This document shows, piece by piece, positions 1-64,000 of a DNA stretch of 64,000 bases. Every line of letters begins with the position of its first letter. Position 1 is the first letter of the stretch. A program made the translations under genes and the position numbers. The DNA lies in contig JAAFJE010000013.1 in NCBI GenBank assembly GCA_013298025.1, positions 62,001 through 126,000 on the forward strand, written 5' to 3'. The DNA comes from Cytophagales bacterium. GTDB lineage: Bacteria; Bacteroidota; Bacteroidia; Cytophagales; Spirosomataceae. A model generated the notes under the pieces. The model was not told the origin of the DNA, did not search any database, and saw only the letters and a list, made by a program, of their open reading frames with translations.

Positions 1-3000
1 TCAAGGTCTTTTTATAAACCTTATAGCGTTGCTTGGTTGTTTCTAGCCAAGCATTTATATCGTCTATATTTTTGCCTAAATTATTGATATTCAACAATGA
101 ATCTGTACAAAAATAAACATCTATAGCTGCTTCTGCTCGTAGGGTGTCTATCAACGTTGGCTTTCTTGGTAAAAAATAAGTGCCAAATAATGAAGGCGGA
201 AGTTGGCAGATAGTTTCGTTTGTTCCTATGAGTTTTTTACCTATATCTATCCATGATTGAATCGGATAAACTTGGTGTGTTGTAAATGGATAACTTGACT
301 TTACGGCAGGAGCATCAGCTTGGGCATTGCCTTTTGGGGCAATGGCAATGGCTGAAATAAGGGCTTGTCCAGAAGCAATTCGTGGAAATTGAATGCACAT
401 TTTCCCGTCCGTAACCGACACCGTTACCACTTTTTTCAATAAAACATCGTGTCCTACTTCTTTCCAAATATCTATATTTTTGAACACTGTTTTGGCATTA
501 ATAGCCACATCAAACAAACGCCAACCTGTACAATCTAAGCCGCCTCCGGTGCCATACCAGGGTTCGATAAAATACAATTCTACTTGATAGCTTCCATTGG
601 GTAGCTCAAATTCGTATTGCAATTGGTCACGACCAAAGCGAAAGGTTTGAAAAAGAGCATCGTCGGTTGTGCCTTTGATAGGGTCGAAAGTACGCCGTTG
701 ACTTACAAAAAAGGGATTGACTCCCGTAAAATGTTGCGACCACGAACGGCTTCCCCACGTATTCGTTGCCGTTTTGGCTTGGTCTGCCAGCCAAATATTG
801 CCCTCGTGGTCGGTATATTGTTCGCCCCCACAATTGACCCTATACAAATATTTTAGTCCTTTTGTGGCTTTGGGTTCATGCTTTTGCTTTGTATTTGTTG
901 GGTATTCTATTGCTTGTTCATGCGGAGCGTTAGGTAAAAGCGGAAGAGAAACATAGTCTTCTGCCACCTTTTTACCCTGCCAATACCCCACCGCATACAG
1001 TACATTATACCTAATGGCTACATTATCCCAAGTAAAATGTGTGCCAATTCCTGCCCTTTTTTTCCTTCCTAAAGAAAGATGATTGATGTCGTTGAAAAGC
1101 TCTACTTCATCACAATTGGCATACACCGTCACCGATGCGTTGGCACTGGCTTTGGTCAAACGATTGGGCCAGGTATGCGAAGCGATATACACCATAGGTG
1201 AGATAAGAGGCGAGGCATAATTAGCCCTAAACATATAAAATACATCAAGCGGCTCGTCCCAAGGCGTAAATAAACCTTTGTAGTTGACAGGCCCAAGGCG
1301 TTCGAGTTCACGAGAAGCTTCACCATTTTGTACTCTTCCCGGATTATCATGCGAATTGAGCAGCCAAAAGAAATGACCTGTTGTATTTTTTTTATGTGCC
1401 TCGGCTAATTTTACTTTCAATTCCATGAGGTTGGTCATTGATTCTTCTGTAAAAACATTAGAAGGTACGGCTTTTTGTGGCATTTGATGGGCATCTAACG
1501 AACGCCAAGCACCATATTCGCCCACCAATACTTGCCGTTCTAAATCATCGCCATACTGCTGTGGGTCGCCACCATACGTGCCTGTCCAGTTTTGCGGAAC
1601 ATCCCAATCTGTACCTTTGCCACCATTGCAAGTCGTAATTTTTCGTTGGCTCGAAGCCGTTGGGTCGAGTTGTCGAATCAAATCGCTGCATTCTTTGGCA
1701 AAATCTTCGGGTAAGGTACTTTCGTTTTCTAAACCCCAAAGGACAATCGAAGGGCTATTGTGGCGTTCGATGACCCAATCTTTCAACAATTGTTTAAAAT
1801 GAGTCCTAAAAGCTGGCGTATCGTACCAAATATGAGCGGCCATTTGTGGCCACCATAAAATTCCTTCTTTGTCCCAATACGTTTGATAACGCAAGTTATG
1901 TGGCTGATGAGCATCTCGGAAAGCATTAAAACCTGCCGCTTTTACCATTGCTACACGGGTTTTGATTTGAGCCTCATCAAACGCATGACTTGTGCCTAGT
2001 AAATGCTCGTATTCGGCAATGCCATTGATAAACACAGGTTTACCGTTGAGTAAAAATTGTTTTGTTCCTTGCTTCCCAATGGGCCAACTTATCCAACGAA
2101 TGCCATAAGACGTTATTTGTTTATCTATGATTTTTCCATTATCGAGGATACTTGTGTAAAGATTGTACAAATAAGGATTTTCGAGCGACCATAGCTTCGG
2201 ATTTTGCACAACGATGGTATCTTGACGAAGCGTTTGCTGGCTATGAGCATCGAGGTTGATGATTTTGCTCAAACGCTGTACAAGGTGCTGTTGTGCATCT
2301 TTTAGTTCGTAAATGAGTTGTATCGTTCGTCTTTGAGCGGTATAATTTTGCAGTGTACTTTCTACAAAAACATGGGCTTGCTGAGTGGTAACAGTGGTAT
2401 CGTTCCAAAGATGTACGCCATAAGGAGCAAGTCTTAGCTCATTTGTCACAAGCAAATGTACAGGTCTAAAAATACCCATTGGTTGCGAGCCTTCCGAAAA
2501 ACCTCGCTCGGTTGAGCAGCCCCCACAAACCCAAGGCAAGTCTTGAATATTGGTGGGGTGGTCGGCTCTGACTGCCAATAAATTAGCTCTATTTTTATCT
2601 AACAAGACATCGGTTATATCTATTTCAAACGACGTTCGCCCACCTGCATGATAGCCCACTTGCTTGCCATTGAGCCATACGGTAGCATAAGAACCAACCC
2701 CTTCAAAGCGTAAGAAAAAGCGTTGGTTTCCTTTCGCATCGGCATAGCGAAAGGTTTTTCTGTACCAAGCATATCCATGCCTATTGCCATGCGATAGACG
2801 GCGGTAGCCTTCGTAGGTATCCCATGTATGCGGAATGGCTACGTTTTTCCAGTGATTGGTGGCAAAATTTTTTTGTTCAAAACCTTGGTATGCTTGCTGG
2901 TTGGTATCGTTGGCGATACTTTGCCAATTATCCGACAAAAGGATGTCTTTACGCTGGGCAAGACTTAAATTGAAGCTTAGGAGAAAGGTAAAAATAATAC

Positions 3001-3022
3001 AATAGACTCTTGCGTAAATCAT
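1..3022 (-). CDS. GH2 beta-galactosidase-type glycoside hydrolase with malectin domain (C-terminus cut by window edge)
   Basis: The frame opens at an ATG at 3022 and stays open to base 1, so at least 1007 residues are present and the stop lies outside the window. Residues 1-23 form a signal peptide ending in LSLAQ, so the enzyme is periplasmic or surface-exposed. The order is a GH2 sugar-binding jelly roll (about 25-200), an Ig-like domain, a TIM barrel (about 305-600), a further Ig-like part and a malectin-like carbohydrate-binding domain (about 725-880, starting YRVNCGGEQY). The acid/base Glu is E434 in GLENES and the nucleophile is E502 in VGEYGAW, both in the usual GH2 places. Substrate cannot be fixed from sequence: a beta-galactosidase is the default, but beta-glucuronidase or another GH2 activity is possible. 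It lies downstream of the GH106 gene on the same strand, 166 bases away. Confidence 0.9.
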   Translation of the reverse strand, partial: MIYARVYCIIFTFLLSFNLSLAQRKDILLSDNWQSIANDTNQQAYQGFEQKNFATNHWKNVAIPHTWDTYEGYRRLSHGNRHGYAWYRKTFRYADAKGNQRFFLRFEGVGSYATVWLNGKQVGYHAGGRTSFEIDITDVLLDKNRANLLAVRADHPTNIQDLPWVCGGCSTERGFSEGSQPMGIFRPVHLLVTNELRLAPYGVHLWNDTTVTTQQAHVFVESTLQNYTAQRRTIQLIYELKDAQQHLVQRLSKIINLDAHSQQTLRQDTIVVQNPKLWSLENPYLYNLYTSILDNGKIIDKQITSYGIRWISWPIGKQGTKQFLLNGKPVFINGIAEYEHLLGTSHAFDEAQIKTRVAMVKAAGFNAFRDAHQPHNLRYQTYWDKEGILWWPQMAAHIWYDTPAFRTHFKQLLKDWVIERHNSPSIVLWGLENESTLPEDFAKECSDLIRQLDPTASSQRKITTCNGGKGTDWDVPQNWTGTYGGDPQQYGDDLERQVLVGEYGAWRSLDAHQMPQKAVPSNVFTEESMTNLMELKVKLAEAHKKNTTGHFFWLLNSHDNPGRVQNGEASRELERLGPVNYKGLFTPWDEPLDVFYMFRANYASPLISPMVYIASHTWPNRLTKASANASVTVYANCDEVELFNDINHLSLGRKKRAGIGTHFTWDNVAIRYNVLYAVGYWQGKKVAEDYVSLPLLPNAPHEQAIEYPTNTKQKHEPKATKGLKYLYRVNCGGEQYTDHEGNIWLADQAKTATNTWGSRSWSQHFTGVNPFFVSQRRTFDPIKGTTDDALFQTFRFGRDQLQYEFELPNGSYQVELYFIEPWYGTGGGLDCTGWRLFDVAINAKTVFKNIDIWKEVGHDVLLKKVVTVSVTDGKMCIQFPRIASGQALISAIAIAPKGNAQADAPAVKSSYPFTTHQVYPIQSWIDIGKKLIGTNETICQLPPSLFGTYFLPRKPTLIDTLRAEAAIDVYFCTDSLLNINNLGKNIDDINAWLETTKQRYKVYKKTL

Positions 3023-3063
3023 TCCTCTATATTTGTAAAATAATGTTTTCCAAAAAAATTATA

Positions 3064-3071
3064 CAAATGTA
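3064..3071 (-). promoter_or_regulatory. Candidate -7 box (TACATTTG) of the GH2 gene
   Basis: On the minus strand the sequence reads TACATTTG, an exact match to the Bacteroidota -7 consensus TAnnTTTG, 41 bases before the GH2 start codon. The nearest upstream TTTG is 24 bases away, slightly more than the usual 19-21, so the -33 element is weak or absent. Confidence 0.5.
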
Positions 3072-3118
3072 TAGGAATGTTCAAGAGCCTTTGCCCAAAA
3101 TATTGACAAGCTATTATA

Positions 3119-3160
3119 CAATCTTAGCCAGTCTTTCCAAGAAAAGACTAGCCAAGATTG
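3119..3160. repeat. Intergenic hairpin between GH106 and GH2
   Basis: CAATCTT pairs with AAGATTG and AGTCTTT with AAAGACT, with two internal mismatches symmetric about a GC pair. No T-run follows on either strand, so it is more likely an mRNA processing or stability hairpin than a terminator. Confidence 0.5.
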
Positions 3161-3188
3161 CGTACAACATTTGGTTTGTCTGATGGGA

Positions 3189-6100
3189 TTATTGCCCTAC
3201 ATACAATTGCACTTTGCCTAATAACCCCGAAGGCAACAAAGGGCTATCAGCTTTGTAAAATGGCATGGTCGTAAAAGTTGTTTTGTTTGTTGCATTGGGT
3301 TGAGCATCGCCGATAAGTCGGTTTACCCAAAGGTTGGTCACTTTTACTTCAATCGTATTTTCGCCTGCTTTGATGGCTTCTGAAATGTCTATTTTAAATG
3401 GTTTTTTCCAAACGACTCCCACATTTTTACCATTAATCAATACCTCTGCCATGTTCTTAACCTCACCTAAATCAAGCGTAACTGCACTTTTCAATGTCGT
3501 ACTGTTGAGGGTAAATGTATTACTGTAAATGGCTGTTCCCGAAAAATACTTAATGGCTTCATCCGTGTTGTCTGACCAAGAACTGAGTTTATCAAAAGTT
3601 GTGGTTTTATCGCCAAAACGTACTTTCCAAGGACTTTCAATGATACTCAGCACCGTTTCTTTTTTCTCTGGTACGGTATAACTATTGCTTGTAGCCTTGT
3701 CTTTGAATACAATGAAAAATGCGTCCCAAGCATCAAATTTCAACGAAACGATGGTTCTACCGCCCTTGATTTGGAAGGAAACTTTTGCTGATTTTCCCGT
3801 AACAGGATTCCACAATTCGGGTGTTTTTCCTGTGATTCTGAAACTTATGCTTGCTTCGTTGGCTTGCTCACTTCTACTATTAAGCCAATAAATATCTTGT
3901 TCGGCTGTTTGGCGGTGGCGGAAAAGAATTTTACTCGTAGCATTGCTGATAAGCACGTCGGGCTGTAGGGCAAGTTTATCGAAGGTTGTAACGTTGGCGT
4001 TGTTCCAAATGTCGTTTGCCAGGGCTTGAAAAACCGTGTTGTCGTCGGCCAAACTTGGCGATTGTGTGGGTTTATTTCCAACTACCTTTACGCCAGCGTC
4101 CACCAGTGTTTTGATTCTTTTCAATAAACTCAACGTCATCCATTGCGTCGATTCGTCTAGCATCAATACCTGATACGTATTGCCACTTTTGGCCACTAAT
4201 TTTCCTTTTTGTGCTTCAATGGCATTTTGTAGAGCGGTTGCATTGACAAAATCGAACTCGAAACCTGCGGGGATAGCAGGTAATTTTTCCCGACAAACCC
4301 ATGTAATATTGGTGTTTTCGCCATACAAATACAGCACATCGGCGATGTTTTTGCCTTGTTGTAGCATATAACTACTTCTACCCAAATAGGTCATCCATGC
4401 TTTAGCTCCTGCTTCTGCCCAAGTTTCTTGACGAGTGAAATACTGTCCGAATGGCCCTAGCGAAAAGCCAGGCTTTTTATCATCAAGTGGCTGATGCACA
4501 GAAGTATGAATCACAAAACGATTCAAGCCAGAAGCTAATTCTAAGTCGGCTGTTCGTTTGAGTTTTTCAGGATACCACCCAAACGCATGTTGGATTGAAG
4601 TCATCGACTCGGCCGCCACGATGTTTTGTCCATAAATATTTGCCACCGAAGCCGCTTCACGAATATCGGCTTCGCTGCGTACTTCTTCGTCGTTGCCGCC
4701 AGCCAAACTACCGGGTGTCCACATTGCCGACATCGGCACATCGGCGTTACGTTTTACGTCCATGCCGTCGGCCAAATAAATTCGCCCATTTTCATGCGAT
4801 TCGGTATAGCGTTTCATGCCTCTTTTGTGGAGTTCTTCGCCAATCACATCGTAGTGGTTTTCGGCAATCATTTCGCCAATAGTTTTTCTAAAATCCCATA
4901 AAAACTTTTCGCTGGCTTCTAGGCTTTGGACAATTCTCCCCGTTAGCACAGGCATCCAAGGTTTTACATCATAACCACGCCGTTTCTTAAACTCCTCGGG
5001 CATTGTTTTAGTCCAAGTAATATGGCCTGCTTCGTAGCTATCCAGAACCATGTATTGTAATCCTTTTGCACCCATCATGCCACCCGTGGCATCTTTGTAC
5101 ATATCGAGGTAGGTATTAATATACTTTTTCACAGCCTCTTTATCCAATTTGTCCACTTCTAACCCTGTTGCTTCTGGCGAAGCAGGGTGATTTTGACGAC
5201 CCGTGAGCGAGTATCCAAAACGCTGAATCATCCATTCGCCAGCAGGTACGTCCCATTCTAGCGTACCATCAGGCTTCATCAGGTGGGTCAACTCAATCAC
5301 CTCTTGGGTTGGAATGGCTTCGGGGTTTTCGGTACGAGTATAGCTATTTTCTTCTTTCCAAGGCGAAAACCCAGCCTTATCTTCGGCTTGGTCGATGCGA
5401 GCGGTATTGAATAAAACAAATTCTGAAATATTTGTTCCAGCAGGCTTAGGAGGTTCGGTTACGCCCATCATAGCCATAATAGGATTTAGTACGCCCGGAA
5501 GGGTTTCAAAACAAATACGCCAATATTTAGCCGTTGTAGCAGGAATTGCCGTAGTAATAAATGGTAAGGTGCTGTTTGATACCTTGGCGACAGTTCTGAA
5601 ATTGATACCGTCGTCACTCACTTTGAGACTGCGGTTGGTTGGCCCTCCGTTGAAATCAGCCAATTCTCCTGCTTCGCTCATGCCAATGGCAAAGGCTTTG
5701 AAGGTTTGAGGTGTATCAAATTCGTATTGCACCCACATATCTTGTCCGACTTGCATGGGAGGCAAAAAATAAGTTTGATTGATGTCGTGGTTGAGCAACA
5801 ATGCCGTATCAAAATCGCCCCCACTTTTGCTCATTTTGGGCTTGAGGTCAGGCAAATGCTTTTCATTTGAAGGCAATTTGTAGGCAATCACCAAGGCATC
5901 GGCAGCAAAATGGGGTCTTTCTCCAATATAAGCACCCATCACCCCTCCAGCGTGGGTTTCTGCTCCTTGGTACTTGCCAATCACATCGGGAAGTGGGGGC
6001 AATTGAATGCTTAGTTTTTTACCTCCTTGTATCAAAGCCTCCGACCAAACCACTTTTTTCATAGCATCTTTGGGTTCAACCCAAGGACCTCCGGTTACGC

Positions 6101-6455
6101 TCCAACCGGGCGAACCAGCAATCGCCATTTCGAGTCCCTTTTTATCAGCCAATTCGGTTGTAAACTTAAAGGCATCTTTCCATTCGGGAGTCATAAAAAC
6201 CAACTTTTTCGGTACAACCACAGGAGTCATCAAATTGGCATCGAAGTTTTGAAAACCGCCAATACCCACACGGCTCATCCAATCTAAATCTTTTTGGATA
6301 CCGTCTTTTGTAATATTTCCGTTCATCCAATGCCACCAAACACGGGGTTTTGCCACATTAGGCGGATTCATAAATGCTTGTGATGTACTTTGTTGGGCTC
6401 TTGTACCGAAAGCAAGGGCAACTAAAGCCATTACTTTGATGTATCTTTTTTTCAT
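3189..6455 (-). CDS. GH106 alpha-L-rhamnosidase-type enzyme, secreted
   Basis: The protein has 1088 residues, the usual size for GH106, with a signal peptide at about 1-20 (MKKRYIK...GTRA). The N-terminal part of the catalytic barrel carries the family signature RVWWHWMNGN and GIGGFQNFDA. Two acidic segments expected at the active site are visible: DSYEAG with E475 and ESHENG with E552 and E555. The C-terminal region (about 950-1080) is a jelly roll with LDLGEVKNMAEVLINGKNVG. GH106 enzymes cleave alpha-L-rhamnosides in rhamnogalacturonan and related glycans; the exact linkage cannot be read here. The gene lies between an AraC-type regulator upstream and the GH2 gene downstream, all on one strand. 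Confidence 0.9.
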   Translation of the reverse strand: MKKRYIKVMALVALAFGTRAQQSTSQAFMNPPNVAKPRVWWHWMNGNITKDGIQKDLDWMSRVGIGGFQNFDANLMTPVVVPKKLVFMTPEWKDAFKFTTELADKKGLEMAIAGSPGWSVTGGPWVEPKDAMKKVVWSEALIQGGKKLSIQLPPLPDVIGKYQGAETHAGGVMGAYIGERPHFAADALVIAYKLPSNEKHLPDLKPKMSKSGGDFDTALLLNHDINQTYFLPPMQVGQDMWVQYEFDTPQTFKAFAIGMSEAGELADFNGGPTNRSLKVSDDGINFRTVAKVSNSTLPFITTAIPATTAKYWRICFETLPGVLNPIMAMMGVTEPPKPAGTNISEFVLFNTARIDQAEDKAGFSPWKEENSYTRTENPEAIPTQEVIELTHLMKPDGTLEWDVPAGEWMIQRFGYSLTGRQNHPASPEATGLEVDKLDKEAVKKYINTYLDMYKDATGGMMGAKGLQYMVLDSYEAGHITWTKTMPEEFKKRRGYDVKPWMPVLTGRIVQSLEASEKFLWDFRKTIGEMIAENHYDVIGEELHKRGMKRYTESHENGRIYLADGMDVKRNADVPMSAMWTPGSLAGGNDEEVRSEADIREAASVANIYGQNIVAAESMTSIQHAFGWYPEKLKRTADLELASGLNRFVIHTSVHQPLDDKKPGFSLGPFGQYFTRQETWAEAGAKAWMTYLGRSSYMLQQGKNIADVLYLYGENTNITWVCREKLPAIPAGFEFDFVNATALQNAIEAQKGKLVAKSGNTYQVLMLDESTQWMTLSLLKRIKTLVDAGVKVVGNKPTQSPSLADDNTVFQALANDIWNNANVTTFDKLALQPDVLISNATSKILFRHRQTAEQDIYWLNSRSEQANEASISFRITGKTPELWNPVTGKSAKVSFQIKGGRTIVSLKFDAWDAFFIVFKDKATSNSYTVPEKKETVLSIIESPWKVRFGDKTTTFDKLSSWSDNTDEAIKYFSGTAIYSNTFTLNSTTLKSAVTLDLGEVKNMAEVLINGKNVGVVWKKPFKIDISEAIKAGENTIEVKVTNLWVNRLIGDAQPNATNKTTFTTMPFYKADSPLLPSGLLGKVQLYVGQ

Positions 6456-6624
6456 AGTTATTGAATTGTATTACGTTTTACAAAAAATGGAAAATTGGCC
6501 TGCGAAATGAGTGTAGGGCATTGCAAGAATGCTTAAAATTAAAATTCAAAAATATCTTTAAATATTTACATAAAATTTACATTCCTAATCAAAAAGTGTA
6601 CAAAATCAATCTATCCCAAATAAA

Positions 6625-7533
6625 TTACGGACTATTACGGTAATGTTTAGGCGTAATGCCTGTATGGGTTTTAAAAAACCTTGAAAAAGCACTGTGGTCT
6701 TGCTGAGTTAGTTTTACGGCAATTTCGCTGACAGGCATAGAGGTTTGTTTGAGCAAAACCTTGGCTTCCATCAAAAGCATTTCGTTGAGCAATTGCTGTG
6801 CCGATTGCCCCGTGGCGGTCTTTACGCATTTATTCAGGTGGTTGGGACTTATAGCCAACAAATCGGCATAGTCTGTCACTTGCTGTTTATCAAAAATATG
6901 TTTCGACAAAGCATCTTTGTATTGCTGGGCAATGACTGTTGCCATGCTTTTTTTGCTATGCTGATCAGGCAAATAAAAGGGCTTTATTTCTGAAAATAAA
7001 GTGTGTAAATAAGAGGCTATAATAGGCAAATGAATCTCATCGTCGAGCTTATGGAGTTCTTCTAAACGCATGAGCAGTGCATAAAATACAGGCAAATGAA
7101 TAGGCTCAATGGCAATGACCGGCTCGCTGGCAAACTGTAAAAATGGAAAATGCTGCGTCAATGGTAATGTGGCAACATAAGTAGCCAAAAGTTCTGTATG
7201 AAAATGCAAATAATAGCCCTCGGCATCGGGACTGAGGTATTGGTGTACATTGATTTGGTACGCAGGCAAAAAGAAAAACTGATGGGGTACAACACGGTAA
7301 GAAGTAAGGGCTTTTGCACAACGGAGTTCGCCCTTGGTAAGTAAAAAACATACGTTCACAATACGCCGATAAGGCATTGTTGGGATGTGAAGTTTGTCGG
7401 TATAATCTTCTAATTTATTGATGTGAAAAAGTCGATGAAACCTATTGAGTGTAGGTGGCTGAAAGCTTTGTCCAAAATGATGCTGAAACATTTTGTCGAA
7501 ATCCCATACGGGTATGTCTTTTTCTTTCCACAT
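6625..7533 (-). CDS. AraC-family transcriptional regulator
   Basis: The 302-residue protein has an N-terminal ligand-sensing cupin-like half and a C-terminal pair of helix-turn-helix motifs (about 205-300). The second motif shows the classic AraC ending, MPVSEIAVKL followed by HSAFSRFFKTHTGITPKHYR. It starts at an ATG at 7533 and lies 169 bases upstream of the GH106 gene on the same strand, making that glycosidase its likely target (inference). The ligand is unknown. Confidence 0.9.
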   Translation of the reverse strand: MWKEKDIPVWDFDKMFQHHFGQSFQPPTLNRFHRLFHINKLEDYTDKLHIPTMPYRRIVNVCFLLTKGELRCAKALTSYRVVPHQFFFLPAYQINVHQYLSPDAEGYYLHFHTELLATYVATLPLTQHFPFLQFASEPVIAIEPIHLPVFYALLMRLEELHKLDDEIHLPIIASYLHTLFSEIKPFYLPDQHSKKSMATVIAQQYKDALSKHIFDKQQVTDYADLLAISPNHLNKCVKTATGQSAQQLLNEMLLMEAKVLLKQTSMPVSEIAVKLTQQDHSAFSRFFKTHTGITPKHYRNSP

Positions 7534-7553
7534 AAAAACTAATTAAAGATGCC

Positions 7554-8015
7554 TCAAAACGGAAGAGAGGTTGACTGCTTGATACAACTCACAACAAAAG
7601 AACTTTTAATGTTACTTACGCTCGGTATGACAGACAACTTCTTGGCAATGAATGTATTATAGGCTGATAAATCTTTTACAATTACTTTCAATACATAGTC
7701 GAAAAGCCCACCCGTAACATACGCTTCTACCACTTCGTCGAGCTTGCTTACTTCTTCCGAAAAGGCTTCTACCGTTTCGGCCCGTTGGCTGGTCAGCGAA
7801 ACCGTTACTATCACCATAATGCCTAAGCCAACTTTTTCTCGGTCGATTAGGGCTACATAGTTTTGAATATATCCTTCGTTTTCGAGCTTTTTTATTTTGT
7901 CATAGACAGACGTTCTCGACATGTTAAGTCTTGATTTTAAGTCTTCTACATCGAATCTTGCCTCTTTTTGTAAGATGCGTAGCAAGGCTAATTCTTGTTT
8001 GGTAAGTTGTTCCAT
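7554..8015 (-). CDS. Lrp/AsnC-family transcriptional regulator
   Basis: I place the start at the ATG at 8015 (MEQLTKQELALL), giving 153 residues, the normal Lrp size; a longer frame reaches 8093 but its extra N-terminus is low-complexity and not family-like. Residues 5-60 are the winged helix-turn-helix (RFDVEDLKSRLNMSRTSVYDKIKKLE) and the rest is the RAM effector-binding domain. The stop is 20 bases upstream of the AraC-type gene start, so the two may be co-transcribed. A small membrane protein is transcribed divergently, and the shared intergenic DNA contains repeated GTACAAAA motifs. Confidence 0.88.
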   Translation of the reverse strand: MEQLTKQELALLRILQKEARFDVEDLKSRLNMSRTSVYDKIKKLENEGYIQNYVALIDREKVGLGIMVIVTVSLTSQRAETVEAFSEEVSKLDEVVEAYVTGGLFDYVLKVIVKDLSAYNTFIAKKLSVIPSVSNIKSSFVVSCIKQSTSLPF

Positions 8016-8064
8016 CGGATTTTTTCCAAAAAATGAGTTTAGAATAAATATTTTACGTACAAAA

Positions 8065-8157
8065 AACGAAAAAAATACTCTAATATCGTACAAAATATTT
8101 ATTTTAAAACATATATCAAGATAAAATCATACAATATGTAATTTTGTTTGTACAAAA
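8065..8157. promoter_or_regulatory. Three GTACAAAA motifs between lrp-type gene and membrane protein gene
   Basis: GTACAAAA occurs at about 8060, 8090 and 8150 in this AT-rich divergent region, the last as the palindromic TTTGTACAAA (8147-8156). TAATTTTG at 8139-8146 fits the -7 consensus for the rightward gene. The motifs are candidate binding sites for the adjacent Lrp-type protein (inference). Confidence 0.4.
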
Positions 8158-8180
8158 TACTTTTCAACAATACTACTACA

Positions 8181-8411
8181 ATGGAGACTTTCATCAAATA
8201 TTACGGGTTAGACTGGATAGCCATGACCATGAGCCTTTCGGCAGTTTACTTGATTGGAAATAAAAATAAGTTTGGTTTCCTTTCTTACATTACGGCCAAC
8301 ATCCTTTGGATATATTTGGGCGTTTTTAGAATGGAAAGTTTGGGCATCAGCGTAGGAAATATTTTCTTTTTACTCATGAACCTTCGGGGCTATTTGAAAT
8401 GGAAAAGTTAA
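8181..8411 (+). CDS. Small membrane protein resembling PnuC-type transporters
   Basis: From the ATG at 8181 (METFIKYYGLDWIAMTMS) the protein has 76 residues and three hydrophobic segments (about 8-28, 33-48 and 50-66). It ends with NLRGYLKWK, which recalls the NxxxxxxW repeats of PnuC nicotinamide-riboside transporters, but it is only a third of their length. An upstream in-frame ATG at 8148 would add 11 residues but lies too close to the -7 box at 8139. Function is unknown; it is divergent from the Lrp-type regulator, which may control it. Confidence 0.65.
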   Translation: METFIKYYGLDWIAMTMSLSAVYLIGNKNKFGFLSYITANILWIYLGVFRMESLGISVGNIFFLLMNLRGYLKWKS

Positions 8412-8465
8412 TATTCTTGTAATTAGTGCATGACTCAACGTCGTTTTGTAAGGAAATAAACACTA

Positions 8466-9215
8466 CTATCCTCTTTCGTGTGCTAATCCGTTGGGCTTGA
8501 ACCTATACAAGTAAGGGGCTTTGTTTTGTGCGCCTGTGTATTTCTTTTCTAGGCGTTCTAAAACGTTGAGTTCTAGGATTTTTTTCTGAAAATTGTTGCG
8601 TGCGTAAGTTTGCTCAAAAATGGTTTCGTACAAATCTTGTACTTCTTTCATCGTAAATACTTCGGGCAATAGATTCAAAATAATGATGTTTTTGTCTAGG
8701 CTCAAACGCATAGAATCAAGGGCTTTTTCAATGATTTGCTTGTGATCCATAATCAAATTGGGCAAGTCATGAATGCTGTACCAAGTCATCGATTCGTCGA
8801 TGTCGGTTTTTTGTGGCGTTACTTTCGTAATATCTACTAAAGCATAATACCCAAACGATATAAAGCGGCTTTTAAACCATTGTAGTTCATCGCCAGAAAT
8901 GTCAATAAACTTTTTTCTTTCGGCTTCATCTTGCCACAAATAGTCAAAAACAACTTTGTTATTACGATTGGCTTCACCAAAAATTTTGAATTGCTCTAAG
9001 TAAATATTCTCTATACCTGTACGCTCTTTCAATATACGATAAGCGGCTTCGTCAACACCCTCAGTATGCAAAATGAATCCACTAGGCAAACCGTAAAAGT
9101 TGCCTTTAAAATTAAATTTTGAAATCAAAACCTTCAATTCTCTTGCCTGATAGCCAAAAATGACACAATCTATCGACAGATGTGGCATGAAGTTTTTTGT
9201 GTTTAATTCTCGCAT
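8466..9215 (-). CDS. Nudix-fold transcriptional regulator of sugar use (NrtR/AraR-like)
   Basis: The 249-residue protein has an N-terminal Nudix fold (about 10-150) and a C-terminal winged helix (about 165-240, EVFTMKEVQDLYETIFEQTYARNNFQKKI). The Nudix box keeps the first Gly, the first Glu and the Arg, but the catalytic REUxEE part reads RILKER. It therefore looks catalytically dead, as in members of this family that work as sugar-sensing repressors, for example Bacteroides AraR. It is divergent from the ThuA/dehydrogenase gene, and a perfect 19-bp-arm inverted repeat lies between them, the probable operator (inference). Confidence 0.85.
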   Translation of the reverse strand: MRELNTKNFMPHLSIDCVIFGYQARELKVLISKFNFKGNFYGLPSGFILHTEGVDEAAYRILKERTGIENIYLEQFKIFGEANRNNKVVFDYLWQDEAERKKFIDISGDELQWFKSRFISFGYYALVDITKVTPQKTDIDESMTWYSIHDLPNLIMDHKQIIEKALDSMRLSLDKNIIILNLLPEVFTMKEVQDLYETIFEQTYARNNFQKKILELNVLERLEKKYTGAQNKAPYLYRFKPNGLAHERG

Positions 9216-9303
9216 AATGAATCAATCAATATCTTTCTACAAAATTAGGGTTCATCTTTCATAAAAGCCGTTCATATTATTATGAATATTCAAAGATAAA
9301 ATA

Positions 9304-9349
9304 AAAATAAAATTTATTGTCTATTTTATTAGACAATAAATTTTATTTT
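9304..9349. promoter_or_regulatory. Perfect inverted repeat, 19-bp arms with 8-bp spacer; likely operator
   Basis: The left arm at 9304-9322 (AAAATAAAATTTATTGTCT) is matched without error by 9331-9349; the spacer is ATTTTATT. It abuts the -7 box at 9351-9358, so a bound protein would block or position RNA polymerase. The nearest candidate is the divergent Nudix-fold regulator. Confidence 0.7.
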
Positions 9350-9350
9350 C

Positions 9351-9358
9351 TACATTTG
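9351..9358 (+). promoter_or_regulatory. Candidate -7 box (TACATTTG) of the ThuA/dehydrogenase gene
   Basis: This is an exact TAnnTTTG match starting two bases after the inverted repeat, with about 86 bases of leader before the ATG at 9445. The position of a -33 box falls inside the repeat and shows no TTTG. Confidence 0.55.
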
Positions 9359-9444
9359 CCTAAAGTTTTGGATTTCAGCCTAGTTTATACAATACGGCAT
9401 CGACATTCCTGCTTTATTCTTATTATCCAATTAATTAATACCTT

Positions 9445-12400
9445 ATGAAACAACTACGACTGTTGTGGCAAGTTGCCTTTTGGGTATGCTTTGCTCATAC
9501 GCTATTAGCTCAAAATAAGCTAAATCTTTTGGTATTCAGTAAAACTGCCGCTTTCCGCCATCAATCTATTGAAGCGGGAAAAAAAGCCCTTGAAAAAATG
9601 GCTAAAGAAAAAAACTTTGGCGTAAGTTTTACGGAAGATGCGGGTGTTTTTAACGAACAAAACTTAAAAAAGTACAATGCTGTTTTGTTTCTCAATACTA
9701 CTGGCGACATCCTCAACAACGAGCAACAAGCCTCTTTTGAGCGTTATATCCAAGCTGGTGGTGGTTATGTGGGCATTCATGCAGCTACCGATACCGAGTA
9801 TGATTGGCCTTGGTATGGCAAATTGGCTGGTGCGTGGTTTCTCGACCACCCGATGAGTCCTAGTAATGTACAAAAAGGCAAATATTTTGTAACGCAAAAA
9901 AATGAACTTACCCAAGGAATGCCCGATACTTTTGAGCGTACCGACGAATTTTATAGCTTCAAAAACATTTCTCCTGCTATCAATGTAGTGGTAAAAATTG
10001 ATGAGAAAAGTTATATCGGTGGTAAAAATGGCGATAATCACCCGATGAGTTGGTACCAAGAATTTGATGGTGGGCGCTCGTTTTATACCGCTATGGGCCA
10101 TACCGACGAAACGTTCGCAGAGCCACTTTTCTTGAATCACCTTTGGGCTGGCATCAAATACGCCGCAGGTGGCGAAGCTCCCAAACCCTTGGATTTCTCG
10201 AAAGCCAGACCCGAAGAAAACCGCTTTACAAAGGTGGTTTTGGAAGAAAAACTCGACGAGCCAATGGAGCTTACCTTATTAGACAAAGACCGTGTGTTGT
10301 TTATCCAAAGAAAAGGAGAAGTTCGCTTGTACAATACCAAAACCAAGCAACTCAAAACCATTGCAAAAATGCCTGTTAGCTTGAAATACGTAAGCAAAGA
10401 AGGCAAAGAATCGGTGGCAGAAGATGGGCTATTAGGACTCAACAAAGACCCTAAGTTTGCTCAAAACCAATGGATTTATATGTATTATTCGTCGGTAAAA
10501 GGTTCTTACAATGTATTGTCGAGATTTACGATGAAAGGCGATGATATTCTTTTGGATTCAGAAAAAGAAATCTTGCGTGTCAATACCCAGCGAGAAGAAT
10601 GCTGCCATACAGGTGGCTCAATTGCATGGGATAAAGTAGGAAACCTCTATTTATCTACAGGCGACAATACCAATCCGCATGGCTCTAACGGCTACAGTCC
10701 AAGCGACGAACGCCCCGGAAGAGAAGCCTGGGATGCACAAAAGTCATCGGCCAATACCAACGACCTTCGTGGCAAAATCTTGCGTATCAAGCCACAAGCC
10801 GACGGCTCTTATACGATTCCCGAAGGAAACCTTTTCCTCAAAGGCACGCCTAAAACTCGTCCTGAAATTTATACGATGGGACACCGCAACCCATTCCGTA
10901 TTTCTATCGACCAGCACACGGGCTATTTGTATTGGGGTGATGTAGGCCCAGATGCTTCAAAACCAGACTCGTTGAGAGGCCCAGCTGGGCACGACGAAGT
11001 AGGACAAGCCCGCAAACCGGGCAACTTCGGTTGGCCTCATTTCGTAGGTGACAACAAAGCATACGCAAAATTTGATTTTGCCAACAACAAAGTATTAGAA
11101 AAATGGGATGCCAACGCTCCTAAAAACACTTCGCCTAGCAATACGGGGCTAGAGATTTTACCTCCTGCACAAAAGGCTTTTGTATGGTATCCTTACGGCG
11201 AATCGAAAGAGTTTCCGTTGGTTGGTTCTGGCGGTAGAAATGCAATGGCCGGGCCTGTGTATTATGCCGATGATTTCAAAACGGCAACAAGAGCTTTCCC
11301 TAAATACTATGATGGAAAATTCTTGGAATACGACTGGATGCGTGGCTGGATTATGGCCGTGACGATGGACAAAGAAGGCAATTTGAAGTCGATGGAACGC
11401 TTTATGCCAAGCTACAAATTCAGTAATCCAATGGATATGGAATTTGCCCAAAATGGCGATTTGTATATGCTCGAATACGGTACAGGTTGGTTTACGGCCA
11501 ACGACGACGCTCGCCTTATTCGTATCGAATACAATGGAGGCAACCGCAAGCCTCAAATTGTGATGAATGCCAACCAAATGGGTGGATCTGTTCCTTTCAA
11601 CCTCAAACTTAGTGCCAAAGGAACAGTAGATGCTGACGGCGATAACCTTACTTATACTTGGAAAATTGCTTCAAACAATGGTTTCAATAAAATTGTAGCA
11701 ACCCAAGAGGCAAACCTAACGCTCACCAAAGTAGGTACGTACAAAGTAACACTTACCGTAAGCGATGGCAAAGGCGGCATCAATAGTCAAAGCATGGAAG
11801 TTACCGCAGGCAACGAACCACCCACCTTGAGCCTAGAAATGCCTAACAGCAACAAAACATTCTTTACGGCTAATCAGGCGTTCAATTACGACATCAAAGT
11901 AAAAGACAAAGAAGATGGAACGCTCGAAAATGGTATTAGTCCAGAACAAGTAGCCGTAAGTATTGATTATTTGGCAGAAGGCTACGACAAAAATATGATT
12001 TCGATGGGACACCGCTCGGCTGATGCCAGTGCTGCTTTTGCCACAGGTAAAAAACTCATTGATGCCAGCGACTGTATGGCTTGTCATAAGAAAGAAAGTA
12101 AGTCTATTGGCCCAGCTTACCGTGAAGTTGCCAAAAAATACAAGGGCGACAACTCGGCTTTAGAAAAACTGACCAAGAAAATTATTGCTGGTGGTAGCGG
12201 TGTTTGGGGCGAAGTAGCCATGGCCGGACACCCCCAACTTTCAACTGCCGATGCTGCCGAGATGGTGAAGTATATTTTAAGCCTTTCTAACGAAAAAGCG
12301 AAAGAAAAGACACTTCCTGTAAAAGGTGCTTACACCGCCAAAATACCCGCAGGCGACAAGGGCAAAGGTGTATATATTGTACGTGCTTCTTATGAAGACC

Positions 12401-13212
12401 AAGGGTCTAACGGATTGCCTTCGTTGCGTTCGGAACAGTCTTTTGTTTTGAGAAATGCAAAACTAGACCCACACGCTTTCGATGCGTATGAAGAAATCAA
12501 CAAGATGTCGTTTGGTGGCAACAATTTGGCTATTCCCAAACATGGTTCGTATATGAAACTCAGCCAAATCGACCTCAATGGTGTAGCAAGCTTGAGTTTG
12601 GCAGCCGTTGCTCCTAAACCACAATTGAATGCCACTGGTGGAAAAGCGGAACTTCGTTTAGATACCCCAAAAGGAAAATTGTTAGGTGAATCTGCTTTCC
12701 TTGAGCCAAGTGATAAAATGGACTTTACACCAAAATCACTTGATATTCCTATTGCTCAACCTGTAAACGATAATCAATTACATGATGTGTATGTAGTATT
12801 CAGCAATCCAAAAGCTGATGGTGGTTCGTTGATGGTGGTTATGGGAGCAGAAGTAAAATTTGCTGCTCAAAACAGTACCACTACGCCAGTTACTACTACT
12901 GATAACAAGGCAAATGATTTCTTCGTTGGAGCATGGAATACCTTCGTTGCTGGTACACCTAATGGCGATGTTTCGATGACCATCACCATCGAACGCAAAG
13001 ATGGCAAATTGGTCGGCTCGCTCACTTCTGAAATGCAGAACAACCAAACGATTCCTTTAGAAAAAATCGAAGAAAATGGTACAGATAAAATCAAGGTTTA
13101 CTTTAGTGCCAATGGCATGAACATTAATATCGACCTTGAAAAAGAAGACCAAGATAACCTCAAGGGAACACTCATGGGAATGTTTACCACAAAGGCAAAA
13201 AGAGTAAAATAA
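9445..13212 (+). CDS. Secreted ThuA - PQQ-type sugar dehydrogenase - PKD - cytochrome c multidomain protein
   Basis: The 1255-residue protein has a signal peptide (1-23, ending LLAQ). Its domains in order are ThuA/trehalose-utilisation-like (about 25-235, GGYVGIHAATDTEYDWPW), a glucose/sorbosone dehydrogenase beta-propeller (about 255-690, TMGHRNPFRISI), PKD (about 700-790), class I cytochrome c with heme motif C877-M-A-C880-H881 and a likely Met ligand in VAMAGHP, a CBM6-like beta-sandwich (about 970-1135) and a roughly 100-residue C-terminal barrel (about 1155-1255). The likely role is periplasmic oxidation of a sugar with electrons passed to the fused heme. The last domain matches a stand-alone secreted protein at 54283-54669. 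A strong terminator follows, so it is monocistronic. Confidence 0.9.
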   Translation: MKQLRLLWQVAFWVCFAHTLLAQNKLNLLVFSKTAAFRHQSIEAGKKALEKMAKEKNFGVSFTEDAGVFNEQNLKKYNAVLFLNTTGDILNNEQQASFERYIQAGGGYVGIHAATDTEYDWPWYGKLAGAWFLDHPMSPSNVQKGKYFVTQKNELTQGMPDTFERTDEFYSFKNISPAINVVVKIDEKSYIGGKNGDNHPMSWYQEFDGGRSFYTAMGHTDETFAEPLFLNHLWAGIKYAAGGEAPKPLDFSKARPEENRFTKVVLEEKLDEPMELTLLDKDRVLFIQRKGEVRLYNTKTKQLKTIAKMPVSLKYVSKEGKESVAEDGLLGLNKDPKFAQNQWIYMYYSSVKGSYNVLSRFTMKGDDILLDSEKEILRVNTQREECCHTGGSIAWDKVGNLYLSTGDNTNPHGSNGYSPSDERPGREAWDAQKSSANTNDLRGKILRIKPQADGSYTIPEGNLFLKGTPKTRPEIYTMGHRNPFRISIDQHTGYLYWGDVGPDASKPDSLRGPAGHDEVGQARKPGNFGWPHFVGDNKAYAKFDFANNKVLEKWDANAPKNTSPSNTGLEILPPAQKAFVWYPYGESKEFPLVGSGGRNAMAGPVYYADDFKTATRAFPKYYDGKFLEYDWMRGWIMAVTMDKEGNLKSMERFMPSYKFSNPMDMEFAQNGDLYMLEYGTGWFTANDDARLIRIEYNGGNRKPQIVMNANQMGGSVPFNLKLSAKGTVDADGDNLTYTWKIASNNGFNKIVATQEANLTLTKVGTYKVTLTVSDGKGGINSQSMEVTAGNEPPTLSLEMPNSNKTFFTANQAFNYDIKVKDKEDGTLENGISPEQVAVSIDYLAEGYDKNMISMGHRSADASAAFATGKKLIDASDCMACHKKESKSIGPAYREVAKKYKGDNSALEKLTKKIIAGGSGVWGEVAMAGHPQLSTADAAEMVKYILSLSNEKAKEKTLPVKGAYTAKIPAGDKGKGVYIVRASYEDQGSNGLPSLRSEQSFVLRNAKLDPHAFDAYEEINKMSFGGNNLAIPKHGSYMKLSQIDLNGVASLSLAAVAPKPQLNATGGKAELRLDTPKGKLLGESAFLEPSDKMDFTPKSLDIPIAQPVNDNQLHDVYVVFSNPKADGGSLMVVMGAEVKFAAQNSTTTPVTTTDNKANDFFVGAWNTFVAGTPNGDVSMTITIERKDGKLVGSLTSEMQNNQTIPLEKIEENGTDKIKVYFSANGMNINIDLEKEDQDNLKGTLMGMFTTKAKRVK

Positions 13213-13240
13213 ATACTTAACCCTTCTTTTTATTATATGA

Positions 13241-13272
13241 TAGACTGCCCTTTAAGGCAGTCTATTTTTTTT
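13241..13272 (+). terminator. Rho-independent terminator of the ThuA/dehydrogenase gene
   Basis: TAGACTGCC (13241-13249) pairs perfectly with GGCAGTCTA (13256-13264) around a 6-base loop, followed by eight T. Confidence 0.92.
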
Positions 13273-13706
13273 ACTATTTACCATTTAACGTATAAATATG
13301 TCAAAAAACTACAATTTATTACAATTCATCGAATGCCTCAGATTTTCAACGATTTATCATGCAAATTTGTATCAACAAAACAGCAGCGATGTCTGTCACA
13401 GCATTACCAAGCAAGCAATCATTTATAAAAATATTTTGGGATTTTCTCACGTAGTCGAGGGCAGGTACAGAAAAGAGAAGTGCTACGTGAGAAATACCAA
13501 AACAAGACAAAGATAAGAGGGACTATTTTCGCCTATAGTAGTAAATTTCAGCCTAACCACTAATATATTTTTATGTACGAGTAACGTCGTTTTTAGTATG
13601 TTTCCAAAAATTAAAAGTATCATATAGCATATCTTACGCTTTGCGTAATCTGTACTAAGTAATAAAGTAAGTAATTGTGTAATTGAGGGTTTTGACAAAT
13701 GTAGGG
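13273..13706. other. 434-bp gap without a supported gene; contains an inverted repeat
   Basis: No reading frame here has a recognisable product, although short open frames exist on both strands. A perfect 12-bp inverted repeat, TTTCTCACGTAG at 13443-13454 and CTACGTGAGAAA at 13483-13494, encloses 28 bases and is the only clear structure. Confidence 0.6.
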
Positions 13707-13738
13707 AAAAGGCTATCTCGTTTGAGGTAGCCTTTTTT
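13707..13738. terminator. Bidirectional-looking terminator at the end of the AraC-type gene
   Basis: AAAAGGCTATCTC pairs with GAGGTAGCCTTTT around GTTT with one wobble pair, flanked by A-rich and T-rich runs. It sits directly on the 3' end of the leftward AraC-type gene, whose stop codon is at 13737. Confidence 0.8.
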
Positions 13739-14600
13739 ATTGCTCAAACTGATGTCGATAATCTAAAGGACTTAGCTTTTTTATTTTCTTAAAATGACGG
13801 TTAAAATTTGAAAGATTCTGAAAACCAGAGGCAAAACAAACATCTGCAATTGAATTTTCAGGGTTTTGGATAAGCTTACAGGCGTGTTCAATGCGAATTT
13901 CAGCCAATACACTACTAAACGTTTGTCGGGTTCTTTGTTTGAAATACCTGCTAAAAGCCGAAGGACTCAAATTGGCCAACGATGCCACTTCTTCCAAATG
14001 AATTTCTTGTTGAAAATGCTGCATTACAAAGGCAAAAATCCGTTTGATACGTGCCGATTCTTCAGGATTATTGACTGCAATGGTATAAGAATTAAGGTAT
14101 TTCACCTCGGTTTCTTTGCTCATTTCGTTGAGTATCGACAAAAAAATAAGCAACCTATCCATGCCTTCCAATCTCGATAAGGCACATAGCTGTGGTTGTA
14201 TTTTCCTACAAAACTGCGTACTGAATTGAATCCCCCTTTTAGCCTGTTGCAATAACTCATAAACTTTTTGATTTTCAGGTTTTAAGAAAAAATCGTTTCC
14301 CATAAAATCTTCTAAAAAATGAATAACCGTCGATTTAGCCAGTTCTTGCGTCTTTCCTTCAAGATAGACACTGTCATTTTTATAAAAATGTGGTACATAA
14401 GACCCAATCATGACCAAATCGTCGGGATAAAAGTCTTCTATACTTGTGCCTATGTATTTTTTGCCTGTGCTATGTTGCATCCATACAATCTCTATTTCAG
14501 GATGAAAATGCCAAGGCGTTGGAAAAAATGGACAACCTTGTTCAAATATATTGAACGAAGCTCCTGTGGGCGTATTGATTTTTAATAGTTGTGGTTTCAT
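13737..14600 (-). CDS. AraC-family transcriptional regulator with N-terminal cupin
   Basis: The 287-residue protein carries an N-terminal cupin sensor (about 10-130, CPFFPTPWHFHPEIEIVWM, with the typical HxHxE-like ligand motif). Two helix-turn-helix motifs follow at about 190-285 (IHLEEVASLANLSPSAFSRYFKQRTRQTF and NSIADVCFASGFQNLSNFNRHFKK). It is transcribed divergently from the GH3 gene with 179 bases between them, so it is the likely regulator of that enzyme. The start at 14600 gives MKPQLLKINTPTG, normal for this group. Confidence 0.9.
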   Translation of the reverse strand: MKPQLLKINTPTGASFNIFEQGCPFFPTPWHFHPEIEIVWMQHSTGKKYIGTSIEDFYPDDLVMIGSYVPHFYKNDSVYLEGKTQELAKSTVIHFLEDFMGNDFFLKPENQKVYELLQQAKRGIQFSTQFCRKIQPQLCALSRLEGMDRLLIFLSILNEMSKETEVKYLNSYTIAVNNPEESARIKRIFAFVMQHFQQEIHLEEVASLANLSPSAFSRYFKQRTRQTFSSVLAEIRIEHACKLIQNPENSIADVCFASGFQNLSNFNRHFKKIKKLSPLDYRHQFEQ

Positions 14601-14727
14601 AAAGTAAAATACACATTTGGATGAAAAAGCCTTTTTTTCTTCTTTTTTTACTCAAAAACTTCAAAAAAATGTTAAAAAAGTATCAGAAATAACAATAATT
14701 TTTGAAAAATACCCCTTGAAGATTGCT

Positions 14728-14735
14728 TAGATTTG
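14728..14735 (+). promoter_or_regulatory. Candidate -7 box (TAGATTTG) of the GH3 gene
   Basis: This matches TAnnTTTG 44 bases before the GH3 ATG. A TTTG at 14701-14704 lies 23 bases upstream, a little wider than the usual -33/-7 spacing. Confidence 0.5.
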
Positions 14736-14779
14736 TATAAATATTTCAAGAAAATATTTAATAATAAATTTATATTATA

Positions 14780-16813
14780 ATGAAAAATCAACTAATATAT
14801 CGTCTAACATACGCCGTAGGAAGTGTAGCGATGAGCCTAGGTTTGTGTACAAACTTACAAGCCCAAACAACGCCCAAACAGCCTACGCTTGGGCATCGCT
14901 CTGCCAAAATTTTACAAATCGGAGGATTACAATTCAAAGATTTAAACAAAAACAACAAACTGGACATTTACGAAGACTGGCGAAAACCCATTGACGCACG
15001 GGTAAAAGACTTACTCAGTCAAATGAGTTTGGAAGAAAAAACAGGCTTGATGCTTATTAGCACCACACGCATGGAAGGCGATTATGCCTTTGAACCTCAG
15101 AAAAAACAAGGAGTTATTGGCAGTGGTTTCAACGAAGACGACTTGGTACAAAATATCAATATGTTTAGTCGCAAACCTCTCCCCTATCCGTTGTTGTCGG
15201 CTTCTGGCACAACAAAGGGCATTACAGAAAGACATTTACGCAATTTTATTTTACGAGCCAATACCGATGCCAAAACCATTGCCGAATGGTCGAACAACCT
15301 ACAAGCCCTTGCCGAAACACAACCCTTGGGCATTCCTGCCTTGGTAGCGTCGAATCCTAGAAATCATATTACGAAGGATAATTCTGTAGGCCTCAGTGTT
15401 GGTACAACTACTTTTTCTAAATGGCCCGGCGAACTTGGCCTTGCAGCGATGCGAGATTTTCAACTAACCCGAAAATTTGCTCAAATTGCCGCCCAAGAAT
15501 GGAGGGCAGTGGGGCTACGCAAGGGTTATCAATACATGGCCGATTTGGCAACCGAACCACGCTGGCAACGCATCGAAGGTACTTTTGGCGAAGATGCCGA
15601 CTTGGCGGCAAAGATGGTGTATGAAGTAGTTGTAGGCTTTCAAGGCCCGCAACTCAACGCCAATTCTGTAGCGCTTACAACCAAGCACTTTCCTGGGGGT
15701 GGACCACAAGTAGAAGGACAAGACCCTCATTTCGATTTTGGTAAAGACCAACATTATCCCGGTGGTATGTTCGACTATCATCTTAAACCCTTCAAAGCTG
15801 CTATCAAAGCGGGTACTTCGGCAATGATGCCTTATTATGCCAAGCCCATCAATACCGCTTATGAAGAAGTGGGTTTTGCTTACAGTAAGGCGATTATTAC
15901 CAATTTATTACGAAAAAAACTAGGCTTTAAAGGCATTGTCAACTCCGATACTGGACCAATCGAAATGATGCCTTGGGGCGTTGAAAACCTCAGTATTTTA
16001 CAACGGTATCAGAAAAGCTTAGAGGCTGGTGTCGATTTGTATTCGGGTTCTGCCGACCCTGCTTTGCTACTCGAAACTGTTCAAAAAGGCTTGGTAAGTG
16101 AAAAACGTATCGACGAATCGGTTGCTCGAATTTTAAGAGAACGCTTTGCTATGGGTTTGTTTGAAAACCCTTATGTAGATGTCGAAAAAGCCCAAAAAAT
16201 AGTAGGGAATCCAGATTTTCAAAAAGCTGCCGATATTGCTTTGCGTAAATCTATCGTAGTTTTGAAAAATGAAAACCATCGCTTGCCTATAGCCAAAAAG
16301 ACGAAGCTCTATTTTGAAACCTATATGGAAAGTGGCAAAAATAACCCTCATCGCATCTATCAACCAGCAAAGCCTATCGAAGGCTATGAGTTTGTTGGTA
16401 CGCCCGACGAAGCCGACCAAATTGTATTATGGCTCATGCCAGGTGCTGCGGCTGGACTTTTCGGTTCAACAGGTGCAGCCATCGACCTACGATTGTCTAA
16501 AAATATGATAGATGTGGGCTACGTTAATAAGCTTTTAAGTAGCAAACCTACTACGCTTTGCATCAATTTTACGAGTCCTTGGGTTATCAATGAACTAAGC
16601 AATTATCCTGCTCTTTTGGCTACTTTTGGTACAACGCCAGAGGCCATACTCGACATTGTGACGGGTAAATTTCAGCCTAGTGGCAAGCTTCCTTTTACCA
16701 TTCCGTTGTCGCAAGAGGTGGTCGAAAAGAACTTATCTGACGTACCCGGACACCTCAAACAAGCACCTTATGCGCTGTATAAATTTGGCGAAGGTATTAC
16801 CGTATTAAAATAA
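14780..16813 (+). CDS. GH3 family glycoside hydrolase, secreted
   Basis: The 677-residue protein has a signal peptide (about 1-29, ending NLQAQ), then the GH3 TIM barrel (about 70-430) with LTTKHFPGGG and the nucleophile D390 in GIVNSDTGP. The alpha/beta sandwich domain follows (about 470-670, SIVVLKNENHRLPI and GKLPFTIP). There is no fibronectin-type tail, so it is shorter than classic 750-residue beta-glucosidases. Beta-glucosidase or beta-xylosidase activity is the expected range, and sequence alone does not decide. The divergent AraC-type gene probably regulates it. Confidence 0.9.
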   Translation: MKNQLIYRLTYAVGSVAMSLGLCTNLQAQTTPKQPTLGHRSAKILQIGGLQFKDLNKNNKLDIYEDWRKPIDARVKDLLSQMSLEEKTGLMLISTTRMEGDYAFEPQKKQGVIGSGFNEDDLVQNINMFSRKPLPYPLLSASGTTKGITERHLRNFILRANTDAKTIAEWSNNLQALAETQPLGIPALVASNPRNHITKDNSVGLSVGTTTFSKWPGELGLAAMRDFQLTRKFAQIAAQEWRAVGLRKGYQYMADLATEPRWQRIEGTFGEDADLAAKMVYEVVVGFQGPQLNANSVALTTKHFPGGGPQVEGQDPHFDFGKDQHYPGGMFDYHLKPFKAAIKAGTSAMMPYYAKPINTAYEEVGFAYSKAIITNLLRKKLGFKGIVNSDTGPIEMMPWGVENLSILQRYQKSLEAGVDLYSGSADPALLLETVQKGLVSEKRIDESVARILRERFAMGLFENPYVDVEKAQKIVGNPDFQKAADIALRKSIVVLKNENHRLPIAKKTKLYFETYMESGKNNPHRIYQPAKPIEGYEFVGTPDEADQIVLWLMPGAAAGLFGSTGAAIDLRLSKNMIDVGYVNKLLSSKPTTLCINFTSPWVINELSNYPALLATFGTTPEAILDIVTGKFQPSGKLPFTIPLSQEVVEKNLSDVPGHLKQAPYALYKFGEGITVLK

Positions 16814-16817
16814 GCCC

Positions 16818-16853
16818 TCAAGCACTTGAATGCCTAGGTATTCAAGTGCTTGA
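16818..16853. terminator. Shared terminator between convergent GH3 and MFS genes
   Basis: TCAAGCACTTGAAT (16818-16831) pairs perfectly with ATTCAAGTGCTTGA (16840-16853) around an 8-base loop. The leftward MFS gene ends inside it, at stop codon 16834-16836. Confidence 0.8.
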
Positions 16854-18024
16854 TAAATTTACTGCCGAGCCTGAATAAGCCAAAACCCAACAAGGCACAA
16901 AATGCCATTACACCCGTCATCGGAAGGCTAGTGCCATTACTGAGCATACTCACTACTGCCGCCGCAATTGAGCCAAAACACATTTGCAAACCACCCAACA
17001 AAGCCGAAGCTCCTCCAATTTCTTTTGTAAAAGGAAACAACGCCAATGCCGATGAATTAGGGTAGCTCAATCCCTGACAGCAAAGAAAAATGAAAATAAA
17101 CCCAATGGTATTGTACAACGTAAGCATATCCATCATGCTCGTCAGAAAAAAGAGTAACCCCGTAAGTGTTTGAATGCTCAGGGCTACTTTGATGATTTGT
17201 ACACTGCTATATTTTTTCAACAATACATTATTCAACTGGCTACTCGCAATGAGTCCGGCTGCCAAAAAGCCAAATATCCAGCCGTATTGTTGTTCGCTTA
17301 CGCCAAAAAGTTTCATAAACACAAAAGGCGAACCCGACAGATAAGCATATACTCCTGCCGAAATCATTGCTCCTGCAAAAGCATACGTAAAAAACTGCGG
17401 TACACAAAAAATTTGCCAGAAGGTTTGGATAATAGACTTGGGTTTTAGCGACATAGTCGTATCTGCTTCTTTGGTTTCGGGCAAGGATGTCATTACTCCT
17501 ACCAACAACAAAAAGCCCATGCCTGCTTGCACATAAAACACACTATGCCAGCCCAATAGCGTAATCAAATAACTGCCTACACTGGGGGCTATGATGGGCG
17601 ATACACCCAAAATAAGCATGAGCAAGGAGAACATTTTGGCCGTTTCTTCTTTCGGGAAAATATCTCTTACAATAGCCCTTGGTGCTACCATGCCTACGCA
17701 ACCGCCCAAGGCTTGCAAAAATCGAAAAATAATCAGTTGCTCTACCGAATGTGCTACAGCACAACCCAAAGAAGCTATTACATAAATGATGAGTCCGATG
17801 GTCAAAGGTTTTTTACGACCAAAACGGTCGAGTAATGGGCCGTATAAAAGTTGTCCTAGAGAAATTCCAATAAAAAAACTTGAAAGTGAATAGGCTACTT
17901 TATCTACACTGACCTGTAAATCTTGTGCAATGGTCGGAAAACCAGACAAATACGTATCTATCGAAAATGGGCCAATTGCCGAAAGCAAGCCTAATAAAAT
18001 AATGAGCAAACGGGGTTTATTCAT
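16834..18024 (-). CDS. Bcr/CflA-type MFS drug-efflux transporter
   Basis: The 396-residue protein is highly hydrophobic with about twelve membrane helices. The N-terminal DTYLSGFPTIAQDLQVS and the loop 2-3 motif GPLLDRFGRKKPL are typical of Bcr/CflA multidrug exporters, DHA1 group of the major facilitator superfamily, which expel small compounds using the proton gradient. It lies 50 bases downstream of an AraC-type gene on the same strand, so the two probably form an operon in which the regulator controls the pump. The substrate is unknown. Confidence 0.88.
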   Translation of the reverse strand: MNKPRLLIILLGLLSAIGPFSIDTYLSGFPTIAQDLQVSVDKVAYSLSSFFIGISLGQLLYGPLLDRFGRKKPLTIGLIIYVIASLGCAVAHSVEQLIIFRFLQALGGCVGMVAPRAIVRDIFPKEETAKMFSLLMLILGVSPIIAPSVGSYLITLLGWHSVFYVQAGMGFLLLVGVMTSLPETKEADTTMSLKPKSIIQTFWQIFCVPQFFTYAFAGAMISAGVYAYLSGSPFVFMKLFGVSEQQYGWIFGFLAAGLIASSQLNNVLLKKYSSVQIIKVALSIQTLTGLLFFLTSMMDMLTLYNTIGFIFIFLCCQGLSYPNSSALALFPFTKEIGGASALLGGLQMCFGSIAAAVVSMLSNGTSLPMTGVMAFCALLGFGLFRLGSKFIKHLNT

Positions 18025-18074
18025 GCGTTTTGATGAAGTTGTTTTTTAAAAATGAGCTAGTGTTTTCACCTGTT

Positions 18075-18977
18075 TTACAGCACATTTCTAAACTTGATTG
18101 GACTTAATTGTACGTATTTTTTGAAAAAATTATTAAAATGTGTCACCTCTGTAAAGCCAAGAGCGTAAGCAATTTCTGAAACATTCCAATTGCTGTGTTT
18201 GAGCATAATTTTGGCTTCTTGCAATATCCTTTCGGCAATCAGTTGTGTAGTGGTTTTGTCGGTGCTTTCTTTTACAGCCCTATTCAAATGGTTGACGTGT
18301 ACATTAAGCTGACGGGCAAAATCAGAAGCAGTACGCAAGGCAATGGTAGGGTGATTTTCATCTATCGGAAATTGGCGTTCGAGTAGTTCCATAAACAGGG
18401 CTGCAATGCGTTGCGAAGCATTGGCTGGCTGCATACTAAAACTGGTGGTAGGTTGCATTTTTAAGGCAAAATGCAATAACTCAAACACCAAATTGCGTAA
18501 AACGTCGTATTTATGAATGTAAGAAGAATGAAGTTCATCCTTCATTTTTTCAAAAATTTGCTGTACTTGTGCTACTTGCTTGGCATCTAATGCAAAAATA
18601 TGATTACCCTTGGGCTGAAATACGGTATATTGACTCAGGTTGCCAAATTGATGAAAAAACTCTTTGTCGAAAATGCAGTATTGCCCACCTTTGATGTTGT
18701 ACAATCGCTCACATTTATAAGGTATTTGTGGGTTTGAAAACACCAACGAAGGTTGCGTTAAAGTAGCAACTCTATCGGCATAATGGAAATCAATTTCGCC
18801 TATCACCAACATGATTTTGTAATAATCTCGGCGGCGATAAGGCAAGGTACGGGTTTTGCCTTCTTCTACGGCTTCGAGCGGAAAAAGGTTGAAATGCCCA
18901 ATTTCATTCTTTAAGTTGACTGGCATCCAGTCGAACTTGCGTTTATATAATTCTTCTAAGGTTTCTGACTTTTCCAT
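18075..18977 (-). CDS. AraC-family transcriptional regulator (upstream of MFS pump)
   Basis: The 300-residue protein has an N-terminal sensing domain (about 30-170) and a C-terminal AraC DNA-binding domain (about 200-298). The second helix-turn-helix reads NVSEIAYALGFTEVTHFNNFFKKYVQLSPIKFR. It belongs to the same general type as the regulator at 6625-7533, and both have NHLN in the first helix-turn-helix. The 50-base spacing to the MFS gene suggests co-transcription. Confidence 0.9.
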   Translation of the reverse strand: MEKSETLEELYKRKFDWMPVNLKNEIGHFNLFPLEAVEEGKTRTLPYRRRDYYKIMLVIGEIDFHYADRVATLTQPSLVFSNPQIPYKCERLYNIKGGQYCIFDKEFFHQFGNLSQYTVFQPKGNHIFALDAKQVAQVQQIFEKMKDELHSSYIHKYDVLRNLVFELLHFALKMQPTTSFSMQPANASQRIAALFMELLERQFPIDENHPTIALRTASDFARQLNVHVNHLNRAVKESTDKTTTQLIAERILQEAKIMLKHSNWNVSEIAYALGFTEVTHFNNFFKKYVQLSPIKFRNVL

Positions 18978-19032
18978 GATTTTTATAAAAGGTTAAGAAG
19001 TTTTTTCTGCTGACATTGATGCAACCTCATCC

Positions 19033-19833
19033 TTAATGAGCTGTGTATTGCTTATGAAAGGAGTACACCAAGCTCACATTCCAAATAAAGTCTTTCATCC
19101 CAGGAATGCTTGTTTGAATCGTTTTATTGATAATTGATGACAAAGACAAAGGATAATGGCCTTTTGCTAAAGTAAAACTCGATGAAAATGCCACCGCATC
19201 GGTAGCGTCCATTTTGAGGTAATACAACTGTGGAGCAACACTCAAATGCCAGTCTTTGTACAAAGCGAGTTGGTTAAAACTGCTTCGCAGCGATACAAAA
19301 TGGGTGTATTGGGTTGCGTCTTGTTCAAATCCGTGTGAGGTCAAATAATACAATCCGATACTGCTATGCTTACCTGTGACAAAAGTTGGGGTAAATTCGG
19401 CGGCCAAATACCGCTGTGCCACTTGCATTTCTTGGGTGCTACCGTTGTTGGTTATTTTTATAGTTTTGAATGCTACGGCTGGATGCGTTCCTACATTCAT
19501 AAAAAACTTTTGGCTTTTGATAAGCTTATAACGCCACCAAAATACAAACGACCACGGTTTTCCTTCTAAAGCAAAACGTAGTTGTGGCTCAAAACTAAGT
19601 TTGCCTTTACCCAAAATCAAATCTACAATCAGTGCTGGTTTGCCCAAGGTAAACGAGGGTAACAGCGAAATACCGTTGTTGGTTACACTTATGGCTGTGC
19701 CAAAATAGCTTGGGGCTTTTTGCGTGCTATCAATATTTTGTGCAATATTACGAAAAACAAACAAGCTAAAAATAATTGTCATAACAATTATTTTTACATA
19801 AATACGGGTGTTAGTTTGGAATTGGCGTTTCAT
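19033..19833 (-). CDS. Predicted outer-membrane beta-barrel protein of unknown function
   Basis: I choose the ATG at 19833 (MKRQFQTNTRIYVKIIVMTIIFSLFVFRNIAQ), which gives 266 residues with a plausible signal peptide; in-frame starts further upstream would put a charged stretch before it. The mature part is rich in alternating aromatic/polar strands (LSFEPQLRFALEGKPWSFVFWWRYKLI) and ends in aromatic residues near the C-terminus, as porin-like barrels do. I do not recognise a family. It is on the same strand as the preceding glycosidase operon but separated from it by a terminator. Confidence 0.6.
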   Translation of the reverse strand: MKRQFQTNTRIYVKIIVMTIIFSLFVFRNIAQNIDSTQKAPSYFGTAISVTNNGISLLPSFTLGKPALIVDLILGKGKLSFEPQLRFALEGKPWSFVFWWRYKLIKSQKFFMNVGTHPAVAFKTIKITNNGSTQEMQVAQRYLAAEFTPTFVTGKHSSIGLYYLTSHGFEQDATQYTHFVSLRSSFNQLALYKDWHLSVAPQLYYLKMDATDAVAFSSSFTLAKGHYPLSLSSIINKTIQTSIPGMKDFIWNVSLVYSFHKQYTAH

Positions 19834-19982
19834 TTCGTGTTTTTTGGATAACATAGTAGTAAGTTTCATGCTGAAGTTGGTTACAATACTTTTGCAAAGG
19901 TAAAACAACTTTGGTAGGCTTCTCTATGTTTATCAAAGGAATACTTACGAATTTCAAACAGCTTGTGGCAAAAGTTTTCCAT

Positions 19983-20019
19983 AAAAAAAGGCACAAAGTT
20001 ATGATTACCTCGTGCCTTT
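19983..20019 (-). terminator. Terminator of the GH95-to-MGH1 operon
   Basis: On the minus strand AAAGGCAC pairs with GTGCCTTT around a 17-base loop, and the second arm runs into a stretch of seven T. It begins 21 bases after the stop of the MGH1-like gene. Confidence 0.85.
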
Positions 20020-20039
20020 GGGTTTGTTATTAAATCTAT

Positions 20040-21596
20040 TTAGGGCATCGTACAAACGATAGCTTGGAGTTTAGGACTGGTTTTAAGCTTTTGTCCATCA
20101 ACCCAAATGCTCAATCCTTTGCCTTTTTTGTATTTTTCTCCTGTTTTGTCCCAAACAATAGATACATTTTTCCCATGATACCACACATTTTCCAGACAGA
20201 ACCAATCCCATGATTTTGAGGAAATTAAAGGTTTTATTTCGAGGATATTATCTGCTCGTGGCTTGATTCCAACCAAATCGTTGATAATCAAATCGGCAAA
20301 GCCCGAATGGTTGTAAAACTTACTGCGAGGGTTATCGCCTTTGAGCCATTCGCCTGTTTTTTCATCTTGGTATTCGCCCAAATACAATTTGCCGTTCATT
20401 TGGTGCGAACGAGCATATTTTTGTAATTCCGCCAAAAACACCTGTGGCGAAAGCTTGGCATGGTGCTTATAATTCGTGAGTAAATTAGATAAGCCTTTGA
20501 GTGTTTGGGTGGTGGCAAAAGGCCAAACAGGGCCATCCCATTCGCAGCCGTGTCCTGAGCCATGCGTTCTAAAAAGCGGATGTCGTCTTTCGGCGGTTGT
20601 AATGCCCCAAGGAGCGTTGAAGCCTGCCGTGTCGAGCAAGGCGTTCCATTGTTGGGCAAATGCCTTGGTGTCGGGGGCTAAATTAAAATACCAAGGAATA
20701 AAGCCTATCGCCTCACGAGCATCGCAAAGGCTACCATCTTTTTCGAGTTTTACTTTAAAAAAATTAGCTTTCTTATCCCAAAGACTATCAATCACGATTT
20801 GTTTTAAAAAATTCATTTTAGGCAAAAACACCTTTTGAATGCTATCATTGCCCACAATTTTGGACATGGCAATCAAGGCTTTGGCATTGCCGTACATATA
20901 GCTATTGATGGTCGGACGTACATTTTTGGCTTTTCTTCCACCACTAATCGACTCCTCCATCGCATCTTTTACATCAAATTGGTAAAACATGCCGTTAGGC
21001 AATTGGCGTTCTGTTTCCCATTTTTGATAATCTTGTGCCAAGGTTAATAGGTTTTTTTGTAAAAAATCTTGGTCTTTGGTTACTAAATAGCGTTGATACA
21101 CGGCATCGTCAATCCAACTGCTAAAAGCATGAAAACGCTGCACCGAATGCTTGGGGTCAACGTAAAGCCAAAAGCGAATGTACTCGTCGAGGTACTGCTG
21201 ATTGCGTAGCCAACGAGCCTCATAAATATGATGCCCCAAGGCACTACTAATGGCATTGTGCTTGCCTGCGTGACTGACCTTGGTAATAAATTCGGTAAAA
21301 ATAAAACCATCGGGCGTTTGTTTGAGGTGCTTACGCATAGCCCACCAACGGTAATAATACAGCTTTTGCAAAAGCGTATCAGGGCATTCAAAAAGCGGAA
21401 TATTCGCTTCGAGCCATTGGTACGATTGAGCATTTGGCACAAAATTTATCACCGCTTCTTCTTGGTCTAAAGCATTAAATTCTTGCACATAATTTGCTAA
21501 GATTTGCTTAGAAACCAGTTGTGTTTGTTGCCCCAAGCTTTCCAAGGAAAGAACCCACAAGCCTAGTAAGCAAATACAATATTTCTTCATTTTCAT
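20040..21596 (-). CDS. MGH1-like (alpha/alpha)6-barrel glycoside hydrolase, secreted
   Basis: Starting at the ATG at 21596 the protein has 518 residues with a signal peptide of about 22 residues (LLGLWVLSLESLG). The remainder is an (alpha/alpha)6 toroid of the GH63/GH37/MGH1-like clan. The recognisable segments are FHAFSSWIDDAVYQRYL, DVKDAMEESISGG with acidic residues, PTINSYMYGNAKAL and CEWDGPVWPFATTQTL, the last being the clan's hallmark near the second catalytic region. Clan members hydrolyse alpha-glucosides, mannosylglycerate or related sugars, so activity here is open. It is the last gene of a four-gene operon and begins 12 bases after the preceding stop. Confidence 0.75.
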   Translation of the reverse strand: MKMKKYCICLLGLWVLSLESLGQQTQLVSKQILANYVQEFNALDQEEAVINFVPNAQSYQWLEANIPLFECPDTLLQKLYYYRWWAMRKHLKQTPDGFIFTEFITKVSHAGKHNAISSALGHHIYEARWLRNQQYLDEYIRFWLYVDPKHSVQRFHAFSSWIDDAVYQRYLVTKDQDFLQKNLLTLAQDYQKWETERQLPNGMFYQFDVKDAMEESISGGRKAKNVRPTINSYMYGNAKALIAMSKIVGNDSIQKVFLPKMNFLKQIVIDSLWDKKANFFKVKLEKDGSLCDAREAIGFIPWYFNLAPDTKAFAQQWNALLDTAGFNAPWGITTAERRHPLFRTHGSGHGCEWDGPVWPFATTQTLKGLSNLLTNYKHHAKLSPQVFLAELQKYARSHQMNGKLYLGEYQDEKTGEWLKGDNPRSKFYNHSGFADLIINDLVGIKPRADNILEIKPLISSKSWDWFCLENVWYHGKNVSIVWDKTGEKYKKGKGLSIWVDGQKLKTSPKLQAIVCTMP

Positions 21597-21608
21597 CAAC
21601 GTTTAATC

Positions 21609-24350
21609 TTATTCAAAAAGCCAATCTATATTTTTCTGATTCCCTGCCAATCCGGCATCAAAGATGGGTACGGTTTGCGTATCTTCTACAAAACCTAGAA
21701 TCAAACAAGCTCCTTTACCAAGCGTAAGTGTTTGATTTCCTGCTCCAAAAGAAAAGGTATGAATATTCACAGGCGGTAAATCGCCAGCCAAGAGGGCATT
21801 GCTAATTTTCGACTCGGCTTGTCCGTAATTGTTGGCACTGGCATCAATTTCGAGTTCGGGTTTAGGTAAAAACGGACTTCTGGCGGTGCTAAACATCGCC
21901 TTTTTTTCATTGAAATACCCAACCAATACTTTCACGGGTTTTGCCGTATAAAATGAAATAACAGTCCCTTGTTTTTGTTGGGCTTGGAAAGGCAAAACCA
22001 AGGCTTTCAACTGACTAATTTCGGGGGCAATGGCTTGTAAATGAATGGTGGTATCGGCAAAAACTGATTGACCAACAGACAAAGATTTATAAGGTATATC
22101 GCTAGATGTGAGCGTAATATCTGCGGCTTTCAAATAATGAACAACCTTGTTTTGTGCCTTGGGCGATTGTTGCAAAGAATCAAGACAAAACTGGAAACGA
22201 GTCAATTCTTTCTGATAAATAGGCAACATTTCTTCCCAATGAATAAACGTGGCATCAGCTCCTCGCATAGGTATTTTGCGTTGCTTTGTTTGCATACTGT
22301 TAGCGTATAAATAGCTGTCTTTGGTCAGACCAACCAAGGTATCGTAATAGGCTACGCTTTTTTGCAAATGAGGCAAGGCTTCTTTCAAATCTTTCAGGTC
22401 GTTGGAATATTTATAGCGTAAAACCGAAATAGCAGCATACACTTTTTCAGCAAAAAACTGAGCCATTGCATTGTAGCAATGCACATCGTTTTTGAAACGG
22501 CTAAATTCTGCTTGATTCAAGGTTGAGCCAACAATTTTATCAATGGCTGCTTGGGCTTTTTGTCCATGCTGAATAACTTCATTGGCAATTTGCAAAGGCG
22601 TTTCGCCCACGTGGTTTTGCTTTTTCCAATCCTTTTCCGCATAATCTATCAGCATTTCACCTTCGGGAGCTTCCGATTCGTACAAAAGCGTAAAAAGACC
22701 ATAGCGATAAGGATTAATCAGTTGCGTCATGAGCATTCCTAACATAAGCGTTTGGCGGTTGCCATCGGTAATGCCGTAGCGTCTGAGGAGTTTGGGAGCA
22801 ATTTCGCCCGTTTCTTCATAACTCGTAAGCATCCATTGTGCTTCTTTTGCACTTATGCCAAAACGCTGGCTCAAGTATTTTTGCCAATAAAGCTGTTCGT
22901 CTTGTCGGTTTCGGTTCGATTGCCAAGCGTACCTTGCCCAAGTTTTGTACCACATTTCATCTCTGTCGATTTGCAACAATCGTTCAGGCGTTTTATCGGC
23001 GGTGTAAGGCCAGTCCCAATACGAAGCCTGTGGGTACAAGTGTAGGCCATTAGCTCCATAAATTTGGTGCATCGCTCCGATAGATTTTTGAATAAAATCG
23101 GGCGAACTGTAGCGAAAAGGTTCGAGGTTTGAAAGCAAATGCACATTTTCGATGTGTACCGTGCCGATGCTACTCAAATTTCGATGCAAGGCAGCCCACG
23201 AGCCTCTTGGCGTATAAGTCGTAAGGGCTTCGCCATTGTACTTTGCCATCGTATAAAGGTTTTTATAAATCGGCAAAGCTTCTTTCATCACCCTTGGGGC
23301 ATCGGTGTCGTGAGCTCGCAACACAATGGGCGGTTCATAGGTTTGTCCAATCGCTTGTAAACCGTCTTTCACCCCTGGAATAATCGTTTTGGTAAACCAA
23401 TCTACATCGTCTTGTCCAACGCCTTCCATCGCTTCGCCCAAGGTAATGAGCAAGCCAACATTGGGGTATTTACTGACAAACGCAGCGATTGACTTACGGG
23501 TATAGTCGGCAATCAGGGGCGTAATAGGGCGGTTTCGGTCTTGGGTTTTGATGTTGTGGTGTTCGGCGAAAGGTTTAGAAACAATGATATTATAAAACAT
23601 CTGAATTACCCAAATACCCCTTTTATCGGCTTCTTGGGTAAGGAAGCGAAACATTTCTTCATTTTTCTGAAATGTAGCCTCATCTACTTCTAAGGCATAC
23701 GGATATTCTTTGAGTTTTACTAAAGAAGCAAAGGGGTGGCCATTCCACAAATACAAGGTATTATAGCGATTGCTCACCATCATGTCTAAGTATTTTATCC
23801 AAAGAGCTTTATCATAAAACCAAGGAAACGACGCAGGCGTATAAGGATATTCATACACCTCACGGTCGGGTAATAAGGTTGGTTTTTGTAAGCCTACACA
23901 AGTGCCACGCATCACCATTTCGGGGGCATCTTTTAAGGAAATTTCTTGGGGTAAGGTTGGTTGTTCATTAAACATATCTGCCAAAGCCAAACACGCATAC
24001 AACAAGCCCGAATCGTCATTGGCTACCAATAAATAAGGGCTGTTGGCTGTTTTATGGATGAAAAAACTTTCCTTTTTGGCTTCGACTTTTGCTTCAATAT
24101 GGTATTGCTGTAAGTAGCGCTGTATCGTTGGCTCTTGGGCTAATCCGACTACAATGGTTTGTGTATTTGGAACTTTAGGTTTTGTAAAAACATACCCCTT
24201 GGTGCGAGCCGTTTTTGCCAAATATTTCATGCCATATTCTACCCTTGGACGTGCTTTGCTGGGTGTTAAAAGCCCAAGTGTTTTCACTTGGGCATAGGAA
24301 GAACATATACAAAGTAAGGTTATAATTATACAACAATTCAACTTTTTCAT
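21609..24350 (-). CDS. GH67-like secreted glycosidase (alpha-glucuronidase/alpha-galacturonidase type)
   Basis: With the ATG at 24350 (MKKLNCCIIITLLC) the protein has 913 residues and a signal peptide ending SSYA. An N-terminal hexosaminidase/GH67-type domain (about 30-140, DDSGLLYACLALADM) precedes a TIM barrel with WNGHPFASLV, LITLGEAMEGVGQDD and PQASYWDWPYT, then a helical C-terminal region. This layout resembles GH67 alpha-glucuronidases and a family annotated as alpha-D-galacturonidase in Bacteroidota. Given the rhamnosidases around it, a uronic-acid substrate in pectin is plausible but unproven. It is third in the GH95 operon, 52 bases after the isomerase-like gene. Confidence 0.6.
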   Translation of the reverse strand: MKKLNCCIIITLLCICSSYAQVKTLGLLTPSKARPRVEYGMKYLAKTARTKGYVFTKPKVPNTQTIVVGLAQEPTIQRYLQQYHIEAKVEAKKESFFIHKTANSPYLLVANDDSGLLYACLALADMFNEQPTLPQEISLKDAPEMVMRGTCVGLQKPTLLPDREVYEYPYTPASFPWFYDKALWIKYLDMMVSNRYNTLYLWNGHPFASLVKLKEYPYALEVDEATFQKNEEMFRFLTQEADKRGIWVIQMFYNIIVSKPFAEHHNIKTQDRNRPITPLIADYTRKSIAAFVSKYPNVGLLITLGEAMEGVGQDDVDWFTKTIIPGVKDGLQAIGQTYEPPIVLRAHDTDAPRVMKEALPIYKNLYTMAKYNGEALTTYTPRGSWAALHRNLSSIGTVHIENVHLLSNLEPFRYSSPDFIQKSIGAMHQIYGANGLHLYPQASYWDWPYTADKTPERLLQIDRDEMWYKTWARYAWQSNRNRQDEQLYWQKYLSQRFGISAKEAQWMLTSYEETGEIAPKLLRRYGITDGNRQTLMLGMLMTQLINPYRYGLFTLLYESEAPEGEMLIDYAEKDWKKQNHVGETPLQIANEVIQHGQKAQAAIDKIVGSTLNQAEFSRFKNDVHCYNAMAQFFAEKVYAAISVLRYKYSNDLKDLKEALPHLQKSVAYYDTLVGLTKDSYLYANSMQTKQRKIPMRGADATFIHWEEMLPIYQKELTRFQFCLDSLQQSPKAQNKVVHYLKAADITLTSSDIPYKSLSVGQSVFADTTIHLQAIAPEISQLKALVLPFQAQQKQGTVISFYTAKPVKVLVGYFNEKKAMFSTARSPFLPKPELEIDASANNYGQAESKISNALLAGDLPPVNIHTFSFGAGNQTLTLGKGACLILGFVEDTQTVPIFDAGLAGNQKNIDWLFE

Positions 24351-24402
24351 ACCTATCTTTTTGTTTATCAACAACTTATTGATTTTTATTTCTTAGAAAA
24401 AA

Positions 24403-25272
24403 TTACTGAAATACCTCTTTTAAAAACTTGGTATTAGCACCGTAATTCCCTTTTACATCACGAGGCTTGGAAGCATCTCTCGAACGCTCAATCACCAACC
24501 ACCCTTGCCAGTGCATTTTTTCGAGGGTTTTCTTTACTTTTTTCATGTCAATTTCAGGGTCATTTTGCAACCAAACGCCGTCTTTATTGGTGCAATGAAT
24601 CATACCGATGCGGTCTTTTCCTAATATTTTTAGCTCTTTGTACAAATCTCTTCCTTCTTTGAGTGGACTAGAAAAATTAAAGTAAATTTTGATGGTCGGC
24701 GAACCAATCGCCTTGAGTAAAGCAACTTCTTCTTTGGCACTCAAGGCGGTTTCGATGCCGATAATCACGCCTGCTTTTTCGGCCATTGCTCCCACGACTT
24801 TCAAGCGACTGACCACCGAATCTCGTACCTCTGGTTTTTGGCGTAAATCGCACTGCACGCCCAAGGGCAAAAACGCCATTTTGATTTGCATGGCTTGCAT
24901 CGTTTTGATACAATCGGCAATAGATTGCTGGTAGTTTTCTCGTTGGCAGAATGATTGAGCGTAATAGCCCGTCATGGCCAAACAAAAAATTTCGATGTTG
25001 GCTTCTTTGGCTTTGTTGATAAATACCGCTCTGATAGAATCGTTTGCCAGTTGGTTATCGAAAGTCGGACGATTACCCAAACCGCCCATGTCAAGTTCTA
25101 ATCCATCGGCACCGATTTGCTTGGTCAGTTCTATTGCTCCTAATTTTTGACGTTTGAGCAACATCAAATCAATCAGTCCAATCTTGAACGCATGACTCGT
25201 TTGTGCCACGTTTTGCCCACACAGAAGTAGGTGAAAAATAAATAGCAGGGGTATCGTTGTTTTTATTTTCAT
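24403..25272 (-). CDS. Exported TIM-barrel protein, sugar-phosphate isomerase/epimerase-like
   Basis: The 289-residue protein combines a signal peptide (1-23, LLLCGQNVAQ) with an AP-endonuclease-2-type TIM barrel. Expected metal-ligand regions are GIETALSAKE (Glu), IYFNFSS (where a metal-binding Asp is usual, here Asn), MIHCTNKDG (His) and WLVIERSRD (Glu). It is exported, so cytoplasmic sugar phosphates are unlikely substrates; free sugars or lyase products in the periplasm are more likely. The stop is two bases before the reading region of the upstream GH95 gene ends, that is, the genes are almost contiguous, implying tight co-expression. Confidence 0.75.
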   Translation of the reverse strand: MKIKTTIPLLFIFHLLLCGQNVAQTSHAFKIGLIDLMLLKRQKLGAIELTKQIGADGLELDMGGLGNRPTFDNQLANDSIRAVFINKAKEANIEIFCLAMTGYYAQSFCQRENYQQSIADCIKTMQAMQIKMAFLPLGVQCDLRQKPEVRDSVVSRLKVVGAMAEKAGVIIGIETALSAKEEVALLKAIGSPTIKIYFNFSSPLKEGRDLYKELKILGKDRIGMIHCTNKDGVWLQNDPEIDMKKVKKTLEKMHWQGWLVIERSRDASKPRDVKGNYGANTKFLKEVFQ

Positions 25273-25274
25273 GC

Positions 25275-28076
25275 TTAAATTTCAATCTTATTCCATTGAT
25301 TATTTGCCAGTTGAATCTTTTTCTCTTTTCCTTTTATACGAATCGTACACATTTGTTGTTGGGGACTAAAAATGGTTAGGGCTGTCAAATTCCCTTGCGT
25401 CCACGTCATATTCAAGACTAATCCACCTCTGGCCCTGATGCCTTTTACTTCGCCCGTTTGCCATTCATCGGGCAAGGCAGGCAACAAGTCGAGGTATGGC
25501 GTATGGCTCTGCACAAGCATTTCGGCAATGCCTGCCGCTCCGCCAAAATTGCCATCTATCTGAAAAGGCGGATGGGCATCGAAAAGATTGAGGTACGAAC
25601 CGCCTGCCCCAGAAGCAGGACGCAAGAGCATTTTTACCATTTTTAAGGCATGGTTTCCATCTTTGAACCTTGCCCAAAAATTGATTTTCCAAGCCAAACT
25701 CCAGCCTGTTCCTTCATCGCCACGGTATAAAAGCGATTGTTTGGCGGCTTGCATCATTTCGGGAGAACTATCCCACGTAATGTCGTTGCCCGGATGCACG
25801 CCCCACAAATGCGATACATGGCGGTGCTTGTTGGTAGTATCGTCACGGTCAACGAGCCATTCTTGCAATTGCTTGTATTTGCCGATTTGGTTCGGTGCGA
25901 TTTGGGTTATTTTGGTTTGCAATTGCGTTCGCCAATTTTTATCCGTTCCTAAAATACGACTAGCTTCTACGCAATTTCTGAAAAGGGTACGAATAATCTG
26001 ATGGTCCATCGTTGGCCCAGCTACCAACCCTCCTTGTTCGGGCGAATTGGAAGGCGTACTAATCAGCCAACCCGTTTTAGGGTCTTTTACCAAAAAGTCT
26101 TCGTAAAACTCAGCCGCCTTTTTCATCAAAGGATAGGCTTTATTTCGTAAAAAATTTAGGTCTTGTGTAAACAAATAATGTTCCCATAAATGCTGACAAA
26201 GCCATCCTGAACCACTCACCCAAATGCCGTGGTTGGCAGCATTGATGGGGGCTGTTCCTCGCCACAGGTCGGTATTGTGGTGTACTACCCAACCTTTGGC
26301 TTTGTAATGTGCCTGAGCCGTTTTTGTACCTGTTTCCGCCAATTCTTCTATCATTCGTAACAAAGGCTGATGCAAGGGCGAAAGGTTTAGTACTTCGGCT
26401 GGCCAATAATTCATTTGAGCATTGATATTGGTGGTGTATTTACTGCCCCAAGGCGGAGCGAGCAGTTCGTTCCATTTGCCTTGTAAATTGGCTGGTTGTG
26501 CGTTGGGACGAGAACTGGCAATGAGCAAATAACGCCCGTATTGCACATAAAGTGCCGCCAAAGCAGGGTCAGATGTTTGGGAAAAACGGGCTAATCGCTG
26601 GTCTGTAGGTAGTTTATTTTCAGCATCTTGTCCTAATTTTATGCTAAATGTTTTGTAATAGGCTTGGTACTCGGCTAAATGCTGTTGATAAATCGCCTTG
26701 TAGTTTTTTTTATTGTTTTGCAGTTGTTGAAAAATCTTTTCGCAACGCAGACTTGGATTTCCTGAAATGTCATGGTAATTGACAAAATTACTCGCCGCAC
26801 ATAAGTACAGCACCACCTCGTCGGCTTTTTCAATTTGGAGTAATTGTTTGTTAAACGACATTTTTCCACCTTGCATTTGCACCCACAAACGAGCCTCGCC
26901 CGTCATGCCTCCGTTACGGACTTTTACCTTCAAAGCATAAGTTTTCTCGTTGATTTGCTCGAAAACGTAGTTTTTATGCGGACTATTGAGCCATGCTTCA
27001 AAACTGATTTGTTGGGTTTTATCGGCACGTAATTGAATGACCATCAATTGAGCGGGCTGACTGATAAAATACTTGCGTTCAAAAGTCACGTCACCCGATT
27101 GAAAAGAAGTTTGCACCGTTGCCGTGGCGAGGTCTAGGCTACGACGGTAGTTATCATATTGTTTGATTTCGGGAAAACGCAAATACAAATCCCCAAACGG
27201 CTGATAATCGGCTTGGTATTTTCCTACGGCTGGGGCTTCGTCGTTTTGAATTTTGTATTTCCATTGTCCATTTAAAGCAATCTTCTGATTTTCTGCACCT
27301 TGCGGATAAACACCAATGCTTTTACTGGTATCTTTATAGCCCATAATGCCTCCTTTATCGGTAAAATTAATTACCTGAATGGCGAGGATATTTTTACCAG
27401 CTTTCAACAGATTGGCTGGTACAATATACTTTCGTGGGTCGGGATTATTGGCACTTCCAACCAATTGCCCATTGAAATACGTAAAATCATAATCCCTGAT
27501 ACGATTGAGGTCGAGTACCAAATCTTTGCCCAGCCAAGCCGCTGGAATATCAATGCTCGTTCTGAACCAAACCACCCCGTCGAGTCCTTCCAAGCCCACC
27601 GATTCCCAACCCTCGAAAGCAGGAACAGCGATTGTTTTCCAGTTACTATCGTCATACACAGCCTCAGCAGGGTTTCCGCCCATATTACTCAAGTCTTTCA
27701 ACGAAGCAAGCCAAGTATCACGCAAGCCCTCATTCGATTTGCGTCCCATAAAATGGGCTTCTGCCAAAAGTTCTGCTTCGTGCTGTTTGCCAGCCGCCAA
27801 CAAATTTCTGATTTCTGGCAAATACTTGTACGCCTCTTGGCGATGATAGTCACGAGGCTCGCCCGTCCAGAGCGATTCTTCATTAAACTGGATACGTTCT
27901 TGCTGTACGCCACCATATACCATTGCCGCCATACGCCCATTGCCCAAAGGCAAGGCATCTGTCCATTTTTGGGCAGGTTTGTCGTACCAAAGTTGATAAT
28001 TCTGAGCCAAGCTCTCATGGGCTATTCCGAAATAAGCCCCAAGTAAAATTTGGCAAAACAAGCAAAATCGCATCAT
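25275..28076 (-). CDS. GH95 alpha-L-fucosidase/galactosidase-type enzyme with a nested extra domain
   Basis: The 933-residue secreted protein opens with the GH95 N-terminal beta-sandwich ([30 protein letters not shown]). This is interrupted at about residue 112 by a galactose-binding-like domain (about 112-288, [29 protein letters not shown]) and then resumes with [13 protein letters not shown]. The (alpha/alpha)6 catalytic domain carries [23 protein letters not shown] with the acid Glu and FQIDGNFGG with the base Asp region, so the active site looks intact. Members act on alpha-1,2-L-fucose or L-galactose. It is the first gene of the operon that continues through the isomerase-like, GH67-like and MGH1-like genes. 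Confidence 0.9.
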
Positions 28077-28105
28077 TTGTTTAAGAAGAAATTAATATGA
28101 AGTCA

Positions 28106-28113
28106 CAAAGGTA
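28106..28113 (-). promoter_or_regulatory. Candidate -7 box (TACCTTTG) of the GH95 operon
   Basis: The minus strand reads TACCTTTG, matching TAnnTTTG, 29 bases before the GH95 start. No TTTG is visible at the expected -33 distance. Confidence 0.45.
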
Positions 28114-28216
28114 AACTTGTATTATTGCATAGGATTATAGTATTTTTTCTTTGTTCTGTAGATTTTTATCGCTTGCCTTACTGTAGGGCTTTACAGGGGT
28201 ATCATCATTGAAAAGA

Positions 28217-28263
28217 AAAGCGTATAGAACATTGGCTTAATGCTTCAACGTTCCATACGCTTT
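28217..28263 (-). terminator. Terminator of the GH127-GH51 operon
   Basis: Arms at 28217-28230 and 28250-28263 (AAAGCGTATGGAAC on the minus strand) pair with one mismatch and are followed by a T-rich tract, 25 bases after the GH51 stop. Confidence 0.75.
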
Positions 28264-28287
28264 ATCCTTTTATTTTTTACTAAAATC

Positions 28288-30870
28288 TTATTTTTTCTTA
28301 AATCGTATAATGGTCAACGAATGTGCAGGTAACTGATAAACAGCCTTTTCCGTTTGTTCTATCGTACTTTCCACAGGTTTTGCTTGTGTATCTTGCAGGT
28401 TGCCTGTAAGGACAATTTTACTTGCTTTGGTAGTGTAAGTCGCCATCGTTGGGATTTGTACATTGGCTTCGACCGCCACAGGCAGTACATTGACCAATTT
28501 TAGGATTAAATCTTGGGTACGAGGGTCTTCTACAACCGAAACCGAAAAGCGTTTTTGAACAGACTCGTCGGCATCGGTGAGTTTTACTTGACTTTTGATA
28601 TACGTACTTCCAGCATGAACACCGTAGAGTTTTTGCACCTCATAATCAACGGTAGTTTTGACTTCGGTATTATTAAAAAATATCAAATCGGGCTTCCATT
28701 GGGTATGACCTTCTTTGGCAAGCAAAGGAGCATAAGAAGACATGGCTACCACATCGCCGTTGCGTTCGAGGCTATTCAAATGCAAGGCTTCTATCAAAGC
28801 AGTATGCACATTGTTGGCTCTTCCTGCAATATGAGCAGCGTATTCGCCCAAATACACTTTCGATTTTGTGCGGTCGTATTTGTCGTAATAATCTTGGTTG
28901 TGCATAAACCAGCCCGGCGATTGGTAATAATGTTCGTCCACCATCGGTACGCCCAAACGGTTGGCCAATGCCCATCCTTCTACATAGTCCGTTCCTTCCG
29001 ACCAAGGGCCAACCGTGCCAATTACCGTAATGTGTGGGTATTTGGCTTTGATGGCTTTATAAATCATGGTAAAACGTTCTTCAAAAATATCGGTAATCAA
29101 ATCTTCGTTACCAATGCCAATGTATTTCAGATTATAAGGTTTGATATGTCCGCCAGCAGCCCGAATTTTCCCCCATTTGGTCGATAAATCGCCGTTAGCC
29201 CATTCTATCAAATCTAAAATATCTTGAATATAACTATCCATTTGAGCCAAAGGCACACCTCCTTGCTGACCAGCCCCGCCTACGCTCGAATTTTGGCAAC
29301 AAACGCCAGCCGCCAGTACAGGCAGTGGCTCTGCTCCAATATCTTCACAAAACTGAAAGTATTCACCATAGCCAAGTCCCATGCTTTGGTGATAGCCCCA
29401 CAAGTTGAATTGAGGCTTGCGTGCTTCTAATTTCTCGATGGTATTCTTCCAACGATAGATATTGTCAAGACCATTGCCGTGGGCTACACATCCTCCCGGA
29501 AAGCGGACAAAACGAGGATGCAAGTCGGCTAACGCTTGGGCTAAATCGGCACGTAAACCATTGCTACGACCCTTGAATGTATTTTTAGGAAAAAGAGAAA
29601 TCATATCAAAAGCCCAAGTGCCAGCACTAGCTGGCAAAAGGCTCAATTGAGCGTTGGCTACGCTTTCTTTAACAGCTAATACTATCGCATATTTCTTCCA
29701 AGTTTTGCCCGTTACAAGCACGGTGCCAGTAGCATACGTCTTTCCTTGCGCATCGCTCAGTTGCACGGCAATTTTTCCTTGACTTTGGGCAATATTTTTG
29801 GCAAAAAACGAAAAAGAATAACTTTCTCCTGCTTTCAAAGCAATGCCCTCGTAGCCTTCTGCTACCAAGCCATCGCCTTGTTGGGTGGTTTGGACTACGG
29901 CAAAGTGGGCATTGTTGCGATGAATCGGTTGGAGAGAATCGATACGCAATTGAGCCTTACCTGCTACGTGCCAAGCTTTGGTGCTTGTCCACGCTTTGTC
30001 TTCGCCTCTTTTATCTGTCAGGTTATACTCAAAATCACGGTTTTGGATTAATTCCGCATAAAGTCCGCCATCGGCAGCGTAGTTTAAGTCTTCAAAAAAA
30101 ATGCCCATCAACATCGGACTAATGGCTTTTTTCGCCGTCAAATCAAGGCTAATGTTGGCTTTAAGTGGCTTCAAATGGGCCAGTTTGAGGGTATCGGTAT
30201 AAAGATTTTCTCGGTACAGGGCTTGGCGTTTTTCTTCATTTGCCAAATGACCTAAAATGTTACGTACAACCACCGCCGAAACCTTGCTCACTACACCTGT
30301 TTCGGTTCGCTCTCCTAGCTTTAGTTCTATTCGCTTGTTCAAACGCAAAGACACAGGTGCTTGTATTGCTTTAGAAAAATGCGTAAAATCGGTCGTAGTA
30401 GCCACCAAAACCTTTTGTTCGTTTCCCGATTCACTCAGCCAAGAAACAACATATTCTTGCCTCTGAGCATTGTATCGAAACTCAGGCGATAGACAATTTT
30501 GACTTCCTGCAAAAACAGGATAACTCTGGCGACCCCAGTAAAGTAAATCTTTGGAACTCGCATGAGCCAATGCGTTGTCGTTTTCGTTCAACGACCATAC
30601 ACAATGCCAAAGCCCATCGTTGCCCAACCATAAATAGGGCGAAACCATGCGTTTTTGTGCCCCCCAAGTACCGTAATCGGAATGCACAAAACCATAATCA
30701 TTCCCGATTTTATTCCAATGTACTTTATCGGTACTCCAAGCCAATTCTAAGCCATTTTTACCTGCATTTTTCGTTGAAGCGTATGCAAAAATATAAACAG
30801 AATCTTGTTGAATCGTTTGAGCCGATAGGTGCAAACTTATCAAAGAAAAAAAGAATAAGAGCTTTTTCAT
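28288..30870 (-). CDS. GH51-type alpha-L-arabinofuranosidase with N-terminal propeller-like domain
   Basis: The 860-residue secreted protein has a signal peptide (about 1-18). Residues about 20-240 resemble part of a GH43-like beta-propeller (LAWSTDKVHWNKI, WGAQKRMVSPYLWLG). Residues about 245-860 are GH51 with the binding-domain segment SPMLMGIFFEDLNYAADGGLYAE, acid/base E589 in GIGNEDL and nucleophile E676 in YLGEYAAH, so the catalytic pair is present. It should release L-arabinofuranose from arabinan or arabinogalactan side chains. It is 36 bases downstream of the GH127 gene and ends before a terminator, forming a two-gene operon. Confidence 0.88.
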   Translation of the reverse strand: MKKLLFFFSLISLHLSAQTIQQDSVYIFAYASTKNAGKNGLELAWSTDKVHWNKIGNDYGFVHSDYGTWGAQKRMVSPYLWLGNDGLWHCVWSLNENDNALAHASSKDLLYWGRQSYPVFAGSQNCLSPEFRYNAQRQEYVVSWLSESGNEQKVLVATTTDFTHFSKAIQAPVSLRLNKRIELKLGERTETGVVSKVSAVVVRNILGHLANEEKRQALYRENLYTDTLKLAHLKPLKANISLDLTAKKAISPMLMGIFFEDLNYAADGGLYAELIQNRDFEYNLTDKRGEDKAWTSTKAWHVAGKAQLRIDSLQPIHRNNAHFAVVQTTQQGDGLVAEGYEGIALKAGESYSFSFFAKNIAQSQGKIAVQLSDAQGKTYATGTVLVTGKTWKKYAIVLAVKESVANAQLSLLPASAGTWAFDMISLFPKNTFKGRSNGLRADLAQALADLHPRFVRFPGGCVAHGNGLDNIYRWKNTIEKLEARKPQFNLWGYHQSMGLGYGEYFQFCEDIGAEPLPVLAAGVCCQNSSVGGAGQQGGVPLAQMDSYIQDILDLIEWANGDLSTKWGKIRAAGGHIKPYNLKYIGIGNEDLITDIFEERFTMIYKAIKAKYPHITVIGTVGPWSEGTDYVEGWALANRLGVPMVDEHYYQSPGWFMHNQDYYDKYDRTKSKVYLGEYAAHIAGRANNVHTALIEALHLNSLERNGDVVAMSSYAPLLAKEGHTQWKPDLIFFNNTEVKTTVDYEVQKLYGVHAGSTYIKSQVKLTDADESVQKRFSVSVVEDPRTQDLILKLVNVLPVAVEANVQIPTMATYTTKASKIVLTGNLQDTQAKPVESTIEQTEKAVYQLPAHSLTIIRFKKK

Positions 30871-30906
30871 CGTTTTAAATATATCCGCATTGTTTAGTTG
30901 AATAGT

Positions 30907-33261
30907 TTATTTTAACAATCTGATTGAAAATAACTTAGGTGTTTTTTTGTTTTCTTTCGCTACTATTTTTACTTGTAAATTTGTTTCTTTTTGTAGGTTT
31001 TCTGGAAGCGTGTAATTCACTTCTAGCTGATTTTTTTCTAAACTTTTTTGAACTGATACCATGTTCAACTTGGTGTCATTTAACCAAATTTCTAGGGCTG
31101 GTTCGTTTTTACCTTCTACATACAATCGAAGTTGAGAAGCCACCCCCGAATGATGAAGTTGATAACTTATCCAAGCGGTAGTTTTTCGCCAAAATACCCC
31201 AAAATCGTTTCCTGCTTCCGACTGGCTTCCTTGAAAATGGTGGTCGGCTTCGGGTTGTTGTTCGCCCAAAGCGATATAATCGAGTGTTTGTTGAGCCAAT
31301 GCCAGCTTCGCTGCTTCTTTTGCCTTAATTGCCTCTATTTGCGTAGCCAGTTGGTTGGCGTTCATTACGGGAAAATACAACATATAACGTGCTTCATGTA
31401 ATTGGTAGAACGGAAGTAAAGTAACAGACTGGTATTTAGCAGGATAAAGTGCATTGACTAAAGTAAACTGTAGCGGTTTTCTGGCAATTGGTTTGATTTT
31501 TTGTAAATAATCATTGTTACTACTGACCAAAATCGGAGCTTCGTCTAAAGGATATAATTTTCCTGACGCTTCATGTCCCATGCGACTAGCATCGGCAAAA
31601 AGTCCTTTCAAATCGGTGGTGTCGGTTTGGGCGGCTAAGACAATCGGACCATGCAAGAACGAAACCCAAGAAGAGCCATCGGGCAATGCCTCAGCGGTAG
31701 TTTCCATAGGCAACTGCACCGTAATTTTATCGCCCGAATGCCAAGTACGGGTAAGAGCCACATACGAAGCTGTATTGACGGTTGTATTGACGGCTTTGCC
31801 ATTGATTTTGATACGCATGGCTTGTTCTTTTATCCATTTTGGATGCCGAATATAAATGGTAAATCGCTCGGATTTTTTAAGTTTTAAGTCAATCGTCGAT
31901 GCTTCTGAATAGGGAAAGTTGGTTTGTTGATTGAGGGTTAAACCTTTGGCTTGCCACGTGAGCGTAGAGCCAATAAATAGGTTTACGTAAATATCTTTTT
32001 CATTATGGGCATAAATCAGTTCGCCGTACTTTCCGTGGTTTTCTATGCCCGAACCTACACAGCACCAAAAGCCCTGTTGCGGTTGCGAATACACCCGATA
32101 ATGCCGTGGACGAATGGGCGTAAAATACACAAAACCGCCCTTGGTCGGATGTTGTGACGAAAGAATATGGTTGTATAAAGTACGTTCGTAAAAATCAATG
32201 TAACGTGCCTGTGGGTCTGATAAAAACAAGGACTTGCTCAGTTTGAGCATATTGTAAGAATTACAAGTTTCGGGGCCTTGGTTCGATTCTAGCATAGGAC
32301 TAAAATCGTTGGTTGGGTTGAAATGCTCTCGGAAACTATTGCCTCCAAACGAAACAGAACGTTTTTGGGTGACATTTTCCCAAAAAAAACGAGCCGCTTT
32401 CGACCAATCTTGTTGGTTGGTCAATTGAGCAATTTTCTGGAAACCAATCACTTTCGGAATTTGTGTATTGGCGTGCAAGCCCGTTAGGTTATCTTTTTCC
32501 TGCATCAAAGGTTCAAGAATAGCTTTATGCGATATTTTTTGAGCAAATGCCAAATACTTCGGATTTTGGGTAATTTCATATACCGTTGCAAAAGATTCGT
32601 TGATACCACCATGCTCGGTTTGAAGAATCTTTTGGATTTGGGTATCATCTAACTTTTGAAAAGTTGTCATCATCCAATCGGATAATTTCACCAAAATGGG
32701 CAAGGCTTGTTGGTTTCCAGCCACGGTATAGGCATCGAGCAACCCTGCAAAAAGTTTATGAATATTGTAAATAGGTACCCAAGTATTGTTCAGACCAAAG
32801 CCACTGCCATCAATATCACCTTTGGCGATACGCCCCCAAAATACCTTTCCTTGCGGAATACCACCCACATAACCATCGCCATTTTTTTCTTGACACAACG
32901 CCAATTCGGCAAGCATATAATCGAGGCGTTGCTTCAATTCAGGATTTTGCGTAGAAGCGTACATCAATGCCAAGGCCGACAAATAATGCCCTCCAATATG
33001 CCCATCAAGCCCAGAGTTTTCCCAATTGCCATAGCGTTCGGCTTTCAAGGGCAAACCTGCATCTATGCGGTAAGGCGCAAGTAACTTATCAGGATTCAAA
33101 GCCAATATGTATTGCATATCGACTTGTTGGGCATTGTGAAAATCGTTTTGGTGCAAACGAACCGCCTGTAGCGGGAAACTTTCAAGCACAGGTTTTTGGG
33201 CAATACTCGTAAAAGAGCCTAGCAACAGCCCAATGCCCAACAGTTTTTTTGTTAAAGACAT
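30907..33261 (-). CDS. GH127 beta-L-arabinofuranosidase-type enzyme
   Basis: I place the start at the ATG at 33261 (MSLTKKLLGIGLLLGSF), giving 784 residues with a signal peptide ending SIAQ. The (alpha/alpha)6 barrel carries the GH127 zinc-thiolate site: E331 and C333 in GPETCNSY, and C400-C401 in FWCCVGSG, one of the pair being the nucleophilic cysteine in characterised members. A beta-sandwich region follows at about 430-780. It is the first gene of an arabinose-releasing operon with GH51, driven by a canonical promoter at 33295-33325. Confidence 0.9.
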   Translation of the reverse strand: MSLTKKLLGIGLLLGSFTSIAQKPVLESFPLQAVRLHQNDFHNAQQVDMQYILALNPDKLLAPYRIDAGLPLKAERYGNWENSGLDGHIGGHYLSALALMYASTQNPELKQRLDYMLAELALCQEKNGDGYVGGIPQGKVFWGRIAKGDIDGSGFGLNNTWVPIYNIHKLFAGLLDAYTVAGNQQALPILVKLSDWMMTTFQKLDDTQIQKILQTEHGGINESFATVYEITQNPKYLAFAQKISHKAILEPLMQEKDNLTGLHANTQIPKVIGFQKIAQLTNQQDWSKAARFFWENVTQKRSVSFGGNSFREHFNPTNDFSPMLESNQGPETCNSYNMLKLSKSLFLSDPQARYIDFYERTLYNHILSSQHPTKGGFVYFTPIRPRHYRVYSQPQQGFWCCVGSGIENHGKYGELIYAHNEKDIYVNLFIGSTLTWQAKGLTLNQQTNFPYSEASTIDLKLKKSERFTIYIRHPKWIKEQAMRIKINGKAVNTTVNTASYVALTRTWHSGDKITVQLPMETTAEALPDGSSWVSFLHGPIVLAAQTDTTDLKGLFADASRMGHEASGKLYPLDEAPILVSSNNDYLQKIKPIARKPLQFTLVNALYPAKYQSVTLLPFYQLHEARYMLYFPVMNANQLATQIEAIKAKEAAKLALAQQTLDYIALGEQQPEADHHFQGSQSEAGNDFGVFWRKTTAWISYQLHHSGVASQLRLYVEGKNEPALEIWLNDTKLNMVSVQKSLEKNQLEVNYTLPENLQKETNLQVKIVAKENKKTPKLFSIRLLK

Positions 33262-33278
33262 AGTTATGAAAGGTTTTA

Positions 33279-33297
33279 TTGTGTCTGATTGACACAA
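33279..33297. promoter_or_regulatory. Inverted repeat TTGTGTC-N5-GACACAA at the GH127 promoter
   Basis: Perfect 7-bp arms (33279-33285 and 33291-33297) overlap the 3' end of the -7 box, a position typical of a repressor operator. No dedicated regulator gene is adjacent. Confidence 0.5.
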
Positions 33298-33325
33298 ATG
33301 TATAAAATAAAAACAATTTCACAAA
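33295..33325 (-). promoter_or_regulatory. Canonical Bacteroidota promoter of the GH127-GH51 operon
   Basis: On the minus strand TTTG (33325-33322) is followed after exactly 19 bases by TACATTTG (33302-33295), matching the -33/-7 consensus TTTG-N19-21-TAnnTTTG. The start codon is 33 bases further. Confidence 0.75.
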
Positions 33326-33494
33326 CCGACCTGTAGGGCATCTGAACAAGCGTACTTGAAAATTAGACATTTATACTAATCACATTCTTTTTTGTACTAA
33401 TAAAAGATGCTTATACAAAGCACACAGAGGCAATTTTGCTGTATAGCCAAATGAATAGTATTATCTTTGCCTAAAAAAATAATACGCAAAAACA

Positions 33495-34343
33495 ATGAAA
33501 AAACTTTTGGCAGGATTAATATTTGCCGCTTTGTGGGGTTCGGGGGCGATGGCAACGAAATTGGGGATAAAGGTAGTCCAGCCATTTTTATTAATTAACG
33601 CTCGATTCTTGCTTGCGGCTTTGTTGATGTTAGGCATCACGTTAGGCTTCAAAAAAGAGCGACTACCCAAAGCAGGAGAATGGAAAGCCCTGCTGATTTG
33701 TGGCATCCTGAGCATGGGGATTTATCCGACCGCCTTTGTCTTTGCTATGAAAAACGTCACGGCTGGCATTGGCACGTTGGGCAGTGCCGCTTGTCCCTTG
33801 TTAATCAGTGTACTGAATGCCCTTTGGCTGCGACAAAAAATTAGCTGGCAAGTGTGGCTTGCTTTATTGTTGGGGCTTTTGGGCGTTGCAACGGCTATTT
33901 ATCCGCTTTTACTACAAGCCCAAGCCACGCTTGGCGGTGTCATGCTTTTGGCTTTGAGTATGCTTTGCTACGCCATTGGCACGGTTTATTACCAACGTGT
34001 AGATTGGCAATTGACACGCATGAGCATCAATGGTTGGCAAGTATTGGTCGGTGGGGTTTGTCTGTTGCCTTTTACGCTTGTAGGTTATCAGGCACAAGCC
34101 AATACTTATGAGCTTACGTTTTATTTGTCGGTATTTTGGTTGGTCGTGCCTATTTCTATTGTAGCCGTACAAATTTGGTTATATTTACTCAAAGCCGAAC
34201 CCACAAAAGCCTCGCTTTGGCTTTTTCTCTGTCCAATTTTTGGCTTTTTGTATTCCAACCTTATGACCCACGAGCCTATTACGCTTTACACCGTTATCGG
34301 AACGAGCTTGGTATTGATTGGTTTGTATATTGGGAAAAGGTAA
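33495..34343 (+). CDS. EamA/DMT-family transporter
   Basis: The 282-residue protein has about ten hydrophobic helices arranged as two EamA repeats (about 1-135 and 140-282). Typical motifs are LIFAALWGSGAMATKLG at the start and EPITLYTVIGTSLVLIGLYIG at the end. Members export or import small metabolites such as amino acids or nucleobases; the substrate here is unknown. It is divergent from the GH127 operon and converges with the small gene at 34381-34884. Confidence 0.85.
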   Translation: MKKLLAGLIFAALWGSGAMATKLGIKVVQPFLLINARFLLAALLMLGITLGFKKERLPKAGEWKALLICGILSMGIYPTAFVFAMKNVTAGIGTLGSAACPLLISVLNALWLRQKISWQVWLALLLGLLGVATAIYPLLLQAQATLGGVMLLALSMLCYAIGTVYYQRVDWQLTRMSINGWQVLVGGVCLLPFTLVGYQAQANTYELTFYLSVFWLVVPISIVAVQIWLYLLKAEPTKASLWLFLCPIFGFLYSNLMTHEPITLYTVIGTSLVLIGLYIGKR

Positions 34344-34380
34344 ATCAAATAAAACAAAAATGCACAGGATTAGACATTGG

Positions 34381-34884
34381 TCATTCCCCCTGATGAATCC
34401 AAGTATATTTTTTACCATTCCAATAAATCAGTCCGCCAGCCAAAAAGCCTCCATCTTCGTAGTCCGCTACCAGCACGCAAGGGTGCTTTAATCGAACGGT
34501 TTTTCCTCCGATTATATCGCCTGTTGTTTCATTAAATATCGTTTCTTGGGCTGTTGGATTGGTGTATAATTGCCATTTGTCCATCCAAGAAAAATCGTCA
34601 CCACCAGCCCCAAATGTATTTCCTGCTCCAAGCACAACATAGGCATTGGTCTTGCCATGAACAATCATGATGCCTTTTTTCTGTGTCTTTTTTTCTCTGA
34701 TTAAAATGGCAACATCGGCCTGTTTATCGCCATTGAAATCTGCCTCTATATAGCTTGGTTTTACAAATGGGGCTGAAGTATATTTTTGCTTGAACCAAAC
34801 TTGGCTTGTGATTTCTTGTGCCGATTTGGGTAAAGTGGGCTCTGTTTTATAGAGCATAAAACAAAGCATGAATGTATATAGCAT
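34381..34884 (-). CDS. Small secreted protein with an FG-GAP/EF-like calcium motif, function unknown
   Basis: The first ATG of the frame is at 34884, giving 167 residues that begin with a short hydrophobic stretch; a TTG at 34965 would give 194. The segment EADFNGDKQADVAILI has the DxNxDxxxD pattern of calcium-binding integrin-like (FG-GAP) repeats. The C-terminus is YWNGKKYTWIHQGE. It is divergent from the hipBST-like operon and shares its 170-base intergenic region. No function can be assigned. Confidence 0.6.
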   Translation of the reverse strand: MLYTFMLCFMLYKTEPTLPKSAQEITSQVWFKQKYTSAPFVKPSYIEADFNGDKQADVAILIREKKTQKKGIMIVHGKTNAYVVLGAGNTFGAGGDDFSWMDKWQLYTNPTAQETIFNETTGDIIGGKTVRLKHPCVLVADYEDGGFLAGGLIYWNGKKYTWIHQGE

Positions 34885-34980
34885 AACTAAATAAGAAGAA
34901 GAAATCGTGATAAAAGGACTCTTTATAAGTGTGGTCAATTTAGCTAAAAGTTGTATTTTAACCAAATTTACAACATATAC

Positions 34981-35002
34981 AAAGTGCTTTTCAATGCACT
35001 TT
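34981..35002. promoter_or_regulatory. AAAGTGC-N8-GCACTTT palindrome; candidate HipB-type operator
   Basis: Perfect 7-bp arms (34981-34987 and 34996-35002) are separated by exactly 8 bases, the spacing of the known E. coli HipB operator TATCC-N8-GGATA. It lies 53 bases before the hipB-like ATG. The hipB start region (35056-35062) contains a further GCACTTT. Confidence 0.6.
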
Positions 35003-35054
35003 TATTGTATTTTTAAATAATTATATTTATTTTTACTAAAAAAAGAGCCATAAA

Positions 35055-35261
35055 ATGCACTTTGAAGCACTCATTAAAACTATCAAAAATCGCAGAGAAG
35101 CGATGCAAGTAACGCAAGAAACCTTGGCGGAGCTTTCGGGCGTTGGTTTACGTACCTTAAAACAATTTGAAAGTGGCAAGGGAAATCCAACGTTACAGAC
35201 CTTATGCAAAATTGCCGATGCCTTGGGTTTAGAGATTGTTTTGCAAGTGAAAACATTGTAA
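35055..35261 (+). CDS. hipB: HipB-like antitoxin/DNA-binding protein of a HipBST module
   Basis: The 68-residue protein is almost entirely a Xre-type helix-turn-helix (about 8-62, VTQETLAELSGVGLRTLKQFESGKGNPTLQTLCKIADALGLEIVL), as in HipB. It is the first gene of a three-gene operon; the hipS-like start is 4 bases after its stop. In characterised HipBST systems HipB binds the promoter and the complex autoregulates; the palindrome 53 bases upstream fits that. The short C-terminus (VKTL) lacks the longer tail of E. coli HipB. Confidence 0.88.
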   Translation: MHFEALIKTIKNRREAMQVTQETLAELSGVGLRTLKQFESGKGNPTLQTLCKIADALGLEIVLQVKTL

Positions 35262-35265
35262 ATGA

Positions 35266-35589
35266 ATGAGACAAGCACAGATTTTGTATAAAGATGAATT
35301 GGCGGGTATTTTAACGCAACAAGACGATGGCAGTTTTGCTTTTCGCTATGCCGACGAATGGATGCAAAACCCCAATCGTCCGAGTATTAGCCTTACGTTG
35401 CCTAAAACGCAACAAGTACATACCGCCGATTTTTTGTTTCCTTTTTTTTACAATATGCTGCCCGAAGGTTCTAACAAACTCAATGTTTGTCGGCACCATC
35501 GACTGGATACCGACGATTATTTTGGCATACTCATGACTACAGCCCAATTCGATACGATTGGAGCGGTAAGAGTTTTGAAAATTGGATGA
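35266..35589 (+). CDS. hipS: HipS-like small antitoxin (HipA N-subdomain 1 as a separate protein)
   Basis: The 107-residue protein matches only the N-subdomain 1 of HipA kinases: LYKDELAGILTQQDDGSFAFRYADEWMQNP, PSISLTLP and FFYNMLPEG. In ordinary HipA this part is fused to the kinase; here it is an independent gene between the HTH gene and the kinase gene, the arrangement defining HipBST systems, in which HipS is the antitoxin. Spacing is 4 bases to hipB and 4 bases to the hipT ATG. The frame ends cleanly at a TGA, and the next gene has its own ATG in another frame, so it is a true split rather than obvious sequencing damage, though a frameshift is worth excluding. Confidence 0.85.
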   Translation: MRQAQILYKDELAGILTQQDDGSFAFRYADEWMQNPNRPSISLTLPKTQQVHTADFLFPFFYNMLPEGSNKLNVCRHHRLDTDDYFGILMTTAQFDTIGAVRVLKIG

Positions 35590-35593
35590 AATC

Positions 35594-36577
35594 ATGAAAA
35601 CACCCCTCATACAAGTTTGTCCGGGTACGTTGGCTACTGGTTTTCAGACTTATAGCAAGGCTTGCCTCAATCGGATGTTCCAAGGCAAGAAGGTATCACA
35701 TTTGTTACCTTACGATGCACCAACGTTGGCAAACGATTGGGAAAATGCTTTTGAAGAAAACAGAAGGCGAATTTCTATTTCGGGCGTACAAGAAAAATTT
35801 TCGGTTGTTTTAGAAAAAAACAAACTACGATTGGCCCAAGTAGGCGAAAGAGGTACATATATTCTAAAACCCATTCCAAGCGTAGGCAAACGAGCCGACC
35901 AAATGCCTGCTAACGAACACCTCACCATGCAAATAGCTAGGCAAGTATATGGCATAGAAACGGCAGAAAATGCCCTTGTTTTTTTTCAAAATGGCGAAGC
36001 TGCCTATCTTACCAAACGCTTTGATGTAAAAGACGATGGCAGCAAATTGGCACAAGACGATTTTGCTTCGTTGGCTGGTCGCACACCGCAAACGCATGGC
36101 GAACATTACAAGTACCAAGGCAATTATTTGGCGATGTTTTTACTGATACAAAAGTATTTTCCTGCCTACAAAATAGAAGCTCCCAAACTTTTGAAAATAC
36201 TGTTATTCAACTATTTATTCTCTAATGGCGATGCCCATTTCAAGAATTTTTCACTCTTAGAAACCCCCCAAGGCGACTACCGCTTGAGTCCGGCCTATGA
36301 TTTGCTCAACAGTAGGATTCATGTAGAAGACAAAGATTTTGCTTTGGAAGAAGGGCTATTACCCAAGGCTATGGCACAGGGAAAAATAGCCCTACAATTT
36401 GGTATATTGGCGAAAGAGGCAGGCATCAACGAGCGTTTTTTTAATAAGATGTTAGAGCAAATGCTACAACCTACCCCAAAAATAACGCAATTGATAGAAG
36501 CTTCTTTCTTGCAAGAAAACACCAAACGACAATATTGGCAAGCTTACCAAGCTCGTTTGAAGCAATTGATGAAATAA
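35594..36577 (+). CDS. hipT: HipT-like Ser/Thr kinase toxin
   Basis: Starting at the ATG at 35594 (MKTPLIQVCPGT) the protein has 327 residues and corresponds to the HipA kinase core without N-subdomain 1. The Gly-rich loop is S61-I-S63-GVQEK; in E. coli HipT the equivalent SIS serines are the autophosphorylation sites. The catalytic motif is NGDAHFKN with D213, and the metal-binding Asp is D236 in LSPAYDLLNS, so the kinase looks active. Known HipT phosphorylates tryptophanyl-tRNA synthetase; the target here is not known. The next gene converges from the right. Confidence 0.88.
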   Translation: MKTPLIQVCPGTLATGFQTYSKACLNRMFQGKKVSHLLPYDAPTLANDWENAFEENRRRISISGVQEKFSVVLEKNKLRLAQVGERGTYILKPIPSVGKRADQMPANEHLTMQIARQVYGIETAENALVFFQNGEAAYLTKRFDVKDDGSKLAQDDFASLAGRTPQTHGEHYKYQGNYLAMFLLIQKYFPAYKIEAPKLLKILLFNYLFSNGDAHFKNFSLLETPQGDYRLSPAYDLLNSRIHVEDKDFALEEGLLPKAMAQGKIALQFGILAKEAGINERFFNKMLEQMLQPTPKITQLIEASFLQENTKRQYWQAYQARLKQLMK

Positions 36578-36580
36578 GCA

Positions 36581-37474
36581 TTACGTCAACATAAAGCTGC
36601 GTTCGCTAAAGGCAGGCAAATTGGGACGACCTTCGTAAAAATATTGTAGGGTGTCTTGCGTATCCATCAAGCCCAAGCTGTACAGCACAGGTACAAAGTG
36701 GTCGGGAGTAGGCGCCGCCATTAAGCCCAAACGGTGACTGGTTTGGTAATTGATGATATTTTTTACGTTGCGTTCGTCGAGTTGTTGTTTGAGCCAAGCA
36801 TCATATTCTGCCTCCCAACCAAAAGGAGTCATGTCGCCTGTACGCATTTTTTGTCCAAGAATTTGCAAATTATGAATCAGTGAACCGCTACCGATGATAA
36901 GCACACCTTTTTCTCGCAAAGATTTTAGTTGCTTACCTAGCTCATAATGGTAGCTCGGCGATTCATAATAACTAATACTCATCTGAAACACAGGCACATT
37001 GGCTTCTGGAAACAAGTGCATCAACATGGGCCAAGCACCGTGGTCGAGTCCCCATTCGGTGGTTTCATGCACCGAAGGAATGATTTTGGTTACTTCTTTG
37101 GCAATTTCAGGTGCTCCTTGTGCATGGTATTTTGGGTCGTAATAATGCTTAGGAAAACCATAATAATCATAAATCTGCGTCTGTTCTGGTGAAATATTCA
37201 CAAAAGTTCCTCTCGAACACCAATGTGCCGAAACCACCAAAGCAGCTTTTACTTCATATTCTGCTTGTAATTTTTTACCCAAATCATACAAAGTTTGCCA
37301 AAATGGACGCTCTTCCTTCGATAAAGGAATGTCCATCGGATTGCCATGCGAAGTAAACAACACGGGCATACGCTTGCTTTGCGTAGGGAGCGTATCAGTA
37401 AAAGATTTGAAATGCGTAAGCGTTCCCATCGTCGTAAGGGTTAGGAATGATTGCAAAAAATGTTTACGGTTCAT
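36581..37474 (-). CDS. YgiD/DODA-type extradiol aromatic dioxygenase, exported
   Basis: The 297-residue protein fits the class III extradiol ring-cleavage (4,5-DOPA dioxygenase-like) family. Metal-ligand candidates are H43 in FTSHGNP, H84 in VSAHWCSRG and H145 in GLDHGAWPML. The first 25 residues (MNRKHFLQSFLTLTTMGTLTHF) look like an export signal, unlike the cytoplasmic E. coli YgiD, which would put oxidation of catechol-type plant phenolics outside the cytoplasm (inference). It stands alone on the minus strand. Confidence 0.82.
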   Translation of the reverse strand: MNRKHFLQSFLTLTTMGTLTHFKSFTDTLPTQSKRMPVLFTSHGNPMDIPLSKEERPFWQTLYDLGKKLQAEYEVKAALVVSAHWCSRGTFVNISPEQTQIYDYYGFPKHYYDPKYHAQGAPEIAKEVTKIIPSVHETTEWGLDHGAWPMLMHLFPEANVPVFQMSISYYESPSYHYELGKQLKSLREKGVLIIGSGSLIHNLQILGQKMRTGDMTPFGWEAEYDAWLKQQLDERNVKNIINYQTSHRLGLMAAPTPDHFVPVLYSLGLMDTQDTLQYFYEGRPNLPAFSERSFMLT

Positions 37475-37717
37475 AGCCAGTTACGTGCCGATGCTATAAG
37501 CCCACAACGGCACAAGCACAAATGTAAACCTTATTTTTGTTTTACACACAACTCTCCTTAGTATCAAAAAGTATAGCAAGTAAGTGGATGTACAGATAGT
37601 TACAAAACAATTTTTTCTTGAAAAATAACAATTTTAAAGTAAATTGTACAGCCAATTGTCAAGTATTTAGCAACTTGGTAAAGTGTATTCAAACTATCCA
37701 AACATTTAATACCATTT

Positions 37718-38758
37718 ATGGAAAATCATATATCCTCTCGTCGGCAGTTTTTAGGCACTGCTGCTACGCTCTTGACAGCCACGGCTATTGCTCGTTCAGA
37801 AGTATTTGGTACACCTGCCATTATTGATAATTTTGGCAAAAACAAATCGCTTATCAACGGTGTACAAATTGGCACAATTACGTATTCGTTCAGAGAAATG
37901 CCCGACCAAAGTGCCGAAGCCACACTTCAATACGTACTTGATTGTGGCATTGGGGCAATTGAACTCATGGGTAATCCAGCCGAATCGTATGCTGGTGCAC
38001 CCAAAAACTCGCTTGATATGCGTTCTATTTTTCCATTGATGCGAAAACGTTTTGAAAAACAAGAACTCAGCGACGACGAAAAGAAAGTCTTAGCCGAAGC
38101 CGATGAAAAAATGAAAGCGTACCGTGCCGAACTCGCCCAATGGCGTTTGAATGCTCCTATACAAAAATTTGAAGAATTGGGTAAACTGTACAAAAAAGCA
38201 GGCGTAAGCATTTACGCTTTCAAACCCGATGCCTTTGGCATACAAAACAGTGATGCCGAAATAGAATATGGACTAAAAGCTGCCAAAGCCCTCGGAGCAA
38301 ACCAAGTAACCCTCGAACACCCAAGCAACGATGCACATACGCTCAAACTAGGCAAAGCCGCCGAACGCTTTGGCTTGAAAGTGGGCTATCATGGCCACGA
38401 GCAACAAACTTATACTTTCTGGGATACCGCATTGGCCCAGTCGCCAGCCAATGCACTCAACCTCGACTTTGGGCATTTTGTCGCCGCAGGAAACCCCAAT
38501 CCTATCGACATCATCAAGCAAAAATACGAACGTATTGTAAGTATGCACATCAAAGACCGTCAAAGCAAAGCAAACGGTAGAGGTAATTTGCCCTGGGGAC
38601 AAGGCGATACGCCTATCAAAGAAGTGTTGCAACTCATGCGAGCAAACAAATATAGCTTTCCAGCAACCATCGAACTCGAATACAAAATACCCGAAGGCTC
38701 AAACGCTGTAGCAGAAGTAAAAAAATGCCTAGAGTTTTGTAAAAATGCCTTGGCATAA
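37718..38758 (+). CDS. Tat-exported sugar-phosphate isomerase/epimerase-like TIM barrel
   Basis: The 346-residue protein begins with a twin-arginine-type signal (SRRQFLGTAATLLTATAIA). The TIM barrel (about 45-345) has the complete metal site of the family: QVTLEHPS (Glu), GYHGHEQQ (His), LDFGHFVAAG (Asp and His), MHIKDRQ and TIELEYKIP (Glu). A charged helix-rich insertion sits at about 110-150. It is the second exported member of this superfamily in the window after 24403-25272. The true substrate of exported members is mostly unknown; oxidised sugars are one idea. Confidence 0.82.
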   Translation: MENHISSRRQFLGTAATLLTATAIARSEVFGTPAIIDNFGKNKSLINGVQIGTITYSFREMPDQSAEATLQYVLDCGIGAIELMGNPAESYAGAPKNSLDMRSIFPLMRKRFEKQELSDDEKKVLAEADEKMKAYRAELAQWRLNAPIQKFEELGKLYKKAGVSIYAFKPDAFGIQNSDAEIEYGLKAAKALGANQVTLEHPSNDAHTLKLGKAAERFGLKVGYHGHEQQTYTFWDTALAQSPANALNLDFGHFVAAGNPNPIDIIKQKYERIVSMHIKDRQSKANGRGNLPWGQGDTPIKEVLQLMRANKYSFPATIELEYKIPEGSNAVAEVKKCLEFCKNALA

Positions 38759-39069
38759 ACTAGCCTAATTGCTGACTTGGGACTTGAAAGATTATAGTCT
38801 AATTGCCCCAAGTTAGCAATTAAAAAAGCCTTTCTATCGTCTTTATTGCCCCTTGTATCGAATCTTGCCTGCACTTCATTAAACTAATCAAATCTTGGGC
38901 TTGTCTAAGCACAGCCAACAATATAGCTCCCCCCAATGGCGTTGTTTTACATGAATTTTTGGCATACAATGAACTATTTTATTTATATTTGTATTTATTC
39001 TAAATAAAAATAAGAAATTTTAATACCCTGTAATAAAAGTTTAATTCTATTAAGTTTATATATTTCGAG
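38759..39069. other. 311-bp gap with a long hairpin and a promoter
   Basis: A hairpin with 16-bp arms and one mismatch (38766-38781 with 38807-38822, ACTTGGG/CCCAAGT core) follows the isomerase-like gene; no T-run follows, so termination is uncertain. TATATTTG at 38984-38991 is a -7 box for the ankyrin gene, with a TTTG at 38958-38961, 22 bases upstream. Nothing suggests a gene. Confidence 0.6.
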
Positions 39070-40566
39070 ATGAAAAAAATGATGATTGCGGCTTTGGCTC
39101 TTTGTAGCTTTGCTGCGAAAGCACAGAAAAACACGCTTTTAGAGCAATCTTTTTGGAGAAATCAACCCAGTGTAGAAAGCGTAAAAGCAGAAGTTGAGAA
39201 AGGAAATAATCCTTTGGAGTTTAACCGCATGACAATGGATGCCATTGTGCTTGCCATTAATTCGGGGGCTCCTAACGAAACGATTAAATTCTTGTTGTCG
39301 CAACCAGGCGTAGAGGTCAACCGATTTACTCACGAAGAACGCACTTATTTGCATTGGGCTGCCAACCGTGGCAATGTTGAAGTAATGGAAGCTTTGGTAG
39401 CCAAAGGAGCAAAAGCAAATATTCCAGATGAAAACGGTGTAACAGCCATGGCTTTTGCAGCGATGAGTGGTCAACTCACCGTACAAGGAATAGAGTTGTT
39501 TTTGAAAGCAGGAGCTAGTTTGAAGGATGTAAACAAAGAAGGAGCGAATATTTTACTTTTGGCTGTTGCGACCGACAAAGACCTAACGCTTACCAACTAC
39601 CTTGTTTCTAAAGGATTAGACCTTAAAAGCACTGATAAAAGTGGTAACAATATTTTCAGTTATGCTGTTAGAGGGGGCAATATCAATATTTTAAAAGCAT
39701 TACAACAAAAAGGCGTGAGTGCTTCGGACAATGCTATTTTGATGGCTGCCCAAGGCGGACGCAGAGGGGCAGGTGCTTCTTTAGAATTTTTTGAATACCT
39801 AGAAAGCCTTGGTGTAAAACCTACAGCCAATACTAAAAGTGGCGAAAACGTGTTGCATTTTCTTGTACGTAAACCCAACCAAAAAGAAATTATCGAACAC
39901 TTTTTGGCCAAAGGTGTGAATCCAAATCAAGCTGATGAAGAAGGCAATACGCCCTTGATATATGCGGCTGGTTCAAACAAAGATTTGCCTGTATTGGAAC
40001 TTCTTTTATCTAAATCAACTAATATCAACCAAGCAAACGCCAAAGGTGAAACAGCCCTTACAGCAGCCGTTCGAGGTAATTCGCCAGAAGTGGTAAAGTT
40101 TTTGTTGGATAAAGGTGCTGAGGCTAAAATCTTGAATACCAAAGGGGAAAACTTATTGGCGTACTTAATTCAATCGTACCCAAGCAGCGAAGGAAGAGGT
40201 GGATTTGGCCCAAAACCAGAAGATTTTGATGCCAAATTAAAATTGCTTCAAGAAAAAGGTTTATTGGCTACTACGCCACAAAAAAATGGCAATACCTTGT
40301 ATCATTTAGCCATTTTGAAAAACGACATAGGTTTGCTGAAAAGACTGCAACCATTGGGCATAGACATCAACGCTAAAAATGCTGAAGGTATTACGGTGTT
40401 GCATAAAGCTGCCATGATTGCCAAAGATGATGTCATTTTAAAATATCTTCTTTCGGTTGGTGCAGACAAAAATACCCAAACGAATTTCAAAGAAACGGCT
40501 TTCGACTTGGCAAGCGAAAACGAATCTTTGAACAAAAGTAAAGTAGTAATTTCATTCTTAAAATAA
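39070..40566 (+). CDS. Exported ankyrin-repeat protein
   Basis: The 498-residue protein has a signal peptide (MKKMMIAALALCSFAAKAQ) followed by about a dozen ankyrin repeats (for example HEERTYLHWAANRGNVEVMEALVAKGAKANIPDENGVTAMAFAAMSG and DEEGNTPLIYAAGSNKDLPVLELLL). A protein-binding scaffold in the periplasm is expected. It lies upstream of the DUF2271 and PepSY-flavoreductase genes, separated by a 245-bp gap with a long inverted repeat. This neighbourhood is typical of extracytoplasmic flavinylation loci, where its exact role is not known. Confidence 0.85.
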   Translation: MKKMMIAALALCSFAAKAQKNTLLEQSFWRNQPSVESVKAEVEKGNNPLEFNRMTMDAIVLAINSGAPNETIKFLLSQPGVEVNRFTHEERTYLHWAANRGNVEVMEALVAKGAKANIPDENGVTAMAFAAMSGQLTVQGIELFLKAGASLKDVNKEGANILLLAVATDKDLTLTNYLVSKGLDLKSTDKSGNNIFSYAVRGGNINILKALQQKGVSASDNAILMAAQGGRRGAGASLEFFEYLESLGVKPTANTKSGENVLHFLVRKPNQKEIIEHFLAKGVNPNQADEEGNTPLIYAAGSNKDLPVLELLLSKSTNINQANAKGETALTAAVRGNSPEVVKFLLDKGAEAKILNTKGENLLAYLIQSYPSSEGRGGFGPKPEDFDAKLKLLQEKGLLATTPQKNGNTLYHLAILKNDIGLLKRLQPLGIDINAKNAEGITVLHKAAMIAKDDVILKYLLSVGADKNTQTNFKETAFDLASENESLNKSKVVISFLK

Positions 40567-40811
40567 ATTGTGATTGAGTGAGTTGTGAGTTAGTGAATTG
40601 TGAATGAGTGATTAATAAAGAGTGATAGCCAATTAAGTGCTAATGCAAGATTGTGAGTTAGTGTTTTGATTTTCAAAAACTTATAATTTATTCTAAGCAA
40701 AATTAATTTTGCGTGCTTACTTAGCATTAAATTGTTAACTATCATCCTTTTGCACTAACTCACTCATTCACAATTCACGAACTCACAACTCACTAATTCA
40801 CTCAATAAAAC
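40567..40811. repeat. Intergenic long inverted repeat built of degenerate 7-8-mers
   Basis: The arms 40578-40610 and 40761-40793 pair over 33 bp with a single mismatch. Each arm is a chain of degenerate units such as GTGAGTT, GTGAATT and GAGTGA at 7-8-base spacing. Inside lie another GTGAGTTAGTG copy and the perfect palindrome GCAAAATTAATTTTGC at about 40698-40713. It would fold into one large hairpin between the ankyrin and DUF2271 genes. Confidence 0.75.
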
Positions 40812-41303
40812 ATGCGTAATTTCTGTAAAATTGGCTTTTTTGTTGTCTTATTAAGCCTTGTTCAATCCTTTACTTCATCGGCTCAAACGGCTACTACTAA
40901 GTACAAATGTATGATTCAGATGACCAACTACATGGGCGAAGGTGCTTATATTGTGGTTTCGATTGTAGATGCCAAAGGTAACTACGACAAAACTTTGTAT
41001 GTGTTGGGTTCTGATAAAAAATGGTATAAAACCCTCAAAGAATGGTTTAAGGCTTATTCCAAAAAACCAAGTAATATCAGTGCTATTACAGGTGCTTCGG
41101 TCACAGGTGGCGACCGCAGTGTGGTAGAACTTGAAATAGAAACATCGAAACTGAACGCCAACTACAAGCTTCGTTTTGAAAGTGCCGTTGAAGACAAGCC
41201 TTATTATGTAAAAGACTTAGAAATTCCTTTGACAACCGAAAGCCTTGCCGCCAAAAATGAAGGTACTGGCTTTATCCGATATGTAAGATTTAGTGCTAAC
41301 TAA
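40812..41303 (+). CDS. DUF2271 protein, predicted covalent FMN carrier
   Basis: The 163-residue exported protein (signal 1-24, SFTSSAQ) belongs to the DUF2271 family. Residues 93-96 read T-G-A-S followed by VTGG, closely matching the SGATVTS flavinylation site of RnfG/NqrC-type proteins, so S96 is a candidate attachment point for FMN (inference). DUF2271 proteins are known from surveys to occur with ApbE and PepSY reductases, both found here. It is directly followed after 14 bases by the PepSY flavoreductase, so the two are surely co-transcribed. Confidence 0.8.
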   Translation: MRNFCKIGFFVVLLSLVQSFTSSAQTATTKYKCMIQMTNYMGEGAYIVVSIVDAKGNYDKTLYVLGSDKKWYKTLKEWFKAYSKKPSNISAITGASVTGGDRSVVELEIETSKLNANYKLRFESAVEDKPYYVKDLEIPLTTESLAAKNEGTGFIRYVRFSAN

Positions 41304-41317
41304 TTGAACACCCCAAT

Positions 41318-43507
41318 ATGAATCTTTCAATCTGGAGATACAGCCATCTTGTGTTGGCTGTATCTTCTTGTATATTCCTTATCCTTGCGGCTGTTTCGGG
41401 AATCATTTTATCGTTTGAACCAGTAGTCGAAAAATACAACCGACCAGCACAGCCATCGTTACAGCAAATTACCTTGGCGGAAAGTATGCCCGTTTGGAGA
41501 AAACAATATCCGTCTATCAGCGAAATAGCACTTGATGAATTTCAATCAATTGTTGCCAAAAGTACCGATTTCCCGAAAGGCGTTGATGCTGCCTATATTC
41601 ATCCGCAAACGGGTGCTTTCTTAGGTGAAGTAAAACCACAAAGTGCTTTTTTTGAATGGGTTACGGCTTTTCACCGTTCTTTGTTTTTACATGAACTAGG
41701 TCGCTTTTTTGTAGGACTTACGGCTTTTTTGCTATTACTTATTACAACTTCTGGGTTATTTTTATTGGTACAACGCCAAAGCGGTATCAAGAACTTTTTC
41801 AAACGTATTCCAAACGATGCTTCTGCCCAATATTTTCACGTCGTACTGAGTCGTTGGTCGTTTATTCCCATTTTAGTCATTGCCCTTACGGGGACTTATT
41901 TGGCATTGGTAAGATTTGAAATTTTTACTCATCCGAAAGTAAGTTTAGACGTAGATTTCGATATCATCAAAGAAGCCCCCAAGAAAAACATCCAAGATTT
42001 TGAGGTATTCAAAAACATCAAGTTAGCCGATGTTAAAAAGATAGAATTTCCTTTTTCAGAAGACCCCGAAGATTATTTTACTATTCAACTAAAAGATAAG
42101 GAAATTGCTGTCAATCAGATTACTGGCGATATTTTAGCCCAACAAAACTATCCGTTTACACAGGTGCTAAGCGCCCTTAGTTTAGATTTACATACAGGCC
42201 GTACCAATTGGCTGTGGGCGTTGGTCTTACTGGTAACTTCTGGCAATATTGTGTTCTTTATTGTTTCGGGTTTTATGATTACGTTCAAGCGTATCGGCAA
42301 CAAAACAAAGAATCGTTTTACTGCCGAAGAAAGTCGCTTTATTGTTTTGGTTGGGTCTGAAAATGGCAGTACTTGGACTTTTGCCAATCATGTACATCAA
42401 CAACTGCTAAAGCTTGGCGAAAAATCATTTATCAGTTCGCTTAACCAGTTTCAGGCGTATCCACAAGCTGAACATTTATTGGTTTTTACTTCTACTTACG
42501 GTATCGGAGAAGCACCTTCAAATGCTCATCATTTCAAAGCTTTACTAGATAAAATAACCCAACAACAGTTGGTTCGATTTTCGGTGGTAGGCTTTGGGTC
42601 AAAGGCTTATCCAGATTTTTGTGAATTTGCTTACCAAGTACACCATTGGCTTAGTACGCAAACTTGGGCCAAATCTTTGTTAGACATCCATACCATCAAC
42701 GATAAATCGGCAGAAGAGTTTGCTCTTTGGGCAGAAGCTTGGACGACAAAAACAGGCTTGCCACTTGCCACGAAAGTTGCCCTCAACCCTACAAACAAAT
42801 TACAAACGCTTGAGGTAATATCGAATACGGCGCATACCGAAGATGATACCTTCTTGGTAAAATTGCAAGCAGGAACATTCACCAAAGTAAAATCTGGCGA
42901 TTTATTGGCGATTTATCCAGCCAACGACCACCGAGAACGATTGTATTCTATAGGTATTACAGGTAAAAAAGAAATGCAATTGAGCGTCAGGTTACATCCG
43001 AATGGACTAGGCTCTAGTTATTTGCATAACTTGACAGTCAATGAAAAAATTCAAGCAAAAATTATAAGCAACAGTCATTTTCATTTCCCTAAAAAAGCCC
43101 CTGAAGTCATGATGATTTGCAATGGCACGGGCATTGCACCATTTTTAGGCATGATTCAGCAAAATAAAAAGCTAGTACCTTGTCATTTATACGCAGGTTT
43201 TAGGGATAAAAAATCTTGGTCTTTGTACCAATCTCAAGTAGAAAATATCGACAATCCACAAAAAATAAGCAGCTACGCTCTTGCCTTTTCAAGAGAAGAA
43301 AGCAAACAATACGTTGGCGATTTGGTAGCAAAAGATGCCCAGAAAGTAGCCCAATTATTAAAGAAAGGAGGCGTAATCATGCTTTGTGGCTCGCTGGCTA
43401 TGCAAAAAGATGTGATGGTGATTTTAGAAAATATATGCCAACAAGAGCTAAATCAATCACTCAGCTACTTCCAAGCACACCAACAAATTCGTTCGGATTG
43501 TTATTAA
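41318..43507 (+). CDS. PepSY membrane domain fused to flavodoxin/NADPH-cytochrome-P450-reductase-like module
   Basis: The 729-residue protein has an N-terminal PepSY-type membrane part (about 1-330; helices near 14-34, 129-150, 180-198 and 295-322). A flavodoxin-like FMN domain (about 345-475, VLVGSENGSTWTFANHV and TSTYGIGEAPSNA) is followed by a ferredoxin-reductase-like part with the FAD motif RLYSIG and the NAD(P) motif NGTGIAPFLGMI, ending in a hydride-transfer tail. It should move electrons from cytoplasmic NAD(P)H across the membrane to periplasmic acceptors, plausibly the DUF2271 flavoprotein. Related proteins reduce ferric siderophores or peptidoglycan-bound partners. Confidence 0.88.
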   Translation: MNLSIWRYSHLVLAVSSCIFLILAAVSGIILSFEPVVEKYNRPAQPSLQQITLAESMPVWRKQYPSISEIALDEFQSIVAKSTDFPKGVDAAYIHPQTGAFLGEVKPQSAFFEWVTAFHRSLFLHELGRFFVGLTAFLLLLITTSGLFLLVQRQSGIKNFFKRIPNDASAQYFHVVLSRWSFIPILVIALTGTYLALVRFEIFTHPKVSLDVDFDIIKEAPKKNIQDFEVFKNIKLADVKKIEFPFSEDPEDYFTIQLKDKEIAVNQITGDILAQQNYPFTQVLSALSLDLHTGRTNWLWALVLLVTSGNIVFFIVSGFMITFKRIGNKTKNRFTAEESRFIVLVGSENGSTWTFANHVHQQLLKLGEKSFISSLNQFQAYPQAEHLLVFTSTYGIGEAPSNAHHFKALLDKITQQQLVRFSVVGFGSKAYPDFCEFAYQVHHWLSTQTWAKSLLDIHTINDKSAEEFALWAEAWTTKTGLPLATKVALNPTNKLQTLEVISNTAHTEDDTFLVKLQAGTFTKVKSGDLLAIYPANDHRERLYSIGITGKKEMQLSVRLHPNGLGSSYLHNLTVNEKIQAKIISNSHFHFPKKAPEVMMICNGTGIAPFLGMIQQNKKLVPCHLYAGFRDKKSWSLYQSQVENIDNPQKISSYALAFSREESKQYVGDLVAKDAQKVAQLLKKGGVIMLCGSLAMQKDVMVILENICQQELNQSLSYFQAHQQIRSDCY

Positions 43508-43523
43508 AACATATCACTAAAGC

Positions 43524-43590
43524 AAAAAAGATGGGTACGTCATAAACAAAGCAAGGACAGGGCAAGTTTATAACATACGCCATCTTTTTT
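43524..43590 (+). terminator. Terminator-like hairpin after the PepSY flavoreductase gene
   Basis: AAAAAAGATGG (43524-43534) pairs perfectly with CCATCTTTTTT (43580-43590) across a 45-base loop; the second arm ends in a T-run, 17 bases after the stop. Confidence 0.6.
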
Positions 43591-43619
43591 GTGCCATTAG
43601 CATTGCAACCCAATATCAA

Positions 43620-44408
43620 ATGAAAAATCCAAAGTTGCTTATTATTATCAATTTAATAGCCTTTATCGCTGTGTTGGTAATGAATACTTTAGCCAATTCT
43701 CTGCCTTTGAACGGACATACCCCCGGACAATTATCAGATATGTATCCTAATTTATTTGTGCCAGCAGGCGTTACATTTTCCATTTGGGGTGTCATTTATA
43801 CTTGGTTATTGGTATTTATGGGCATACAAGTAGTGGCACTTTTTAGTAAAACGGTAAGTGCAAAAGTATTTCCTTGGGTGTTACGTTTAGGCAACTATTT
43901 TGTACAAAGCTGTTTGCTCAACATCGCTTGGCTTTTTGCTTGGCATTGGCAATTGATGGGCTTATCGGTGTTGGTTATGCTTTGTTTACTGGCTACGCTA
44001 CTTCACCAAAGCATTGCCATTGGTATCGGAAATGCAAAGTTCAACACCCAAGAAAAATGGCTCGTTCATGCTCCTTTTGGGATATACTTGGGTTGGATTT
44101 CCATTGCGACGATTGCCAATATCACCGCTTTGTTGGTAGGTATTCATTGGCAAGCTTGGGGAATATCCGAATTTCATTGGACAATCACCATGATTATCAT
44201 TGGCACAGCCATTGCCCTTTTTGTGGTAGTGGTTCGTAACAATATCTTTTACGGAATGGCCGTCATTTGGGCTTTAATTGGCATCGGTATCAAAAGAGAA
44301 AGCATAGCAGACCCTGTTTCAATGGCAATGATTCCCTACCTAAAAGTTTGTATCATTGTTTTAGTCGTAGGTATTTTTTATCGCTTAAAACAATGGCTCA
44401 GTTATTGA
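43620..44408 (+). CDS. TspO/MBR-like tryptophan-rich membrane protein
   Basis: The 262-residue protein has about seven hydrophobic helices and is rich in Trp (VTFSIWGVIYTWLLVFMG, LNIAWLFAWHWQLMG, HWQAWGISEFHW). It resembles the TspO/MBR family of tetrapyrrole-binding membrane proteins but is longer than the usual 160 residues. The role is unknown. It is the last conserved gene before the AT-rich repeat island and is followed by a strong terminator. Confidence 0.65.
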   Translation: MKNPKLLIIINLIAFIAVLVMNTLANSLPLNGHTPGQLSDMYPNLFVPAGVTFSIWGVIYTWLLVFMGIQVVALFSKTVSAKVFPWVLRLGNYFVQSCLLNIAWLFAWHWQLMGLSVLVMLCLLATLLHQSIAIGIGNAKFNTQEKWLVHAPFGIYLGWISIATIANITALLVGIHWQAWGISEFHWTITMIIIGTAIALFVVVVRNNIFYGMAVIWALIGIGIKRESIADPVSMAMIPYLKVCIIVLVVGIFYRLKQWLSY

Positions 44409-44448
44409 GTGCATGAGTGATTTTATCACAGATAAAAGTAGCCCTTGT

Positions 44449-44480
44449 TAGCCCCGTGCCGACAAGGGCTATTTTTTTTA
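44449..44480 (+). terminator. Terminator of the TspO-like gene
   Basis: AGCCCTTGT and ACAAGGGCT form a 9-bp stem followed by a run of eight T, about 40 bases after the stop. Confidence 0.9.
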
Positions 44481-44661
44481 CTGCACTTTTCAGAAAAGAG
44501 CATACCGTTTAATAAGTTTTGTAGCAGATAACTGTTTGCATTTTTTTATCTTAAAGCATAATATGATACTTTAGGGAATCAAAAAGGTTGTTCTTTGCAA
44601 GAAAATGTCTTGTCCTAAAAAAGTTGAACATATATATCAAATTTTTAGATGCCATGTTTAA

Positions 44662-44692
44662 CCTCGCTGTTTCAAGTTTTACAACTTGGAAT
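44662..44692 (+). repeat. Island repeat, copy 1 (CCTCGCTG...CAAGTT/AACTTGG unit)
   Basis: Starts CCTCGCTGTTTCAAGTT and continues through TTAC to AACTTGGAA. The core TTCAAGTT...AACTTGGAA is a hairpin. Further copies lie at 46032-46064 (inverted), 46896-46923, 48478-48509, 48977-49007 and 49132-49164 (inverted). Confidence 0.85.
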
Positions 44693-44741
44693 AGCAAGAG
44701 TTTTACTAATACGAAATATTCCAACCGTAAAATAAAGAATA

Positions 44742-45770
44742 ATGAAAAAATTGATACTATTAAACAGTATGTTTTTGCTCTTATTTGGTTGTAGAGATGA
44801 ATCAACTATGATTAAATGCAACGGATTTGAAGGGCACCCTGAATATCTGTATTTTAAAACAGAAAAAGAGGGGTATTCCTTTAATAATAAAACCTATTCA
44901 GATTGGGACAATGTTACTGAAGAACAAATGAATAATCCAGATTTTTATCCCAAATCAACAGACGAGGCAAGTATTTATAAAACTATTGATGGAGGTAAAA
45001 GTTGGGTTAAAATAGATTCCATTTTAAATTATAATTATGCTGCAATAGCTACTCATGTTAATAATAGAGTTTACATATTAAGAAGTGATGAGCGAGAATA
45101 TTTCAAATATAACATTACCTGTTTTGAGATTGAAAGTGGAGTAATCAAAAATATTTTGAACACTCAGCCTGTAGTGTCTGCAATTTGGGATGATGAGCAT
45201 ACTGTATTTTTTACAAATAATAGAGGTTTAATAAATTTATATTCATTAGATAAAAATCAAAAGTTAGATAGTCTTAGTATTAAAGATTATGCCACACAGG
45301 GATTAAATATAAAAAACAAATCATACGCAGTTTTTTCTGCCTATGAAACTTCATATTTTGGTAGTATTGATGGAGAACATAAAGAAATTAAACTTTCTAT
45401 AACTCCTGAAAGTATTGTAAAACAAGATGAGAGTAAGATACTAATTGCTGGCAATACGCTAAGGGATGAAAATGAGATTTCATTAATAAGCTATGAGCCG
45501 AACACAAAGCAATCGAAAGTTATTCAGAAATTTAAAAACTACTCCATTATTGACTATTTACAATCTAACGACAAAGCAATAGTAGGATTTATTGGTAATA
45601 TCAAGGGAGCATTTGTTGAATATGATTTACTTTATAGTTTGGATAAAGGTACAACTTGGAAAATCAAAAAGTTAGAAGAAGCAAATTATGTACGACCAAG
45701 CAGTTTGATTAATAATATTCTGTATATATACAGTGGTGGTGCTAGAATGCAAAAAATAGTATTATTGTAG
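44742..45770 (+). CDS. Orphan lipoprotein with beta-propeller-like (BNR/Asp-box) motifs
   Basis: The 342-residue protein has a lipoprotein signal with lipobox LLFGC (Cys17). Two Asp-box-like motifs, TIDGGKSWVKI and SLDKGTTWKI, and repeated strand patterns suggest a beta-propeller as in sialidase-fold or YCF48-like proteins, but no catalytic site is evident. Codon use is very AT-rich compared with the 35-44 kb genes. It is the first gene of the repeat-separated array. Function is unknown. Confidence 0.75.
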   Translation: MKKLILLNSMFLLLFGCRDESTMIKCNGFEGHPEYLYFKTEKEGYSFNNKTYSDWDNVTEEQMNNPDFYPKSTDEASIYKTIDGGKSWVKIDSILNYNYAAIATHVNNRVYILRSDEREYFKYNITCFEIESGVIKNILNTQPVVSAIWDDEHTVFFTNNRGLINLYSLDKNQKLDSLSIKDYATQGLNIKNKSYAVFSAYETSYFGSIDGEHKEIKLSITPESIVKQDESKILIAGNTLRDENEISLISYEPNTKQSKVIQKFKNYSIIDYLQSNDKAIVGFIGNIKGAFVEYDLLYSLDKGTTWKIKKLEEANYVRPSSLINNILYIYSGGARMQKIVLL

Positions 45771-46202
45771 TAGTTGCAAGTATTTATACCAAATTTCATC
45801 CGTTTTCGCCGTTGTTGGTGTTATTTCACCAACAACTCATGCCCCCTCACTGGTCTAAGTGTTTTTTTTTCACTTAGACCCACAAATAAATGCAGTATTT
45901 GGCTGCCCTCGCTGGTCTAAGTGTTTTTTCACTTAGACCCATAAATAAATGCAGTCTTTGACTGCACTCAAATACAAAGTTATAACTAGGGCTTGCGTCT
46001 AGTCGCAGTCGGAGACTGCTTTTTACTGGGAGTTCCAAGTTGTTAAACTTGAAACAGCTAGGGGACACCGGGTATCCCTTTATATTTTTTTCAAAACACA
46101 ACACCTGAATAAGTCCAAACGCCAGAGCCACCCAAGAGTACATCAGCACCAATTACAGGAGCAACAAAAAACTAATAATATTTAAAAATAACTTATTTTA
46201 AT
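45771..46202. repeat. Cluster of palindromic elements between orphan genes 1 and 2
   Basis: The 432 bp hold: GTTGTTGGTG/CACCAACAAC (45811-45836); two GGTCTAAGTG/CACTTAGACC hairpins with T-only loops (45852-45880, 45914-45939); GCAGTC-N3-GACTGC (45951-45965) and a degenerate relative (45892-45906); and a composite inverted copy made of GCAGTCGGAGACTGC (46005-46019) plus the CAAGTT/AACTTG unit (46032-46064). A higher-GC stretch at about 46090-46165 reads on the minus strand as VAPVIGADVLLGGSGVWTYSG and may be a gene remnant, a weak call. Confidence 0.8.
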
Positions 46203-46697
46203 ATGAATCTGAAAATTCTTATCATTGCTACTACGATATTTATATTCTCATGTAATACAAAGGAGAAAAAAAATGTAGATACGAATGTAATCTCTCAAGA
46301 TAGTAGTCAAAAATATGCAGAAAATGTAGCAGAGACTTTTGATGATTTTTATAAGAAATTCTATTCTGATAGCACATTTCAGTTTAGTAGGGTTAGATTT
46401 CCGTTGGAAGGTACTGACTCTGATTATGAAGATTTAGGGAAACTTAAATATAAAAATTTTGAAAACGATAGAATCTTCATAAAAAACAATAAGTTTTTTT
46501 GGAAAAAATCGGGATGGCATTTCCTTAAAACATTGAAAAATCAGGGTGATTTTGGATATAATAAAAAAATTGAAAATAAAGGAAATACAGTCCAAGAGGA
46601 AATATATTTAGAAGGTACAGGAGACATGGATGTAAGACAATTCAAACAAATAAATGGGAAATGGTGGTTAATTTATTATGCCTCACTGATGTATTAA
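46203..46697 (+). CDS. Orphan lipoprotein, function unknown
   Basis: The 164-residue protein has a lipoprotein signal (MNLKILIIATTIFIFSC, Cys17), a charged linker with many Asn, Asp and Lys, and a compact domain from about 45. That domain ends DVRQFKQINGKWWLIYYASLMY, a pattern seen in DUF4348-like lipoproteins (NGKWWL after a repeated FY motif), a tentative resemblance only. It is AT-rich like its neighbours and flanked on both sides by island repeats. Confidence 0.7.
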   Translation: MNLKILIIATTIFIFSCNTKEKKNVDTNVISQDSSQKYAENVAETFDDFYKKFYSDSTFQFSRVRFPLEGTDSDYEDLGKLKYKNFENDRIFIKNNKFFWKKSGWHFLKTLKNQGDFGYNKKIENKGNTVQEEIYLEGTGDMDVRQFKQINGKWWLIYYASLMY

Positions 46698-46997
46698 TAT
46701 TTTAAAGACTCCCTCTGGTCGTTGTTTAAGCGAAGCGTTCCCCCCACTGGTCTAAGTGTTTTTTCCCTTGCTGTTTCAAGCGACCCACAAAAAAAGATTT
46801 TTGCACAAAAGTCAAACAACCGATAGCTTTATATTTGAAAGTGAAAGTGTATTGGTAATTTGTTAATAATCAATATGTTAAAAATCGGTTGTAGGAAGTT
46901 TAAGAACTTGGAATAGCTAGGGATTCCTGTCTGCCACAATAACCATTTTCATATACACAAATTCAAACCCAATTTGATATATATTCCCTCATAAGCC
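46698..46997. repeat. 300-bp spacer with chimeric repeat between orphan genes 2 and 3
   Basis: At 46749-46786 the left arm GGTCTAAGTG and its T-loop run straight into CCCTTGCTGTTTCAAG and then CGACCC, so one repeat unit appears spliced into another. ACAACCGAT/ATCGGTTGT arms flank a TATATTTG -7 box (46830-46837), a possible promoter for the next gene. A further repeat half, AAGTTTAAGAACTTGGAA, is at 46896-46914. Confidence 0.7.
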
Positions 46998-47759
46998 ATG
47001 ATTTTTAGATTAACATTTATCGTCCAAATTCTAATTGTTTTTAGTGTTTGCACTTGTGGCAATACTAAAAGTTCAGATAATGCCCCAGAGCAAACAAAAA
47101 GTAGTCAGTCAGTTTTAAGCGAGCAGCAAATAGATTCACTTGAATTATTTTTTCAATCCAAAGGCGTACTTAGCTTTAACCCTACGGACATTAATTTGAA
47201 AAAAGATTTTGAGATATTGAATGAGGACAATACAGTTTATGCAACCCTTAACTTGTCTTTAGATAAAATAATTATTCAGGGTAAACACTTTTCACTTAAT
47301 GAGTTTGCAAACGATAATTCATTCAAGAGTCAATATCAGTTTTTTCCTAAAGAGTTTTTTCCTGACCAGTCAATTATTCAGTTTGAATATGCAAGTTTAA
47401 CCAATGATGTTGCTGAAATATTTATCAACAAAGAGCATAGCAAAAAAAAGAAAATTAAATTAAGCACTCATATTTTTAAAGTTGAATCGTGGAAAAAACA
47501 CATAGTCGGATGTATGATTGATTTTAATGTAAAAATTAATCCTATTAGGGCAAAAATGCTTGATAACTCAAAATCATTAGGATATGAAAATAGTGGCGAA
47601 GACTATATTTTTGTCATAAGTGAAATAGTTGGTGATTGGGTGAAAATAGAATGTGCTGAAATATGTGATTACCCTTGTAGTTCAGGAAAGAAATATAATG
47701 GATGGATAAAGTGGAAGGCTGGTAATAAATTATTAATACGTCTTTTATATTCTTGTTAG
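46998..47759 (+). CDS. Orphan lipoprotein with C-terminal SH3-like region, function unknown
   Basis: The 253-residue protein has a lipoprotein signal (IVFSVCTC; Cys18 or Cys20). A middle domain of about 120 residues is followed by a C-terminal segment (about 190-250, MLDNSKSLGYENSGEDYIFVISEIVGDWVKIEC...GWIKWKAGNKLLIRLLYS) with the look of a bacterial SH3 domain, including a Cys pair that may form a disulfide. It is very AT-rich. The next gene begins 36 bases after its stop with no repeat between, so the two may form one cassette or operon. Confidence 0.7.
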   Translation: MIFRLTFIVQILIVFSVCTCGNTKSSDNAPEQTKSSQSVLSEQQIDSLELFFQSKGVLSFNPTDINLKKDFEILNEDNTVYATLNLSLDKIIIQGKHFSLNEFANDNSFKSQYQFFPKEFFPDQSIIQFEYASLTNDVAEIFINKEHSKKKKIKLSTHIFKVESWKKHIVGCMIDFNVKINPIRAKMLDNSKSLGYENSGEDYIFVISEIVGDWVKIECAEICDYPCSSGKKYNGWIKWKAGNKLLIRLLYSC

Positions 47760-47795
47760 CCCTCGCTGAACTCTTACAAAAACTAAACAATCAAT

Positions 47796-48467
47796 ATGGA
47801 CCATGTAAAGAAGATTCAGCAAAACAAATATTTAATCGTATGTGGGATTTTGTTGATTAGTGGTCTGTTTATTTATTATTTGATTTCAAGAAATAATGAT
47901 GTAAAGATGATTACAGAATATTATAGGTTTGACGGGACTACCTTAAAATATTCTGATACAATTATGATTAAAAAAAAAGGAGTTAATTATGAAATTCATA
48001 TCTCAAATGATAAAAGAAAAGACACCAATTTCGTGATTAATACAACCGACGCTCAACTTTTTCTTTTAAATAAAAGCACTAACATAATGACTCATGAGGT
48101 TAAAGAAAATAAGATGGTTAAATCAAAAGTTCAATCAACTTTCTTTACACCTTATCTGACAAATAATAGTGTTTTTGAAGCAAAAAAAATGTTTAAAATT
48201 GAGAATAATGAATATACAGTGTATAGATATTTAGAAAATTTTCTTGATGAAAAGGATTGTAATGGTTACAGTTATTATCTAAAAGATGTTGGATTTATTG
48301 CCTATATTAATACAAAATCTGAATATTATTGGGTAATTAAAGAAATTTCAAACAGTGCTTATTTAAGCGATTCTCACAGAGAAAAGTTAATAAAGTCATT
48401 GAAAGATGATACTGTTTTTTTTAAAAATAAAAGATATGTACCTCCAATACCAAATGAATTTCGCTGA
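47796..48467 (+). CDS. Orphan membrane-anchored protein, function unknown
   Basis: The 223-residue protein has one N-terminal membrane anchor (about 13-30, YLIVCGILLISGLFIYYLI) and an extracytoplasmic domain rich in Lys and Asn with no recognised family. The last 131 bases before its final codon (48331-48461, ending VPPIPNEF) are repeated exactly at 49162-49292. The coding sequence is extremely AT-poor in G and C, for instance about 18% GC at 47941-48000. A repeat copy begins 11 bases after its stop. Confidence 0.7.
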   Translation: MDHVKKIQQNKYLIVCGILLISGLFIYYLISRNNDVKMITEYYRFDGTTLKYSDTIMIKKKGVNYEIHISNDKRKDTNFVINTTDAQLFLLNKSTNIMTHEVKENKMVKSKVQSTFFTPYLTNNSVFEAKKMFKIENNEYTVYRYLENFLDEKDCNGYSYYLKDVGFIAYINTKSEYYWVIKEISNSAYLSDSHREKLIKSLKDDTVFFKNKRYVPPIPNEFR

Positions 48468-48477
48468 ATGAATTTTT

Positions 48478-48535
48478 CCCTCGCTGTTTTAAGTTTAACA
48501 ATTTGGAACAATAACTCAAATGCAGTCTCTAACGG
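48478..48535 (+). repeat. Island composite repeat copy after orphan gene 4
   Basis: Begins CCCTCGCTG, has the AAGTTTAACAATTTGG palindrome and a degenerate GCAGTCTCTAACGGC in place of GCAGTCTCCGACTGC; the following ACAACAAGTACAAAGAAC resembles the flank of the copy at 48977. Same order and spacing as the 48977-49034 copy. Confidence 0.8.
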
Positions 48536-48626
48536 CACAACAAGTACAAAGAACCGCAAGAGGGTAAAATCAAATACATGCCAGCTCATATACAATTATT
48601 CAAAATACTAAACGACAAATAGCATT

Positions 48627-48971
48627 ATGCTTAAGAAAATATTTTTATTTATAACGCTTGTTATTACACTAATATTCATTTACAAAAAATTGAATATTAA
48701 GTTCTCAAAAGAAATAAAATATCCAATATACGAAGGTATCTTAGGAGAATTGTTTATTAAAGTTGGAGATAATCAATATCTAACAACCATAGAAAATGAA
48801 ATGGTAAATGGCGACCTTAAGAAAATAAATGTTCCTGTTAGTTCAATTGATATTCCGACGTTTCATAATATTGAGGGAAGGAATAAAGTAATTGCAGAAT
48901 ATGAAGATAAAAACTATTCTTATCTTATCCATGATGGTGAAGATAAGATAATTATTAGAGAGCAAAAGTAA
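48627..48971 (+). CDS. Orphan small membrane-anchored protein, function unknown
   Basis: The 114-residue protein has an N-terminal hydrophobic anchor (MLKKIFLFITLVITLIFIY) and a roughly 90-residue hydrophilic domain ending EDKIIIREQK. No family is recognised. It lies between two direct copies of the composite repeat (48478 and 48977) inside the 700-bp segment that separates the two copies of the 131-bp duplication, so it looks like an inserted cassette. Confidence 0.65.
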   Translation: MLKKIFLFITLVITLIFIYKKLNIKFSKEIKYPIYEGILGELFIKVGDNQYLTTIENEMVNGDLKKINVPVSSIDIPTFHNIEGRNKVIAEYEDKNYSYLIHDGEDKIIIREQK

Positions 48972-48976
48972 TTTTT

Positions 48977-49034
48977 CCTAGCTGTTTCAAGTTTAACAAC
49001 TTGGAACAACAAATCAAGTGCAGTCTCCGACTGC
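48977..49034 (+). repeat. Island composite repeat, left half of an inverted pair
   Basis: CCTAGCTGTTTCAAGTT... (48977-49007) followed 12 bases later by GCAGTCTCCGACTGC (49020-49034). Its inverted partner is at 49104-49164. Confidence 0.88.
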
Positions 49035-49103
49035 ACAACAAGAACAAGGAACAACAAGATGGAAGAGTCTATTGTTTCTATTATGCTCATTTTGAGCATG
49101 GTC

Positions 49104-49164
49104 GCAGTCGGAGACTGCTTTATTATTGGGCGTTCCAAGTTGTTAAACTTGGAACAGCGAGGGG
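49104..49164 (-). repeat. Island composite repeat, right half of an inverted pair
   Basis: GCAGTCGGAGACTGC (49104-49118), 13 bases, then GTTCCAAGTTGTTAAAC... to GCGAGGGG (49132-49164): the reverse complement of the copy at 48977-49034. The 69 bases between hold TGCTCA/TGAGCA. It runs directly into the duplicated gene end. Confidence 0.88.
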
Positions 49165-49343
49165 TAATTAAAGAAATTTCAAACAGTGCTTATTTAAGCG
49201 ATTCTCACAGAGAAAAGTTAATAAAGTCATTGAAAGATGATACTGTTTTTTTTAAAAATAAAAGATATGTACCTCCAATACCAAATGAATTTTTCCCTGC
49301 TGGTACAAGTGTTAAGCAAAGCTTCACTTTCACCCACCAATAG
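49162..49343 (+). pseudogene. Duplicated 3' fragment of the orphan gene at 47796-48467
   Basis: Bases 49162-49292 are identical to 48331-48461 (131 bp, offset 831), encoding VIKEISNSAYLSDSHREKLI through VPPIPNEF. The frame then diverges to FPAGTSVKQSFTFTHQ and stops at 49343. There is no start belonging to the original gene: an in-frame ATG at 49059 reads through the inverted repeat and is unlikely to be meaningful. This is a truncated copy produced by recombination or insertion. Confidence 0.85.
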
Positions 49344-49412
49344 GTTAAAACCCTCGCAGTTGCTCACTTCGAGGGAGAAATCAAGTGCAGACGCTATCTG
49401 CAAACCACGTTC
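49293..49412. repeat. End of the repeat island before apbE
   Basis: Degenerate repeat pieces: CCCTGCTGGTACAAGTG (49295-49311), CCCTCG/CGAGGG (49351-49375) and GCAG/CTGC (49387-49401). Base composition returns to the chromosomal norm at the apbE stop (49413). Confidence 0.65.
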
Positions 49413-50405
49413 CTATTTCACATGATACTTGGAAATATCTATATTGGGTGTAGAGAATATTTTGCCTTCGTCGGTAATCAACACAGCTTGGTAATCAGGG
49501 TATTTTTTGAGTAGTTTTAAGCCTGCTTTTTTACCCAAAACCATGACAGAAGTACTAAAACCATTGGCGGTTTCGGCACTAGGGCCAAATACGGTTACGC
49601 TACATAAGCCTGTAGCAGGGTAGCCAGTTACGGGGTTGATGATATGGCTGTATCGTTTACCATTAAATACAACATATTTCTGGTAACTTCCCGAGGTTAC
49701 TACCGCACTTTTGAGCAATGGTACAATGGCAAATAGCGTATCTTTTTGCATCGGATTGGTAATGCCCACCGTCCAAGGTGTGCCGTCGGGTTGCGTTCCC
49801 CAAGAGTTCATATCGCCAGAACCATTTACAATACCCGCTTGAATCCCTCTTGCAAGCATCATGGCACGGCATTTATCGGCAGCATAGCCTTCGCCTAATG
49901 CCCCAAAGCCAATTTTCATGCCTTTCTTTTTCAGAAAAATCGTACTGTTTTGTTTATCCAATACAATGTTTTCATAACCCACTTTTTCTACCGATTTCTT
50001 TACCGCTTCGGGCGTAGGCATTTGTTTCATCGAGCCATCGAATTTCCAAATTCTGTCCATTGCCGCAAAACTAATATCAAAAGCTCCGCCTGTAATTTTT
50101 GAGAAATGCAAGGCTCGTTCTGTCAAGGCAAATACTTCGGCATCTACTTTTACAGGTTGAATCCCAGCATTGCGATTTACCTCCGAAATTTGGGTTGTAC
50201 TTTTCCAATCAGAAATCAGGTACTCAATACGAGAAATTTCGGCAATAATATCATCAATACTTTGTATGGCTGTGGCGGTATCTTTGGCCACCACCGTAAT
50301 ATCAAACCTCCCTCCCATCAGCAAGGTAGTACGTTTTTTGAGTACTTGCCCACGACTCGCCAAGGTGCACAACAGCAACAATACAAGAATACTATATTTT
50401 TTCAT
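49413..50405 (-). CDS. apbE: FAD:protein FMN transferase
   Basis: The 330-residue exported protein (signal about 1-19, LLLLCTLASRG) is a complete ApbE: MGGRFDITVVAKD at the start, GGAFDISFAAMDRIWKFDG, GFGALGEGYAADKCRAMM, NGSGDMNSWG and HIINPVTGYPATGLCSVTVFG. The enzyme transfers FMN from FAD to Thr/Ser of periplasmic proteins. The likely acceptor is the DUF2271 protein at 40812, separated from it by the TspO-like gene and the repeat island and transcribed in the opposite direction. It is 77 bases downstream of a GntR-type gene. Confidence 0.92.
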   Translation of the reverse strand: MKKYSILVLLLLCTLASRGQVLKKRTTLLMGGRFDITVVAKDTATAIQSIDDIIAEISRIEYLISDWKSTTQISEVNRNAGIQPVKVDAEVFALTERALHFSKITGGAFDISFAAMDRIWKFDGSMKQMPTPEAVKKSVEKVGYENIVLDKQNSTIFLKKKGMKIGFGALGEGYAADKCRAMMLARGIQAGIVNGSGDMNSWGTQPDGTPWTVGITNPMQKDTLFAIVPLLKSAVVTSGSYQKYVVFNGKRYSHIINPVTGYPATGLCSVTVFGPSAETANGFSTSVMVLGKKAGLKLLKKYPDYQAVLITDEGKIFSTPNIDISKYHVK

Positions 50406-50482
50406 ACATGATTATTTAGACTAAATATAAATAACATACAAAGATAGCAAGCTTTTAGGAAAAGTAAAGATTAAATATCGGT

Positions 50483-51499
50483 TTACAAGCTTTTACGCCT
50501 AATGAGTCGGGTAGGAAGCGTTTCTTGTATTTTGTAGGGGTGTAGCACATATTGAGCAGCTTTTTGAGCTAACGCAATAAAATCGGCAGAATAGGTGGTA
50601 ATACCATCGAAAAGAATTTCTTTGACTAAATCATCGTTATGCGAAAGTACACCTACGTCTTTCCCTAACTCATAACCTTTGAGTTTACAGTCTTTTAGCA
50701 ACGACCATAATTCTATATTTTCAAGCGTAAAATATACTTTTCCTTTTTCTACCGAGCCAGCCGTGTAAGCTGTTTTAATAGAACCTTTGATTTGAAAATC
50801 ATGAAGAAACTTTTTAAACGAACGAATAATCTCTACAGGTGTTTCCGAATTAATGCGATAGAAGAAAATAAACTCATCAAAATCAGCAATTCTATCTTTC
50901 AACTCTACAAAAATACGATAGCTCGCCTCTTCAAATTCCTGCGTAATATAATTAAAATCACCCTCTAAAGGTTCATATCGGTCTATCATCAAGAATTTAT
51001 TTATGGGTAACAATTTCAACACTTCTTGGGTTTGTCGATGTGGCAAAGGTACAACCACATACATACTGTATTTACCAATAATACTCCGCACAATGTTTTC
51101 TAAAGTATGTACATTGTTGTGGTGAAAAAACAAATCTACATGAATATCATCGCCAAGATAAGTACAGAAATGCTTGTAGAATAACTCTTGTAATGACCCA
51201 TAATTAAACAGCACTAAAGCTATTTGTTTAGTTTGAGTAGTTGATTCGTTGATAACAAAATAGCCCAATCGGTTTTTTGATTCTATTATACCTCTGGTTA
51301 TCAATTCTTTATATGCCTTTACAATTGTTTCACGAGCTATGCCAAACTGTTTAATCATAACATTTACAGAAGGGAGCATATCGTTTCTGACCAGTATTTT
51401 TTCATCAATAGCATGAATAATGCCTTGTACCAATTGCTGGTGTTTCGAGTAGCTTGGTATCCCTTCCAACTCTGTTATTTTATCAAAAAGTGCTTGCAT
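50483..51499 (-). CDS. GntR-family regulator with LacI-type sugar-sensing domain
   Basis: The 338-residue protein has an N-terminal GntR winged helix (about 10-80, VRNDMLPSVNVMIKQFGIARETIVKAYKELITRGIIESKNRLGYFV). A periplasmic-binding-protein-like effector domain follows (about 90-330, KQIALVLFNYGS, KGYELGKDVGVLSHNDDLVKEIL). This architecture is typical of sugar regulators in Bacteroidota. It lies 138 bases downstream of the GH36 gene on the same strand, so GH36 and the neighbouring Sus locus are its probable targets. Confidence 0.88.
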   Translation of the reverse strand: MQALFDKITELEGIPSYSKHQQLVQGIIHAIDEKILVRNDMLPSVNVMIKQFGIARETIVKAYKELITRGIIESKNRLGYFVINESTTQTKQIALVLFNYGSLQELFYKHFCTYLGDDIHVDLFFHHNNVHTLENIVRSIIGKYSMYVVVPLPHRQTQEVLKLLPINKFLMIDRYEPLEGDFNYITQEFEEASYRIFVELKDRIADFDEFIFFYRINSETPVEIIRSFKKFLHDFQIKGSIKTAYTAGSVEKGKVYFTLENIELWSLLKDCKLKGYELGKDVGVLSHNDDLVKEILFDGITTYSADFIALAQKAAQYVLHPYKIQETLPTRLIRRKSL

Positions 51500-51637
51500 G
51501 AAGTTTGTGTAATAATTGTACTAAATGTTTCTAGGAACAACCGATTTATGTCCTTGTTTTTCTCCTATTAAGTTGCTAAAATCGACTATTTAAGCCAAAA
51601 ATACAAATTGGCAAAGCAAGGAGCTTTGCCAATATAC

Positions 51638-53848
51638 TTATTTCACTTCTTCTATGGTCAGCACTACACTACTTCGTTTTTCATTTACGTCAGGATTTAG
51701 CCCGACACGCATGAGAAAATCACCCGAATAAACCTTGGTTGCGTCGATAGTAGAAGTTGTACCAGGATATACATTGATTTCTTGTACACGATAACGTTTG
51801 TTGGCATCAAGTCCTTTTAATGGCACAGCATGAGGCGAATCGGTCAAGTCAAAACGATAATTGGTATGGTACGAAAACATAACAGCCTTTGATTTATCTT
51901 CACTCACATACATGATAGATGCCATCGGATGCATATAGGGGTCCACTAGGCGGTATTGTTCGCCATACCAAAGTGTTGCTTTGATTTGGTTGTAATTGCT
52001 TACTGCTTGTTGGCTAAACTGTAAATCGGTAGGTGATAAATGACTCACGACAATATCATAACCCAACTTACCCATCATTGCCACATCGGTACGGAACTTA
52101 ATAGGCTGTTTGCCCCAATCGGTCACGTGGTTGCAGGTAGCAATTACAGGGTAATAATAAGAGTAATTCCATTGAATAAATATTCTTTCTAATGGCTCTG
52201 TATTATCACTTGGCCAAAATTCGGTAAAGTATTTCAAGGCTTCGTAATCAACTCGTCCGCCACCGCCCGAGCAAAGCATCATTGGTACACTAGGATATTT
52301 GGCCCTGATGCGTTCTAGTACTTTGTACAAACCTTTGACATAATCTACATAAAATTGCGATTGCGGTTGATTACTTTTTTGTAAATACATCGAATGGGCA
52401 TTGAAAATTACAGCGTTGCAATCCCATTTAATAAAAGCTAAACTCGGATTTTTGGTAAATAGATTATCGACCACACCAAAAACATACTCTTGTACCACAG
52501 GATTAGCCAAATCTAACACCAATTGATTTCTAAAATAATGCTCAGGACGAGCCGCTTGTTTGACAACCCAATCGGGATGTTTTTCATACAATTCGCTTTT
52601 CGGATTAACCATCTCTGGCTCAAGCCATATTCCAAATTTAATACCTGTTTTTTCGGCTTCTTTTATCAAATAACCTATGCCGTCTGGAAGTTTCTTTTTG
52701 TTTTCTTGCCAATCGCCCAAACCTGCGGTATCGTCATTACGAGGATATTTATTAGCAAACCAGCCATCGTCTAGCAAAAACATATCAACTCCCAATTTTT
52801 TACCATCTTTGAATAAATCAGTTAGTTTGTTTTGGTCAAAATCAAAATACGTTGCTTCCCAGTTATTCAGTAAGGTCAATCGAGTACCATTACCATCTAA
52901 TATTCTGTATTTTCTAGCCCATCGGTGCAAATTTCTACTAGCAAAACCTTTGCCCTGATGCGATACCGTATAAATAAATGAAGGCGTTTTAAACACCGCA
53001 TTGCTTGCCAGTGTATAAGCGGATGAATGTGGATTAATTCCCGGAATCAAACGTAAATTGTGGTAAGAGTCTATTTCAAAATCTATTTTAAAATTCCCCG
53101 ACCAACCCAATGTACCAAGCAATACCTCGCCTTCGTCTTCTGCCGATGGTTTATTGAAAGCAAGTGTAAATGTAGGAGGTTCAAAAATATTGGCCCTTGT
53201 TCCAAGTTTAGAATCAAGTACCTTGATGCCATTTGTCAAAGGCATTTCTTCTGGACGCATCTCACGCCCCCAACCAGCGTGGTAGTTGGTCAGGTAATAA
53301 TTATCAGCTTTGAAATACAAATTTGCAGAGGCATATTTCTGTAAAACAATAGCACCCTTTTCTGTATTTTTTATTTCTGACCATTGTTCTATTACGTCTT
53401 CTTGTGCATATACTTTATAAAACAAGGTTACTTCGGTGGCATACACAGGGTCTTTTAGTTTTACAGTTGTAAGTGTTACGTTACCTTCTTGCTTTTGTTC
53501 ATGGGCTACATACAACAATTCGGTAGAATTATTGCCATCGGCATGCGTAATATTCAGGGCTGGTTCTATCAGACTCCACGACCCACTTGGCGTATATACA
53601 TGGTTATAAATACCTGCATTTACATCTTTTTGGTTGTTTTGACTCTCAACCAAGGCATATTCTTGGGTATTACGTAAACGTTTACCAAAATACACAGTTC
53701 TCAAACGTTTGTCTTCGTCTGTTTGTAAAACTAAAGCATTCGATTGCGTTTCGATAGGAATAACCACAGGGCTTTGTGCCATTAGTTTGGAACAAAACAA
53801 AAAAAGTGCAACAACCCAATGTGTTGACTTGGCAAAAAAGTGTAACAT
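51638..53848 (-). CDS. GH36 alpha-galactosidase, secreted
   Basis: The 736-residue protein has a signal peptide (about 1-24, LFCSKLMAQ), an N-terminal beta-supersandwich, a TIM barrel and a C-terminal sheet, the complete GH36 plan. The nucleophile is D476 in FIKWDCNAV and the acid/base is D548 in WPSDNTEPLERI; CSGGGGRVDY between them binds the substrate. It should remove alpha-galactose from raffinose-type sugars or pectic/galactomannan side chains. It is divergent from the small secreted protein at 54283 and upstream of a GntR-type regulator. Confidence 0.92.
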   Translation of the reverse strand: MLHFFAKSTHWVVALFLFCSKLMAQSPVVIPIETQSNALVLQTDEDKRLRTVYFGKRLRNTQEYALVESQNNQKDVNAGIYNHVYTPSGSWSLIEPALNITHADGNNSTELLYVAHEQKQEGNVTLTTVKLKDPVYATEVTLFYKVYAQEDVIEQWSEIKNTEKGAIVLQKYASANLYFKADNYYLTNYHAGWGREMRPEEMPLTNGIKVLDSKLGTRANIFEPPTFTLAFNKPSAEDEGEVLLGTLGWSGNFKIDFEIDSYHNLRLIPGINPHSSAYTLASNAVFKTPSFIYTVSHQGKGFASRNLHRWARKYRILDGNGTRLTLLNNWEATYFDFDQNKLTDLFKDGKKLGVDMFLLDDGWFANKYPRNDDTAGLGDWQENKKKLPDGIGYLIKEAEKTGIKFGIWLEPEMVNPKSELYEKHPDWVVKQAARPEHYFRNQLVLDLANPVVQEYVFGVVDNLFTKNPSLAFIKWDCNAVIFNAHSMYLQKSNQPQSQFYVDYVKGLYKVLERIRAKYPSVPMMLCSGGGGRVDYEALKYFTEFWPSDNTEPLERIFIQWNYSYYYPVIATCNHVTDWGKQPIKFRTDVAMMGKLGYDIVVSHLSPTDLQFSQQAVSNYNQIKATLWYGEQYRLVDPYMHPMASIMYVSEDKSKAVMFSYHTNYRFDLTDSPHAVPLKGLDANKRYRVQEINVYPGTTSTIDATKVYSGDFLMRVGLNPDVNEKRSSVVLTIEEVK

Positions 53849-54005
53849 ACCGCTTGTGTGTTGTTTAATGAATAATCAAAGATTCTTATACTATTCTATA
53901 CTATACTACTACAATTGCAAAGATGCTAGATAAATCGTATATCTTCAAGGTTTTGTACAAAAAAATCACAAAGTGTTTTTATCGTATTCTTAATCAAAGC
54001 TTTAA

Positions 54006-54023
54006 AGGAGCTATATAGCTCCT
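54006..54023. promoter_or_regulatory. Perfect 18-bp palindrome AGGAGCTATATAGCTCCT
   Basis: Located between the divergent GH36 and small-barrel genes, without T-runs, so an operator is more likely than a terminator. The binding protein is unknown. Confidence 0.5.
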
Positions 54024-54232
54024 AGCTTTAGGGTATTTTGGTTTTAATCAAATGTCTTTAAGATACACGTCCATAACATTTCATAGAATCTATAGCATAG
54101 CAAACAGCGTATAGCCAGCCATACAATACCACCAAATTGTCTATTCGTTGCTTTCAGCAAATGCCTTAGAGTTTTTCAAAGATAGTTGATAAAAAATATA
54201 AATATACGTATTTTTTTTATAAATATTTTTAT

Positions 54233-54240
54233 TACATTTG
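54233..54240 (+). promoter_or_regulatory. -7 box (TACATTTG) of the small secreted barrel gene
   Basis: An exact TAnnTTTG match 43 bases before the ATG at 54283; a run of T and A precedes it but no clear TTTG at -33. Confidence 0.55.
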
Positions 54241-54282
54241 ATAAACATACAACAACGTATGTCAACTAAAACCGACAAGACC

Positions 54283-54669
54283 ATGAAAAAAGTACTTTTC
54301 TTTTGTTTATGTCTTGTAATGACCTTGAGTCATACAAGCTTGGCACAAAGTGCTACTGCGAGCGATTTCTTTGCGGGCAAATGGGAACTAATTGTCAAAG
54401 GCACACCCGATGGTGATAGCAAATTATTGACAACCCTGCTACGTAAAGAAGGTAAATTAACGGGCGAATTGGCCGATATGAACAATCCATCGGCACAAAA
54501 GATTGCGATTACGAAAGTAGAAGAAAGCGAAGATGAAATAGAATTGTTTTTTACGGCACAAGGTTATGACGTATCGGTACAACTGACCAAAGTCGATGGC
54601 GACAACCTCAAAGGAATGCTCCTGAGTATGTTTGAAGCCAAGGCAACCCGAATCAAAGAAAGTAAATAA
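54283..54669 (+). CDS. Small secreted lipocalin-like barrel protein
   Basis: I place the start at the ATG at 54283 (MKKVLFFCLCLVMTLSHTSLAQ), giving 128 residues; an upstream TTG frame lies over the promoter box. After the signal peptide the mature protein of about 105 residues begins SDFFAGKWELIVKGTPDGD and ends DNLKGMLLSMFEAKATRIK. Nearly the same sequence pattern forms the C-terminal domain of the giant dehydrogenase (FFVGAWNTFVAGTPNGD ... DNLKGTLMGMFTTKAKRVK). The alternating strands suggest a lipocalin-like barrel that may bind a small ligand (inference). A terminator follows. Confidence 0.75.
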   Translation: MKKVLFFCLCLVMTLSHTSLAQSATASDFFAGKWELIVKGTPDGDSKLLTTLLRKEGKLTGELADMNNPSAQKIAITKVEESEDEIELFFTAQGYDVSVQLTKVDGDNLKGMLLSMFEAKATRIKESK

Positions 54670-54676
54670 GTACGCC

Positions 54677-54710
54677 AAAAAGGAAACTGCTCACACGGTT
54701 TCCTTTTTTT
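54677..54710 (+). terminator. Terminator of the small secreted barrel gene
   Basis: AAAAAGGAAAC and GTTTCCTTTTT pair perfectly around a 10-base loop and end in a seven-T run, 8 bases after the stop. Confidence 0.92.
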
Positions 54711-54846
54711 ATGACATTTTTTTACAAAGCATTGCGTAAATAAACAACAGATTGAAAAAGCTCTTCTCACTACACATAGCATAAACGTATAATATTTTTA
54801 AATGATAATTAATTGATTAATTGACATTTAAAAAAACAATACTATC

Positions 54847-54881
54847 ACAGTAAAGGACAGTATAACACAGTGCTTGACAGT
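54847..54881 (+). promoter_or_regulatory. Four ACAGT direct repeats with exact 10-bp period
   Basis: ACAGT starts at 54847, 54857, 54867 and 54877, so all copies face the same side of the helix. The array lies about 95-125 bases before the sigma-factor start. Regulators that bind phased direct repeats cooperatively are the obvious candidates. Confidence 0.55.
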
Positions 54882-54971
54882 AAAATATACTACATAAAAA
54901 ATATTTTTTTGTTTTATTCCAAGATAGTTTTAGCTTATTTTGCATTAAAATGAAAACTTCTCTCAGCACAA

Positions 54972-55613
54972 TTGCAAGATAAAACACAACATACACACCA
55001 TGAATTACTGCTTTGGCAGGCAATTCAGCAAGGCGACCAAGCAGCCTTTGCTACTTTGTATGATGCCCATATCCATGCGCTGTATCGTTATGCCCAACGC
55101 ATCACACAAGATGAAGTGCTAATTGCCGATGCCATTCAGGATATTTTCTTAGAACTTTGGCGTAGTCGCCAACGCTTGGCTTGTCCGCAGGCTTTGCGTC
55201 ATTACTTGCTTGGTATGTTGCGTAATCGTCTTATTTTTCTTCATAAAAAAAACAATTTCATTCCTACCGACTCCGACCTTACGGCAGACCTCAGTATTTC
55301 GCCAGAAAACGAGTACATTCATCTTGAACAACAAGAAACCCAACAAAAACACCTTGGTAGCTATCTCAAAATGCTCCCAAGCAACCACCAGCAAGTATTG
55401 GCTTTGCGTTTTTATGAAGAAATGAGCTACGCAGAAATTGCTGATTTGATGGGTATTAAAGAGCAATCGGTCAGAAATATCGTACAAAGAGCCATTAGCA
55501 AATTGCGTTCTTTGATGGAATCTGAACAAGGCTCAAAGCTACTGTCGAATTATTCATTTTGGCTATTATTGTACTTTGCAACTTGGACACAGCAGTATTT
55601 TACTATTTTTTAG
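54972..55613 (+). CDS. ECF RNA polymerase sigma factor of the SusCD locus
   Basis: The 213-residue protein has sigma region 2 (about 20-90, GDQAAFATLYDAHIHALYRYAQRITQDEVLIADAIQDIFLELW) and region 4 (about 130-190, LALRFYEEMSYAEIADLMGIKEQSVRNIVQRAISKLR). The frame has no ATG before region 2, and an in-frame TGA lies at 54951-54953, so translation must begin at the TTG at 54972 or another rare codon. In Bacteroidota such sigma factors are held by a FecR anti-sigma and released by a SusC/FecA STN signal; both partners follow directly. Confidence 0.9.
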   Translation: MQDKTQHTHHELLLWQAIQQGDQAAFATLYDAHIHALYRYAQRITQDEVLIADAIQDIFLELWRSRQRLACPQALRHYLLGMLRNRLIFLHKKNNFIPTDSDLTADLSISPENEYIHLEQQETQQKHLGSYLKMLPSNHQQVLALRFYEEMSYAEIADLMGIKEQSVRNIVQRAISKLRSLMESEQGSKLLSNYSFWLLLYFATWTQQYFTIF

Positions 55614-55684
55614 AAAAAATTTTATAAAAACTGAGTTAAATCTTCCTTACACCTACTCTTCCGAATAAATACCCATTTACTCCA

Positions 55685-56785
55685 ATGCAGCCATCTGTAC
55701 CAAATATAGAGAAATACCTTGCCGACCAGCTTTTTCTGGATTGGGTCAAACGCCCAAGTCCAGCCAAAGATGCGTATTGGAAACATTTTCTTTCTCAACA
55801 TCCCGAAGAAACTGCATCGGTAGAACAAGCACGCAACATTATAACAATGGTATTGGCAGACGACCAAGCCCAGCCTGCACAATACCAACATATCAAAACA
55901 GCCTTGTGGCAACAACTTACTGAAGCATCGCAACAAAATGAAGAAGAAATCCCGACACCCGTTTATAGCATACCTTTATGGCAACAAACGTGGTTGAAGG
56001 TAGCTGCATCAGTAATATTCTTGCTTGGTTTTACGTGGTTTATGCTACAAATCAATGGTTATAATGCGGTATATGAACAAAACGTAGCAAAAGTTCAACA
56101 GCAAAAACCTTGGACAGAAATCGTCAATAGTTCTTTACAACCCCAATTAGTCGTATTACCCGACCACAGTACAGTTGTTTTGCAACCCAAAAGTAAAATT
56201 GGCTATAAAACCCTTTTTGAAGGTGCTACACGAGAAGTAGTTTTATCGGGAAAAGCTTTTTTTGAAATTGAAAGAAATCCAGCAAAACCTTTTTTTGTAC
56301 ACGCCAACGAACTCGTTACCAAAGTATTAGGTACTTCTTTTACGATAGAAGCCTTTGCTACGGAAAAGCAAATCAATGTGCTTGTACAAACAGGAAGTGT
56401 GGCGGTGTGTAGCCACGAAGATGCAAAAATCAAGGCATTTATGAATCAAACAACCCTAGCAGGATTGGTCTTGCAAGTCAACGAAGCGGCAACCTACAAC
56501 CGAAGCAATAATACCCTTAGCAAGATAATAGCCAAGGCTCATACACCAAGTCAACTATTTGAATTAGAGGAAGTTCCTGTATCGAAAGTTTTTAAATCCA
56601 TTGAAAAAGAGTATAATGTGGAAATTGTAGTTGACGAAGAAATGATAGCACATTGTACCATTACAGCCTCTTTAAGTAACAAACATTTGTTCAACAAGCT
56701 TGATATAATTTGTCGAGTAATTCAAGCGAGGTATGAACTTACCCAAGGAAAAATTGTCGTATATGCCCAAAAATGTAAACATTAA
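55685..56785 (+). CDS. FecR-type anti-sigma factor
   Basis: The 366-residue protein has a cytoplasmic N-terminus (about 1-95), a membrane helix at about 99-120 (WLKVAASVIFLLGFTWFML), the FecR sensor domain (about 150-260, VLQPKSKIGYKTLFEGATREVVLSGKAFFEIERNP) and the C-terminal DUF4974-type STN-interacting domain (about 285-366, FELEEVPVSKVFKSIEKEYNVEIVVDEEM). It should sequester the preceding sigma factor and receive the signal from the STN domain of the SusC downstream. It starts 72 bases after the sigma-factor stop. Confidence 0.92.
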   Translation: MQPSVPNIEKYLADQLFLDWVKRPSPAKDAYWKHFLSQHPEETASVEQARNIITMVLADDQAQPAQYQHIKTALWQQLTEASQQNEEEIPTPVYSIPLWQQTWLKVAASVIFLLGFTWFMLQINGYNAVYEQNVAKVQQQKPWTEIVNSSLQPQLVVLPDHSTVVLQPKSKIGYKTLFEGATREVVLSGKAFFEIERNPAKPFFVHANELVTKVLGTSFTIEAFATEKQINVLVQTGSVAVCSHEDAKIKAFMNQTTLAGLVLQVNEAATYNRSNNTLSKIIAKAHTPSQLFELEEVPVSKVFKSIEKEYNVEIVVDEEMIAHCTITASLSNKHLFNKLDIICRVIQARYELTQGKIVVYAQKCKH

Positions 56786-56849
56786 TTTAACCCAAAAAAC
56801 ACGCAATGAATTAAAAAACAAACAATTACTTAGTACAACCATAAAAAAA

Positions 56850-56879
56850 GGATTGACAATACGGCCATATTATCAATCC
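56850..56879 (+). promoter_or_regulatory. Leader hairpin between fecR and susC
   Basis: GGATTGACAATA pairs with TATTATCAATCC, one mismatch, around CGGCCA. A second possible stem pairs AATCCCC with GGGGATT across to about 56942. Likely an mRNA structure in the susC leader. Confidence 0.45.
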
Positions 56880-56986
56880 CCATAAAATCCCTAATTACAA
56901 GTTTGTCGAGTACGAGTAACACCCCCAAAGGGTGGCGGGGATTCTTTTGTCTTTATTTTCCAATTTTTAGAAAACTTTTCAAATGT

Positions 56987-59900
56987 ATGAAAAAAAATGT
57001 ATCATTTAACAAAACACTTGTAAAAATCATGCAAGTAAGTTTAGTACAACTTTTGTTCACCGTTCTCTTTCTGGGAAATACGTTTGCGGGTAGTTTGAAT
57101 GCACAAGCTGTACTTCATAAACGTATTTCGTTGCAGATGCACAACAAGGCTGTCAAAGACATCATTGGTGAAATCAAGCGTCAATCACAAATCGACTTTG
57201 CCTTTAGCAATGAGGTAATTGAGGCAAATCGAAAAGTGAGTGTATATGCCAAAAACCAAACTGTGGGCGAATTGCTCAACAATATGCTTTTCCCCTTAGA
57301 ACTTACCTACCAAGTTTCAGGCGAATTGATTATCATTACCAAAACCCCACAGCTTGTAAAAAACTACCCTTTAAAGGGAATCATCAGCAGTGGCAAAGGA
57401 GAGGTATTGCCTGGTGCTACGGTCTTGATAAAAGGTACAACAAGAGGCGTGGTAAGCAATGCGGCAGGAGAATTTACTTTTGAAAACTTAGAAGAAGGTC
57501 CTTACAAGCTGATTATTTCCTATGTTGGATACAGCACCAAAGAGGTAGAAGTAACCATTCCTTACCAAGGAACATTGGCTATCAATTTGGTAGAAGAACT
57601 TTCGGCCCTCGATGAGGTTGTCGTGGTAGGTTATGGTAGTCAAATCAAGAAAGAACTTACTGGCTCTATCGAGTCGGTTAATAGCAAGGAGTTAAAAGAT
57701 ATTCCTGTGCCACAAGTAACGCAAAAACTTCAAGGTAAATTAGCAGGCGTTCAAATTAACCAAACAACAGGTAAACCCGGACAAGGCATGAGTATTCGGA
57801 TTCGTGGGCAAGCCTCTATTTTAGCAGGCAGTGACCCCCTGTACGTAGTAGATGGCTTTCCGATTGTAGGCGATATTGGCAGTATCAACCCCGATGAAAT
57901 TGATAACATTTCTGTGTTGAAAGATGCCGCTTCTACCTCTTTATACGGCTCTCGTGCCGCTAATGGTGTAGTACTCATCACGACCAAACAAGCCAAGAAA
58001 AACCAAACAACCGTTAGCATAAATGCCTTTACAGGTTGGCAAACAGTGCCACAGAAAGGCCGCCCGAACTTGATGAACGCCCAAGAATTTGCCCAATTTC
58101 AGAAAGAATCTTACGAAGATAAAGGCTTGGCTGTTCCAGTTAAATTCCAAAATCCTGCTCAATATGCAGGCAAATCAACCGATTGGTATGGAGCATTGTT
58201 GCGTACAGCACCCATGCAAAGCTATAACTTAACCCTAACCTCTAACAGGGATAAACTTAGTACAGCAGTAGTGGCAGGTATTTTCAACCAAGATGGTGTA
58301 ATGCTCAATTCTAACTACAAGCGTTTTTCGTTGCGTATCAATACCGATTATGAGCTATCCGACAAGATAAAAATAGGGTTCAATCTTGCCCCAAGCTATA
58401 CCATCAATAATACACCGAGTTCAGATGGTGCTTTTTATGCAACCAATCTCAACTCGGCAGTACCGGGTGGTTTGTTCAACAATGCTATGCTTACTTGGCC
58501 TATTGCTACTTACCAAAACGCCGATGGTTCTTTACCTTTATCGGTTGATGGCGCATTTCCAACGCCCAACTGGTACAGAGCGGCTCAAGAGATTACGAAT
58601 GAAACAAAATCGTCACGCATTCTTTCTAATGCAAAAATTCAATATGAACCCATCAAAGGATTAAATTTAAAATCGACCTTTAATATTGATTTAGGAACGT
58701 CGGCTTTTGCCAATTTTAATCCATCTACCGCATCAACCGTATTTGCTTCGTTGCCACCTGTTACAGCCAGTGCTGTAAACCAAGATACCAAATACACTTC
58801 TTGGCTCAACGAAAATACAGCGACTTACAACAAGATTATTGGCGACCATAGTTTAGAAATATTGGTAGGTTTTACTAGCCAGAAATACCGTTCAGAAATT
58901 TCACAAATCAGGGCTACGAATTTTCCCGACGACCGCATTCATACCATTCAATCGGCCTTAAATATCGACCGTACCAATACCTTCAACGACATCCAAGAAT
59001 GGGGATTGCTTTCATATTTATCAAGGGTAAATTACAGCTACAAAGGCAAATACCTTCTTACAGCAGCGATTCGTAGAGATGGCTCCTCTCGCTTTGGAAC
59101 AGATAATCGTTGGGGAAATTTTCCTTCTGTAGGACTTGGATGGGTAGTATCTGACGAAAATTTTGCTAAAAATATAGAAGCCCTTTCTTTTGCCAAAGTG
59201 CGTGCCAGCTATGGTGTTATTGGAAACAACAATATTGGAAACTATACCCAATACGCTCTTATCAACAATGCTGCCAATGCCGTTTTTGGCAATACCATTG
59301 CCAGTGGTGCGGCAGTATCGTCGTTGGGTAATAGTCGCTTAGGTTGGGAAACAACCAAGCAGATAGACTTAGGCTTCGACTTGGGGTTATTCAACGACCG
59401 AGTAACCTTGGCTTACGATTTTTATACAAAAAATACAACCAACCTGCTTTATAACGTAGCCGTAGCCCAAGAATCGGGTTTTACCAATTTCAACGATAAC
59501 GTAGGAGAAATAAAATTTTGGGGACATGAAGTAAGTGTAAGTACCAAAAATATGGTAGGAAACTTGAAATGGAACACCAATTTCAATATTTCATTCAACC
59601 GTAATAAAGTACTGGCATTGGCCGATGGCGTAGAAAGAATTTATGGCGGATTTGGTAATTATCAAACCATCACCAAAGTGGGTGAACCCCTCGGACAATT
59701 TTACGGACTAATTCAAGAAGGTGTGTATAAAAACGCTGCCGATTTTAATAGTTCGCCTAAAGCAACTGATTCACAAATCGGTACAGTCAAATACAAGGAT
59801 GTTAATGCTGATGGTAAAATCACCTACGGAGGCGACAACGACGACCGCACTATCATCGGAAATCCATTTCCAACGGCTCTTATCGGTATTACAAATACGT

Positions 59901-60379
59901 TTTTTTACAAAAACTTCGATTTATCCATTGTTGGCTCAGGCTCGTTTGGCAACGACATTTTGGTACTCACCGACCAAGGAGCTACCAACCTTGATGGGGT
60001 ATTTAATGTATTGAAAAATGTAGCCAATCGTTGGCGTTCTGAAAGTAATCCAGGCGATGGACTCTATGGAAAAACTACCGCAGCTACCTATATGGAACGT
60101 GACTGGCTTAGTACACGCTTTGTGAGCAATGGTACATTTTTTACCATTAAAAACATTACGTTAGGCTATAATATCCCTGCCAAAGCCAAATACTTCAAGT
60201 CGGCACGATTGTATGCTTCTATACAACAAGCACTTGTATTGACCAACTACCGTGGCGTAAACCCCGAAGTGAGTTCATCGGCTAATGGTACAGGCGGTAG
60301 CACACTCAATCTTGGCATGGACTGGGGAACATATCCTGTACCAAGAACCATTACCGTTGGTGTAAATATTGGATTTTAA
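56987..60379 (+). CDS. SusC/RagA-type TonB-dependent transporter with STN signalling domain
   Basis: The start is set at the ATG at 56987 (MKKNVSFNKTLVKIM), giving 1130 residues with a long signal peptide (to about 42). Domains are STN (about 48-110, ISLQMHNKAVKDIIGEIKRQSQIDFAFS), a carboxypeptidase-D-like domain (about 124-205), the TonB-box region DEVVVVGYG, the plug (about 220-335, VDGFPIVGDIGSINPDEIDNISVLKDAASTSLYGSRAANGVVLITT) and the outer-membrane barrel to the C-terminus. It imports an oligosaccharide with the SusD lipoprotein as lid, and the STN domain signals to FecR and the ECF sigma factor for self-activation. Confidence 0.95.
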   Translation: MKKNVSFNKTLVKIMQVSLVQLLFTVLFLGNTFAGSLNAQAVLHKRISLQMHNKAVKDIIGEIKRQSQIDFAFSNEVIEANRKVSVYAKNQTVGELLNNMLFPLELTYQVSGELIIITKTPQLVKNYPLKGIISSGKGEVLPGATVLIKGTTRGVVSNAAGEFTFENLEEGPYKLIISYVGYSTKEVEVTIPYQGTLAINLVEELSALDEVVVVGYGSQIKKELTGSIESVNSKELKDIPVPQVTQKLQGKLAGVQINQTTGKPGQGMSIRIRGQASILAGSDPLYVVDGFPIVGDIGSINPDEIDNISVLKDAASTSLYGSRAANGVVLITTKQAKKNQTTVSINAFTGWQTVPQKGRPNLMNAQEFAQFQKESYEDKGLAVPVKFQNPAQYAGKSTDWYGALLRTAPMQSYNLTLTSNRDKLSTAVVAGIFNQDGVMLNSNYKRFSLRINTDYELSDKIKIGFNLAPSYTINNTPSSDGAFYATNLNSAVPGGLFNNAMLTWPIATYQNADGSLPLSVDGAFPTPNWYRAAQEITNETKSSRILSNAKIQYEPIKGLNLKSTFNIDLGTSAFANFNPSTASTVFASLPPVTASAVNQDTKYTSWLNENTATYNKIIGDHSLEILVGFTSQKYRSEISQIRATNFPDDRIHTIQSALNIDRTNTFNDIQEWGLLSYLSRVNYSYKGKYLLTAAIRRDGSSRFGTDNRWGNFPSVGLGWVVSDENFAKNIEALSFAKVRASYGVIGNNNIGNYTQYALINNAANAVFGNTIASGAAVSSLGNSRLGWETTKQIDLGFDLGLFNDRVTLAYDFYTKNTTNLLYNVAVAQESGFTNFNDNVGEIKFWGHEVSVSTKNMVGNLKWNTNFNISFNRNKVLALADGVERIYGGFGNYQTITKVGEPLGQFYGLIQEGVYKNAADFNSSPKATDSQIGTVKYKDVNADGKITYGGDNDDRTIIGNPFPTALIGITNTFFYKNFDLSIVGSGSFGNDILVLTDQGATNLDGVFNVLKNVANRWRSESNPGDGLYGKTTAATYMERDWLSTRFVSNGTFFTIKNITLGYNIPAKAKYFKSARLYASIQQALVLTNYRGVNPEVSSSANGTGGSTLNLGMDWGTYPVPRTITVGVNIGF

Positions 60380-60468
60380 TTCATCTTATGTTGCTTGGCT
60401 TTAGCTTTTAACAAATTTTTACAAAAAGCTAAAGCCATCATCCAATACATTTTAAATTTTATCATCAC

Positions 60469-61959
60469 ATGAAAAAGACATTCATCGCTATATTTTCCGT
60501 TTTTTTACTCAATTCTTGCAGTGATAGCTTTCTGGATTTACCTTCCGAAACATCGCTCAGTACGGCTACATTTTACAAAACAGAAGCCGATTTTCAGCAA
60601 GGCGTTAATGCCGCTTACGCTCCATTACGAAGCGTTTACAATGGTACAGCAGGCATAAACATTTCTGGTGCTTGGGCGATGGGTGAAATGCACGCTGATA
60701 ATACCTATTTTATCCATAACCCCAACTACAGAGCCTTGGTTGACGGCGAAGCAATAGCCAATTTTACAGTACAAGCAGCCAATACCATCACCACAGCCAA
60801 GTATGTAGCCGATTATCAAGTAATTGCCAGAGCGAACCAAGTACTTGCACCGATTGATGGCGTGACTTTTGGGACGGAATCAAAAAATAATATCAAAGGT
60901 CAAGCTTTCTTTCTACGGGCTTTATCGTATTTCGATTTGGTACAATATTTTGGTAAAGTGCCTTTACACTTAACTCCCGTAACAGACCGCAACGGTGCAG
61001 CTTTGCCACTTGCCGAAGTAGAAGCCATTTATACCCAAATCATTCAAGATGCTACGCAAGCAGCAAGTTTACTTCCAGCAAAGTCGAAACAAGAAGCTGG
61101 TAGAGCTACTTCAGGTGCTGCCAAAACGTTGTTGGCCAATGTTTATGCCGTACAAAAGAAATGGGCTTTGGCAGAAAGTACCTTAAAAGAAATCATCGAT
61201 TCGGGTGAATACAGTCTTTTAAGTGACTACGCTTCGGTGTTTTCGGTGAGTAATAAAAACAATGCGGAGTCTGTTTTTGAAGTACAATTCAAAGAAAGTA
61301 CCGAAGGTTACGCAAGTCGTTTTATCTATGACTTCTTGCCTCAACCTATTACGGCGGCACAAGTAACAAGCATCACAGGAGCAGCCAGTGCCCAAGCTCG
61401 CACCGAAGAGGCCATGAATATTCCCACACCCGACCTTATCAATGCCTACGAAACGGGTGATAAACGCAAGGGTGCTTCTATTGCTTCTATCCAGCTTGAT
61501 GGAGTGACGTACCCATATATCAAAAAGTTACTTCAACCTCATGCTCAATTTAACATTACAGGAACAAACTGGCCTGTGTATCGTTATGCCGAAGTCCTTT
61601 TATTGTATGCAGAAGCCCTCAACGAAAATGGCAAAACAAACCAAGCCACTACCTATATCAATTTGGTGCGTAACAGAGCTGGCTTGAACAATACAACGGC
61701 TAGTACCCAGGCAGCTATCCGTACTGCTATTTTGGCGGAACGTCGGGTTGAATTGGCTTTTGAAAACAAACGTTGGCTCGATTTGGTACGTACTGGCAAT
61801 GCCGAAACGACAATGTTGGCTCATGGAGCAAAAATCAAGGCAAACCCTAGTAATTACTACTATCCAAGTGGTGTAACGCCTGTGCCAGCAGCATTTACCA
61901 ATATCAGTCTTACGTTTCCGCTACCAGCAAGTGAGTCATTGCTATCGCCATACTTTTAA
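60469..61959 (+). CDS. SusD/RagB-type outer-membrane glycan-binding lipoprotein
   Basis: The 496-residue protein has a lipobox LLNSC (Cys17) and the SusD pattern: SFLDLPSETSLSTATFYKTEADFQQGVNAAYAPLR, RALSYFDLVQYFGKVPLHL, RATSGAAKTLLANVYAVQKKW and the C-terminal RYAEVLLLYAEALNENGKTNQATTYINLVRNRAGL with LAERRVELAFENKRWLDLVRTG. It caps the SusC transporter and binds the incoming glycan. It begins 89 bases after the SusC stop. Confidence 0.95.
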   Translation: MKKTFIAIFSVFLLNSCSDSFLDLPSETSLSTATFYKTEADFQQGVNAAYAPLRSVYNGTAGINISGAWAMGEMHADNTYFIHNPNYRALVDGEAIANFTVQAANTITTAKYVADYQVIARANQVLAPIDGVTFGTESKNNIKGQAFFLRALSYFDLVQYFGKVPLHLTPVTDRNGAALPLAEVEAIYTQIIQDATQAASLLPAKSKQEAGRATSGAAKTLLANVYAVQKKWALAESTLKEIIDSGEYSLLSDYASVFSVSNKNNAESVFEVQFKESTEGYASRFIYDFLPQPITAAQVTSITGAASAQARTEEAMNIPTPDLINAYETGDKRKGASIASIQLDGVTYPYIKKLLQPHAQFNITGTNWPVYRYAEVLLLYAEALNENGKTNQATTYINLVRNRAGLNNTTASTQAAIRTAILAERRVELAFENKRWLDLVRTGNAETTMLAHGAKIKANPSNYYYPSGVTPVPAAFTNISLTFPLPASESLLSPYF

Positions 61960-61970
61960 GCGTTAATGGT

Positions 61971-62080
61971 ACTGTACAAAAAGATTTTTTATCAGAAAGT
62001 TTATCAAACACTTTTGACATTTTACCAAAATTATGTTTATTGAACCTATGGTAAAATATTCTTTTTGTACAGTTTTTTAT
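61971..62080 (+). terminator. Nested stem-loop between SusD and GH78 (attenuator or processing site)
   Basis: ACTGTACAAAAAGA (61971-61984) pairs perfectly with TCTTTTTGTACAGT (62060-62073), followed by six T. An inner stem, ATTTTACCA with TGGTAAAAT, is nested inside. The last base of the T-run lies about 45 bases before the GH78 start, so full termination would cut the enzyme from the operon; partial termination seems likely. Confidence 0.7.
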
Positions 62081-62125
62081 GATAAAAGTTTAATATTAAA
62101 TTCATTCTAAAAAGAGGAAAGCAAT

Positions 62126-64000
62126 ATGGTAAGAAAACTATCCGTGTCAAAACTTTTAATTATACTCTCCTTCTTTATCATAGAAGAAAGTAGGTTTGTC
62201 CAATTGTTTGCTCAAAACATAGAGCAACCCTTGTTAGATGACCGATGGAAAGCCGCTTGGATTACTGTCCCAGACATTGTCCCCAACGGTTATGGCGTTT
62301 ATTGTTTTCGCAAACGTTTTAGCTTAGTAACTAAACCAGAAAAATTCGTCATTCACGTTTCAGCAGATAATCGTTACAAATTATTTGTCAACGAAACCTT
62401 GGTTTCATTGGGCCCTGCTCGTGGCGATTTATCACATTGGAATTACGAAACAATTGATATTGCTTCTTATCTAAAAGCAGGGAAAAATATCATTGCAGCA
62501 CAAGTATGGAATGAAGGCGAACACAGGTCCGAAGGACAAATTACGTATCGAACAGGGTTTATTTTACAAGGAGCAGGCACAGAAGCCGCTATTCTAAACA
62601 CAGATGATTCTTGGAAATGTAAACAGGAAACAAGCTACGCCCCCTTATCGGTCAATCTTCGTACTTATTATGTGGCTGGCAGTGGCGAAATTAGAAATAT
62701 GGCTCTTTCGCTAGGACAATGGCAAAGCGAAGGATATGACGATACGCCATGGCCAAAAGCCCAAAAATTGATGCCCGGTACGCCAAGAAATCTCCAAGGA
62801 GCTTTTGGAACACCTTTCGGCTGGAAGCTTGTTCCTTCTTCTTTACCCCAAATGGAGTTGACCAAGGAACGTTTGGTAAAGTTAGTAAAAAACGAAAGTG
62901 GAATAACAATCCCAGACAACTTTCCGGCAAGCAAACAGCATTTTCAAATTCCAGCAAATACCACGGTACAACTCATCCTAGACCAAACGCATTTGACCAA
63001 TGCTTATCCTACAATTGAGTGGAGTGGCGGTAAAAATGCCACAATTGCAGTCACTTATGCAGAAGCATTATACACAAAATATCCTACCAAAAGCAATAGA
63101 AACGATATTGAAGGAAAAGTATTGATTGGTAGAAAAGACAGTATCATTTCGGATGGTAGCCTACATCAGCAGTTTTCAACGCTTACTTTTAGAACTTTTC
63201 GTTACATACAACTCACGCTTCGTACCCAACAAGAACCACTCATTTTAAACGATATTTACAGCACATTTACAGGTTTTCCATTTCAGTTGAAAGCCTCTAT
63301 CAATAGCCAAAATCCTGAAATCAATACAATGCTCAACATCGGTTGGCGTACCGCCCGCCTTTGTGCCTACGAAACCTATATGGATTGCCCTTATTATGAG
63401 CAATTACAATACATTGGCGATGCTCGTATTCAAGCATTGGTATCACTTTATAATACAGGCGATGACCGTCTGTTGAAAAATGCCCTCAACCTGATGGAAT
63501 ATTCCAGAGAAGCAGAAGGCGTAACCTCCAGCAGGCATCCATCCTATACGATTCAATATATTCCAACATTTTCTTTATGGTACATCGGAATGCTTGACGA
63601 TTATAGCAAATACGGACAAAACCCTGATTTTGTTCAACGCAAAATCAGTGGTGTTCGGCAAATATTAGCTTTTTTCAATACTTATCAAGAGAAAGACGGT
63701 TCGCTCAGAAATGTACCCCAATGGATGTTTACCGATTGGGTTGACAAGCGTACAGGTTGGGTAAATGGTATCGGCCCTGTGGGTAAAGATGGATATTCGG
63801 CTGTTCTTGATTTACAATTACTATTGGCCTACCAAACGGCTGTTGAGTTAGAAAAAAAACTGGGGATTCCTGCTATGGCAGCCTATTACCAAACATTTGT
63901 TGACGTATTGAAAAAAAGTATCCGAGCTAAATATTGGGATACAACAGCACATCTGATAGCCGACCGTACCGAAAAAGATGTCTTTTCTCAACATAGCAAT
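62126..64000 (+). CDS. GH78-type alpha-L-rhamnosidase (C-terminus cut by window edge)
   Basis: From the ATG at 62126, preceded by an AAAGAGGAAA purine-rich stretch, 625 codons are open to the last base, so the protein continues outside the window. A signal peptide (to about 33, RFVQLFAQ) leads into an N-terminal jelly roll (FVIHVSADNRYKLFVNETLVSLGPARGD) and a second beta domain. The (alpha/alpha)6 barrel begins with the hallmark MDCPYYEQLQYIGDARIQAL, whose acidic residues form the GH78 active site. It should release alpha-L-rhamnose from pectic glycans imported or degraded by the upstream Sus system. Confidence 0.88.
   Translation, partial: MVRKLSVSKLLIILSFFIIEESRFVQLFAQNIEQPLLDDRWKAAWITVPDIVPNGYGVYCFRKRFSLVTKPEKFVIHVSADNRYKLFVNETLVSLGPARGDLSHWNYETIDIASYLKAGKNIIAAQVWNEGEHRSEGQITYRTGFILQGAGTEAAILNTDDSWKCKQETSYAPLSVNLRTYYVAGSGEIRNMALSLGQWQSEGYDDTPWPKAQKLMPGTPRNLQGAFGTPFGWKLVPSSLPQMELTKERLVKLVKNESGITIPDNFPASKQHFQIPANTTVQLILDQTHLTNAYPTIEWSGGKNATIAVTYAEALYTKYPTKSNRNDIEGKVLIGRKDSIISDGSLHQQFSTLTFRTFRYIQLTLRTQQEPLILNDIYSTFTGFPFQLKASINSQNPEINTMLNIGWRTARLCAYETYMDCPYYEQLQYIGDARIQALVSLYNTGDDRLLKNALNLMEYSREAEGVTSSRHPSYTIQYIPTFSLWYIGMLDDYSKYGQNPDFVQRKISGVRQILAFFNTYQEKDGSLRNVPQWMFTDWVDKRTGWVNGIGPVGKDGYSAVLDLQLLLAYQTAVELEKKLGIPAMAAYYQTFVDVLKKSIRAKYWDTTAHLIADRTEKDVFSQHSN

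What the first reader, a model, noticed from the sequence alone, without database searches (positions are those of the whole stretch)
44409..49412. Repeat-separated array of orphan membrane/lipoprotein genes splitting a flavin redox locus
A block of very AT-rich DNA sits between the TspO-like gene and apbE. It holds five unrelated orphan genes, all lipoproteins or membrane-anchored, separated by copies of one composite palindromic repeat family in both orientations. This resembles a cassette array in which the repeats act as recombination or mobility sites, but no integrase, transposase or attC-like R'/R'' pair is visible. It could be an undescribed gene-capture or shuffling system.
Basis: partly seen in the sequence, partly recalled or inferred. 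Interest (0 to 1): 0.72.

Follow-up and report, generated by a model that had tools for sequence, protein, structure and literature searches.

The report
Immunity-gene array divided by mobile repeats
A bacterium of the Flectobacillus group carries a row of small, probably protective genes separated by tiny mobile DNA repeats, and the same kind of repeat often marks where such genes have been copied, gained or lost elsewhere.

Summary
An AT-rich 5-kb block with five small lipoprotein or membrane genes and palindromic repeats lies between the TspO-like gene and apbE, and is absent from this place in relatives. Corrections: (1) The repeats are REPs/REPINs, not attC-like sites. At least about 100 copies occur genome-wide; the densest cluster surrounds a single-copy RAYT transposase gene of the Bacteroidetes type (group 5/subclass 2.6). 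(2) Some of the genes look like orphan immunity genes. Relatives of o2 and of three other REP-bounded families lie just 3' of toxin genes in related genomes (M23 peptidase, TseH, muramidase, RHS tip); o1, o4 and o5 have no such relative. (3) REP edges mark gene rearrangements: 18 of 131 duplication ends lie within 10 nt of a REP edge (about 2 expected), one gene is duplicated together with both flanking REPINs, and two sister species differ at a REP-bounded segment with two genes. It resembles recombinase-associated acquired interbacterial defence arrays without the recombinase. RAYT moving REPIN-gene-REPIN composites is possible but unproven. New variant of known kinds.

The parts
44660..44701 (+). 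REP-type hairpin, hairpin 1 only
   Evidence: z -2.9, 2 of 200 shuffles as good
44742..45770 (+). o1, 342-aa lipoprotein, BNR/Asp-box match far below cut-off; no relative found
45844..45969 (+). two REP copies with variant hairpin 1 (GGTCTAAGTG...CACTTAGACC) and the shared second hairpin
   Evidence: z -6.1, -7.3
46003..46064 (-). REP half-element, inverted, two hairpins
   Evidence: z -4.4
46203..46697 (+). o2, 164-aa lipoprotein, DUF4348/BACOVA_00961-like just below cut-off; NTF2-like solved relatives; relatives 3' of RHS-type genes in G003 and G099
46741..46923 (.). partial and degenerate REP pieces
   Evidence: D1, D6
46998..47759 (+). o3, 253-aa secreted protein or lipoprotein; full-length relative without a toxin beside it in G123, C-terminal relative in an RHS-like array of G003
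47796..48467 (+). o4, 223 aa, one N-terminal hydrophobic segment; no convincing relative
48476..48540 (+). degenerate REP half-element
   Evidence: z 0.05
48627..48971 (+). o5, 114 aa, one N-terminal hydrophobic segment; relatives in arrays divided by a different REP family in G001 and G002
48976..49163 (+). complete REPIN: two inverted two-hairpin REPs
   Evidence: z -11.3
49162..49292 (+). perfect 131-bp copy of the 3' end of o4, starting at the REPIN edge
49290..49412 (+). variant REP-like hairpins up to the apbE stop codon
   Evidence: z -3.1

Best explanation
The block is an array of orphan genes, at least partly immunity genes: periplasm-facing lipoproteins or membrane-anchored proteins that would protect against polymorphic toxins, some of them aimed at peptidoglycan. 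Its repeats are REPs and REPINs belonging to a single-copy RAYT of group 5/subclass 2.6 elsewhere in the genome. Shown by sequence: REP identity and number, a RAYT inside the densest REP cluster, the array's absence at this place in relatives, and gene duplications that end at REP edges more often than chance. Inferred: RAYT spreads the REPINs; REPINs beside an incoming gene then act as patches of homology (recombination) or as portable ends (RAYT acting on the outer REPs), so genes are added, copied and lost as REP-bounded modules; the genes are kept because they neutralise toxins of neighbours.
For: REP/RAYT: 102 + 103 core matches against 0 + 0 control. The Y1_Tnp gene C34:11799-12356 (185 aa; NHVH and YIHNNP motifs) lies between dense REP arrays. 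Of 26 flanks of 13 RAYT loci, own included, 14 carry a two-hairpin motif, against a mean of 0.03 and a maximum of 1 in 100 shuffles, with several different sequences. Modules: 18 of 131 distinct duplication ends lie within 10 nt of a REP outer edge, null mean 2.0, maximum 8 in 2000. C16:914-1725 and C7:129426-130239 are 95% identical over [REPIN][gene][REPIN] with unrelated flanks. At the o5 locus G002 has 1,068 bp with two genes where G001 has 60 bp of REP; the left junction is at a REP edge, the right one inside a REP. Immunity: relatives of REP-bounded genes lie just 3' of an RHS-M23 gene (o2), a TseH-domain gene (c105) and an RHS tip (c131), or follow effector-like genes including a muramidase (lipo259); Imm11 passes its Pfam cut-off in 2 of 40 array-region genes. 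Genes with REPs on both sides have median GC 0.322 (n=31) against 0.408 for those with none near (n=176), P=2e-12.
Against: No convincing relative of o1 or o4 was found and o5's two relatives sit only in arrays. Relatives of o2 lie beside a toxin in 2 of 5 loci; o3's full-length relative has none beside it and its G003 relative matches only the last 75 residues. In G003 similar orphan arrays exist without these REPs and with no RAYT match. o3-o4 has no REP. Some duplicated genes do not end at REPs (L015/L029). The Tai4 assignment is below the family cut-off. Beyond the G001/G002 junction identity falls from 96% to 82%, so a replaced segment is as possible as an insertion. No function or movement was tested.
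Confidence: 0.65

Rival explanations
1. Passive decoration: REPINs insert preferentially in AT-rich intergenic DNA, orphan islands happen to be AT-rich, and the repeats have no part in moving the genes.
For: REP neighbours are low in GC; REPINs are known to lie between genes (PMC3116915); G003 has orphan arrays without them; some REPINs lie between genes of normal GC (L023 and L025).
Against: Homology of duplicated stretches stops at REP outer edges more often than expected (18 of 131, null mean 2.0; the ends are not all independent). The C16/C7 module ends at both outer edges within a few nt. The G001/G002 difference has its junctions at or in REPs.
Confidence: 0.2
2. Homologous recombination only: REPINs act as dispersed homology, so that gene-plus-REPIN pieces integrate into a resident REPIN, and tandem copies arise by unequal crossing-over.
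For: Tandem gene-REPIN copies in C8 (L017:1-1048 and 1151-2184, 93%). The left and right ends of 33 REPINs vary independently (rank correlation 0.04, P=0.31), as exchange between them would give. In the C16/C7 module the middle of the left C7 REPIN is closest to the right C16 REPIN, not the left one.
Against: In the C16/C7 module the left outer 60 columns are identical and carry a variant seen in only these 2 of 33 elements, whereas resident REPINs should differ. The right side is mixed: a rare variant occurs in 3 of 33, all in these two loci, but the two right ends differ at 3 columns and the C7 one is nearer (2) to an unrelated element. One case only.
Confidence: 0.43
3. [quoted passage not shown]
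For: Co-oriented short low-GC genes with recurring intergenic motifs, as rAID is described in PMC12247911 (passages). One tyrosine recombinase gene lies about 2 kb from another REP array on the same contig (C5:42326-42844).
Against: None of the 9 genes scanned in and beside the window array is a recombinase; of 6 tyrosine recombinases in the genome the only one on this contig is about 64 kb from the window array. The repeats surround a RAYT instead.
Confidence: 0.05
4. The orphans are ordinary lipoprotein or envelope genes acquired by transfer, not immunity genes.
For: o1, o4 and o5 have no toxin-linked relative; 3 of 5 o2 loci and the full-length o3 relative have no toxin beside them.
Against: Toxin-linked relatives for o2, and for c105, c131 and lipo259 elsewhere; two Imm11 genes separated by REPs after an RHS-like tip on C6.
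Confidence: 0.32

Closest known systems
REPIN-RAYT systems (Bertels and Rainey 2011, PMC3116915: abstract and Discussion read)
   Same: Many intergenic palindromic REPs, paired as inverted doublets, around a single-copy RAYT; clusters and singlets also present.
   Different: Here REPINs bound gene modules that are duplicated or gained at REP edges. The paper's Discussion only remarks that REPINs incorporating DNA beneficial to the host would have an advantage.
TnpA-REP subclass 2.6 = RAYT group 5 (PMC6006769: passages read)
   Same: Bacteroidetes, about 180 aa, NH[LIV]H and YIH[QN]NP motifs, flanking atypical secondary structures without GT[AG]G.
   Different: No geometry is given in the passages seen.
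rAID orphan immunity arrays of Bacteroidales (PMC12247911: passages read)
   Same: Array of short, co-oriented, low-GC, effector-less immunity genes with conserved intergenic motifs.
   Different: No tyrosine recombinase found with the window array; the intergenic motifs are REPs with a RAYT elsewhere; the toxin links found are to RHS-type and peptidoglycan-targeting toxins.
Orphan T6SS immunity arrays of Vibrio cholerae and RHS orphan tips (PMC5361080: passages read)
   Same: Heterogeneous orphan immunity genes accumulating by transfer.
   Different: There they follow an effector locus and the passages seen invoke displacement and recombination, not repeats; here an effector-less array with REPs lies between metabolic genes.
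Integron cassette arrays (recalled)
   Same: One-gene modules separated by a folding repeat.
   Different: No integrase nearby, REPs on either or both sides of a gene, REPs also scattered as singlets.

Membership tests
REPIN-RAYT | Many copies of a short intergenic palindrome in one genome | tested here: met
   102 + 103 matches, control 0 + 0
REPIN-RAYT | REPs paired in inverted orientation forming one long hairpin | tested here: met
   54 inverted pairs by a loose rule in 21 sequences, 33 of them canonical; z -11.3 for the window copy
REPIN-RAYT | Single-copy HUH/Y1 transposase gene flanked by the same REPs | tested here: met
   next best own paralogue only 35% identical
REPIN-RAYT | 5' GTAG/GTGG tag at the hairpin foot | tested here: not met
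   Absent from the REP by eye; PMC6006769 says subclass 2.6 lacks it, so this does not exclude that subclass
REPIN-RAYT | RAYT binds, cuts and moves the REPIN | not testable with these tools
   needs biochemistry
RAYT group 5 / subclass 2.6 | NH[LIV]H, YIH[QN]NP, about 179 aa, Bacteroidetes | tested here: met
   185 aa, SNHVH and YIHNNP by eye; Y1_Tnp E 1.3e-08; motifs; the W motif was not checked and no tree was made
rAID system | Tyrosine recombinase gene at the array | tested here: not met
   for the window array
rAID system | Co-oriented genes of about 100-300 codons with GC under 41% | tested here: met
   Five + strand genes, GC 0.26-0.30; four of 114-253 codons, o1 is longer (342)
rAID system | Conserved rAID intergenic motif | not tested
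   The rAID motif letters were not at hand; motifs here are REPs
Orphan immunity genes | Homologous to immunity genes linked to a cognate toxin, toxin absent beside them | tested here: inconclusive
   Window: o2 yes in 2 of 5 loci, o3 partly, o1/o4/o5 no; cognate toxins not sought genome-wide
Integron | intI integrase beside an attI/attC array | tested here: not met
   No tyrosine recombinase by the window array; attC not modelled
Composite transposon with DDE transposase | Target site duplication at both ends | tested here: inconclusive
   None visible by eye at the C16 and C7 copies; other copies not examined for it

The most novel reading that the evidence does not exclude
RAYT mobilises REPIN-gene-REPIN composites, so that REPINs, thought of as gene-less miniature elements, form a cassette system that collects orphan immunity genes into defence arrays. 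The same design would have arisen with a different REP family in sister species.
Probability: 0.22. Interest if true: 0.82.

Novelty: new variant of a known kind. Interest (0 to 1): 0.6.

Why it matters
What RAYTs and REPINs do for their hosts is an open question, and the 2011 REPIN paper speculated that REPINs carrying useful DNA would gain an advantage (PMC3116915 Discussion). These genomes give concrete cases in which REPINs bound genes that look useful in bacterial competition. If the reading holds, they also offer an alternative to the recombinase-associated defence arrays of gut Bacteroidales, and a reason why the array genes tend to be lipoproteins or membrane-anchored: some relatives sit beside peptidoglycan-degrading toxins.

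Tried and rejected
attC/integron reading: rejected; no integrase by the window array and the repeats match a RAYT cluster.

Ordinary DDE MITE: considered because of the long inverted ends; no target duplication seen by eye in one module and a Y1 transposase gene sits in the repeats.

Empty site for the C7 array: the two left neighbours are conserved in 4 of 4 congeners and none of the array genes matched there, but the right neighbours were not found either, so no clean empty site.

Sequence search of solved structures gave an 'NTF2-like' entry among others for o2 and nothing convincing for o3.

Literature: searches for REPIN+RAYT (18 of 18 listed), REP+gene cassettes (15 of 16 listed), REP+immunity genes (12 of 152 listed), REPIN+gene duplication (12 of 12 listed) and Flectobacillus+repeat (10 of 57 listed). 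No listed title or abstract start describes REP-bounded immunity arrays. Most subscription papers are not held, so this is weak evidence of novelty.

Dropped rows and limits: one search left out ORFs under 90 aa and ORFs overlapping repeats by 35% or more, and by its repeat calls o3 and o4 are not among the 31. One search used 33 of the 54 pairs. One search kept HSPs with at least 200 non-REP bases and 75% identity; its 38 HSPs include RHS pieces and another repeat family, its ends are not all independent, and the loci were chosen because they hold REPs. One search scored at most 3 candidates per genome for a concatenated query, so relatives of o1 and o4 may have been missed; its weak hits in G085 (o2) and G210 (o4 end/o5, E 3e-4) were, respectively, looked at and not looked at. 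The simple ORF caller can misplace starts. RHS-like tips without a Pfam hit (L013, L031, L087, parts of L173) were called by eye or by similarity to each other.


Full report
SETTING. The window is G000:C5:62001-126000. The genus is therefore Flectobacillus or what GTDB places in it (inference).

THE BLOCK. Between TspO and apbE lie o1 to o5 on the + strand with GC near 0.3. None reaches a Pfam cut-off; o2 comes closest, with DUF4348 at E 4e-06, 26.8 of 27.2 bits, and a profile of o2 and five relatives matches solved structures, one named NTF2-like (3sbu, 4mjf and others). In G001, G002, G004 and Arcicella, apbE follows the PepSY-flavodoxin gene with 14-75 nt between the match ends; in Dyadobacter (L042) no apbE was found there. 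In G003 TspO and apbE face each other across about 300 nt without a REP match. The TspO terminator region and the apbE end align, so about 5 kb is extra here, or lost there.

THE REPEATS. The complete unit (window 48976-49163) is two inverted copies of a roughly 60-nt REP. Each REP has an edge CCCTMGCTG, hairpin 1 (CAAGTTTAACAACTTG core), a spacer of about 10 nt, and hairpin 2 (GCAGTCTCCGACTGC). The whole unit folds at -56.9 kcal/mol, z -11.3. The genome holds 102 forward and 103 reverse matches of the core, control 0. By DNA similarity 2 of 58 relatives also have a few copies, both congeners. The densest cluster, C34:11107-13413, surrounds a 185-aa Y1 transposase gene. Its motifs fit subclass 2.6/group 5 RAYTs, described as mostly Bacteroidetes with atypical flanking structures lacking GT[AG]G (PMC6006769).

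Matches to this RAYT at E 0.001 or better, some weak, occur in 19 of 38 other genomes searched. I fetched 12 loci from 10 of these genomes. Many carry palindromes on both sides, and 14 of 26 flanks (own RAYT included) hold a two-hairpin motif, against 0.03 on average and at most 1 in 100 shuffles. Three of the eight loci with a hit (L115-L117) are congeners with one REP family, so they are not independent. Five of 13 loci (L114, L119, L120, L121, L124) gave no hit on either side by this rule, whose limits I set after seeing the own and congener REPs.

WHAT THE REPEATS BOUND. In 20 sequences (window and 19 loci) genes with REPs within 400 bp on both sides (31) are low in GC and short: median GC 0.322 against 0.408 for 176 genes with none near, median length 164 against 287 aa. 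A strict lipobox was found in 4 of 31 against 14 of 176, so 'lipoprotein' is not a marked general feature by this test.

REP EDGES AS BOUNDARIES. Among self-similar stretches of these sequences, 18 of 131 distinct ends lie within 10 nt of a REP outer edge; shifted REP positions give 2.0 on average, at most 8 in 2000 trials. The cleanest case is C16:914-1725 = C7:129426-130239: REPIN, a 122-aa gene with a sub-threshold Tai4 match, REPIN, 95% identical over 814 bp, with the similarity stopping within a few nt of both outer edges. The two left outer 60 columns are identical and carry a variant seen in no other of 33 REPINs. On the right a rare variant occurs in 3 of 33, all in these two loci, but the two right ends differ at 3 columns and one is nearer to an unrelated element; the middles look exchanged. 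So the module may have travelled with its own outer REPs, which recombination into a resident REPIN would not give, but this is one case and half of it is mixed. C8 has a tandem gene-REPIN duplication, and C3 shares its left edge. In the window the copy of the o4 tail starts at the REPIN edge. Counter-example: L015/L029, 98% identical, whose ends lie 17-34 nt from REPs in L029 and far from them in L015.

BETWEEN SPECIES. o5 has relatives (75-77%) in G001 and G002, at another locus after RND efflux genes, inside arrays divided by a REP family like the one that flanks their RAYT. The two arrays align at 96% up to a REP edge; then G002 has 1,068 bp with two more genes where G001 has 60 bp of REP, after which alignment resumes within a REP, but at 82% identity. 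Gain, loss or replacement of the segment are all possible. One gene has thus been held in REP arrays of two different families.

WHAT THE GENES DO. In G003, o2's relative (45%) follows a 2154-aa RHS gene with a C-terminal M23 peptidase domain; in G099 it follows an RHS-like tip and three small genes, one of them Imm44-like below cut-off. The other three o2 loci (G002, G152, G085) show no toxin. o3 has a full-length relative (42%) without a toxin in G123, and in an RHS-like array of G003 a gene matching its last 75 residues (37%). Other REP-bounded families: c105's relative (48%) lies 10 bp after a gene with a TseH domain; c131's relative (58%) overlaps the end of an RHS tip; lipo259's relatives, mostly matched over their C-terminal SH3 part, follow effector-like genes in G001, G002 and G003, with a Pfam-supported muramidase only in G001. 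On C6 of the window genome two Imm11 genes follow an RHS-like tip and are separated by REPs. The parsimonious reading is an array that is at least partly orphan immunity, some of it against envelope-targeting toxins, which would fit lipoproteins and membrane anchors. o1 and o4 remain without any convincing relative.

COMPARISON. It works like a rAID array (short orphan immunity genes with intergenic motifs) but fails the recombinase criterion: the only one of 6 recombinases on the contig is about 64 kb away; it lies about 2 kb from another REP array, with other genes between. The repeats are members of the REPIN-RAYT class. Using them as module borders is the unusual part; Bertels and Rainey raised only the general possibility.

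Noticed in passing
L017:18058-18747 (G000:C8): A second, weaker Y1_Tnp-like gene (229 aa, E 0.0033, below cut-off) sits between REPs; the paralogous locus L021 lacks it, and its left junction is at a REP edge.
   Followed up: partly
L015, L017, L018, L021, L025 (e.g. L015:7347-8100): Another tandem palindromic repeat (units around CTTGCAGGAAGGTT...CACACGATGTTTTGCTCCTGCAA) keeps company with the REPs and is readable as an ORF.
   Followed up: no
L166, L167 (G001:C22), L168-L171: Tandem arrays of effector-like and small partner genes in Flectobacillus relatives, with muramidase and colicin-type DNase domains in G001.
   Followed up: partly
L087:4287-14779 (G003:C7): Array of repeated RHS-like tips and small orphan genes in which a 300-nt core, not a REP, is the recurring sequence.
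   Followed up: partly
L024:9426-9890 and L093:8456-8860: AT-rich degenerate tandem repeat beside the RAYT cluster and again at C12, about 500 bp downstream of another Y1 transposase match (C12:128943-129116).
   Followed up: no
G000 contigs C3, C8, C16, C45: REPs lie within about 1 kb of a contig end, so repeats may break the assembly and cut some arrays.
   Followed up: no
L028:9814-11307 (G000:C7): A BACON-domain protein with a C-terminal secretion sorting domain lies between two REPINs, so not everything bounded by REPs is immunity-like.
   Followed up: no
L029:4657-5438 (G000:C41): Two adjoining genes between REPs, possibly the pair that carries the one nucleotidyltransferase substrate-binding match; which member matched was not checked.
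   Followed up: no
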